A stretch of DNA of 38,734 nt from an uncultured SAR86 cluster bacterium (GTDB taxonomy: Bacteria; Pseudomonadota; Gammaproteobacteria; Magnimaribacterales; D2472). Below the pieces are notes generated by a model, which saw only the letters and a list, made by a program, of their open reading frames with translations, did no database searches and was not told where the DNA came from. Shown piece after piece: positions 1 through 38,734 of this stretch. Each line of letters opens with the position of its first letter. Within the stretch, counting starts at the first letter, position 1. Both the position numbers and the translations under genes were made by a program. The stretch is taken from NCBI GenBank assembly GCA_902538705.1, contig CACBGD010000010.1, positions 1 to 38,734 of the forward strand. The letters run 5' to 3'.

Positions 1-2
1 AT

Positions 3-299
3 TTTCAAATAATGAAAAAATATTCTGTTCCAGTTATGTTTGATGTTACTCACTCACTCCAACTTCCCGGAGGTCTGGGAAAATCTACTGATGGCAGAAG
101 AGAATATCTTTTGCAAATGGCTAAAGCTGGAATTTCTCAAAAAATTGCTGGATTATTCCTTGAAGCTCATCCAGATCCAGATAAAGCCAAATGTGATGGA
201 CCATGTGCCCTTAGACTTGATCAGCTTGAATCATTTCTTCTCCAAGTAAAAGAACTAGATAAACTTGTGAAGTCTCAAAAAGATTTAGACCTTAAATAA
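3..299 (+). CDS. kdsA: KdsA, 3-deoxy-D-manno-octulosonate 8-phosphate synthase (3' part)
   Basis: KDO-8-phosphate synthase condenses phosphoenolpyruvate with arabinose 5-phosphate to supply KDO for the lipopolysaccharide inner core in the cytoplasm. Only the C-terminal ~98 residues are present; the frame is open to the window edge, so the first ATG (position 12) is internal. It matches the family end: the residues before it resemble the FxIMKK segment, followed by PVMFDVTHSLQ, a GGRRE motif, GLFLEAHPDPD and AKCDGP (substrate and metal site region), then a leucine-rich final helix ending LDKLVK. One base separates it from eno, as in many gammaproteobacterial pyrG-kdsA-eno operons. The family call is firm from these motifs; the missing N-terminus cannot be judged. 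Confidence 0.95.
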   Translation, partial: FQIMKKYSVPVMFDVTHSLQLPGGLGKSTDGRREYLLQMAKAGISQKIAGLFLEAHPDPDKAKCDGPCALRLDQLESFLLQVKELDKLVKSQKDLDLK

Positions 300-300
300 A

Positions 301-1572
301 ATGCCCAAAATTGAAAATCTAACCTCCATTCAAATTCTGGATTCAAGGGGACTTCCCACAATTTCTACTGAAATACAATTAGATGATGGAACTAGATCAA
401 TTGCAATGGTCCCTAGTGGCGCTTCAACTGGTGAAAAAGAAGCTCTTGAGCTCCGAGATGGTGGACAAGCATTCCATGGTAAAGGTGTAACAAAAGCCAT
501 AGATAATGTTAATGATCGCATAAAGAATTCTCTTATTGGAGAGAATCCACTTGACCAAGATCATATAGATCAAATCTTAAATAACTTGGATGGTACAAGT
601 GACAAATCTCACCTTGGAGCTAATGCAATTCTTTCTGTATCTATAGCCTCAGCAAAAGCATCATCTAAATCAGAGAATATAGATTTGCATAATTATTTTA
701 ACATTTTGCTTGGAAACAAAATGGGCAAAACAATGGATCAAGTTATTCCAATACCCATGTTAAATATTCTTAATGGTGGTGAGCATGCTGATAACAATAT
801 CGACATACAAGAATTCATGATCATTCCAAAAGGAGCTGTTAACTTTTCGCAAGCCATGCAGTGGTCATCTGAGATTTATTGGAATTTAAAATTTATTCTC
901 AAAGAAAAAGGTTTATCAACTTCAGTAGGTGATGAAGGTGGTTTTGCTCCAAATCTAAACTCAAATAGAGAGGCTCTTGAGTTAATTGCAAGGGCTGTAG
1001 ATAAAACTGATCTTAAATTGGGTTCAGACATCTGTATATCCCTAGACTGTGCTGCAAGTGAATTTTATGAAAATGGCACTTATCATCTTAAGGGTGAAGA
1101 TAGAGAGCTTACTAGTTCAGAATTTGCTGAATATTTAGAGGGTTTGGCAAATGATTTCCCAATAATATCTATTGAAGATGGGATGGATGAGAACGATTTA
1201 GAGGGATGGAAATTACTTACTCAACAAATTGGAGGCAAATGTCAGCTTGTTGGCGATGATCTTTTTGTTACAAATCCTGAAGTTCTCAAAAAAGGAATAA
1301 GTGAGAAGATCGCTAATTCAGTTTTAATAAAATATAACCAAATTGGAACAATATCTGAAACCCTCGAAACTATTTCTATTGCTTTAAATAACGACTATCA
1401 AAATATTATTTCCCATAGATCTGGAGAGACTGAGGACTCATCAATTTCTGATCTTGCAGTTGGAACAGGAGCAGGTCAAATTAAAACGGGTGCGCCATGC
1501 AGGTCTGAAAGGGTTGCTAAATATAACAGGCTCTATTGGATTGATAAGAAAAATAGCTTTTCATATGGCTGA
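301..1572 (+). CDS. eno: Enolase (2-phosphoglycerate dehydratase)
   Basis: Enolase interconverts 2-phosphoglycerate and phosphoenolpyruvate in glycolysis and gluconeogenesis, and is an RNA-degradosome partner in some gammaproteobacteria. The 423-residue length is close to the usual ~430. Visible motifs are the mobile loop PSGASTGEKEA (residues 39-49), the catalytic-side glutamate in IQEFM (E171), GDEGGFAPN with E212, metal ligands around D249, E292 and D319, the catalytic lysine in LIKYNQ (K344), SHRSGET (H372) and the substrate lysine in IKTGAP (K395). The ATG follows the kdsA stop by one base, and the stop codon overlaps the ftsB start (TGATG), so translation is probably coupled. It supplies the PEP used by the KdsA encoded just upstream. 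Confidence 0.98.
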   Translation: MPKIENLTSIQILDSRGLPTISTEIQLDDGTRSIAMVPSGASTGEKEALELRDGGQAFHGKGVTKAIDNVNDRIKNSLIGENPLDQDHIDQILNNLDGTSDKSHLGANAILSVSIASAKASSKSENIDLHNYFNILLGNKMGKTMDQVIPIPMLNILNGGEHADNNIDIQEFMIIPKGAVNFSQAMQWSSEIYWNLKFILKEKGLSTSVGDEGGFAPNLNSNREALELIARAVDKTDLKLGSDICISLDCAASEFYENGTYHLKGEDRELTSSEFAEYLEGLANDFPIISIEDGMDENDLEGWKLLTQQIGGKCQLVGDDLFVTNPEVLKKGISEKIANSVLIKYNQIGTISETLETISIALNNDYQNIISHRSGETEDSSISDLAVGTGAGQIKTGAPCRSERVAKYNRLYWIDKKNSFSYG

Positions 1573-1871
1573 TGATTAGATTAGCACCTTTAATTATTAT
1601 TTTATTTTTCCTTCTTATTGCAGCTCTTTTATATTCCTTATTTTTAAGCGACAGCGGCATTAATGAGAAAAATATGATTGTTGAGAGTAATAAAAAATTG
1701 CTAGAAGAAAATCAAAGACTAATAGATGAAAATAAAAAGTTATCTGAAAGTATTAAACAGGCTCAAGAAAACCCTAATATGCATATTGAAAATATTGCTC
1801 GTGAAAAATTTAATCTCACCATGCCTGATGAAGAGTTTATAGTTTTTGAAGAAGAGGATGAGAATGAATAG
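1572..1871 (+). CDS. ftsB: Cell division protein FtsB (DivIC family)
   Basis: FtsB is a small bitopic inner-membrane protein that joins FtsL and FtsQ at the divisome and helps trigger septal peptidoglycan synthesis. The 99-residue product has one hydrophobic helix (about residues 4-25), then a charged coiled coil rich in E, N, K and L (about 30-66), then the family C-terminal box IENIAREKFNLTMPDEEF. It ends in an acidic tail. The position directly after eno and before ispD is the standard gammaproteobacterial arrangement, which supports the call beyond the weak sequence identity usual for this family. The ATG overlaps the eno stop by one base. Confidence 0.92.
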   Translation: MIRLAPLIIILFFLLIAALLYSLFLSDSGINEKNMIVESNKKLLEENQRLIDENKKLSESIKQAQENPNMHIENIAREKFNLTMPDEEFIVFEEEDENE

Positions 1872-3003
1872 TAATCTTTTAGTAATTATTCCATGTGCTG
1901 GAGTAGGAAGTAGATTTTCGTCACAAGTTGAAAAACAGCATGCCAGTCTGGGAGATTTATCAGTTATTGAGACAACTCTAGATACTTTTTTGAAGTTTAA
2001 GTCTGCTGCAAAGATAGTTGTGGTTGTAAAAGACCCAGAAAGTTTTCAAAAGAAAGTAAGTATCAAACTAGATGAAAGATTCTCTATCGTAAGTGGAGGA
2101 AATTCTAGATCAGAATCAGTACTAAACGGAATTAGAAGTGTAAATATAGAAAAATATGACTATGTGATTACCCATGATGGAGTGAGGCCATATATTGACC
2201 TTGATTCTTTAGAGAACATATATGCATCTATCTTGAACTCTGATTATGAATGTGTTTTTTATGGGATAAAGCCAAAAGATTCAATTAAAAGATTAGAGGG
2301 AGGATCTTATAAGGTAGCAGAAAGAGATGATTTTATTTTAGTTCAGACACCTCAAATCTGTGAATCTAGAAAATTAAAGAATGCTCTTGAAGAGCTAGTT
2401 TCAAAAAATATTTATCCTGCCGACGAGAGCTCAGCAATGGAGCATTCTGGATGCAATGTAAATTTTATTGAGGGATCGCAAAAAAATATAAAAATTACTT
2501 ATGAAGAAGATCTAGTAAAAAAGGATATTCTTATTGGGAATGGGTTTGATTTACACAGATTTTGTGAGGGAAATTCAATAGTCTTTGGTGGAGTGAAATT
2601 CCCATTTGAATTTGGAATTGAAGCAATATCCGATGGTGATGTAATTTTGCATTCTTTAGCTGATTCAATTTTAGGCGCATTATCTGAAGGAGATATTGGA
2701 ACTACTTTTCCTGAAGATGATCCAAATAATAAAGATCTAGATAGCCGAGTAATAATTACGCACTGTTTGGATTTGATGAAAAAGAGGGGATATCGTCTAA
2801 ATAATATTGATATTACAGTTATATCTGAGACCCCAAAAATTAGTCCAATTAGGAATCAGATCATAAAATCTCTATCTGAAATTTTTTTAATTGATTCAAG
2901 TAGAATAGGTCTGAAAGGCTCAACTATGGAAAAATTTGGAACAATTGGTAAAAAGCAGGCTCTTGCAGTAATGACATCTGTAACACTTAAGAGAAAAAAA
3001 TGA
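1864..3003 (+). CDS. ispDF: Bifunctional IspD-IspF fusion, MEP isoprenoid pathway
   Basis: One chain carries two non-consecutive enzymes of the methylerythritol phosphate pathway: IspD (CTP transfer to MEP) and IspF (cyclisation to ME-cPP). Residues 1 to ~222 are the IspD nucleotidyltransferase, with IIPCAGVGSRF in place of the usual PAAGxGxR, a THDGVRP motif and LVQTPQ. Residues ~222-379 are IspF, with metal ligands in GFDLH (D229, H231) and ILHSLAD (H263), and the KGSTMEKFG segment. The frame is open from a TTG at 1846, but I prefer ATG 1864 because a GAGG lies 6 nt upstream and MNSNLLVIIP aligns with IspD starts. It overlaps ftsB by 8 nt and surE by 4 nt. ispD and ispF are adjacent separate genes in E. 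coli. Confidence 0.95.
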   Translation: MNSNLLVIIPCAGVGSRFSSQVEKQHASLGDLSVIETTLDTFLKFKSAAKIVVVVKDPESFQKKVSIKLDERFSIVSGGNSRSESVLNGIRSVNIEKYDYVITHDGVRPYIDLDSLENIYASILNSDYECVFYGIKPKDSIKRLEGGSYKVAERDDFILVQTPQICESRKLKNALEELVSKNIYPADESSAMEHSGCNVNFIEGSQKNIKITYEEDLVKKDILIGNGFDLHRFCEGNSIVFGGVKFPFEFGIEAISDGDVILHSLADSILGALSEGDIGTTFPEDDPNNKDLDSRVIITHCLDLMKKRGYRLNNIDITVISETPKISPIRNQIIKSLSEIFLIDSSRIGLKGSTMEKFGTIGKKQALAVMTSVTLKRKK

Positions 3004-3752
3004 ATATTCTTCTTACAAATGATGATGGTTTTGATGCTGAGGGCATTAGGGCCATTAAAACTGGATTAGAAAGGCATCATAATGTCTATGTTGTAGCTCC
3101 AGAAAAAAATTGCAGTGGCCTTAGTGCATCTATCTCATACATGAAAGAAATTGAAATCAAGAAGGAGTCGGAAAGACTTTACATTGTTAAAGGAACTCCA
3201 GCAGATTGCGCATATATTGGCTTATTAAATCTTCTAAATGTTGAAATAGATGTGCTTGTATCAGGTATTAATCTTGGAGCAAATATCGGGAATGATGTTT
3301 TATATTCTGGCACTGTGGGAGCTGCGCTTGGAGGAAGAAAGCTCAAGTTTCCCCCAATTGCAATTTCTTCATGTGAGTATAAGCCAAAGTCTCTTGAGTT
3401 TATTGCAAACAAGTCATGTGAATTAATTGAATTAATAACTTGTTTTAAAAAACAGGAAATTTTAAATAAAGTTGTAAATATAAACTTTCCAGATATTGAT
3501 GAAAAATCTTATAAGGGCATTAAGGTGGTTCCAATTGCTAAAAGAGATATTCCACCAACTCCCGATATTCTAAAAGATAATTCTGCCATTCAATCATTTA
3601 GGTATGCTGCATCTGGAGCACCAATAAAGGAGGATTTTCTTACCGATGCCGAAGCTGTGAAGCTTGGATATGTATCTTTATCAATTTTAGATTATGAATT
3701 ACTAGATCCTAATTTTAATAGTATTGAATTTGAGAACTTCATTAATGAATAA
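3000..3752 (+). CDS. surE: 5'/3'-nucleotidase SurE
   Basis: SurE is a metal-dependent nucleoside monophosphate phosphatase that can also act on short polyphosphate; it is cytoplasmic. The 250-residue protein begins MNILLTNDDGFDAEGI, the metal-binding DD motif at residues 8-9. It continues with VVAPEKNCSGLSASIS (serine and asparagine ligands), KGTPADCAYIGL, VSGINLGANIGNDVLYSGTVGAA and a late VVPIAKRD segment, all in family order. The ATG overlaps the ispDF stop (ATGA), so the two are probably translationally coupled. In E. coli truD lies between ispF and surE; here it is absent. Confidence 0.97.
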   Translation: MNILLTNDDGFDAEGIRAIKTGLERHHNVYVVAPEKNCSGLSASISYMKEIEIKKESERLYIVKGTPADCAYIGLLNLLNVEIDVLVSGINLGANIGNDVLYSGTVGAALGGRKLKFPPIAISSCEYKPKSLEFIANKSCELIELITCFKKQEILNKVVNINFPDIDEKSYKGIKVVPIAKRDIPPTPDILKDNSAIQSFRYAASGAPIKEDFLTDAEAVKLGYVSLSILDYELLDPNFNSIEFENFINE

Positions 3753-4410
3753 TCTCAAAGCAATATACGAAAGACCGCTTGAAGGAATGATTGGAAAGTT
3801 GCTTGAAATGGGCATTAAAGACTTTAGTGTTTTAGATGCAATGAGAAGGGTGCCTAGACATATTTTTATTGACGAAGCCTTGAGGTCCAGAGCATACGAA
3901 AATATGTCTTTACCTATTGGTTTTAAGCAAACCATATCGCAGCCATATATTGTTGCGAAGATGACAGAATTATTGGTTAGAAACTCAAAAAAACAAAATG
4001 AAAAATTTGAAAAGATTCTTGAGATTGGATCTGGTTGTGGATATCAATCTGCTGTTCTTTCTTACTTTGCTGATGAGGTTCACTCAGTAGAAAGAATTAA
4101 ACAATTAGTCAGTAAAGCTCGTGAGAATCTATCAGAACTAAGAATTTATAATGTCCTAATTAAGAATAGAGATGGTTTTGAAGGCTGGGATGAAGAAATT
4201 AAATATGATGGGATTCTTTGTGCTGCGGCGCCTCCAGAAATACCTAAAAAGCTTTTAGCTTTTTTAAAGGTTGGATGTTCTCTCGTTCTTCCAGTAGGTG
4301 GGAGTAAATCTCAGAAATTAAAAATAGTTACCAAAACTAAAAATGGCTTTGAAGAGCAAGAATTCGAGAGTGTTTCATTTGTTCCAATGTTAGGTGGTAC
4401 ATCAAAATGA
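3745..4410 (+). CDS. pcm: Protein-L-isoaspartate O-methyltransferase
   Basis: Pcm uses S-adenosylmethionine to methylate isoaspartyl residues, starting repair of aged proteins in the cytoplasm. The frame is open from a TTG at 3724, but ATG 3745 gives 221 residues and a normal N-terminus, against 208 in E. coli. Visible motifs are VLDAMRRVPRHIF, the substrate loop PIGFKQTISQPYIVA, SAM motif I LEIGSGCGYQSAVLS, an acidic VHSVER strand end, and the late box CAAAPPEIPKKLL. It overlaps surE by 8 nt and the next gene by 4 nt. surE-pcm is a widely conserved pair; nlpD and rpoS, which usually follow, are missing. Confidence 0.95.
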   Translation: MNNLKAIYERPLEGMIGKLLEMGIKDFSVLDAMRRVPRHIFIDEALRSRAYENMSLPIGFKQTISQPYIVAKMTELLVRNSKKQNEKFEKILEIGSGCGYQSAVLSYFADEVHSVERIKQLVSKARENLSELRIYNVLIKNRDGFEGWDEEIKYDGILCAAAPPEIPKKLLAFLKVGCSLVLPVGGSKSQKLKIVTKTKNGFEEQEFESVSFVPMLGGTSK

Positions 4411-5093
4411 ACATTAGGCTTAGATTTCTTTTGGCTGGCTTTTGTATAGGCCTTGCAGAGTTGCTCCCAGGGATTTCAGGGGCAACAGTAGCCCTAATGT
4501 TTGGCATATATAAAAAACTTATTGAATGTATTTCCAAACTTAAAGATCTAGATCTTCTTCTTCCACTATTGCTGGGTATGGCTGTGGGTATTTTTGGCTT
4601 TTCAAAACTGATAAATTTTTTATTTTTAAGTTACACCAATTTATTTGAGTTATTTATTGGAATTCTTATGATATTTTATGGAGCTTATTTATTCTTAAGC
4701 AACATTCAAAAATCTAAAAGAAAAGAATTAATTCTCTGTTCTTTTATATTTCTTATTTCAGTAGCTGTGGGAGTCGCTATCGGAGATTTATCTGATTTGG
4801 ATGCATCTGTTGGTTCCTTTCCACTAGTGGCATATGGGTTTATTGCGTTTTCTTTTTTATTGATACCAGGAATATCCGGAAGCGCTTTTCTGCTGGCAAT
4901 AGGGATTTATCCACTAATTATTGGATCAGTTGCAGACCTAGACTTATTAGTACTCTTTCCTTTTGCAATAGGTATGTTTTTTTCATTGATTACTATGCCA
5001 AGATTAATAGAAAAGCTTATATCTAAATTTGATAAGAATATCTATATGATTTTTGCAGGATTTATTCTTGGTGCTGGCTCTTCAATAATTTAA
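4407..5093 (+). CDS. DUF368 polytopic membrane protein (PopT-type family)
   Basis: This is a 228-residue integral inner-membrane protein. The DUF368 signature is clear as two related half-motifs: [22 protein letters not shown] near residues 19-40 and [21 protein letters not shown] near 153-173, which suggests an internal inverted-repeat fold. About eight hydrophobic segments are visible. DUF368 proteins have been reported as undecaprenyl-phosphate translocases (PopT) that recycle the lipid carrier for envelope polymers; assigning that role here is inference from family. It looks short against the roughly 280-310 residues I expect for the family. The ATG overlaps the pcm stop, and its own stop is shared with the convergent ferredoxin gene (TTAA at 5090-5093). 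Confidence 0.85.
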
Positions 5094-5413
5094 TAATTAA
5101 GAAAGTGTTTTTTTTCTTTAATATCTTTATATTTATCAGCATCAGGTAGTGGTTCTTTTGCCTCAGAGATATTTGGATAGACATCTGCTAATTTTGCATT
5201 TATTTCTATAAAATCGATTTGATCTTCTGGCAGTTCATCCTCTGATAAGATTGCATCAATCGGACATTCTGGCTCGCACAAAGCACAGTCAATGCATTCA
5301 TCTGGATGAATGACAAGAAATTCTGGTCCTTCATAAAAGCAATCAACGGGACATACTTCTACACAGTCAGTATATTTACACTTTATGCAAGCTTCAGTAA
5401 CTATAAATGCCAT
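5090..5413 (-). CDS. fdxA: 7Fe ferredoxin ([3Fe-4S][4Fe-4S]), FdxA type
   Basis: FdxA is a small soluble electron carrier of the cytoplasm. The 107-residue length is typical. Nine cysteines are visible. Following the family pattern, C9, C17 and C50 would hold a 3Fe-4S cluster and C21, C40, C43 and C46 ([12 protein letters not shown]) a 4Fe-4S cluster. The tail is the standard FdxA extension with DELPEDQ and later PLPDADKYK. The gene is divergent from recA across 114 bases and convergent with the DUF368 gene, sharing a 4-base overlap. In many gammaproteobacteria fdxA sits near mutS and rpoS, so its place here may be what remains of that neighbourhood. Confidence 0.95.
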
Positions 5414-5472
5414 GATTATTTATTAGATAGGGTGATTCTAGCTAACAACAATGAGAAATTGTATATAAAGTC

Positions 5473-5501
5473 TTTAAATTTTGATATTTTTCTAATATAC
5501 T
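5473..5501 (+). promoter_or_regulatory. Candidate sigma-70 promoter of recA
   Basis: TTTAAA at 5473-5478 (4 of 6 matches to the -35 consensus) and TATACT at 5496-5501 (5 of 6 to the -10) are separated by 17 bases. The -10 runs into the LexA box, as expected for an SOS promoter. A second -35-like hexamer, TTGATA at 5481-5486, lacks a good -10 at correct spacing. The transcription start is inferred, not seen. Confidence 0.55.
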
Positions 5502-5517
5502 GTACAAATATACAGTA
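5498..5517 (+). promoter_or_regulatory. LexA (SOS) box upstream of recA
   Basis: A near-perfect palindrome reads TACTGTACAAATATACAGTA and contains CTGT-N8-ACAG, the gammaproteobacterial LexA core. It lies 11 bases before the recA ATG and overlaps a candidate -10 (TATACT, 5496-5501), so bound LexA would block initiation. It is almost identical to the E. coli recA operator. The site implies that the genome encodes a LexA, which is not in this window. Confidence 0.9.
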
Positions 5518-5527
5518 GGAGTGAACT

Positions 5528-6532
5528 ATGGCAGATGATAAATCAAAACAACTTAATGAGACTTTGAGTCAGATTGAAAAACAATTTGGTAAGGGAACCG
5601 TAATGAGGATGGGTGATAGAGAAGTAGTTGATATTCCAGCCATCTCAACCGGATCCATAGGCTTGGATATAGCTCTTGGTATTGGAGGAGTTCCTCAAGG
5701 AAGAGTCATTGAAATTTTTGGACCAGAGTCATCTGGAAAAACAACTCTTACTCTTCAAGTCATAGCAGAATGTCAGAAAGCAGGTGGAACGGCAGCTTTC
5801 ATTGATGCAGAGCATGCTCTTGATCCCCTCTATGCAAAAAAACTTGGAGTAAATGTTGATGAACTTTTGCTTTCACAACCAGATACTGGCGAGCAAGCTC
5901 TTGAAGTAGCTGACATGCTCGTAAAATCACAAAGTGTTGATTTGCTAGTTATAGACTCTGTTGCAGCTTTAACACCTAGAGCAGAAATTGAAGGAGAAAT
6001 GGGTGATCATCATGTTGGGCTTCAAGCTAGACTTATGTCACAGGCGTTAAGAAAAATAACAGGAAACATCCAAAGATCTAATGCGACCGTAATTTTTATC
6101 AATCAAATAAGAATGAAAATAGGTGTTATGTTTGGGAATCCTGAAACAACATCTGGAGGTAATGCACTCAAATTTTATTCATCCGTAAGATTAGATATTA
6201 GAAGAATAGGTGCCGTGAAAGAGGGTGAAGAAGTTATTGGTAATGAGACAAGAGTGAAGGTAGTTAAAAACAAAGTTTCACCTCCATTTACAAAAGCAGA
6301 GTTTCAAATTCTCTATGGGAAAGGAATAAATGTAGAAGGAGAAATTATTGATTTTGGACAAAAACTTGGACTTATTGAGAAAGCTGGATCTTGGTATAGC
6401 TACGATGATGAAAAAATTGGCCAAGGTAAGACTAATGCCAGTAATTTTCTTAGAGAGAACAAAAAGATTCGCAATGCTTTAGTTAAGCAGATTAAAGCTG
6501 CACATCTCAAATCAAAATCAAAGAAAAAATAA
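5528..6532 (+). CDS. recA: Recombinase RecA
   Basis: RecA forms ATP-dependent filaments on single-stranded DNA, performs strand exchange and stimulates LexA self-cleavage. The 334-residue protein has Walker [10 protein letters not shown] (65-73), the catalytic glutamate in DAEHALDP (E95), Walker [13 protein letters not shown], loop L1 [10 protein letters not shown], a [17 protein letters not shown] segment leading into loop L2, and the C-terminal domain with [17 protein letters not shown] good AGGAG lies before the ATG. It is about 20 residues shorter than E. coli RecA. The usual acidic tail is absent; the chain ends in a run of lysines and serines ([11 protein letters not shown]). No recX follows. 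A LexA box precedes it and an intrinsic terminator follows. Confidence 0.99.
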
Positions 6533-6550
6533 TTTAATATTTGCCAGAAA

Positions 6551-6589
6551 AATGATTGAGTATTAGAATTTACTCAATCATTTTTTTTT
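6551..6589 (+). terminator. Intrinsic terminator after recA
   Basis: A perfect 12-bp stem (AATGATTGAGTA with TACTCAATCATT) closes an 8-base loop, TTAGAATT. The last two T of the right arm begin a run of nine T that ends at 6589. It starts 18 bases after the recA stop. The stem is AT-rich, but its length and the T run make termination convincing. The T run directly abuts the GGAG ribosome site of the next gene, leaving no room for a separate promoter after it. Confidence 0.85.
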
Positions 6590-6598
6590 GGAGTTTTT

Positions 6599-7780
6599 AT
6601 GGCGGAAAAAGCATATATTGTTGAGGCAGTTAGAACAGCGGGTGGAAAGAGAGACGGAAAGTTAAGTCTTTGGCACCCAGCAGATTTAGGTGCAAAGGTT
6701 CTCGATGAAATAGTCTCTAAGCTAGATATGGATCCTGAACTTGTTGATGATGTGATTTTTGGTTGTGTTGATCAGGTAGGTGCCCAATCAGGTAATGTTG
6801 CTAGAAATGCTGTGCTCTCCTCATCATTTCCTGAATCTGTTCCAGGTACTTCTGTAGATAGGCAGTGCGGATCCTCTCAGCAAGCAATTCACTTCGCTAT
6901 ACAGGCAGTAATGTCTGGGACGCAAGATATTGTAATTGGTGGAGGTGTAGAAGTTATGTCTATGGTTCCTATAGGAGCAGCAGTAAAAGACGGCTTTGAT
7001 GCAGGTCATGGACTTCCTTTTGACTCAGAAGGGATGAAACAAAGATATCCAGGAATATTCTTTTCACAATTTACTGGAGCAGAACTTGTAGCCGATAAGT
7101 GGAATCTTACTAGAGAAGATCTTGATCAATTTGCTTTTGAAAGTCATCAAAAGGCAGCTAATGCAACAGAGTCTAAATTTTTTGACCGTGAAATTCTTCC
7201 TGTTAGTGGAAAGAATGCAGAGGGCGTTGAAGATATGGTTATGGCTGATGAGGGAATAAGATTTGATGCTAGCTTAGATAAGTTAGCAGGCTTAAAGACA
7301 GTAGTAGAAGGTGGTGTTATAACGGCTGGAAATGCAAGCCAAATAACAGATGGCGCAGCAGCGGTTTTAGTTTGCAATGAATCAGGTCTCAAAAAGATTC
7401 AAGCAAATCCAAGAGCAGAAATAGTATCAATCTCTGTTGTAGGAGATGATCCAGTATTCATGCTTACTGGCCCAATTCCTGCTTCAAAAAAAGCATTAGA
7501 AGCTGCAAACTTATCAATAGATGATATAGATCTTTATGAAGTCAATGAAGCGTTTGCTCCTGTTCCTCTCGCTTGGGCAGCTGAGCTAAATGCTGATAAG
7601 AAAAAGCTTAACGTCAATGGCGGAGCAATGGCTTTAGGTCATCCTTTGGGTGCAACAGGCGCAAAACTAATGACTACACTTCTTCATGAAATGGAAAGAA
7701 GAGAGTCAAAATATGGTCTTCAAGCAATTTGTGAAGGTGGTGGGACTGCAAACGCAACTATTATAAAAAGAGTTAGTTAA
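6599..7780 (+). CDS. Thiolase family acetyl-CoA C-acyltransferase
   Basis: This thiolase either cleaves 3-ketoacyl-CoA in beta-oxidation or condenses two acetyl-CoA; direction and chain length cannot be read from the sequence. The 393 residues match the family length. The nucleophilic cysteine is in DRQCGSSQQA (C90). The catalytic histidine is in GHPLGATG (about H348) and the second cysteine in ICEGGGTANA (about C378); NEAFAPV and NVNGGAMALG are also present. The DRQCGSSQQA form resembles thiolases linked to steroid or degradative FadA types more than E. coli AtoB. A GGAG lies 5 nt before the ATG. It stands alone after the recA terminator, with no partner beta-oxidation gene in the window. 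Confidence 0.9.
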   Translation: MAEKAYIVEAVRTAGGKRDGKLSLWHPADLGAKVLDEIVSKLDMDPELVDDVIFGCVDQVGAQSGNVARNAVLSSSFPESVPGTSVDRQCGSSQQAIHFAIQAVMSGTQDIVIGGGVEVMSMVPIGAAVKDGFDAGHGLPFDSEGMKQRYPGIFFSQFTGAELVADKWNLTREDLDQFAFESHQKAANATESKFFDREILPVSGKNAEGVEDMVMADEGIRFDASLDKLAGLKTVVEGGVITAGNASQITDGAAAVLVCNESGLKKIQANPRAEIVSISVVGDDPVFMLTGPIPASKKALEAANLSIDDIDLYEVNEAFAPVPLAWAAELNADKKKLNVNGGAMALGHPLGATGAKLMTTLLHEMERRESKYGLQAICEGGGTANATIIKRVS

Positions 7781-7812
7781 AGAAATCTTAATTAGTAACT
7801 CCTCAAATTGTC

Positions 7813-9255
7813 ATGCAATCAGCTCTCAGGAATTCTTATGCAAAAGTTCTTCCTGAGCTATCAAGAGAATGCTTTCCTTCTGGATTTAAAAAACCAGAGA
7901 TAATTCTTAAAAATTATGAACTAGGAGAAGAACTTGGTCTTAGTAAAAAGTTCTTAGACTCAGATGAGTGTTTAAATATTTTTAGTGGTAATACATTGCT
8001 TGAAGATTCAATGCCTATTGCACAAGCATATTCCGGACATCAATTTGGACAATTTAATCCAAATCTTGGTGATGGAAGGGCAATCCTGTTAGGAGAAATT
8101 AAGAATCTAGATATTCAATTAAAAGGAATTGGACAAACACCTTTCTCTAGAAGGGGAGACGGAAAATCAGCTCTAGGTCCTGTATTAAGAGAATACATTA
8201 TAAGCGAATTCATGAATGCAGCTGGTATACCAACAACTCGAGCGCTTCTTGCATTAAAAACCAATGAAAATGTTATAAGAGATACTGAGCTTCCTGGAGG
8301 TATCCTTGCAAGAGTAGCTAACAGTCATATTAGAATAGGTACATTTCAGTATGCAGCCATGCAAGGCAATGAAGTCTTAAAAAAGTTAGCTGATTATTCT
8401 ATTAAAAGGCATTATCCAGAATTAAAAAATGCTGATGAAAGATATTTAAAGTTTTTTGCAGCAGTATGCCAAAGTCAGACAAAATTAGTTTCAAATTGGA
8501 TGAATATTGGCTTTATTCACGGCGTTATGAACACAGATAATGTGACTATTTCTGGAGAAACGATTGACTATGGGCCATGCGCTTTTATGGATCTTTATGA
8601 TCAAAAGACTGTCTTTAGCTCAATAGATTATGCAGGAAGGTATTGTTATGGAAATCAACCCGCAATTCTTGTTTGGAATCTTTCTAAATTAGCTGAAGCA
8701 CTTATTCCTCTGATTGATGGTGAAGAGCAAAGATCAATAGAAAAATTAACTGAAGTTCTCGAACTAGTAATGCCATCATATGAAAAATACTTTTACTCAG
8801 AAATGGGGAAAAAGTTAGGCATTGATTCGATTAGTCAAAATAATATGTACCTTGTAAAAGATTATCTTAAAATATTAGATTCCAATTCAATTGATTTCAC
8901 TCTTTCCTTTAGAGATTTATCAAAAATTCTAAAAAAAACAAAGAGTATTGAGGATTCAGTTTTCAAAAATACAAGCGATTTCAAAAAGTGGACTGAGAAT
9001 TGGATAATTAGAAATATTTCAGAAAAGGCTAATCTTAAAGATATTACAAATCAAATGGATTTGATCAATCCATGCTATATCCCAAGGAATCATATTATTG
9101 AGGATGCACTTGAAAATGCTGTAAATGGGGATATGACTCTAATAAATGAGATTCTTCAGATATATAAAAATCCTTTTGATGAGAATGAAGATTTTGAAAT
9201 TTTTATGAAGCCATCTAAAACAAATGCACCATACGTAACATTTTGTGGAACTTAA
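7813..9255 (+). CDS. selO: Protein adenylyltransferase SelO (YdiU family)
   Basis: SelO is a pseudokinase-fold enzyme that transfers AMP from ATP to hydroxyl side chains of proteins, with a role in redox stress reported for E. coli. The 480-residue chain shows the family blocks: AYSGHQFGQFNPNLGDGRA (72-90), IQLKGIGQTPFSRRGDGKSA with nucleotide-contacting K104, GIPTTRAL, GGILARVANSHIRIGTFQY, and the active-site stretch MNTDNVTISGETIDYGPCAFMD. In that stretch N243 and D252 correspond to the metal-binding Asn and Asp of characterised SelO. The C-terminus ends YVTFCGT with a cysteine near the end, as in many bacterial homologues. No clear Shine-Dalgarno is seen. It ends five bases from the convergent DUF1993 gene. 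Confidence 0.95.
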   Translation: MQSALRNSYAKVLPELSRECFPSGFKKPEIILKNYELGEELGLSKKFLDSDECLNIFSGNTLLEDSMPIAQAYSGHQFGQFNPNLGDGRAILLGEIKNLDIQLKGIGQTPFSRRGDGKSALGPVLREYIISEFMNAAGIPTTRALLALKTNENVIRDTELPGGILARVANSHIRIGTFQYAAMQGNEVLKKLADYSIKRHYPELKNADERYLKFFAAVCQSQTKLVSNWMNIGFIHGVMNTDNVTISGETIDYGPCAFMDLYDQKTVFSSIDYAGRYCYGNQPAILVWNLSKLAEALIPLIDGEEQRSIEKLTEVLELVMPSYEKYFYSEMGKKLGIDSISQNNMYLVKDYLKILDSNSIDFTLSFRDLSKILKKTKSIEDSVFKNTSDFKKWTENWIIRNISEKANLKDITNQMDLINPCYIPRNHIIEDALENAVNGDMTLINEILQIYKNPFDENEDFEIFMKPSKTNAPYVTFCGT

Positions 9256-9260
9256 AAATA

Positions 9261-9785
9261 CTAGTTTATTTTTTTTCGCAGCGCCCCAGCAAAATCAAGT
9301 TTACCTATTTCAAGACCCTTAACTCTGAAAAGGTCATACAATGTTGTAACATGAAAATAGAAATTAGGAAGTGAGAATGAAAGAATAAAATCTTCTGCAG
9401 TAAAGGCCCATTCTATTTGCCCCATTCTAAACATTATTTCTTTCCCTGAAAGAGAGTTTATTTCTTCATCAGAAAAATGATTTAATTTTTCATCAGCATC
9501 CTCAAGCATAGCAATAAGATCATTAAAATCTAAATTTTTTGGCATTTTTGGAGGAGCGAATTCACCTGTTTTAAGAGCATCTATAGCACCCACAGAATGA
9601 TGAACGACACTGAAAACTTGGAAAGTTAATGGAGCCATATCTTCTATCAGTCTGATTTTAGCTAGATCATCTAAATTTGTTCCTTCATCAGCAAAATATT
9701 TTTCTGCTTTCTTCATAATTGCTAAAGATGCAGGAAGAAGTTGCCTATAAGTTTTAACTGATACGTCACTTAACGAAATACTCAA
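9261..9785 (-). CDS. DUF1993 family protein
   Basis: This 174-residue protein of unknown function matches the DUF1993 pattern: an N-terminal helix with LPASLAIMKKAE, an LIEDMAPLTFQV segment followed by VHHSVGAIDALKTGE, a central FNDLIAMLEDADEKL helix, and the diagnostic late box FSLPNFYFHVTTLYDLFRVKGLEIGKLDF (about 137-165). The family is related in overall helical layout to DinB-like four-helix bundles; this is an impression and not a computed result. It has no signal peptide and no membrane segment, so is probably cytoplasmic. It follows proS on the minus strand after 13 bases that contain an AAGGAG ribosome site, so the two are probably co-transcribed. Confidence 0.85.
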   Translation of the reverse strand: MSISLSDVSVKTYRQLLPASLAIMKKAEKYFADEGTNLDDLAKIRLIEDMAPLTFQVFSVVHHSVGAIDALKTGEFAPPKMPKNLDFNDLIAMLEDADEKLNHFSDEEINSLSGKEIMFRMGQIEWAFTAEDFILSFSLPNFYFHVTTLYDLFRVKGLEIGKLDFAGALRKKIN

Positions 9786-9798
9786 ATTTATCTCCTTA

Positions 9799-11064
9799 TT
9801 AAAGTATTTCCTCTACTTCATTCAAAGCAGAAGTTATTTTTTCCCCATTCCTAAAGATTATTTCAACCTTATTATGATCCGTAAAATTTTTACCGAAAAC
9901 GATCGATAAAGGAATCCCAATTAGCTCAGAATCTTTAATCTTTTTTCCAAAACCGTCTTCTCGATCATCTAAAATTACTTCAAACCCTTTTTGAGTGAGG
10001 TCTTGATAAAGTTTTCTGGACGATGCTTCAATATTTTTATCTTTTTCAGCACCAATTGTAATTATATTTAAATTAAAGGGAGAAATAGATTCTGGCCAAA
10101 TAATTCCTTTATCATCAAAATTTTGCTCTATTGCAGCGGCAACAATCCTTGAGATTCCAATTCCATAACATCCCATATGCATGTTTTTAGCTGAGCCTGA
10201 GTCATCTAAAACAGTTGCATTCATATTTTCGCTATAGAGCCTACCCAATTGGAATATATGTCCCACTTCAATTCCTTTTGTAATTTCAAGCAACCCATTT
10301 CCATCTGGTGATTTTTGACCTACTAATGATTTTGAATCTTGACCATCTTCAAGTAAAAGCTCTGCATTGACTGCGTAATCAGATTTATCAGATACTGCAA
10401 GAGTATCTTCACCATTATTCGCAAGGACATGAAATTCTTCAGATTTATCTCCACCAATCGCACCAGAGTCCGCTTTTACAATTTTGAAATCTAAACCTAA
10501 TCTTTCAAAGATTTTTGAGTAGGTGTTTCTCATTATTTGATATGTCTTTTCTAAGCTTGCTTCAGAAAGATGAAAGCTATAAGAATCCTTCATTAAGAAC
10601 TCTCGACTTCTCATTACTCCATATCTTGGTCTTATTTCGTCTCTAAATTTAGTTTGTATTTGATAAATATTCAAAGGAAGCTCTTTATAACTTTTTACAT
10701 TATTTTTGATTAGGTCAGTTATAACTTCTTCATGAGTAGGACCTAAGCAAAAATCTCTATCATGACGATCTTTAAATCTAAGCAATTCAGGACCAAACTT
10801 GTCCCATCTCTTTGATTCACTCCATAAATCTTTTGGTTGCACCATAGGCATCAACACTTCATGCGCTCCAGCATTATTCATTTCTTCTCTTACAATACTT
10901 TCAACTTTATTTAAGACCCTCAAACCAAGTGGAAGCCATGTGTAAATTCCTGAGGCATTTTTTCTTATCATGCCAGACTTAAGCATGAGGCTATTACTTA
11001 TAACTTGAGCATCCTCAGAAGCAGTATCTCTGAGTGTAGGAATGAAATAATTTGACCAAAACAT
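9799..11064 (-). CDS. proS: Prolyl-tRNA synthetase, short form lacking the editing insertion
   Basis: This class II synthetase charges tRNA-Pro. Core motifs are intact: [21 protein letters not shown] (motif 1 region), [21 protein letters not shown] (motif 2), and [18 protein letters not shown] followed by [13 protein letters not shown] (motif 3 and anticodon domain start), plus [19 protein letters not shown]. The length is 421 residues, against 572 in E. coli. The chain runs from [25 protein letters not shown] almost directly to the second half of the catalytic domain, so the roughly 180-residue YbaK-like INS editing domain is absent. Short ProRS of this kind is known from many alphaproteobacteria. 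It starts divergently from fmdB across 63 bases. Confidence 0.96.
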
Positions 11065-11127
11065 ATCTTTTTATTTTTGCATATTAAAAATACTTATAGT
11101 TTATAATTTTATAGTTTTTTTAGTTAT

Positions 11128-11409
11128 ATGCCCATTTATGAATACAAATGCTCAAATTGCGGGCATCAATTTGAAAAAATTCAGAAATTTTCAGATGATC
11201 CTCTTAAAAAATGTCCTAAGTGTGACAAAAATGCTTTAAATAAGTTAATATCCAGCCCATCATTTAGGCTTAAGGGAAGTGGTTGGTATGAAACTGACTT
11301 TAAAACAGGCAATAAAAAGAACATACTAAACAAAGAAAAAGATGCAAAAGATCCTAAAAAGTCAAAAAAAAAGGATAAGGGTAGTACAAAGGTAAACAAT
11401 GAGAACTGA
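11128..11409 (+). CDS. FmdB-type zinc ribbon protein
   Basis: This is a small zinc-ribbon protein of the FmdB (putative regulatory protein) family. It starts [20 protein letters not shown] and has a second CPKC pair, giving a four-cysteine zinc site within the first ~35 residues. The family tail [17 protein letters not shown] follows, then a lysine-rich, probably disordered C-terminus (about 65-93). Its function is not established; the family name comes from the methylotroph fmdB locus. It overlaps aspS by 11 nt, a neighbour relation I recall for many proteobacteria, so translational coupling to aspS is likely. A TATAAT at 11102-11107 could serve as its -10, with no convincing -35. Confidence 0.85.
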
Positions 11410-13162
11410 ATATTGTGGAAACATAACTAAAGAACATCTTGGAAAAGATGTATCAATATGTGGTTGGGTCCATCGAAGGCGTGATCATGGTGGAGTTATT
11501 TTCCTTGATATAAGAGATCTTGAGGGTGTCTGTCAGGCAGTTATCGATCCATCCAATGATGAGGCATTTTCCCTTGCAGATAAATGTAGAAGTGAATTTG
11601 TTATTAAGATTAAAGGAAATGTTCGTGAGCGACCTGAGGGCACTATAAACTCTAAAATGAAGACTGGAGAGGTTGAAATAGAGGTAAGCGAAATAGAGTT
11701 ATTAAATTCAGCTGCAACTCCTGCATTTCCGCTTGATGACTATCAAGATGTTAATGAGGATGTCCGATTAAAAAATAGAATTTTAGATTTAAGAAGACCT
11801 GAAATGAATAACAGGATTCTGAAAAGATCTAAGATTGTATCTAAAATAAGAAATTTCTTAGAAGAAAGAAACTTTAATGAAATAGAAACTCCAATACTCA
11901 CAAGAGCTACTCCTGAAGGAGCAAGGGATTATATTTTGCCAAGCCGCATCCATCCTGGAAGTTTTTACGCACTTCCTCAGTCTCCTCAGCTTTTCAAGCA
12001 AATGCTCATGATGGGTGGAATGGATAGGTACTATCAGGTTGCAAGGTGTTTTAGGGATGAGGATTTAAGAGCAGACAGGCAGCCAGAATTTACTCAGATT
12101 GATATAGAAGCATCTTTTGTTGAGGAGAGAGATATCATTGAGCTTGGTTCAAGCTTACTTAAGCTTCTGCTTAAAGATTTTGCAAATCATAATTTAGATG
12201 ATATTGATGAACTTGACTATGCGCATGCTATTAATAAATACGGCTCCGATAAACCTGATCTAAGAATACCTTTGGAGCTGTTAGAGATTTCTGATGAAGC
12301 TAAAAAAGAGGAATTTAAAGTTTTCTCTGATCCAGCAAAAAATGATGAATCAAGAGTTGTTGCTTTGAAAGTAGGTGGAGGAAATAAACTTACAAGATCT
12401 CAAATAGATGAATATACAAATTTTGTTGGTAAATTAGGAGCAAAAGGACTTGCTTATATAAAAATTAATGATGTTTCTGACATTGAAAATGGACTTCAAT
12501 CTCCAATTCTTAAGTTCCTTTCGAAAGACTTTATAACCGCACTTTTTAGAAAGTTAAATCCTGTAAATGATGACTTAATTTTCTTTGGTGCAGGCCCTTC
12601 AGAAATAGTTAACTTAAGTATGAGCTCTTTAATAAAAAGACTGGGAAAAGATTTAGATTTATATCAAAAAGATTGGGCACCCTGTTGGATAATTAATTTT
12701 CCTATGTTTGAAACCGATGCAGACAATCTAAAGGCACTTCATCATCCATTCACTAGACCTAAAGATGATTTAGAAAACTTTAAAAAGGATCCATCTAAGG
12801 CTCAAGCCTATGCTTATGACTTAGTTCTTAATGGTTATGAAATCGGTGGAGGTTCTCTAAGGGTTCATGACTCTAAAATGCAATCAGCTATCTTTGATGC
12901 TCTCAACATTTCAAATGAGGAAGCATGTCTTAAGTTTGGATTCTTACTTGATGCTCTTAAGACTGGATGTCCACCTCATGGTGGTATAGCTCTTGGTCTT
13001 GATAGGATTGTCATGTTACTTACTCAAACTGAAAATATAAGAGATGTAATAGCATTCCCGAAAACTCAAAGCGCATCATGTCTTCTTACAGATGCACCTA
13101 ATATTGTTGATGAGTCTCAACTTAATGAACTTCATATAAAAAAAGATCTTGATGAGGAATAA
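11399..13162 (+). CDS. aspS: Aspartyl-tRNA synthetase
   Basis: This class II synthetase charges tRNA-Asp. The 587-residue length equals the bacterial type (about 590), with the N-terminal OB-fold anticodon domain ([19 protein letters not shown]), motif 1 region ([20 protein letters not shown]), motif 2 ([18 protein letters not shown]), the bacterial GAD insertion (about 285-420) and motif 3 ([13 protein letters not shown]). The end [16 protein letters not shown] is characteristic. It starts inside fmdB and is followed after three bases by yebC, the gammaproteobacterial aspS-yebC order. Whether it also charges tRNA-Asn cannot be read from the sequence. Confidence 0.98.
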
Positions 13163-13165
13163 ATA

Positions 13166-13906
13166 ATGGCTGGTCATTCCAAATGGGCAAATATAAAACA
13201 TAGAAAAGCCAGACAAGATGCAAAAAGAGGGAAGATATATACCAAACTTATCCGTGAACTTACAGTTGCTGCAAAATCAGGGGGTGGCGATCCAAATGAT
13301 AATCCTAGATTAAGATTGGCTCTTGATAAAGCAAATTCTGAAAATATGCCCAAAGACACTATTAATAGGGCTATAGAGCGGGGAACTGGTGCAGGAGAAG
13401 CTGGAAACCTCGAAGAAATCACATATGAGGGATATGGTCCTGGAGGAGTTGCTGTTTTAGTTGAAGCAATGACTGATAACCGAAATAGAACTGTCGCAGA
13501 TGTAAGACATGCATTTACAAAGTTTGGAGGCAATCTTGGAACAGATGGTTCTGTAAGCTACCTATTTAATAAAATTGGCCTTGTGATCATTGAAAAATAT
13601 CAAGATGAAGATACTGTAATGGAAACTTTGTTAGATTTTGATGGTGAAGATTTAGAAGATACCGGGGATAATTTTATAGCGACTGTGCCATTTCAGAATC
13701 TTTCTTCATTTGTAGAGAAGCTTAAGGATCAAGGAATAAAAGTTGAAAATGCAGAGGTTACAATGAAAGCAGATACAGCCGTGCCTGTTGATCAAGAAAT
13801 GGGAGAAAAGGTTTTAAGGATTCTTGATTTTTTAGATGAAGTTGACGACGTACAAGAAGTTCATTCAAATGCTGAATTTCCTGTTGACTTTAAACCTGCA
13901 GAGTAA
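13166..13906 (+). CDS. yebC: YebC/PmpR family protein (TACO1-like)
   Basis: YebC-family proteins were annotated as transcription regulators (PmpR) and are more recently linked to translation of proline-rich stretches, like mitochondrial TACO1. The 246-residue protein has the invariant start MAGHSKWANIKHRKARQDAKRGKIYTK, the PRLRLALDKANSENMPKDTINRAIERG segment, YEGYGPGGVAVLVE, TDNRNRT, and the FGGNLGTDGSVSYLF turn, all in family order and spacing. It lies between aspS and the gene at 13909, where ruvC would be expected. Confidence 0.97.
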   Translation: MAGHSKWANIKHRKARQDAKRGKIYTKLIRELTVAAKSGGGDPNDNPRLRLALDKANSENMPKDTINRAIERGTGAGEAGNLEEITYEGYGPGGVAVLVEAMTDNRNRTVADVRHAFTKFGGNLGTDGSVSYLFNKIGLVIIEKYQDEDTVMETLLDFDGEDLEDTGDNFIATVPFQNLSSFVEKLKDQGIKVENAEVTMKADTAVPVDQEMGEKVLRILDFLDEVDDVQEVHSNAEFPVDFKPAE

Positions 13907-13908
13907 TA

Positions 13909-14334
13909 ATGCCAGTTAATTCAAGAGCAAAGGGAGCTAATTTTGAAAGAGAAATTGGAAATCTCCTTGTACAAGATTTAGGATTAAAGAACCCTGTAAA
14001 AAGAATCCTTGAACAAACTAGAACGAAAGAATTACCAGATCTTATGTTGGGAAGATGGTGCATTGAATGCAAACGATATGGTGACGGCTCTGAACCAAGT
14101 GATGATTGGTGGAATCAGGTGCTTGCGGCATCAAGTAATGACAATCAAATACCAGCTTTGGTTTATAAATTTAATAGGAAACCATTAAAAGTTAGGATTC
14201 TGGCATCATGCATTAATAATGAGATTCAAAATAGAGATGTAACTGTTGATCTCTCATGGAAAGATTTCATTTCAATCATTAAAGAATTATTTTTAGAAGA
14301 TATTGACTTACATGAGCAAAGTACACAGTTGTAG
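13909..14334 (+). CDS. Phage-type PD-(D/E)XK nuclease, candidate Holliday-junction resolvase
   Basis: This 141-residue basic protein resembles small phage and prophage PD-(D/E)XK proteins often annotated as Holliday-junction resolvases. The N-terminus NSRAKGANFEREIGNLL supplies the first acidic residues (E13, E15); LPDLML gives D44 and WCIECKR gives E53-x-K55, the classic metal-binding triad; WWNQVLAAS has a Q70 in the usual following helix; and the late strand PALVYKFNRKP matches the family. It starts two bases after yebC and overlaps ybgC by 23 nt, so it is embedded in the operon. In Pseudomonas and many relatives ruvC-ruvA-ruvB occupies exactly this slot. It has no sequence likeness to RuvC (RNase H fold). 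Nuclease fold is confident; resolvase role is inferred from position. Confidence 0.78.
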   Translation: MPVNSRAKGANFEREIGNLLVQDLGLKNPVKRILEQTRTKELPDLMLGRWCIECKRYGDGSEPSDDWWNQVLAASSNDNQIPALVYKFNRKPLKVRILASCINNEIQNRDVTVDLSWKDFISIIKELFLEDIDLHEQSTQL

Positions 14335-14719
14335 AGATCTCGAAATCTTTGTTTACGTTGAAGATACTGATTTTCAAGGAATTGTTTACCACGCAAATTA
14401 TTTGAAATATTTCGAAAGGGCACGATCAAGTTGTCTCAGGGATCTTGATATTTCACAGAGTGAGGAAATCAAGGCAGGAAAAGTTTTTATCATAAAGACT
14501 ATAAATATTGAGTTCATGAGGCCTGCAGAAATCGAAGATAATTTGATTATTTCCTCAGAAATTGAGTACTTATCTAATGCCCGATTATTCTTTCATCAAC
14601 AAATCAAAAGAAATGCAAGTGATGATATTATATGTAAAGGAAAAGTTGAGGTGTGTTTTTATGATCAGAAAAAAAATAAACCAGTTGCTTTCCCTAAAAA
14701 ATTATTAAAAAATCTTTAA
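14312..14719 (+). CDS. ybgC: YbgC-family acyl-CoA thioesterase
   Basis: This hotdog-fold thioesterase of the Tol-Pal operon hydrolyses acyl-CoA and, in E. coli, is tied to phospholipid enzymes at the inner membrane. Family features are the strand VYVEDTDFQGIVYHANYLKYFERAR, with the catalytic aspartate in EDTDFQG and the HANY signature, then the INIEFMRPAEIEDNLII strand pair. The frame is open from a TTG at 14303, but ATG 14312 gives 135 residues and a typical start. It overlaps the upstream nuclease by 23 nt and leads into tolQ after two bases. Confidence 0.92.
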   Translation: MSKVHSCRDLEIFVYVEDTDFQGIVYHANYLKYFERARSSCLRDLDISQSEEIKAGKVFIIKTINIEFMRPAEIEDNLIISSEIEYLSNARLFFHQQIKRNASDDIICKGKVEVCFYDQKKNKPVAFPKKLLKNL

Positions 14720-14721
14720 AA

Positions 14722-15405
14722 ATGAATGAAGTATCAGCTATAGAATTATTTTTGCAAGCAGGAATAGTTGTTAAGTCAGTAATGATTATTTTAATTTTAG
14801 CTTCAATTATTTCATGGATAATTATTTTTGAAAGATACATTTTCTTCAGGAAAGCTAATGAAAACAGATTTATTTTTGAGGATAAATTTTGGTCAGGAAC
14901 TGATCTTAATGAACTTTATTCTGAGCTTGATGGATTAGATTTTGATTTGATTGGATCAACTAGCGTTTTTAAAAATTCTTTCAAGGAATTCAAAAGAATT
15001 TCAAACAGAAGTAAGCTTACTGATATGGATCTCGAAGGTCTTAATAGATCTATGAGAGTATCCATTGCAAGAGACGAAGAAGATATGAATAAAAATTTAT
15101 CGATACTTGCAAATATTGGCTCAGTAAGTCCATATATTGGGTTATTTGGTACAGTTTGGGGAATTATGGGCTCTTTTCAGGGTCTCTCAGATGCAACACA
15201 GGCTACTATTAATGCTGTTGCACCTGGAATATCAGAGGCTTTAATTGCAACAGCTATGGGTCTCTTTGCGGCTATACCAGCCGTGATAGCTTTTAATAGA
15301 TTTACATCAAAAGCAGATTCATATTTGCAGACAACTACAATTTTTGCTGAAGAACTTGCAAGCATCTTCTACAGAGAATCAGTTAAGCAAAAAGATGATC
15401 TATAG
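14722..15405 (+). CDS. tolQ: TolQ, proton-channel subunit of Tol-Pal
   Basis: TolQ, an ExbB/MotA-type inner-membrane protein, forms with TolR the proton-driven motor that energises TolA for outer-membrane constriction at division. The 227-residue chain has a first membrane segment (about 15-36), a cytoplasmic loop, and the conserved region ANIGSVSPYIGLFGTVWGIMGSF leading to two further membrane segments (about 130-158 and 168-195), with AISEAL-like PGISEALIATAMGLFAAIPAV. Length matches E. coli (230). It follows ybgC directly and overlaps tolR by 11 nt. Confidence 0.96.
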   Translation: MNEVSAIELFLQAGIVVKSVMIILILASIISWIIIFERYIFFRKANENRFIFEDKFWSGTDLNELYSELDGLDFDLIGSTSVFKNSFKEFKRISNRSKLTDMDLEGLNRSMRVSIARDEEDMNKNLSILANIGSVSPYIGLFGTVWGIMGSFQGLSDATQATINAVAPGISEALIATAMGLFAAIPAVIAFNRFTSKADSYLQTTTIFAEELASIFYRESVKQKDDL

Positions 15406-15817
15406 ACTAGGTCAAAGAAAAAAACTTCACGCAGAAATAAATGTGGTCCCATACATCGATGTGATGCTTGTTCTTCTTATAATCTTCATGGTTCTATCAC
15501 CATTATTGATCCAGGGGATTGATGTTAATCTTCCGAAGACAGATACAACTAAGATGACAATACAGAATGAGCCTTTAGTAGTATCAATTGATCAAAACGG
15601 TAACTATTTTCTTAACCTTGGTGAAGAGGAGATTGCTATTTCGCTTGATGAGCTCAAAGATAAGGCATTTATTATTTTTGATGCCAATCCAGAAATTGAG
15701 GTTGTCTTTAAAGGAGATGGATCAGTAGATTTCCAAAGTGTTGCAGCCGCAATGGCGGCAATTCAAAGTGTTGGCATTGAAAAAATAGGAATTGTAACTT
15801 CTGGATATGATGACTAG
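15395..15817 (+). CDS. tolR: TolR, motor subunit of Tol-Pal
   Basis: TolR is an ExbD-type protein with one membrane helix carrying the protonatable aspartate. The signature INVVPYIDVMLVLLIIFMV (about residues 14-32) holds that aspartate, followed by a periplasmic domain with LPKTDT and a C-terminal GSVDFQSVAAAMAAIQSVGIEKIGIVT helix-strand. The frame is open from a TTG at 15344, but ATG 15395 gives 140 residues, close to E. coli's 142, and places the N-terminus normally. It overlaps tolQ by 11 nt and tolA by 11 nt. Confidence 0.96.
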   Translation: MIYRLGQRKKLHAEINVVPYIDVMLVLLIIFMVLSPLLIQGIDVNLPKTDTTKMTIQNEPLVVSIDQNGNYFLNLGEEEIAISLDELKDKAFIIFDANPEIEVVFKGDGSVDFQSVAAAMAAIQSVGIEKIGIVTSGYDD

Positions 15818-16430
15818 TTCAAATATACTTATTGCATCCTTCTATTCATTCTTAATTCATGCAGGACTATTTTTAGGATTCTTTGGATATTTTGAACAAA
15901 CTGAAAAACCAAACAAAATACTAAGTTCGCCTTTGAGTGTAAAAATGCTTATCGAAGATAGTACTCAAAACACGCAAAAAAAGAACTATGTAAAGATGCA
16001 GCCAGATATATATAAGGAGCCTTATTTTGAAACAGCAGAAATCATTCAGGAAGTAGTGAAAACAAAATCTTATGAGATGTTTGACTCTGGAATAGATTCT
16101 TTGTTAAGTGAAGAAATAGCTTTCGAAGATACTTATGACGAAGATATTTTAAGATTCTATAATGCAATAAAGCTTAAGATTGAGTTAGCATGGATAAAGC
16201 CAAAAAATATTCAGTCTAATCTTTCATGTGATCTAGGAATTACAACTAATCCCCAAGGTAGAGTAGTTGGTTTAAAGCTCTTAAAAAGCAGTGGAAATAT
16301 AAGATTTGATAATTCTGCTATGCAAGCAGTTAGACGAGTCGAAACTTTTAATATCTTTAAAGAAATGCAAAGAGAAGTTTATGAAGATACTTTTAAAAAT
16401 ATGATCTTTAGATTTAATCCAACAAAATGA
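15807..16430 (+). CDS. tolA: TolA-like energy transducer, strongly shortened
   Basis: TolA links the TolQR motor to TolB and Pal across the periplasm. This 207-residue protein has the N-terminal membrane helix with a TolA/TonB-style S-x3-H motif (S14, H18 in SFLIHAG) and a C-terminal TonB-like domain (about 112-207: FYNAIKLKIELAWIKP, CDLGITTNPQGRVVGLKLLKSSG, FDNSAMQAVRR). The linker between them is only about 80 residues, acidic and mixed in composition. E. coli TolA has 421 residues with a long Ala/Lys-rich helix of well over 200. Two adjacent ATGs (15807, 15810) could both start it. It overlaps tolR by 11 nt and tolB by 4 nt. Identity rests on domain order and locus, not close similarity. 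Confidence 0.88.
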   Translation: MMTSSNILIASFYSFLIHAGLFLGFFGYFEQTEKPNKILSSPLSVKMLIEDSTQNTQKKNYVKMQPDIYKEPYFETAEIIQEVVKTKSYEMFDSGIDSLLSEEIAFEDTYDEDILRFYNAIKLKIELAWIKPKNIQSNLSCDLGITTNPQGRVVGLKLLKSSGNIRFDNSAMQAVRRVETFNIFKEMQREVYEDTFKNMIFRFNPTK

Positions 16431-17716
16431 GATTTTTAAAGTTATTTATAATAATTCCTCTTTTCCTGAATGCCGAGCTTGTAATAGAAATTACTAAAGG
16501 TTCTGATAATCCTTATCGAATAGCATTAATTCCTTTCCAGGGAGAATTTAGTTTTGCAAAAGAGGCTAACGAAATTGTAAAGAATGATCTTTTAAGGACA
16601 GGAGAATTTTATATTTTTGATGAAAAGTCTCTAATAGCATATCCACCAAGTGAAGATGATATCAATTATAGTGATTGGAGACTTATAAATGCTGATTATC
16701 TTCTTCTTACATCAGTCATTGAAAGTAATTCGGGTATTGAAGCGAGATATGAAATATTTGATGTAAGAAGAAAATCAAAAATTAGAAGTTCTAAGGTTTA
16801 TGGGGTTACTAATAATGTGAGACAGCTATCACATTATGTTAGCGATGGAATTTATGAGGCTATTACAGGAATTAAGGGTATTGCGTCAACGAAAATACTA
16901 TATGTAAGTCAGTCCAATAATCTTGATAGTATATATAAGCTATATGTAGCTGATGCAGATGGGGCTAATGAGCAGCTCTTAGTAAAAAGTCCTGAGCCAA
17001 TAATTTCTCCAGTCTGGTCACCTGATTCAAAGAAAGTAGCCTATGTTTCTTTTGAAACTGGTATTGCGAATGTATATATACAAGATATTTTTACTGGAGA
17101 CAGAGAATCAATTATTAAGAAAAGATGTTTGACATGTACTTCTAACGAGCAAATTAGCTCTCCCTCTTGGTCGCCAGATGGAAAGTATCTTTCATTAACT
17201 TTATATCAAGATGGAAATGCAGAGATTTATATCTATAACCTCCAAAAAAGAAACCTAACTAGATTAACAAATCATTACTCTATAGATACAGAATCTAAAT
17301 GGTCACCTGATGGAAGGAAATTGATGTTCACATCAGGAAGGTCTGGTTCGCCACAATTGTATGAGCTAGATTTAAGAAAGCTCAATAAAAAGCCAAAACG
17401 CCTAACATTTGAAGGAAACTATAATGCAAGGGGTTCTTATCTACCGGGTGGAGAGGGTATTGTTTTTGTTCACAGATCCTCGGATCAATTTCAAATAGCA
17501 ATAAAATATTTTGAAGATAATTTTATTATCCCTTTAACCGATGCAAAAATGGATGAATCTCCTAGTGTTTCTCCAAATGGTAATGTGATAATCTATGCAA
17601 TAAGTGAACAAAATAATGACATTTTAGCAGGGGTAACCCTGAGCGGAGCCAAGTTTCGTTTACCTTCTGCAAAAGGTCAGGTTAGAGAGCCAGCTTGGTC
17701 AGGTTTTTTAAAATAA
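16427..17716 (+). CDS. tolB: TolB, periplasmic beta-propeller protein
   Basis: TolB is the periplasmic partner of Pal and of TolA. The 429-residue chain begins with a signal peptide (MRFLKLFIIIPLFLNA, likely cut after A16), an N-terminal domain with YRIALIPFQG and an FYIFDEKSL segment, then a six-bladed propeller. WD-like blades are visible: SPVWSPDSKKVAYVSF, SPSWSPDGKYLSLTL, ESKWSPDGRKLMFTSGRSG, and SPSVSPNGNVIIYA near the end. Length matches E. coli (430). It overlaps tolA (ATGA) and precedes pal by 12 bases. Confidence 0.97.
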   Translation: MRFLKLFIIIPLFLNAELVIEITKGSDNPYRIALIPFQGEFSFAKEANEIVKNDLLRTGEFYIFDEKSLIAYPPSEDDINYSDWRLINADYLLLTSVIESNSGIEARYEIFDVRRKSKIRSSKVYGVTNNVRQLSHYVSDGIYEAITGIKGIASTKILYVSQSNNLDSIYKLYVADADGANEQLLVKSPEPIISPVWSPDSKKVAYVSFETGIANVYIQDIFTGDRESIIKKRCLTCTSNEQISSPSWSPDGKYLSLTLYQDGNAEIYIYNLQKRNLTRLTNHYSIDTESKWSPDGRKLMFTSGRSGSPQLYELDLRKLNKKPKRLTFEGNYNARGSYLPGGEGIVFVHRSSDQFQIAIKYFEDNFIIPLTDAKMDESPSVSPNGNVIIYAISEQNNDILAGVTLSGAKFRLPSAKGQVREPAWSGFLK

Positions 17717-17728
17717 ACAGGAGATAAC

Positions 17729-18211
17729 ATGCAATTAGCCAAATCTTTTTTCACAACTTCTTTAGTCACAATATTCATTGTTTCGTGTAGTTCTGTTCAG
17801 GTTACTGAGGAGTCTGTAAGGGAATCAAGTATTGCAACTGTAGAAGTTTCAACATCTGATACTTATGAAACAAAAACAACGGCTGTTTCAACATCTGCAA
17901 CAATCTATTTTGATTTTGATAGATACAATCTAACAACAAGATCTATTCAAACATTAAGGGGTGTAGTTTCATCTATGAAAGACAATTCATCAATTACGCT
18001 CGTTCTTGAGGGGCATGCTGATGAAAGAGGAACAAGAGAATATAATTTAGCTTTAGGACAACGAAGAGCTGAATCTGTTGCAGACTATCTTGAGTCGCGT
18101 GGAGTAGACAGATCTAGACTTGTTGTAAAAAGTTATGGAGAGGAAAGTCCGGCTGTTTCTGCATCTAATGAGAGAGCGTGGGCAAGAAATAGAAGGGTAG
18201 AAATAAAATAA
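17729..18211 (+). CDS. pal: Peptidoglycan-associated lipoprotein Pal
   Basis: Pal is an outer-membrane lipoprotein that binds the diaminopimelate of peptidoglycan. The 160-residue protein has a lipobox IVSC (C20) followed by SS, suiting outer-membrane sorting, then a Thr/Ser-rich linker and an OmpA-like domain. That domain shows IYFDFDRYNLT, LEGHADERGTREYNLALGQRRA and a final ARNRRVEI with the Asp and Arg that grip peptidoglycan. The ribosome site AGGAG (17720-17724) is stronger than most in this window, fitting an abundant structural protein. Confidence 0.97.
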   Translation: MQLAKSFFTTSLVTIFIVSCSSVQVTEESVRESSIATVEVSTSDTYETKTTAVSTSATIYFDFDRYNLTTRSIQTLRGVVSSMKDNSSITLVLEGHADERGTREYNLALGQRRAESVADYLESRGVDRSRLVVKSYGEESPAVSASNERAWARNRRVEIK

Positions 18212-18215
18212 ATTT

Positions 18216-18857
18216 ATGCGCTTTGCGTTCATTTTTTTTGCATTAACTTCTCTACAATCTTTCTCTCAAGACTTTGAGAGTACAGAATCTGATATTTTAT
18301 TTCTTAAGATCCAAGAGCTTGAACAAGAAATAGCAGAGCTAAGAAATGAGTTGGAAACTCAAGCGTATCTGCTTGAAAAACTTTTAAATGAGTTGGAATC
18401 TCTTGAAGATGAGTCAGACGGAAGCACTAGTGAAGAAATTATTGATGAAGATATTTTCAGATTTGAGGGCATTAATGATTCTCAGAGTATAGATGAGGTT
18501 TATAATTCTGCAATAAATGCTCTTGAAAATGATGATCTAGAAAATGCAAAAAAACTTTTAGATTATTTTTTAATTAATTTTCCAGATGCTGAAAGAATTC
18601 CACTTGTATTATTTTGGCTTGGAGAAATCTCTTTTATCGAAGGAAATATTGAAGATAGCTTCAGATATTTTTTAGAGCTTGTAACGAACTATCAAGATCA
18701 TTGGAGAGCCCCACAATCTCATAAGCGTCTTGGCGATATTTATTTATCAAAAGACGATATTGATAATGCAAAAGCAAAATATAATTTTGTTTTAAAAAAC
18801 TACCCCAATAATTCTGTTTCATCAATTGTGTTGCAGATATTGGAAAATATGGAATAA
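18216..18857 (+). CDS. cpoB: CpoB (YbgF), Tol-Pal-associated TPR protein
   Basis: CpoB is a periplasmic protein that coordinates outer-membrane constriction with septal peptidoglycan synthesis by PBP1B. The 213-residue chain has a signal peptide (about 1-17), an N-terminal coiled coil rich in E and L (about 28-66), an acidic linker, then a TPR domain (about 85-210) with repeats such as VYNSAINALENDDLENAKKLL, EISFIEGNIEDSFRYFLELV and GDIYLSKDDIDNAKAKYNFVL. The position directly after pal is the standard one. The family identity is firm from this layout and context. Confidence 0.92.
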   Translation: MRFAFIFFALTSLQSFSQDFESTESDILFLKIQELEQEIAELRNELETQAYLLEKLLNELESLEDESDGSTSEEIIDEDIFRFEGINDSQSIDEVYNSAINALENDDLENAKKLLDYFLINFPDAERIPLVLFWLGEISFIEGNIEDSFRYFLELVTNYQDHWRAPQSHKRLGDIYLSKDDIDNAKAKYNFVLKNYPNNSVSSIVLQILENME

Positions 18858-18880
18858 TCACCATCTTTAGTAATATGAAT

Positions 18881-18956
18881 GGGTCGCTAGCTCAGTTGGT
18901 AGAGCAGTTGGCTTTTAACCAATTGGTCACAGGTTCGAATCCTGTGCGACCCACCA
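18881..18956 (+). tRNA. tRNA-Lys (anticodon UUU)
   Basis: This is a complete 76-nt cloverleaf with encoded CCA. The acceptor GGGTCGC pairs with GCGACCC; the D arm is GCTCAGTTGGTAGAGC; the anticodon stem GTTGG/CCAAT (one G-T pair) closes the loop CTTTTAA with anticodon TTT; the T arm is ACAGG-TTCGAAT-CCTGT. tRNA-Lys downstream of the tol-pal cluster is conserved in E. coli and Pseudomonas. The next coding start lies 3 bases after the CCA. A weak TAATAT at 18871-18876 is too near the mature 5' end to be a convincing -10, so it may be transcribed from the tol operon. Confidence 0.98.
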
Positions 18957-18959
18957 GTT

Positions 18960-20201
18960 ATGAGTGAATATTTAAATACACTTAAGCAATCTTTTTCAAA
19001 AGATTCCTTTCTAGCTAGTCTTTTCTTCTTTTTTGTTCTTTCTTCTTGGTATACATTGAGACCTCTTAGGAATGAACTAGCAGTTCAGGATATTGATAAT
19101 ATATCTCTTCTTTTAGCTATGGTTGGTATCGGAATGCTTTTTGCTAACCTTATTTACTCATGGATAGCTTCGAGGACTAACTTAAAGCAACTAATAGTTT
19201 TTTGTTACCTTTTTCTTGCAAGCAATCTTGTAATTTTTATAAATCTTGATTTCTCTTCAAGTGAATGGGTTGGTAGATCATTTTATGTTTGGTGTAACAT
19301 TTATAGTTTTTTTGTTGTAGCAATTTTTTGGGTAGTATCCATTAATTTATTTCGAGAAAATAAAGCTAAGCAATACTTTGGATTTATTTCATTTGGAGGA
19401 ACTCTTGGGGCAGCATTTGGTTCTAGATTATCAAAATACATTGCAAATAATTTCTCAATTTCATCTATTGATGGAGGCCCAGAGGAGATAAATATTTCAA
19501 TCTTTGCTTTTTTTACACTTGGCCTTTTAGTAGCAGGTTTATTAATTGGTCTTTATTGCATTAACAGACTTAAAAGTGAAAAAATTGCCTTAGGTGGTTC
19601 AGCTCAAGATGCTTTTAGACATCTTTTCAATTCTGCTGATGTAAGACAGCTCGCATTTTACATGTTCTTATTTACTTCATTAATGACCATACATTGGATA
19701 ACTTCAGCAATAATATTTGAAAAAGCAATAGAAAACTCAGTCGAGCGAGTTTCACTATTTGCTGATATCGAGTTAACCGTTAGTCTAATTGCTGGGTTCA
19801 CACAAATATTCCTAACTTCCTATGTAGTTAAAAAAGTAGGAATTAAGTTTATTTTATTTTCTTATGGCGTAATTTTTTTAATTGTATTTATTATTTATGC
19901 ATTTGCACCTTTGCTTATTTCAGCAATTCTTATAACTATTTTATTAAGAGTATTTGAGTACTCAGTCAATAAACCGAGTAGAGAAATTGTATTCAGTCAT
20001 TTATCAAAAAATAAGAGATATAAGTCATCAGTTCTTGTAGACACTTTGTTTGCTCGTTTGGGTGACTTCAGTGGAAGTATTTTTCTAGGTTTATTTAAAG
20101 GGACTCAAATAGCTTTTAGTATTGCCCCATTAATGGCAATTCCATTTGCTTTAACGATATCAATAATTGGATCAAGAATTTCTAAGATTTTAAAGAGTTA
20201 A
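18960..20201 (+). CDS. Membrane transporter, probably nucleotide (ATP/ADP-type) family
   Basis: This is a 413-residue polytopic inner-membrane protein with about 11-12 hydrophobic segments. Its start, WYTLRPLRNELAVQDIDN after a first helix, resembles the YxxLRPxRDxL motif of the NTP/NDP exchange (TLC) transporters and related major facilitator proteins. Later landmarks are FWVVSINLFRENKAKQYFGFISFGGTLGA and the VFEYSVNKPSREIVFSHLSKNKRYKSSVLVD loop, both typical of bacterial members annotated as NTP/NDP exchange or generic MFS transporters. The substrate is unknown. The ATG is 3 bases after the tRNA-Lys CCA, with no Shine-Dalgarno outside the tRNA. The stop codon is shared with the convergent bepA (TTAA). 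Confidence 0.7.
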   Translation: MSEYLNTLKQSFSKDSFLASLFFFFVLSSWYTLRPLRNELAVQDIDNISLLLAMVGIGMLFANLIYSWIASRTNLKQLIVFCYLFLASNLVIFINLDFSSSEWVGRSFYVWCNIYSFFVVAIFWVVSINLFRENKAKQYFGFISFGGTLGAAFGSRLSKYIANNFSISSIDGGPEEINISIFAFFTLGLLVAGLLIGLYCINRLKSEKIALGGSAQDAFRHLFNSADVRQLAFYMFLFTSLMTIHWITSAIIFEKAIENSVERVSLFADIELTVSLIAGFTQIFLTSYVVKKVGIKFILFSYGVIFLIVFIIYAFAPLLISAILITILLRVFEYSVNKPSREIVFSHLSKNKRYKSSVLVDTLFARLGDFSGSIFLGLFKGTQIAFSIAPLMAIPFALTISIIGSRISKILKS

Positions 20202-21610
20202 ATTCTTTTATTTAGTTTTTCTCTCAGGCCATTAATTTTTGTCATTATGATTTCAAAAGTTTGGAAATTATCTTGAGATAATTTGAGAGCAAATTGAAGT
20301 TCATTTAGAGCTCTTTCATTTTGACCAAGAAGAATAAAATATTCAGCTCTACTTTGATGATATCCTGCAACATTAAGATTATCTTTTTGGATTTCAGACA
20401 GCAAAAACCACAAACTTGGATCTGAATTTCTGCGAAGAAGCGTGTCTCTAAGAATCTCCTCTGCAGCTATTGTTTTTCTTAACCCTCTTAAGATTTTTGT
20501 TTTTTCTATTGTTAATGGAAAGTTCTTAGGAGAAACTTCTAATTGTTTATTTACTTGCAGTAATGCTTGATCATATTCTTTTGATTCCCGAAGGATTTCA
20601 ATCTTGCTGGTATTCAAGATTAAATTCTTTGGATATAGCTCTAATAATTTATCAATTTGTAAAAGGCTTTCATCAAATCTTCCATTTAATGATAGAGCCC
20701 TAGAATATCCAAAAATATTTTCAATGTTTTCATTTTTTGAGAGTTTATTCTCAAAAATACGAATTGCATTTATGGAAGGATTTTCATAATCTGCTTCAAG
20801 CCTTGCTTTAATCAATCTGTAATCGATACTGTTTCGAATACCTCCAATATCACCAAGTTGGTCAGCTGCATTAAATGCATCACTTACTCTTGTTGATGAT
20901 ATAGGATGAGTCAAAAGAAATTCAGGAATGTTATCTCCATAAAATCTTCTCAATGCGACCATATTCTCAAACATTTCTCCCATTGCTTTTGGATCGTACC
21001 CAGAGGCAACACAGTTCTCAAATCCAAATCTATCCGCCTCTCTTTCAAATGCTCGACTATATCTCAAAGCTTGTTGCTGTAATAGAGCTGGACCAGCTAT
21101 AAATGCTCCTGGATTATTTGTAGCAATTGCTACAGCAATTGAGGAAACTAAAATTAAAGCTGATGCAAGATTTCTATCCTGTGATCTTAATACATTTCTT
21201 TGAAAATGCCTCTGACTTAAGTGTGCCAACTCATGACATAAAACAGAAGCAAATTGTGATTCATTATCTGCATTTAGAAATAGACCACCATTAATACCCA
21301 CAATTCCACCTGGCGCTGCAAAAGCATTAAGAGATGGGTCGTCAATTAAAAGAACTGTAAAATTCCTGTCATTTACAAGGCTTGTCTCAGAAAGCCTATA
21401 GAGTAGAAGCTCTGAGTACTCCTGAATTATTGGGTCAACTATCAAAGCAGCTTGAGAGTAAACTTGCTGCAGGAATTGCTCACTTAGAAGCTCTACCTCT
21501 GCCTCAGATATGGCACCTGACACACGATCTCCAAGTTCAGGCAGCTCAATATCTACTTGCGCAAGGGCAAAGTTCGAAAGCAAAAATAACGTTATTATTC
21601 CTTTTGACAT
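20198..21610 (-). CDS. bepA: BepA-like periplasmic M48 metalloprotease with TPR repeats
   Basis: BepA is a periplasmic zinc protease and chaperone that assists assembly or degradation of outer-membrane beta-barrels such as LptD. The 470-residue chain has a signal peptide ending ALAQ (about residue 17), the M48 zinc motif HELAH (H126-E127-x-x-H130) in LCHELAHLSQRHFQR, the third-ligand glutamate in FEREADRFGF, and HPISSTRVSDAF. About 180 C-terminal residues form TPR-like helices with many paired leucines. E. coli BepA is about 487 residues. perM is the divergent neighbour, as in E. coli. bamC lies 2.6 kb away, matching the outer-membrane assembly theme. Confidence 0.92.
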   Translation of the reverse strand: MSKGIITLFLLSNFALAQVDIELPELGDRVSGAISEAEVELLSEQFLQQVYSQAALIVDPIIQEYSELLLYRLSETSLVNDRNFTVLLIDDPSLNAFAAPGGIVGINGGLFLNADNESQFASVLCHELAHLSQRHFQRNVLRSQDRNLASALILVSSIAVAIATNNPGAFIAGPALLQQQALRYSRAFEREADRFGFENCVASGYDPKAMGEMFENMVALRRFYGDNIPEFLLTHPISSTRVSDAFNAADQLGDIGGIRNSIDYRLIKARLEADYENPSINAIRIFENKLSKNENIENIFGYSRALSLNGRFDESLLQIDKLLELYPKNLILNTSKIEILRESKEYDQALLQVNKQLEVSPKNFPLTIEKTKILRGLRKTIAAEEILRDTLLRRNSDPSLWFLLSEIQKDNLNVAGYHQSRAEYFILLGQNERALNELQFALKLSQDNFQTFEIIMTKINGLREKLNKRI

Positions 21611-21640
21611 ATATATTTAATTTTAGACATAAATCTAACA

Positions 21641-21672
21641 ATAAAGTTTATTTTGCATTAACATAAAGTTTA
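21641..21672 (+). repeat. 10-bp direct repeat between bepA and perM
   Basis: ATAAAGTTTA occurs at 21641-21650 and again at 21663-21672, 22 bases apart from start to start, that is about two helical turns. Both copies lie in the 88-base divergent promoter region. It could be a regulator site, or chance in AT-rich DNA. Confidence 0.3.
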
Positions 21673-21698
21673 GTAAAAGGAAAAATCAAAAATTTGTT

Positions 21699-22763
21699 AT
21701 GTTTGATCAAATAAATAAGCTATTTAATAAACTTTTCAGCAATGAAGAATCCTTAATATTTTCATTACTAATTTTAACTTTTTTATTGGTTTTATATTTT
21801 TTTGGTGGGCTCTTAACTCCATTTATTATTAGCTTAATATTTGCATATTTACTGATAGGTTTAACCAAAAATTTGATCAAATATGGCTTGACTGAACTTG
21901 TCTCACTTATTATTTCATATGTAATTTTCTTACTTTCAGGCATTGGATTTCTTGTATGGTTGATTCCATTAATTTTTCAACAAACTCAAGCTTTTTTCAT
22001 AGAAGTTCCTGTTTGGCTTAATAATTTCAGGAGCTTCATTGAAAACTTAGTCCAGTCTAATCAAGAGTTAGTATCTTCTGATCAAATTTCTTCATTTTTT
22101 ACAGAGTTTATTGGCAGGCTTTCTTCGATTTCGCAAGGGGTTTTAGATGCATCTATTTCTGGTATTCAAGATACTCTGGTCTTCTCAATTTATTTAATCA
22201 TGATTCCAGTCTTGGTATTTTTCTTTTTATTTGATAAAGAAAGAATTGTTAGAGGATTTCTTATGCTTTTACCAAAGAAGAGAGAAATGCTTTCAGAGGT
22301 ATGGATTGAGATGGATGATCAGCTAAGTAATTATGTCTGGGGTAAAGGAGTAGAAATCCTTATTGTTGGTTTTGCTGCAGCAGTTATATTTGGAATAATG
22401 GGACTTAACTATACTGCACTCCTATCAATTATTGTTGGAGTTTCTGTACTCATTCCATATGTTGGAGCATTTTTGGCGACCATTCCTGTTGTTGTTGTTG
22501 CTTTTTTACAATTTGGTATTGGATTTGACTTGTATATGATCGTTGGACTATATCTTCTTCTTCAGGCGCTTGATGGGTATCTACTTGTTCCTATTCTTTT
22601 TTCTGATGCAGTGAAACTTCATCCTGTGGTCATCATGCTTGCTGTTTTTGTATTTGGTGGAATTTTTGGTTTTTGGGGGGCGTTCTTTTCAATACCATTG
22701 GCAACTTTTATAAAAGCAGTTTGGAACTCATGGCCAAGCATTCCTGCAAAAAATGATTATTAG
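21699..22763 (+). CDS. AI-2E/PerM family permease
   Basis: This is a 354-residue inner-membrane protein of the AI-2 exporter family (PerM/TqsA/YdiK type). There are about eight hydrophobic segments, a long amphipathic periplasmic stretch after the third (about 95-155), and the family core WIEMDDQLSNYVWGKGVEILIVG, VGVSVLIPYVGAFLATIPVVVVAF and the end box LVPILFSDAVKLHPVVIMLAVFVFGGIFGFWGAFFSIPLATF. The transported substrate is not predictable. It is divergent from bepA across 88 bases and overlaps the following asparaginase gene by 11 nt. Confidence 0.88.
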   Translation: MFDQINKLFNKLFSNEESLIFSLLILTFLLVLYFFGGLLTPFIISLIFAYLLIGLTKNLIKYGLTELVSLIISYVIFLLSGIGFLVWLIPLIFQQTQAFFIEVPVWLNNFRSFIENLVQSNQELVSSDQISSFFTEFIGRLSSISQGVLDASISGIQDTLVFSIYLIMIPVLVFFFLFDKERIVRGFLMLLPKKREMLSEVWIEMDDQLSNYVWGKGVEILIVGFAAAVIFGIMGLNYTALLSIIVGVSVLIPYVGAFLATIPVVVVAFLQFGIGFDLYMIVGLYLLLQALDGYLLVPILFSDAVKLHPVVIMLAVFVFGGIFGFWGAFFSIPLATFIKAVWNSWPSIPAKNDY

Positions 22764-23712
22764 GAGCTTCTTAATATTACTTAGTATGTCATTTACACTT
22801 CATTCAGAAGAAAACTTTGGAATAGTTGTGCATGGAGGAGCTGGTGTAATGTCCGGTCTTTCTGAGAAAGCGCAGCAAGAAATTCATAAAAATATTCAAG
22901 AAACAATCTCTGAAGCATATGCAATTTTAGAGGGGGGTGGCTCTAGCCTTGATGCTGTTGAGCATGCTGTATCGATGTTAGAAGATTCACCATTGTTTAA
23001 TGCTGGAAGGGGGTCTGTCTATAATTCTGATGAAGTTCAAGAAATGGATGCTTCAATTATGGATGGAAAAGATAGGCTGACCGGAGCTATTGCTTCAGTT
23101 TCGATAATAAAAAATCCTATCAAATTAGCAAGAAAAGTCGCAGAAGAAACTAAACATGTTCTTTTGGTAGGAGAGGGTGCTGAAAGATTTGCAAAAGATG
23201 TGGGTGTTGAAATTGTTGATAAAGATTATTTTCATCATGAAGAAAGATATCAGAGAGTTCTAAATTCTAAAAAGCAGATTTCAAAATCAATGCAAAGTTC
23301 AGATAAGATTGGAACGGTTGGTGCCGTAGCTCTTGACAGAAATGGAAATATTGCTGCTGCGACTTCAACTGGAGGCATGACAAACAAAATGCCAGGAAGA
23401 GTTGGAGACTCGCCAATCATTGGATCTGGCACATGGGCTCAAAATGGTGTTTGTGGCGTTTCTTCAACTGGGCATGGAGAATTTTTCATTAAGTATCAAG
23501 TTGCTCGTGAAGTCTGCGTGCGTATTGAGTACCTAAATCAAACTTTGAGCGATTCTGCAGAATCTATCATTAGTGAGCTCAATGCTTTAGAAGCTAAGGG
23601 AGGGTTAATCGCAATCGATCACATGGGTAAGATTTCAACTCCATTCAATACAAAGGGGATGATCCGGGGAAGTCAAACGAATAAAACAGAATTAAAATCT
23701 TATATTTATTAG
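22753..23712 (+). CDS. Plant-type L-asparaginase / isoaspartyl peptidase, exported
   Basis: This Ntn-hydrolase removes isoaspartyl residues from peptides and hydrolyses asparagine after self-cleavage. The 319-residue precursor has an N-terminal hydrophobic signal (about 1-18, MSFTLHSEE), so is probably periplasmic. Family blocks are VVHGGAGVMS, GGGSSLDAVEHAV, FNAGRGSVYNSDEVQEMDASIMDG, the cleavage site and nucleophile IGTVGAVALD (T188), AAATSTGGMTNKMPGRVGDSPIIGSGTWA, and the C-terminal SSTGHGEFFIK. All catalytic landmarks are present. It overlaps perM by 11 nt. With Pcm, encoded at 3745, it gives the cell two ways to handle isoaspartate, in different compartments. The stop is shared with the convergent bcp. 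Confidence 0.92.
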   Translation: MIIRSFLILLSMSFTLHSEENFGIVVHGGAGVMSGLSEKAQQEIHKNIQETISEAYAILEGGGSSLDAVEHAVSMLEDSPLFNAGRGSVYNSDEVQEMDASIMDGKDRLTGAIASVSIIKNPIKLARKVAEETKHVLLVGEGAERFAKDVGVEIVDKDYFHHEERYQRVLNSKKQISKSMQSSDKIGTVGAVALDRNGNIAAATSTGGMTNKMPGRVGDSPIIGSGTWAQNGVCGVSSTGHGEFFIKYQVAREVCVRIEYLNQTLSDSAESIISELNALEAKGGLIAIDHMGKISTPFNTKGMIRGSQTNKTELKSYIY

Positions 23713-24170
23713 AGATCTTTTGCAGCTTCAAGCACCTCTAGAACGTGTCCTTTTACCTTAACGGATCTCCATTCCTTTGTAACTACACCCTTTGAGTTAA
23801 CAAGAAATGTACTCCTATCTACTCCAATATATTTCTTACCATACATTGATTTTTCTCGCATAACATCAAAAGCCTTACACATAATTTCATCTGGGTCAGA
23901 TAACAACTGAAATGAAAAATCTTGCTTACTTACAAAGTTCTCATGAGATTTAATTGAATCTCTGGAAACACCGAGTATTTCGGTATCAAGTTTTAAAAAT
24001 TTTTTGTGATTATCCCTAAAATCCTGACCCTCAAGAGTGCACCCTGGAGTATTATCTTTTGGGTAGAAGAATATCACAAAGTTTTTACCCTCGAAGTCTT
24101 TATTTGATAATACAGTTCCTCCTGTCGCATCTCCTGAAAATGCTGGACATTTTTTTCCTTCCAAACTCAT
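23709..24170 (-). CDS. bcp: Thiol peroxidase Bcp/PrxQ
   Basis: Bcp reduces hydroperoxides with thioredoxin as usual donor. The 153-residue chain shows FVIFFYPKDNTPGCTLEGQDFRD with the peroxidatic C44, LGVSRDSIKSHENFV, the LLSDPDEIMCKAF segment with C98, and KYIGVDRSTFLVNSKGVV. The position five residues after C44, where E. coli Bcp has its resolving cysteine, is glutamine (Q49). C98 is kept, so disulphide chemistry may use C98 or the enzyme may be 1-Cys. It is divergent from bamC. bcp lies near dapA-bamC-purC in E. coli, so this is residual synteny. Confidence 0.95.
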   Translation of the reverse strand: MSLEGKKCPAFSGDATGGTVLSNKDFEGKNFVIFFYPKDNTPGCTLEGQDFRDNHKKFLKLDTEILGVSRDSIKSHENFVSKQDFSFQLLSDPDEIMCKAFDVMREKSMYGKKYIGVDRSTFLVNSKGVVTKEWRSVKVKGHVLEVLEAAKDL

Positions 24171-24249
24171 ATTTACTCCTTAAACTAAAAAATTAACTAA
24201 GTTTATCAAAATTTATTTAAATTACTCTCTATCAATGTAAAATTATGTA

Positions 24250-25230
24250 ATGAATAAAGCTAATCTATTTCTATTTCTATTTTTGATGACTGGTTGTTCA
24301 TCACTTACAGGTCCCGAAGGAGCATTTCCTGATACTAGATATGACTTTCTTGATGAGGAGCTTTCAGGAGGTATTGTTACTACAGATGATCTAGAGCTCA
24401 ATGAAGAAGAAGATCACTACCCAATTAATCCTACTACTGGTGATACAGTCTTTAAAGAAGTTCCAAAACCAAGACAAATTTTTACAGCTGGTGGCGCAAG
24501 CGAAGTTCAACTTAGAAGATTAGGAGAGCTATTGTGGGTATATGTTGAGACACTCCCATCCACAACCTGGCCTATAACAAGGAGTTATTGGGAAACCTCA
24601 GAGTTTCAACTCCTTGATGCTGATCCAGAGACAGGCGAAATGTTAATTGATTTTAATGAAGAGGTTAATTTTAAAATGACAATTGAACATGGAATAAAAG
24701 AATCATCCTCTGAAATATTCTTATCCGTGGTAAAGAAAAGTGAAAATGTGAATGTTGATTTTGAAACAGATAAAATTCAACCTTTCTTGGAAGATATTGT
24801 AAATTATATTGCAGATTCTGTAGGAACGTTTTCAGGAACATCTCTTGCAGCACAGTCATTAAATGATAGAAAAAAATCAAGAATCTTTTCTGAAAACGAA
24901 AGGACAGTAATTGAGCTTGATTTAAGTTTTGAAAGAGCTTGGTCTACAGTTAGCAGAGCCATAAATGCATCTCAAATAATCTCAAATGACAGAAATAGAG
25001 AAGAAGGAATTTTCTATGTTAGTTTATCAGTCGAAGAAGAGTCGAATATTTCCAGATTTAATCCACTTGTACTCTTTAGAAATAACCCCAGTGAACAGAT
25101 TGCAGATCCAGAGTATATGATTTTTGTTACCAGATCCGGATCAAAAACTTTAATAAAGGCTGAAGCTATGTCAGGAAGTTTAGCGGATGCCGAGGACTTA
25201 ATCTCAGTATTAAATGAATCACTAAGTTAA
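24250..25230 (+). CDS. bamC: BamC (NlpB), outer-membrane assembly lipoprotein
   Basis: BamC is a lipoprotein subunit of the BAM complex that folds beta-barrels into the outer membrane. The 326-residue precursor has a lipobox MTGC (C16). It has a flexible N-terminal stretch (about 17-75) with the YDFLDEELSGG-type segment expected to lie on BamD. Two helix-grip domains follow, beginning near VQLRRLGELLWVYVETLPSTTWPITRSYWET and at IELDLSFERAWSTVSRAINAS. Length is near E. coli's 344. No Shine-Dalgarno is seen before the ATG. It is followed by purC after 10 bases, the same bamC-purC order as in E. coli, which supports the call strongly. Confidence 0.92.
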   Translation: MNKANLFLFLFLMTGCSSLTGPEGAFPDTRYDFLDEELSGGIVTTDDLELNEEEDHYPINPTTGDTVFKEVPKPRQIFTAGGASEVQLRRLGELLWVYVETLPSTTWPITRSYWETSEFQLLDADPETGEMLIDFNEEVNFKMTIEHGIKESSSEIFLSVVKKSENVNVDFETDKIQPFLEDIVNYIADSVGTFSGTSLAAQSLNDRKKSRIFSENERTVIELDLSFERAWSTVSRAINASQIISNDRNREEGIFYVSLSVEEESNISRFNPLVLFRNNPSEQIADPEYMIFVTRSGSKTLIKAEAMSGSLADAEDLISVLNESLS

Positions 25231-25240
25231 GGATTTTTAT

Positions 25241-25960
25241 ATGGATAAAGTAAAGGAAATTGCCAAAGGTAAAGCAAAGTCAATGTTTACAACATCAAAC
25301 CCAGGTGAACTTATAATGGAGTTTAGAGATGATGCATCTGCCTTTGATGGAAAAAAAAGGGCCTCATTGGCTGGAAAGGGGGCAGTTAATAATCAATTCA
25401 ATGCCTTTATAATGAATTATTTGGGAGATAATGGTGTTGAGCATCATTTCATTAATTTAATAGATAATACAAACTCCCTTGTTTCTAGCCTTGATATGTT
25501 TCCAATAGAGTGTGTAATTCGTAACAGAGCAACTGGATCAATTTGCAAAAGGCTTGGAACAGAAGATGGTTTAATTCTTGAGAAACCTCTTTTTGAATTC
25601 TTCTTAAAAGACGATGATTTAGGTGATCCATTAATTAACAGGAATCATATAGTTTCATTTGGATGGGCAAAAGATGATGAGCTAGATGAAATGATCAGTA
25701 CTTCTTACAAGGTTAATGAACTATTAACAAAACTTTTTGCTGATTCAGGAATGATATTAGTTGATTTTAAGCTAGAGTTTGGTATCTCTAATGGAAAGAT
25801 TTTGCTAGGTGATGAATTTACTCCAGATGGCTGCAGATTATGGGACGATGAAACTTTAGAAAAGCTTGATAAAGATAGATTTAGACAAGATTTAGGAGAT
25901 GTGATCGAATCCTATCACATGGTTGCACACAGATTAGGAATGCAAATTAAAGTTGACTAA
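25241..25960 (+). CDS. purC: SAICAR synthase PurC
   Basis: PurC joins aspartate to CAIR with ATP in purine synthesis. The 239-residue length matches the bacterial enzyme (about 237). Visible motifs are IAKGKAKSMFTT (phosphate loop region), FRDDASAFDGKK, ECVIRNRATGSICKRLG, PLFEFFLKDDDLGDPLIN, and the signature LVDFKLEFGISNGKILLGDEFTPDGCRLWD. An AGGA precedes the ATG. Its stop codon lies within the -35 of the iscR promoter, so purC and the isc operon are packed against each other. Confidence 0.97.
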   Translation: MDKVKEIAKGKAKSMFTTSNPGELIMEFRDDASAFDGKKRASLAGKGAVNNQFNAFIMNYLGDNGVEHHFINLIDNTNSLVSSLDMFPIECVIRNRATGSICKRLGTEDGLILEKPLFEFFLKDDDLGDPLINRNHIVSFGWAKDDELDEMISTSYKVNELLTKLFADSGMILVDFKLEFGISNGKILLGDEFTPDGCRLWDDETLEKLDKDRFRQDLGDVIESYHMVAHRLGMQIKVD

Positions 25961-25973
25961 TTTAGTCAAGATT
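25949..25973 (+). promoter_or_regulatory. IscR type 1-like operator
   Basis: An exact 8-bp inverted repeat, TTGACTAA and TTAGTCAA around one central T (25953-25969), sits in the 25-base window that fits the E. coli type 1 IscR consensus at 22 positions as I recall it (GACT, then a five-base W-rich centre, then AGTC, with flanking SYY and RRS). It overlaps the iscR -35. The consensus was recalled, not looked up. It implies negative feedback by holo-IscR. Confidence 0.75.
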
Positions 25974-25980
25974 CTATAAT
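25953..25980 (+). promoter_or_regulatory. Sigma-70 promoter of the isc operon
   Basis: TTGACT (25953-25958, 5 of 6 to consensus) and TATAAT (25975-25980, perfect) are separated by 16 bases. The -35 overlaps the purC stop codon (GTT GAC TAA) and lies inside the IscR-like operator. It is the best promoter match I found in the window, and leaves a leader of about 33 bases before the iscR ATG. Confidence 0.8.
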
Positions 25981-26020
25981 ACATCCAATAACATAAGTTA
26001 TTTGGAAGTATTAAAAAATT

Positions 26021-26455
26021 ATGAAATTTACTACAAAGAGTAGGTATGCTCTAAACGCTCTTATTGAACTTCATTTAATGGAGATTGATGGACCAGTAAA
26101 GGTATCCAAAATTGCAGATATGCAATCAATTGAAATTACTTATTTAGAGCAACTGTTTAGAAAGTTGCGTATTGCTGGCTTAATAGATTCAACCCGAGGA
26201 AGGAACGGAGGTTATTTCTTTGCTAAAGATCCGTGTAAGATCTCTGTCAAAGATATCATGATTGCAGTTGAAGAAGACCTTGATGCAACCAACTGCTCTG
26301 GCGCAAGTGATTGCAGTGATGGTAAAAAATGCAGAACGCATACCCTATGGGCAAGTTTAAATACAGTTGTAGTAAATTATTTGGAAAAAATTACACTCGA
26401 TACACTTGTTGAAAGTCATGATGACCACTATATAAATGTTGTAAATTTACGTTAA
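26021..26455 (+). CDS. iscR: Fe-S cluster regulator IscR
   Basis: IscR is a Rrf2-family repressor and activator that senses [2Fe-2S] supply. The 144-residue protein has the N-terminal winged helix ([55 protein letters not shown]) and the cluster site [16 protein letters not shown]. That site gives C92, C98, C104 and H107, the same numbers as in E. coli IscR. A strong promoter with an IscR-like operator precedes it. It heads the isc operon, with iscS eight bases downstream. Confidence 0.97.
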
Positions 26456-26463
26456 AGGAAGAA

Positions 26464-27684
26464 ATGAGCAAAAGTAAACCGATTTATCTAGACTATGCAT
26501 CTACAACTCCAGTTGATGAAAGAGTTGCCGAAAAGATGTTGGAGTATATGACATTCAATAATAACTTTGGCAATGCTGCCTCAAGATCTCACTCATTTGG
26601 TTGGCAAGCTGATGAGGCTGTTGAGCTAGCAAGATCGCATGTAGCAAACCTGGTTAATTGTGATCCTAGAGAAATTGTTTGGACTTCTGGAGCTACTGAA
26701 GCAGATAATTTAGCTATAAAAGGAATTGCAAACTTCTACAAAACAAAAGGTAAGCATATTATTACCTCCAAAATAGAACATAAAGCGGTTCTAGATCCTT
26801 GCAGACAACTTGAAAGACATGGCTTTGATGTTACCTATTTAGAGCCAAATGAGGGAGGGGTTATTACTCCAGAGGCTGTTAAAGATGCTATCAGGGAAGA
26901 TACCATCCTCGTTTCAATAATGCATATAAATAATGAATTAGGAACTATTAATGATATTGCGTCAATTGGTGAGCTTACAAGAGATAATGGAATATTTTTT
27001 CATGTTGATGCTGCCCAGAGCACTGGCAAAGTTAATATCGATTTATCAACTTTAAAGATTGATTTAATGTCATTCTCAGCTCACAAAACATATGGACCAA
27101 AAGGTGTTGGGGCTTTATTTGTTAGAAGAAAACCAAGAGTAAGGATTGAAGCTCAGATTCATGGAGGAGGGCATGAAAGGGGCATGAGATCTGGAACGCT
27201 AGCAACTCATCAGATTGTAGGTATGGGCGAAGCTTTCAGGCTTGCAAAAGAAGAGATGACTAATGATACGGAGAAAGTGTTGGAATTCCATGAGCACTTT
27301 TTAGAGGAAGTTAAAAAGATTGATGAAATTTATATCAATGGAGATATACAAAACAAAGTTCCTAATATTTTAAATGTAAGTTTTAATTTTATTGAAGGTG
27401 AATCTTTAATTATGGGATTAAAAGATATTGCTGTTTCCTCAGGCTCTGCATGTACTTCTGCAAGTCTTGAGCCATCATATGTTTTAAGAGCATTAGGAAG
27501 AAAAGATGAGTTAGCGCATAGCTCAATTAGATTCTCATTTGGAAGATTTACTACAAAGGAAGATGTTAAAAATACTCTTAAACTACTTTCAAATGTAGTA
27601 GACAGACTTAGGGAGCTATCTCCTCTTTGGGAGATGCATCTTGATGGAGTTGATTTGGACACGGTCGAATGGCAGGCACACTAA
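26464..27684 (+). CDS. iscS: Cysteine desulfurase IscS
   Basis: IscS is a PLP enzyme that takes sulphur from cysteine for Fe-S clusters, tRNA thiolation and other uses. The 406-residue length fits (E. coli 404). Visible motifs are [14 protein letters not shown], the [15 protein letters not shown] block, [10 protein letters not shown], the PLP lysine in [28 protein letters not shown], and the mobile catalytic-cysteine loop [18 protein letters not shown]. The tail [21 protein letters not shown] resembles that of group I IscS. A GGA lies before the ATG. iscU follows after 13 bases. Confidence 0.98.
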
Positions 27685-27697
27685 TTGGAGAAAAATT

Positions 27698-28102
27698 ATG
27701 GCTTACAGTAAAAAAGTAGTTGATAAGTTTGAAAATACTTTAAAAAATCCTGAGAAATTCAATGTTGGAAGATTTGATCCAAAAGATGGCGATGTCGGAA
27801 CAGGTATGGTTGGTGCTCCTGCATGCGGAGATGTAATGAAATTACAGATAAAGTGTAAAAAAGAGGGAAACCAACACATCATTGAAGATGTAAAGTTTAA
27901 AACTTATGGTTGTGGTTCAGCTATAGCATCATCAGCGGAACTTGTTGAAATGCTAATTGGTAAAACTCTTGATGAAGCAAAAGAGATTAAGAATAAAGAT
28001 TTAGTTGAAGTTTTAGAGTTGCCTCCAATAAAGATACATTGCTCAGTCTTAGCTGAAGATTCAATTAAGCAAGCAATTGAGGATTATGAATCTAAACAAT
28101 AA
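27698..28102 (+). CDS. iscU: Fe-S scaffold protein IscU
   Basis: IscU is the scaffold on which new [2Fe-2S] clusters form. The frame is open into iscS, but ATG 27698 with GGAG upstream gives 134 residues and the normal start MAYSKKVVDKFENTLKNPEK. Three ligand cysteines are visible in GAPACGDVMKLQIK, YGCGSAIASS and IHCSVLAED, with the conserved Asp after the first. The chaperone motif LPPIK (LPPVK in E. coli), which HscA recognises, is preserved just before the third cysteine, although hscA and hscB are absent from this operon. The stop overlaps the iscA start by one base. Confidence 0.98.
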   Translation: MAYSKKVVDKFENTLKNPEKFNVGRFDPKDGDVGTGMVGAPACGDVMKLQIKCKKEGNQHIIEDVKFKTYGCGSAIASSAELVEMLIGKTLDEAKEIKNKDLVEVLELPPIKIHCSVLAEDSIKQAIEDYESKQ

Positions 28103-28443
28103 TGAAAAGTTTCAATCCCTCAAGTATTTCATTTACTGACGCTGCAGTTAGCCACTTTGAAAATTCTCTAAACGGAAAGCCAAAAAACTTTGGAATAAGA
28201 ATTGGTGTAAGGGAGGCAGGATGCTCTGGATATGAATACTTCTTTGAATACTCTAATGAAGAGCAAGAAGGAGATATTCTATTTGATGAATCATCCTTTA
28301 AGATATATGTTGACAGTAAAAGTTTTGAGTTCCTGAAAGGAAGTGAGGTTGATTTTGTATCAACTGGAATCAATCAAGGAATTATTTTTAACAACCCCAA
28401 TGCAAAAGTTACATGTGGTTGCGGCGAAAGCTTTAGTATTTAA
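28102..28443 (+). CDS. iscA: A-type Fe-S carrier IscA
   Basis: IscA is an A-type carrier that delivers iron or clusters to targets. The 113-residue protein has the three conserved cysteines in REAGCSGYEYFFEY and in the C-terminal CGCGESFSI, with the usual beta-rich core FLKGSEVDFVSTGINQGIIFNNPNA between them. Length is close to E. coli's 107. It overlaps iscU by one base (TAATG) and is followed after one base by fdx; in E. coli hscB and hscA would lie there. Confidence 0.96.
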   Translation: MKSFNPSSISFTDAAVSHFENSLNGKPKNFGIRIGVREAGCSGYEYFFEYSNEEQEGDILFDESSFKIYVDSKSFEFLKGSEVDFVSTGINQGIIFNNPNAKVTCGCGESFSI

Positions 28444-28444
28444 T

Positions 28445-28783
28445 ATGCCAAAGGTAAAGATCTTACCTCATCCAGAAATTTGTCCTGAGGGAGCAGAATT
28501 TAAACTCAATGATGACGAGTCTCTTTGTGAGGGAGCTCTAAGAAATGGTTTAAAGATTGAACATGCTTGTGAATTATCTTGCGCTTGCACAACTTGCCAC
28601 TGCATTGTAAGAGAGGGTTTTGAGTCATTGGAAGAGCCATCCGAGATTGAGGAAGATATGCTTGATAAAGCTTGGGGACTAGAGCCCCAGTCACGCCTCA
28701 GTTGTCAGATTTATCCCGGTAAAAAAGATCTTGTTGTTGAGCTACCAAAATATACAGTTAATCAGGTATCTGAAGAAATATGA
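28445..28783 (+). CDS. fdx: [2Fe-2S] ferredoxin of the Isc system
   Basis: This adrenodoxin-type ferredoxin supplies electrons for cluster assembly on IscU. The frame is open upstream into iscA, but ATG 28445 gives 112 residues and the normal MPKVKILPHPEICPEGAEF start (E. coli 111). Ligands are in HACELSCACTTCHCIV (C-x5-C-x2-C) and the later RLSCQI, the spacing of this family. EEDMLDKAWGLEPQSRLSCQI is the typical helix before the last ligand. It overlaps iscX by 4 nt. Confidence 0.97.
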   Translation: MPKVKILPHPEICPEGAEFKLNDDESLCEGALRNGLKIEHACELSCACTTCHCIVREGFESLEEPSEIEEDMLDKAWGLEPQSRLSCQIYPGKKDLVVELPKYTVNQVSEEI

Positions 28784-28983
28784 AAGATCTATATTGGCAA
28801 GATATAACTGATATAGCTATTGAATTGATTGAGAATTATGAAGAAATAGATCCACAATGGATTAGTTTTCCAGACTTGCATCAGAAAATATGTGATTTAG
28901 ATTGCTTTAAAGATGATCCTAGTAGATCAAATGAAAAGATTTTAGAGGCAATCCAGATGGCATGGATAGATGAAACTCAATAA
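28780..28983 (+). CDS. iscX: IscX, Fe-S assembly adaptor
   Basis: IscX is a small acidic protein that binds IscS at the CyaY site and modulates cluster assembly in an iron-dependent way. The 67-residue product matches the family from end to end: LYWQDITDIAIELIENYEEIDPQWISFPDLHQKICDL, then FKDDPSRSNEKILEAIQMAWIDE. It is the last gene of the isc operon, overlapping fdx by ATGA, and 33 bases precede ndk. Confidence 0.95.
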   Translation: MKDLYWQDITDIAIELIENYEEIDPQWISFPDLHQKICDLDCFKDDPSRSNEKILEAIQMAWIDETQ

Positions 28984-28989
28984 ATTACC

Positions 28990-28995
28990 TATAAT
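28990..28995 (+). promoter_or_regulatory. Candidate -10 element before ndk
   Basis: A perfect TATAAT lies 21 bases before the preferred ndk ATG, seven bases after the iscX stop. No good -35 is found at 16-18 bases upstream (the region is within iscX). It may give ndk its own transcript, or be chance in AT-rich DNA. Confidence 0.35.
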
Positions 28996-29016
28996 ACCGT
29001 TTTTTTGGAGAAGAAT

Positions 29017-29427
29017 ATGACAACTCAGCGAACACTTTCAATAATTAAACCGGACGCCGTTGCTAAAAATGTCATAGGTCAAATAATATCGAGATTTGAG
29101 GAGAACAATTTAAAAGTAGTTGCTGCAAAACTTATTACTTTGTCAGCTTCTGATGCTGGTGGTTTTTATGCTGAGCATAAGGGTAAGCCTTTTTATGATG
29201 ACTTAATTGAATTTATGACTTCAGGGCCAGTTTTCATTCAAGTTTTGGAGGGCGAGGATGCAATAAGCAAAAACAGAGAGCTAATGGGAAATACTGATCC
29301 ATCCAAAGCAGATCCTGGAACAATAAGAGCAGACTTTGCTCAAACTATTGATGCAAACGCTGTTCATGGATCCGATTCAGAAAAAAGTGCTGAGAGAGAA
29401 ATATTTTACTTCTTCAACAATTTATAA
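29017..29427 (+). CDS. ndk: Nucleoside diphosphate kinase
   Basis: Ndk moves the terminal phosphate between nucleoside tri- and diphosphates through a phosphohistidine. The frame is open from a TTG at 29005; ATG 29017 is preferred because TTGGAG lies just upstream and [15 protein letters not shown] aligns with family starts, giving 136 residues (E. coli 143). [39 protein letters not shown], the [16 protein letters not shown] segment and the catalytic histidine in [16 protein letters not shown] are all present. It sits between the isc operon and rlmN as in many gammaproteobacteria. Confidence 0.97.
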
Positions 29428-29430
29428 AAA

Positions 29431-30525
29431 ATGTTACAAAAGAATAATCTTTTAGGGCTTACTCGTGAAGAACTCCAAGATTATTTAATTTCTCTCAATG
29501 AGAAGCCATATCGTGGCTTGCAAATATTTGAATGGATTCATAATAAAGGTGTTATAGATTTTGATTCCATGACAAATTTAGGAAAAGATTTAATAGCAAA
29601 ACTTAATCTCAATTCAATCATAGAAGTTCCTGAGGTTATCAATGTAAGTACTTCATCTGAGGGCACAAAAAAGTTTCTTTTAAAATTAGATAATGATTCT
29701 TTTATTGAAATGGTAATAATACCCGAAAAGAAAAGACAAACTCTTTGCATCTCTTCACAGGCAGGCTGTGCCTTGCAGTGTACTTTTTGTGCAACAGGCT
29801 ATCATGGATTTAAAAGAAACTTAACCTCTTCAGAAATTATTAGTCAGTTGTGGCTTGCAAATTATTATGGGGATAATCCAGAAAAAATTTCAAATGTAGT
29901 CTTTATGGGAATGGGGGAGCCTTTAATGAATACTATGAATGTTCTAAAAACTATTCAAATAATGCAAGATCAGAAATGCTACTCTTTATCAAAAAGAAGA
30001 ATCACTTTAAGTACATCTGGAATTGTTCCCGAGATAGAAGCTATAACTGGTAAAACAGATGTTTCATTGGCTATTTCATTGCATGCATCAAACGATGATC
30101 TAAGGAATAAGATTGTTCCAATCAATAAAAAATATCCCATCAAAAATTTATTATCCAGTTCCAAAAAATATTTGGACTCACTTAATAGTAAATCCTATAT
30201 TACAATTGAATATATTCTTATAAATGATGTAAATGACTCGATTGAAGATGCATCTAATTTAGTGAATTTATTATCAGATTTAAAATGTAAAATAAATTTA
30301 ATACCTTTTAATCCCTTTCCTGAATCTGATTATGAAAGATCAACTGACGAAAAAGTTGAGGCTTTCAAAGATTATTTAATTAAGCATAATTTTATCGCTA
30401 CAGTAAGAGTAACGAGAGGAGATGAAATTGATGGAGCTTGCGGGCAACTAGTTGGAAAGCTAATAAATCCAATTGGTTCTAAAAAGTTTAAGAATAAGCG
30501 AATTGCAGCCCAAAATCTACATTAA
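29431..30525 (+). CDS. rlmN: Dual-specificity rRNA/tRNA methyltransferase RlmN
   Basis: RlmN is a radical SAM enzyme that methylates C2 of A2503 in 23S rRNA and A37 in some tRNAs. The 364-residue chain has an N-terminal helical domain (LTREELQDYLISLNEKPYRGLQIFEWIH), the radical SAM triad CALQCTFC, VFMGMGEPLMN, RRITLSTSGIVPEI, and the C-terminal methyl-carrier cysteine in GACGQL (E. coli C355). It needs a [4Fe-4S] cluster, fitting its place beside the isc genes. It starts three bases after ndk. Confidence 0.97.
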   Translation: MLQKNNLLGLTREELQDYLISLNEKPYRGLQIFEWIHNKGVIDFDSMTNLGKDLIAKLNLNSIIEVPEVINVSTSSEGTKKFLLKLDNDSFIEMVIIPEKKRQTLCISSQAGCALQCTFCATGYHGFKRNLTSSEIISQLWLANYYGDNPEKISNVVFMGMGEPLMNTMNVLKTIQIMQDQKCYSLSKRRITLSTSGIVPEIEAITGKTDVSLAISLHASNDDLRNKIVPINKKYPIKNLLSSSKKYLDSLNSKSYITIEYILINDVNDSIEDASNLVNLLSDLKCKINLIPFNPFPESDYERSTDEKVEAFKDYLIKHNFIATVRVTRGDEIDGACGQLVGKLINPIGSKKFKNKRIAAQNLH

Positions 30526-30596
30526 TTTTTATCTTATTGCTTCGGATTCTTTTACATCTAACTTATACTAATTTTTAAATTTATTAAAAAAGAATC

Positions 30597-31694
30597 GTGG
30601 CTAATTGGATAAAAAGAAAACCTACTAAACTTGTTAGGGTTGGTAACGTAAAAGTTGGTGATTCAAATCCGATTTCCGTGCAGTCCATGACAAACACAAA
30701 TACGTGCGATGTAAATGGAACAATTAATCAAATAAATAATCTCGTTGCGGCAGGAGCAGATATTGTCAGAGTGTCAGTTCCGGATAAAGACTCTGCAACA
30801 GCATTTAAAAAAATTAAAAAGGCTGTTTCAATTCCTCTCGTTGCAGATATTCATTTTGATTATATGCTTGCCATCGAGGTTGCAGATTCAGCTGATTGTT
30901 TAAGGATTAATCCGGGGAATATTGGGAAAGAGAAAAAAGTGATAGAGGTTATAAATGCTGCTAAGCATAATGGAGTTCCAATAAGAGTTGGTGTAAATGC
31001 AGGTTCTCTTGAGAAAGACCTTCAAAAGAAGTATCGAGAACCGAACTCAGATGCTTTAGTTGAATCAGCACAAAGGCACATAGACATTCTTGCAAAACAT
31101 GATTTTGATCACTATAAAATAAGTCTTAAGGCATCTAATATTGAAATGACTGTTGATGCATATAGGAAAATATCAAATTTAATAGATCAACCTCTTCATT
31201 TAGGAATAACTGAAGCCGGAAGCTTTAGAGGAGGAACTGTAAAGTCCTCAATCGGTGTTGGAATGTTGTTATCTGAAGGTATTGGCGACACTATAAGGAT
31301 ATCACTTGCATCTGATCCTGTTGACGAAATAAAGGTTGGGTGGGATATTCTTAAAAGTCTTAATCTTAGAAGTAGAGGTGTAAAAATAATTGCTTGCCCA
31401 AGCTGCTCCAGGCAAAATTTTAATGTTATAGAGGTGGTAAATGAGCTTGAATCAAGATTTGAAGATATCTCAGAAGATTTAGAGGTAGCTATAATTGGAT
31501 GTTATGTAAACGGTCCAGGTGAATCTAAAGCAGTCGATATAGGCCTCACAGGGGCAAGCCCAAATAATCTTTTATACATCAATGGACTTCCTTCAAAAAA
31601 ACTCACCAATGAAGAGCTTGTTGATGAAATAGAGTCACAGGTAAGAGATAAAATTAATTCATTGTCATCTGATACAATTATTGCAAGAGGCTAA
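30597..31694 (+). CDS. ispG: IspG, 4-hydroxy-3-methylbut-2-enyl diphosphate synthase
   Basis: IspG (GcpE) converts ME-cPP, the product of IspF, to HMBPP using a [4Fe-4S] cluster. The 365-residue length is near E. coli's 372. It starts with GTG, followed by [20 protein letters not shown] and [10 protein letters not shown]. Other landmarks are [47 protein letters not shown] and the cluster region [10 protein letters not shown] with the later [10 protein letters not shown] cysteine. No alternative ATG lies near the start. It works in the same pathway as the IspDF fusion at 1864. The gap before it (71 bases) has a TATACT at 30564-30569 but no strong -35. Confidence 0.97.
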
Positions 31695-31695
31695 T

Positions 31696-32943
31696 ATGGA
31701 TAAAATAAGCTCAATCAGAGGTATGCCCGATGTTTTCGAATCTGATACAAATTATCTTGCAGAACTTAACAAAACCCTAAGTAAAATATTTCTTTCCCAT
31801 AATCTTAACGAGGTAAATACTCCAATTTTAGAACAAACAGAACTATTTATAAGATCTACTGGAATAACATCAGATATTGTAAATAAAGAAATTTACAGCT
31901 TTAACGATCGTAACGAACAAAGTCTTTCATTAAGGCCCGAAGGAACAGCTGGTGTAGTAAGATCAGTAATCCAAAAGAAACTTGATAGTGTTGAACATAA
32001 ACTTTGGTATCAGGGTCCTATGTTTAGATATGAAAGACCACAAAAGGGTAGATTCAGGCAGTTCAACCAGGCAGGAGTTGAATTGCTTGGATTTGAAGAG
32101 GGCCCTTCAGATTTAGAAATTATTTCGATAGTTTGTGATATTTTTATTGAACTAGAGCTTGAAGACTCAGTTTTAAAAATTAATCATCTAGGAGATAAAG
32201 ATACCAAAGAAAAATTTTTATCAGAACTTCTTAAGTATTTAAAAACCTACAAAGGCGTGCTCAACGATAGTGACAAGGAGAAACTAGACAAAAATCCCTT
32301 GAGATTACTTGATTCAAAAGATATTAATTTAAAGGACTTTCTTGATAAAGGACCAAAAATTAAAGACTTTCTATCATCTGAACAACTTAATCTTCTTGAT
32401 AAGATTCAAAGTATTTTTGGCAAATATGTTGAAATTGAGCTTGATAGCTCCTTAGTTAGAGGGCTTGATTATTACACTGGACTTGTTTTTGAAGCAGTCT
32501 CCTCAAACCTAGGCGCGCAAGACTCCTTCTTGGGAGGGGGTAGATATGATGAGTTATCAAAAGATCTTGGTGGTAAAGAAATGCCTGCTATTGGTTTTGC
32601 TATTGGGCTTGAAAGATTAAATATGATAAAGAAGCAGAAAAATGCCAAATCCAATAAAGTAATTTCTTTTGTCACAACCTCTAGCAAAATGAATGCATTA
32701 GCATTTAAAATAGCACAACTTTTGAGAAGTCATAATTATGATATTCGACTTGAAACGAATTTCACTAATGCAAGTCTCAAAGCAAAACTTAGAAAGGCAA
32801 GTAAGCTTGGTGCTAAATTTGTCTTTATAATGGGAGAAGAAGAATTTAAATCTGACACTATAACTGTTAAATCATTTGATGAAGATGGTTATCAAGTGAA
32901 TATGGGACATGATGAAATTCTAGATTTTTACAAAGATATTTAA
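31696..32943 (+). CDS. hisS: Histidyl-tRNA synthetase
   Basis: This class II synthetase charges tRNA-His. The frame is open from a TTG at 31681; ATG 31696, one base after ispG and behind AAGAGG, gives 415 residues (E. coli 424). Motifs are SIRGMPDVFESD, NEVNTPILEQTELF, SLRPEGTAGVVR, motif 2 MFRYERPQKGRFRQFNQAGVELLG, the His-specific LVRGLDYYTGLVFE and GGGRYDEL, and motif 3 AIGFAIGLERL. The C-terminal anticodon domain follows. The ispG-hisS-yfgM-bamB-der order is standard for gammaproteobacteria. Confidence 0.97.
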   Translation: MDKISSIRGMPDVFESDTNYLAELNKTLSKIFLSHNLNEVNTPILEQTELFIRSTGITSDIVNKEIYSFNDRNEQSLSLRPEGTAGVVRSVIQKKLDSVEHKLWYQGPMFRYERPQKGRFRQFNQAGVELLGFEEGPSDLEIISIVCDIFIELELEDSVLKINHLGDKDTKEKFLSELLKYLKTYKGVLNDSDKEKLDKNPLRLLDSKDINLKDFLDKGPKIKDFLSSEQLNLLDKIQSIFGKYVEIELDSSLVRGLDYYTGLVFEAVSSNLGAQDSFLGGGRYDELSKDLGGKEMPAIGFAIGLERLNMIKKQKNAKSNKVISFVTTSSKMNALAFKIAQLLRSHNYDIRLETNFTNASLKAKLRKASKLGAKFVFIMGEEEFKSDTITVKSFDEDGYQVNMGHDEILDFYKDI

Positions 32944-32951
32944 TATTAAAA

Positions 32952-33584
32952 ATGGTCACAGTAACAAGCGAAGAGGAAAGAGTTCAATCTATAATAGATT
33001 TCTTTAAAGATTATAAGTTTCATATTCTTTCAGTTAGTTTAGTTATTTCTCTCTCTATTGGAGGCTATTTTTTTACAACTAGCTTTAAATCTAACCAGAT
33101 TCAAGCTGCCAAAGTGATTTATGAGGATTGGCTAGTAGCTTCAGATCTAGATTATAGTGAACAGCTCTTTCAAAAACTAACTATAAACTTTTCTAATACC
33201 GGCTATTCCCATTTGGCTCTTTTAAAAAAAGGATCTGATTTAGCAAAAGAGGATAACTTAGAGGGAAGTTTGAAGATGTTTTATCAACTCAAAGAAAACA
33301 GTGATGGATATTTTGGTAATAGTCTCATAAATGGTATTGCAAGGACTAACATTGCTCGTATCTCAATTGCTTTAGGGAAGTTTGAAGATGCTCTCGTTGT
33401 TCTTGAAAAATACTCTAAAGATGAAGATGCTTATACTCATGAACTTAAAGGTGATGCATTAACTGGGGTTGGAAGCAATGAGCTCGCTTTGCAACAATAT
33501 CAGAGTGCACTAGAAAAATATGCTGACACCGGGTTAAGAAACCTCGTAGAATTAAAAATAAATAATCTCAATATAAATGAATAA
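32952..33584 (+). CDS. yfgM: YfgM, translocon-associated TPR protein
   Basis: YfgM is an inner-membrane protein that binds the SecYEG translocon and hands exported proteins to periplasmic chaperones. The 210-residue chain has a short cytoplasmic N-terminus (TSEEERVQSIIDFFKDYK), one membrane helix (about 24-44), then a periplasmic domain with TPR-like helices such as LGKFEDALVVLEKY and GVGSNELALQQYQSALEKY. It sits between hisS and bamB as in E. coli and overlaps bamB by 8 nt. Residue-level conservation is low in this family; context carries much of the call. Confidence 0.9.
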   Translation: MVTVTSEEERVQSIIDFFKDYKFHILSVSLVISLSIGGYFFTTSFKSNQIQAAKVIYEDWLVASDLDYSEQLFQKLTINFSNTGYSHLALLKKGSDLAKEDNLEGSLKMFYQLKENSDGYFGNSLINGIARTNIARISIALGKFEDALVVLEKYSKDEDAYTHELKGDALTGVGSNELALQQYQSALEKYADTGLRNLVELKINNLNINE

Positions 33585-34716
33585 AATTTTCTTTCTTGTA
33601 TTAATAATATCTTTGAGTTCATGCTCTTCTATTGCTTTTTGGCAATCTGATGAAATTGATCCTGATGAGCCAAGAGAGCTTCTTGACTTTAACGAAAGTT
33701 TTGAGTTTGTTGAGAACTGGGAGACAAAATTTAAAGGAGAACACACACTTAATAATTTTATACCTGCTTTTTCAGGTACTAATTTATTTTTTGTAGACCC
33801 TGAAGGTAATGTTAAAAATTTAGATATTGATTCGGGAGAGGTGCTTTGGGAATCTCAATTAGAGACGACAATTAGTTCAGGAATTGTGGCTGGATTTGGA
33901 CGATTATTCTTATCGGACAATCAAGGTAATTTAATTTGTCTTGATCAAGATAATGGGATCATACTTTGGAAATCTTTTGCTGGTGGAGAAGTATTGGCTA
34001 ATGTCGACGTTGATGCAGGTCTTGTGATTGTAAAAACTGCCAGTGGATTTTTGAATGCTTTTAATATTGAAACAGGTTCTGAGGAATGGTCCTATAGATC
34101 ACAGGCACCAAATCTTACAGTAAGAGGTAGCAGTTCCCCTGTTATAAATGAAAATATTGTGTATGCAACTTTTGATAATGGAAGACTTGGAGCTTTCAAT
34201 CTCAAGACTGGTCTGCCAATATGGGATGGAGCAATATCGTTCACAGAAGGAGTTTCTGAATTAGACAACCTTATCGATGCCGATTCGACTCCAGTTTTAG
34301 ATGGAAATAGGATTTATACAGTAAATTTCCAAGGAAATTTATCAGTTTTCGATTCAGCTCAAAGAAGAGCAGTTTGGGAATCTAAGGAATCATCTTTTTA
34401 TGAACCGTTCATACTCAGAGGTGTGCTAGGAATAATTTCTGCTGACTCCAATATATCTACTTATTCTTCAAGAACTTTTGAAGCATCATGGAAACAAGAT
34501 GAATATGCTTTAAGGGAACTCACAAATCCTGAAACATTTAAAGGATATATTTTAGTTGGTGATCTTGAGGGCTATATTCATGCTCTAGATCCATTGACAG
34601 GAATCACTGTAGCTAGAAAGAAGATTTCTCGTAATAAAATTATTACTTTAGTTAGCCGTTCAGATTCTTTTTATGCAATTGATGAAAAGATGAAACTTTT
34701 TAGTTTAAGTTTCTAG
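33577..34716 (+). CDS. bamB: BamB, outer-membrane assembly lipoprotein
   Basis: BamB is an eight-bladed beta-propeller lipoprotein that binds BamA in the BAM complex. The 379-residue precursor has a lipobox LSSC (C16). Propeller blades recur with a PQQ-like pattern: NLDIDSGEVLWESQL, CLDQDNGIILWKSFAGG, AFNIETGSEEWSYRSQAPN, AFNLKTGLPIWDGAISF, VFDSAQRRAVWESKESS and ALDPLTGITVARKKI. SSPVINENIVYATFDNGRLGAFN is a family hallmark. Length matches E. coli (392). It works with BamC at 24250. It overlaps yfgM and precedes der by 14 bases. Confidence 0.95.
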   Translation: MNKIFFLVLIISLSSCSSIAFWQSDEIDPDEPRELLDFNESFEFVENWETKFKGEHTLNNFIPAFSGTNLFFVDPEGNVKNLDIDSGEVLWESQLETTISSGIVAGFGRLFLSDNQGNLICLDQDNGIILWKSFAGGEVLANVDVDAGLVIVKTASGFLNAFNIETGSEEWSYRSQAPNLTVRGSSSPVINENIVYATFDNGRLGAFNLKTGLPIWDGAISFTEGVSELDNLIDADSTPVLDGNRIYTVNFQGNLSVFDSAQRRAVWESKESSFYEPFILRGVLGIISADSNISTYSSRTFEASWKQDEYALRELTNPETFKGYILVGDLEGYIHALDPLTGITVARKKISRNKIITLVSRSDSFYAIDEKMKLFSLSF

Positions 34717-34730
34717 AATGAGAAGCAGTC

Positions 34731-36122
34731 ATGTTAAATACAGTTGCAATTATTGGCCGGCCTAACGTAGGTAAATCCACTCTTTTTAATAAATTAACTA
34801 AATCAAGAAGCGCAATTGTTTCTAATTTCTCTGGACTTACGAAGGATAGAAACTATGGCTTGTTATCTCATGGAGAAAGTAATATTTTCTTAATTGATAC
34901 CGGAGGTATTGATTCAGCTAAGAAAAAGGGAATTGAGAATAAAATTTCTGATCAAGCATGGATTGCTGTTGATGAGTCCTCTTTTGTTTTATTTGTAGTG
35001 GATGGCTCGGAAGAATTAACCAATCTCGATTTAGAAATTTTAGAAAATCTCAGAAAAAAAAATAAAAAATTTATTCCAATTATAAATAAAAATGATAAAA
35101 AGAATATTTCAAATGCTTCTTATGATTTGTCTCAAAATGGTATAAAAACATCATTATCAATTAGTGCAGAACATTCAACTGGACTTGATGAGTTAAGAAA
35201 GTATTTAAAATCAAATATTGCAGAAAATATTTCTGATATTGAAGAGAGTAATTCACCAAAGATTTCAATTGTTGGTCGGCCAAATGCTGGTAAATCTACT
35301 TTAATTAATTCTCTTTCATTAAAAGATAGAGTAATTGTCTCTCCCTTAGCAGGAACCACAATTGATGCGATCAATGTGCCGGTTGAGTTTGGTGAAAGAA
35401 AATATGAACTCTATGATACGGCTGGAATTAGAAAAGGGTATAAAACAAAAACAAATATTGAATATTTCTCTTATGTAAGAGCCATGCATGCCGCATCTGA
35501 ATCAGACATAACTATTCTTTTAATAGATGCTGACAATGGACTTGTTGATCAGGATCTAAAAATTTTATCAATGATTGAAAAATTTGGTAAACCAATAATA
35601 CTTGCCATTAATAAGATCGATTTACTTAGTAGAAAAATGATGAAAGACTTTTTTGATAATAAGAAAATAGAGAAGAGATTTTTTGAGGATCTAAAGCTTA
35701 TAAAGATTTCAGCATTGAAGGGAAAAGGTTTTAAGAAGCTTTTTAAAGAAATTGACGATACTCTTCAAAAATCAGTAACAAAATTTACAACCTCAAAACT
35801 TAATAGGATTTTAAAAAGAGTTATTGAGGAGAGATCACCTCCCACGGTATCTGGGAAATTACTCAAATTTAGATACATACATTTTGCAGGTATAAACCCA
35901 ACGACATTGGTGATTCATGCATCACAGGATAAAAAACTACCCGCAAACTATAAGAAGTATATTTATAATTCTTTTAAAAAATATCTCGATCTTAAAAGTA
36001 TTCAATTAAAGATAATTTTTAGAAAATCTGATAATCCATATAAAGGTAAAAATACTCTAACTGAAAGGCAAATTAAGAAACGCAAAAGACTATTATCTTT
36101 TGTAAAAAAAGCTAAGAAATAA
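34731..36122 (+). CDS. der: Ribosome assembly GTPase Der (EngA)
   Basis: Der is a GTPase with two tandem G domains needed for 50S subunit assembly. The first domain shows GRPNVGKSTLF (9-19), DTGGID and NKND; the second shows GRPNAGKSTLINSL (about 182-195), DTAGIRKG and NKIDL. A C-terminal KH-like domain follows with LNRILKRVIEERSPP, KFRYIHFAGINPTTLVIHASQ and the ending PYKGKN plus a lysine- and arginine-rich tail. The 463 residues compare with 490 in E. coli; the spacer between the G domains is short. It closes the hisS-yfgM-bamB-der cluster. Confidence 0.97.
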   Translation: MLNTVAIIGRPNVGKSTLFNKLTKSRSAIVSNFSGLTKDRNYGLLSHGESNIFLIDTGGIDSAKKKGIENKISDQAWIAVDESSFVLFVVDGSEELTNLDLEILENLRKKNKKFIPIINKNDKKNISNASYDLSQNGIKTSLSISAEHSTGLDELRKYLKSNIAENISDIEESNSPKISIVGRPNAGKSTLINSLSLKDRVIVSPLAGTTIDAINVPVEFGERKYELYDTAGIRKGYKTKTNIEYFSYVRAMHAASESDITILLIDADNGLVDQDLKILSMIEKFGKPIILAINKIDLLSRKMMKDFFDNKKIEKRFFEDLKLIKISALKGKGFKKLFKEIDDTLQKSVTKFTTSKLNRILKRVIEERSPPTVSGKLLKFRYIHFAGINPTTLVIHASQDKKLPANYKKYIYNSFKKYLDLKSIQLKIIFRKSDNPYKGKNTLTERQIKKRKRLLSFVKKAKK

Positions 36123-36147
36123 AGTATTAATTTAGAGTCTTTTACGT

Positions 36148-36153
36148 ATAATT
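36148..36153 (+). promoter_or_regulatory. Candidate -10 element before sdhC
   Basis: A perfect TATAAT sits 41 bases before the sdhC ATG in the 72-base gap after der. No -35 better than half-matching is seen at 16-18 bases. The gap and the change of gene theme make a promoter here plausible, but the call rests on one hexamer. Confidence 0.4.
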
Positions 36154-36194
36154 AGTGCATAAAAGGAAAGTATTAGTAAACATTTGTCCACTCT

Positions 36195-36581
36195 ATGAAT
36201 ACAGACCATCGCCCGGTTTATATAGATCTACGTAAGATAAAGCTCCCTGTCTCTGCTTTAATTTCTATTACGCACAGATTGTCAGGTATCTATGTTTTTT
36301 TTATCACTTTGCCACTTATGCTTGCATTAATATATTTTTCTACTAAAAGTGAAAGTTCATTCAATGAGTTGTCATTATTTTTGAGAGATCATAAATTTGT
36401 TTTAGGTCTAATTGTTTTAAGTTTTAGTATTCTTTGGTATCACATTCTTTCCGGAGTAAGGCACCTGATAATGGATGCACATATAGGGGAGTCACTTCAA
36501 GCTGCAAAGTATTCTGCAATATTTACCATCTTCTTCTGGATAATCACAACTTGTTTTGTATTTTGGAGAATTTTTTCATGA
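36195..36581 (+). CDS. sdhC: Succinate dehydrogenase cytochrome b556 subunit SdhC
   Basis: SdhC is a membrane anchor of complex II that binds heme b and helps form the quinone site. The 128-residue protein has three hydrophobic helices. The family motif HRPVYIDLRKIKLPVSALISITHRLSGIYVF holds the quinone-site Ser and Arg in the first region, and HILSGVRHLIMD near residues 86-97 holds the heme ligand histidine. Its stop overlaps the sdhD start (ATGA). Confidence 0.94.
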   Translation: MNTDHRPVYIDLRKIKLPVSALISITHRLSGIYVFFITLPLMLALIYFSTKSESSFNELSLFLRDHKFVLGLIVLSFSILWYHILSGVRHLIMDAHIGESLQAAKYSAIFTIFFWIITTCFVFWRIFS

Positions 36582-36934
36582 AGGGATCAACAATTTGGTA
36601 TCTTCAAAGGTCTTCTGCAGTTATTAATTTAATTTATATTGTTTATGTTTTTTATTTTATATATTTCTCAGAATTAACATTTGAGACTTGGAATAATTTC
36701 TTTTATTCCTCCATTATGATTTTTCTTACATTGTGTTTTTTTACATCAGTTATTATTCACTCATTTATCGGTCTATGGACTGTTGGGACTGACTATTTAA
36801 CGAGAAGAACAATCGGTTTTTTGAGTTATAGGATCTCTAAACATGCTGATATTTTTAGATCCATTTATACTGTTGTATTTTCATTATTTGGACTTAGTTA
36901 TTTAATAGTATCTTTAACAATTATTTTTAAATAA
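36578..36934 (+). CDS. sdhD: Succinate dehydrogenase membrane anchor SdhD
   Basis: SdhD is the second hydrophobic anchor of complex II. The frame is open upstream within sdhC, but ATG 36578 gives 118 residues (E. coli 115) with three membrane helices. [19 protein letters not shown] matches the family W-LQR-A start. [18 protein letters not shown] has the heme-side histidine (HSFIGLW) and the quinone-site Asp-Tyr pair. It follows the sdhC stop directly and precedes sdhA by 7 bases. Confidence 0.93.
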
Positions 36935-36941
36935 TTTTTTC

Positions 36942-38732
36942 ATGAATAAAGTAATTAATATTTCAACAAAAAATAACATAAAAGAATTTGATGCACTTAT
37001 TGTTGGCGGTGGCGGATCAGGCATGAGAACTTCTCTTGAGCTAGCTAAATCAGGTTTGAATACTGCTGTTATTTCTAAAGTTTTTCCAACTAGGTCTCAT
37101 ACCGTTTCAGCTCAAGGTGGAATTACATGTGCAATTCAGAGCGCAGATCCAAATGATGATTGGAGATGGCACATGTACGATACTGTAAAAGGCTCTGATT
37201 ATATTGGTGATCAGGATGCTATTGAGTATATGTGCTCAGAGGGGCCAAAAGCAGTTTATGAGTTAGAGCATATGGGCTTACCATTTTCTCGTTTTGAAAA
37301 TGGAAGGATTTATCAGAGACCATTTGGTGGACAATCTAAAGATTTTGGAAAAGGTGGACAGGCAGCTAGGACTTGTGCAGCTGCAGATAGAACAGGCCAT
37401 GCACTTCTTCATACTCTCTATCAGAATAATGTTAAAGAGGGAACGAACTTTCTCAATGAATGGTTTGCTGTTGACCTTGTAAAAAATTCAAAGAATGAGA
37501 TCACTGGAGTTATAGCTTTTTCTATTGAATCTGGCGAAGTTTGTTATCTAAGAGCGCAAGCAACAGTTTTAGCTACTGGTGGTGCTGGAAGAATATATGC
37601 ATCCACAACAAATGCTTTGATTAATACTGGAGATGGTCTTGGTATGACTCTTAGAGCTGGCTTTCCAGCACAAGATATGGAAATGTGGCAATTTCATCCA
37701 ACCGGTATTTATGGAGCAGGATCACTTGTAACTGAGGGTTGCAGAGGTGAGGGTGGATATTTGATCAATGCAGATGGTGAGAGGTTTATGGAAAGATATG
37801 CTCCAAATGCCAAAGATCTTGCTGGAAGAGATGTTGTTGCTAGATCAATGGTTATGGAAATATTGGAAGGCAGAGGGTGCGGTCCAGAGAAAGATCATGT
37901 TTTCTTGAAACTTGATCATTTAGGTGCTGATGTCCTCAATTCAAAACTACCAGGTATATGTGAGCTGTCAAAAACCTTTGCTCATGTTGATCCTATCAAG
38001 GAACCAATTCCCGTTGTTCCCACATGTCATTACATGATGGGAGGAACTCCAACAAACATTCATGGTCAAGCATTTAGCAGGGATGATGGAAATGATTTCA
38101 TGGTTTCTGGGCTCTTTTCTGTTGGGGAAGCCGCATGTGTATCTGTTCACGGTGCCAACAGATTAGGCGGGAATTCTTTATTAGATTTAGTTGTTTTTGG
38201 AAGAGCTGCAGGCAAGCATATAAATGATGAGCTTAAATCTGGCGGCGGTGTAGATAATGCTTCAAATGAGGATATTGAATTGGCTATGAGCAGACTAAAC
38301 ACGTTAAATGAATCTGAGTCTGGATACGAGGTTGCCGATGTTAAAAAACAACTCCAAACCTGTATGCAAAACTACTTTGGTGTCTTTAGGCGAGGAGAGT
38401 TTATGGAGAAAGGAGTCAAAGAGCTTGAGGAAATAAGAGAGAAATCTGAAAATCTTTTTTTAAAGGATAAAAGTATTGCTTTTAATACTAACAGAGTTGA
38501 AGCATTAGAGTTACAGAACCTCTTAGAGGTTGCAGAGGCTACAGCTATTTCTGCAATGATGAGAGACGAAAGTAGAGGTGCTCATGCTAGAGATGATTTT
38601 CCTGAAAGAGATGATGAGAATTGGTTATGCCATTCTTTATATGATCCAGTTGAAAAAAAATTGGGCAAAAGAGATGTTAATTTTGTTCCAAAAGAGGTAG
38701 AAGCATTTCCACCAAAAATGAGATCTTATTAA
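36942..38732 (+). CDS. sdhA: Succinate dehydrogenase flavoprotein subunit SdhA
   Basis: SdhA oxidises succinate to fumarate in complex II, joining the TCA cycle to the respiratory chain. The 596-residue chain (E. coli 588) shows the dinucleotide fold [20 protein letters not shown], the covalent FAD histidine in [24 protein letters not shown], the substrate segment [24 protein letters not shown], catalytic-site [16 protein letters not shown] and [27 protein letters not shown], and the C-terminal [19 protein letters not shown]. The ORF is complete and its stop lies two bases from the window end. sdhB is expected next but is not visible. Confidence 0.98.
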
Positions 38733-38734
38733 AA

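Follow-up and report, generated by a model that had tools for sequence, protein, structure and literature searches.

The DNA analysed here, called the window below, is a 38,734-nucleotide stretch from an uncultured member of the free-living SAR86 cluster, whose genome assembly comprises 998 kb on 35 contigs and is 80% complete. Between yebC and ybgC, where relatives carry ruvC, ruvA and ruvB (the ruvCAB slot), it encodes a 141-residue protein, P0001 (Table 1). The gene begins two nucleotides after the yebC stop codon, and its 3' end overlaps the start of ybgC by 23 nucleotides. The open reading frame and the Pfam assignments of its neighbours bear out the initial annotation, which had read the gene from the letters alone as a PD-(D/E)XK nuclease lying between these two genes. 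P0001 matches the Pfam family PDDEXK_15 (PF24608; E = 8.5e-10, 39.2 bits against a curated cut-off of 27), a family of phage endonucleases that is itself labelled putative. The residues that had been singled out as catalytic were correctly named, and in an alignment of 48 SAR86 and viral proteins E13, D44, E53, K55 and Q70 are invariant while E15 is not. As had also been remarked, the base composition of the gene (GC 0.34, GC3 0.25) resembles that of the neighbouring genes.

Table 1. Features of the window at and around the nuclease gene.
Feature	Position	Strand	Remark
aspS	11399..13162	+	upstream anchor of the slot; Pfam class II tRNA synthetase
yebC	13166..13906	+	directly upstream of the nuclease gene; Pfam TACO1/YebC
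Hjc-like PD-(D/E)XK nuclease (P0001), 141 aa	13909..14334	+	in the ruvCAB slot; ATG start; PF24608 PDDEXK_15
E13 codon	13945..13947	+	motif I, invariant
D44 codon	14038..14040	+	motif II, invariant
E53-C54-K55 codons	14065..14073	+	motif III, invariant
Q70 codon	14116..14118	+	invariant
ybgC	14312..14719	+	ATG at 14312; Pfam 4HBT thioesterase
tolQ	14722..15405	+	downstream anchor of the slot; Pfam TolQ/ExbB
tolR	15395..15817	+	Pfam TolR/ExbD
presumed tolA	15807..16430	+	named from position
presumed tolB	16427..17716	+	named from position

Elsewhere in the window, a 421-residue open reading frame (9799-11064, minus strand) presumably resembles a prolyl-tRNA synthetase, short in comparison with that of E. 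coli.

RuvC was present in 260 of 274 gammaproteobacterial genomes sampled, three of the 274 being SAR86. From the upper part of the RuvC match list, 20 loci were retrieved and searched for selected genes only: yebC preceded ruvC-ruvA in 18, and ybgC or tolQ followed in 16. The order yebC-ruvC-ruvA-ruvB-ybgC/tolQ, which the initial annotation had given for Pseudomonas and many relatives, is the one that most related gammaproteobacteria sampled display. In the same vein, STRING is reported to rank YebC, YbgC and the Tol proteins high among the partners of RuvABC (PMC3403352, available in part).

A profile of the SAR86 nuclease matched seven of the 274 genomes: the three SAR86 genomes, three that also have RuvC (G109, G201 and G316), and one without RuvC (G138), which belongs to the family f42 described below. 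Eleven RuvC-less genomes, G138 included, lie outside SAR86 in this sample. Five of them (G104, G193, G309, G336 and G368) have a RuvC-bearing congener in the sample, making assembly gaps likely in those cases. yebC was found in only four of the eleven (G138, G172, G229 and G309); in G229 and G309 it runs to the contig end, and in G172 it is followed by unrelated sequence and then by a masked stretch. The G172 locus (L239, from a 1.7 Mb genome) also has an open reading frame between aspS and yebC, which we take to be carbonic-anhydrase-like.

Within SAR86 the nuclease is matched in 95 of 101 genomes, that of the window included (four families, 20 genera), so the reading frame did not arise by chance. 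Identity to P0001 in the relatives ranges from 43 to 93%; the G026 match is partial, and those in G040, G096 and G099 contain internal stop codons. None of the six genomes without a match is a counter-example, because their yebC either sits at a contig end (G005 and G029) or was not matched at all (the other four). Of the 50 loci checked, 49, drawn from all four families, have the gene directly 3' of yebC. The exceptional locus (L058) holds a second copy in a prophage-like region of G021, the only genome with two copies; all others with a match have one. Among loci from named genomes, of which the best 80 of 181 were considered, yebC, ybgC and tolQ accompany the nuclease in 80 of 80. Even where no tol gene lies downstream (L045, from G066), the nuclease still follows yebC. 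Within the genus of the window, dN/dS is about 0.10 for the nuclease, compared with 0.06 for yebC, 0.11 for ybgC and 0.02 for tolQ (seven comparisons per gene, six of them usable for the nuclease). The gene is retained throughout the order and is under purifying selection.

Five loci of family f4 (L042, L045, L047, L049 and L059) show a local variation, with no ybgC match after the nuclease gene; in four of them the next gene is tolQ, and L045 is the one in which no tol gene was matched.

Profile searches of the same 101 genomes, 40 of which are at least 90% complete, found no RuvC (PF02075, 0/101), no RuvA_N match above the cut-off (0/101) and no full-length RuvB (TIGR00635, 0/101; best matches below 30 bits against a cut-off of 299), and the E. 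coli control was recovered in every ruv search. A ruvC gene elsewhere in the genome had been named in advance as an observation that would refute displacement, and none was found in the window's own genome or in 100 relatives. The more guarded suggestion that the RuvAB motor was lost as well also stands, with ruvA and full-length ruvB below the curated cut-offs in every genome.

Could RuvABC nonetheless be present and overlooked, through assembly gaps or extreme divergence, so that nothing was replaced? The window's genome is only 80% complete, RuvB_N (PF05496) exceeds its low cut-off in 94 of the 101 genomes, and one genome (G075) yields a sub-threshold RuvA_N match (E = 8e-4). The RuvB_N matches were set aside as candidates for genuine RuvB, because the full-length model failed and because the two leading matches in the window's own genome are ClpX and DnaX (the only RuvB_N matches whose identity was determined). 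Moreover, ruvC, ruvA and ruvB of G278 matched nothing when searched against the SAR86 slot loci. Given the uniform absence across 101 genomes, so many of them nearly complete, and the recovered control, we attach next to no credence to an overlooked RuvABC.

RecG, the remaining junction enzyme tested, is unevenly distributed. All 101 SAR86 genomes match its model (TIGR00643) at E ≤ 0.001, of which 36 exceed the cut-off and 25 fall just below it with E below 1e-170; counting RecG as present at E below 1e-170 gives 61 of 101. It was not found by this measure in any of the 36 genomes of genera g1 (that of the window), g2, g4, g5 and g6 (within G000-G060), 15 of which are at least 90% complete. 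Elsewhere in the order it is present in 61 of 65 genomes, and in the other four it is broken by stops (G040), cut at a contig end (G095) or not found (G052 and G092). The best TIGR00643 match in 24 of the 36 RecG-less genomes is an open reading frame of at least 900 residues. The best match was checked in two genomes, G000 (that of the window) and the single-contig G010, and rejected as RecG since in both it is Mfd. Of RuvA, RuvB, RuvC and RecG, the four junction enzymes searched for, none is left in the window's genus.

An AlphaFold2 model of P0001 was obtained with a mean pLDDT of 87.8 and a pTM of 0.85. Each of the top 15 PDB matches returned by Foldseek is an archaeal Hjc-type resolvase; the lowest E value is 2e-4, and the TM-scores are only moderate at 0.39-0.54 by query length. 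Structural alignment with VIA-align gave Z = 10.2 to 1gef (rmsd 2.7 over 102 residues) and Z = 10.0 to 2wcw and 1ob8, the last of which we take to be Hje. Best Z values of 7 to 8 are common with this program, and values near 10 are not far above them. Compared with the archaeal enzymes (PF01870; 1gef, 2wcw and 1ob8), which give the best fold match at Z = 6.9-10.2 over about 100 residues, P0001 is only 15-24% identical, and it occupies a ruv slot in a bacterial host. Sequence searches detected no such kinship directly: P0001 matched neither the Pfam (PF01870, E ≤ 10) nor the NCBIfam (NF040854, E ≤ 0.1) model of Hjc, nor the Pfam models of RuvC (PF02075), RusA (PF05866) or RecU (PF03838), each at E ≤ 10, and a search of PDB sequences with P0001 alone or with a 48-row profile returned no resolvase.

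Restriction and defence systems often use PD-(D/E)XK nucleases, and the lower part of the fold list contains chains of the SPARDA nuclease (Z = 6.2-8.0), RecU (5.8-6.1), and endonucleases of restriction systems and viruses (about 5). The protein might thus be a nuclease of the restriction, anti-phage or Vsr-like kind, inserted by chance into a housekeeping operon. Yet it is resolvases that head the list, the slot contains no methyltransferase or partner gene, and the nuclease is found order-wide, essentially as a single copy and under purifying selection. PADLOC returned no match, on which ground a restriction or defence role was dropped; we regard it as highly improbable. A predicted fold in a nuclease family of clearly different function had been the second announced refuter, and with archaeal Hjc-type enzymes nearest and restriction enzymes lower this was not met.

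The nuclease is linked to phages, as the description of it as a phage-type enzyme had implied. A tblastn search found relatives in 98 phage records (28-34% identity in the 40 shown), IMG/VR gave at least 547 relatives, and phrog_244 matches P0001, the f42 nuclease, the G021 prophage copy and all three of the viral homologs examined. The phage endonucleases of phrog_244 and PF24608 are thus direct family matches to both chromosomal nucleases; they differ in that the members known here are phage genes and do not sit at a fixed chromosomal locus. Around the viral relatives (140 neighbouring open reading frames from 39 loci, without a control set), the commonest families include primase/helicase, DnaB helicase, exonuclease VIII, terminase small subunit, an endonuclease and 2OG-Fe(II) oxygenase, each accounting for five or six of the 140. 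Nucleases on two IMG/VR contigs (L140, 4001-4420; L141, 4001-4417) group with the SAR86 chromosomal proteins and are 51-57% identical to P0001. Since these contigs, which carry tail-fibre, holin, endolysin or virion genes, encode SAR86-grouping nucleases, they suggest that SAR86 and its phages exchange genes.

The second copy in G021 (L058 4017-4433; G021:C4) is phage-like, with a RecE-like exonuclease and a primase/helicase as neighbours, and it clusters in the tree with viral sequences, apart from the chromosomal SAR86 gene. Of the phrog_244 label, 'RusA-like Holliday junction resolvase', the opening term seems mistaken for the proteins considered here: they match PDDEXK_15, the Pfam RusA model is unmatched, and P0001 is predicted to have an Hjc-like fold.

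The RuvC-less genome G138 (1.1 Mb, 98% complete) belongs to a different order, and its locus reads aspS-nudB-yebC-[104-aa PD-(D/E)XK]-ybgC-tolQ-tolR, where nudB is our presumed assignment. From this order 20 genomes of three families were sampled. In family f42, RuvC is found in 0 of 12 genomes and an Hjc-like nuclease of the family's own in nine; all eight genomes of its two sister families have RuvC, and none of the eight has the nuclease. The f42 nuclease follows yebC in nine of nine loci, with ybgC-tolQ next in eight (in L243 neither was detected within the 1.5 kb available), and the sister loci read yebC-ruvC-ruvA in 8 of 8, with ruvB in view in seven. Three f42 genomes without the nuclease remain unexplained (G376, 79% complete; G379, 93%; G380, 73%). 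A like swap has therefore taken place in a second lineage, where RuvC alone was searched for genome-wide.

The f42 nuclease provides the bridge by sequence to known resolvases. It matches PF24608 (37.2 bits), stays below the cut-offs of the Hjc models of Pfam (PF01870, 19.9 bits against 21.1) and NCBIfam (NF040854, 16.6 against 70), and finds the phage enzyme Hjc_15-6 (PDB 7bgs) at E = 7.9e-6 and four further Hjc-type PDB entries at 0.01-0.04. Comparing the SAR86-viral and f42 alignments with hhalign gave a probability of 96.8% (E = 2.7e-10) and placed E13, D44, E53 and K55 of P0001 on E13, D43, E58 and K60 of the f42 protein. In turn, E13 and D43 of the f42 protein fall on E10 and D40 of Hjc_15-6, while its E58/K60 pair falls on the E-x-K of 2eo0. 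Through these two linked alignments the catalytic E...D...E-x-K of P0001 is in register with that of Hjc, and its acidic residues and lysine are arranged as in the archaeal enzymes. Because P0001 and its profile found no resolvase among PDB sequences, the link to Hjc rests on the predicted fold and on the f42 nuclease.

The two chromosomal nucleases do not descend from a single capture, as far as their sequences can tell. In a 110-row tree, 28 SAR86 proteins and two viral rows group together (SH-aLRT 100), and the f42 proteins are placed among other viral proteins, relatives of the f42 type on viral contigs reaching 49% identity. A single SAR86 plus f42 clade, even allowing the two viral rows inside, was rejected (AU p = 8.4e-5). 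The tree has only 139 columns and its long branches were flagged; with that qualification, the SAR86 and f42 nucleases have separate origins and filled the slot independently.

Hjc_15-6, an archaeal-type Holliday-junction resolvase from Thermus phage Tth15-6, is among the closest known systems. The parts available of its description report that it cleaves X-shaped DNA in vitro, that, given Mg2+, it cuts Holliday-junction oligomers irrespective of ATP while sparing linear lambda DNA, and that E10, D40, E53 and K55 are its proposed catalytic residues (PMC8805305). It resembles the SAR86 nuclease in being a small PD-(D/E)XK enzyme with the motif E - D - E-x-K, and it matches by sequence the f42 nuclease, which aligns with the SAR86 family. 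Unlike the SAR86 gene it is phage-encoded and not a fixed chromosomal gene, its sequence does not directly match that of the SAR86 nuclease, and its motif reads SD/EVK (PMC8805305, available in part) against PD/ECK in SAR86.

Taken together, the results are best explained if Hjc-like resolvases captured from phages replaced RuvABC in place, in two lineages in parallel; cleavage of junctions is inferred. The proposal of the initial annotation, that RuvC and perhaps its RuvAB motor were displaced in place by a phage-type nuclease, is accordingly supported, with neither of its refuters met and cleavage of four-way junctions still unproven. We propose that an ancestor of the SAR86 order may have lost ruvC, ruvA and ruvB from an aspS-yebC-[ruvCAB]-ybgC-tol cluster and that the nuclease would have taken over there and been kept since. 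The newcomer would be a phage-derived, structure-selective endonuclease of the archaeal (Hjc-like) type, the direction of transfer from phage to bacterium being an inference. By analogy with Hjc it may act as a homodimer with one metal-dependent active site per subunit (E13, D44 and E53-x-K55), although both dimerisation and metal dependence are inferred. It would need no AAA+ motor to introduce paired nicks across a four-way junction; its independence of RuvAB is likewise an inference. Where RecG survives, it may branch-migrate junctions for the nuclease, much as RecG has been proposed to partner RusA (PMC3403352, available in part). In the window's clade, where neither motor was found, junctions would have to rely on spontaneous migration or on a different helicase.

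The enzyme might instead be a branched-DNA nuclease with another main job, such as the processing of flaps or stalled forks, that joined the locus after RuvABC was lost and left junctions to be dissolved in some other way or handled by a different resolvase. Greater promiscuity has been described for phage resolvases than for bacterial ones (PMC3864405, available in part). For this protein only fold and context are established, without a biochemical or genetic result; RusA, RecU and other resolvases (Endo VII and the like) lay outside the searches of the SAR86 genomes; and RecG persists in 61 of the 101. Set against this, the same kind of nuclease filled the slot twice independently, with RuvC gone each time, and in the window's genus RecG too was not found, leaving none of RuvA, RuvB, RuvC and RecG. 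We therefore consider a different main job unlikely, and hold with good confidence that a phage-derived Hjc-like endonuclease took over junction resolution in the ruvCAB slot, the cleavage itself being inferred. The fuller proposition, that two lineages independently captured phage Hjc-like resolvases at ruvCAB and dropped RuvAB, and that the 141-residue nuclease is the sole dedicated junction system where RecG has gone, is somewhat favoured by the evidence but distinctly less secure.

A replacement of RuvC is not without parallel. In Firmicutes the resolvase RecU stands in for RuvC, but there RuvAB is retained (PMC3403352, available in part). RecU is also a weaker fold match to P0001 (Z about 6), and it is encoded away from the ruvAB genes with which it co-occurs (PMC3403352, same parts), whereas SAR86 lacks RuvAB and its newcomer sits in the ruv slot. 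The same source, as far as available, gives RuvA and RuvB as missing in under 2% of sequenced bacteria, mostly parasites. A closed SAR86 genome has been reported to lack 28 of 280 markers, several of them for DNA recombination and repair (PMC11582366, available in part), so the bare loss of ruv genes in SAR86 may already be in print. Neither that loss nor its replacement was named in the literature searched, mostly by title and abstract and with few subscription journals covered.

Looking forward, the nuclease is a small, easily assayed protein, and a SAR86 isolate exists in culture (PMC11582366, available in part). A whole order of abundant ocean bacteria is without detectable RuvA, RuvB and RuvC, and a sub-clade is also without RecG, which raises the question of whether recombination is viable without a known branch-migration motor. 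Because the positional swap happened twice, it constitutes a natural experiment in non-orthologous replacement. Two further questions are whether junction resolution has its genetic seat at the ruv locus and why YebC stays adjacent. If the fuller proposition above is true, branch migration of the RuvAB type would be dispensable in one of the ocean's most abundant free-living bacteria.
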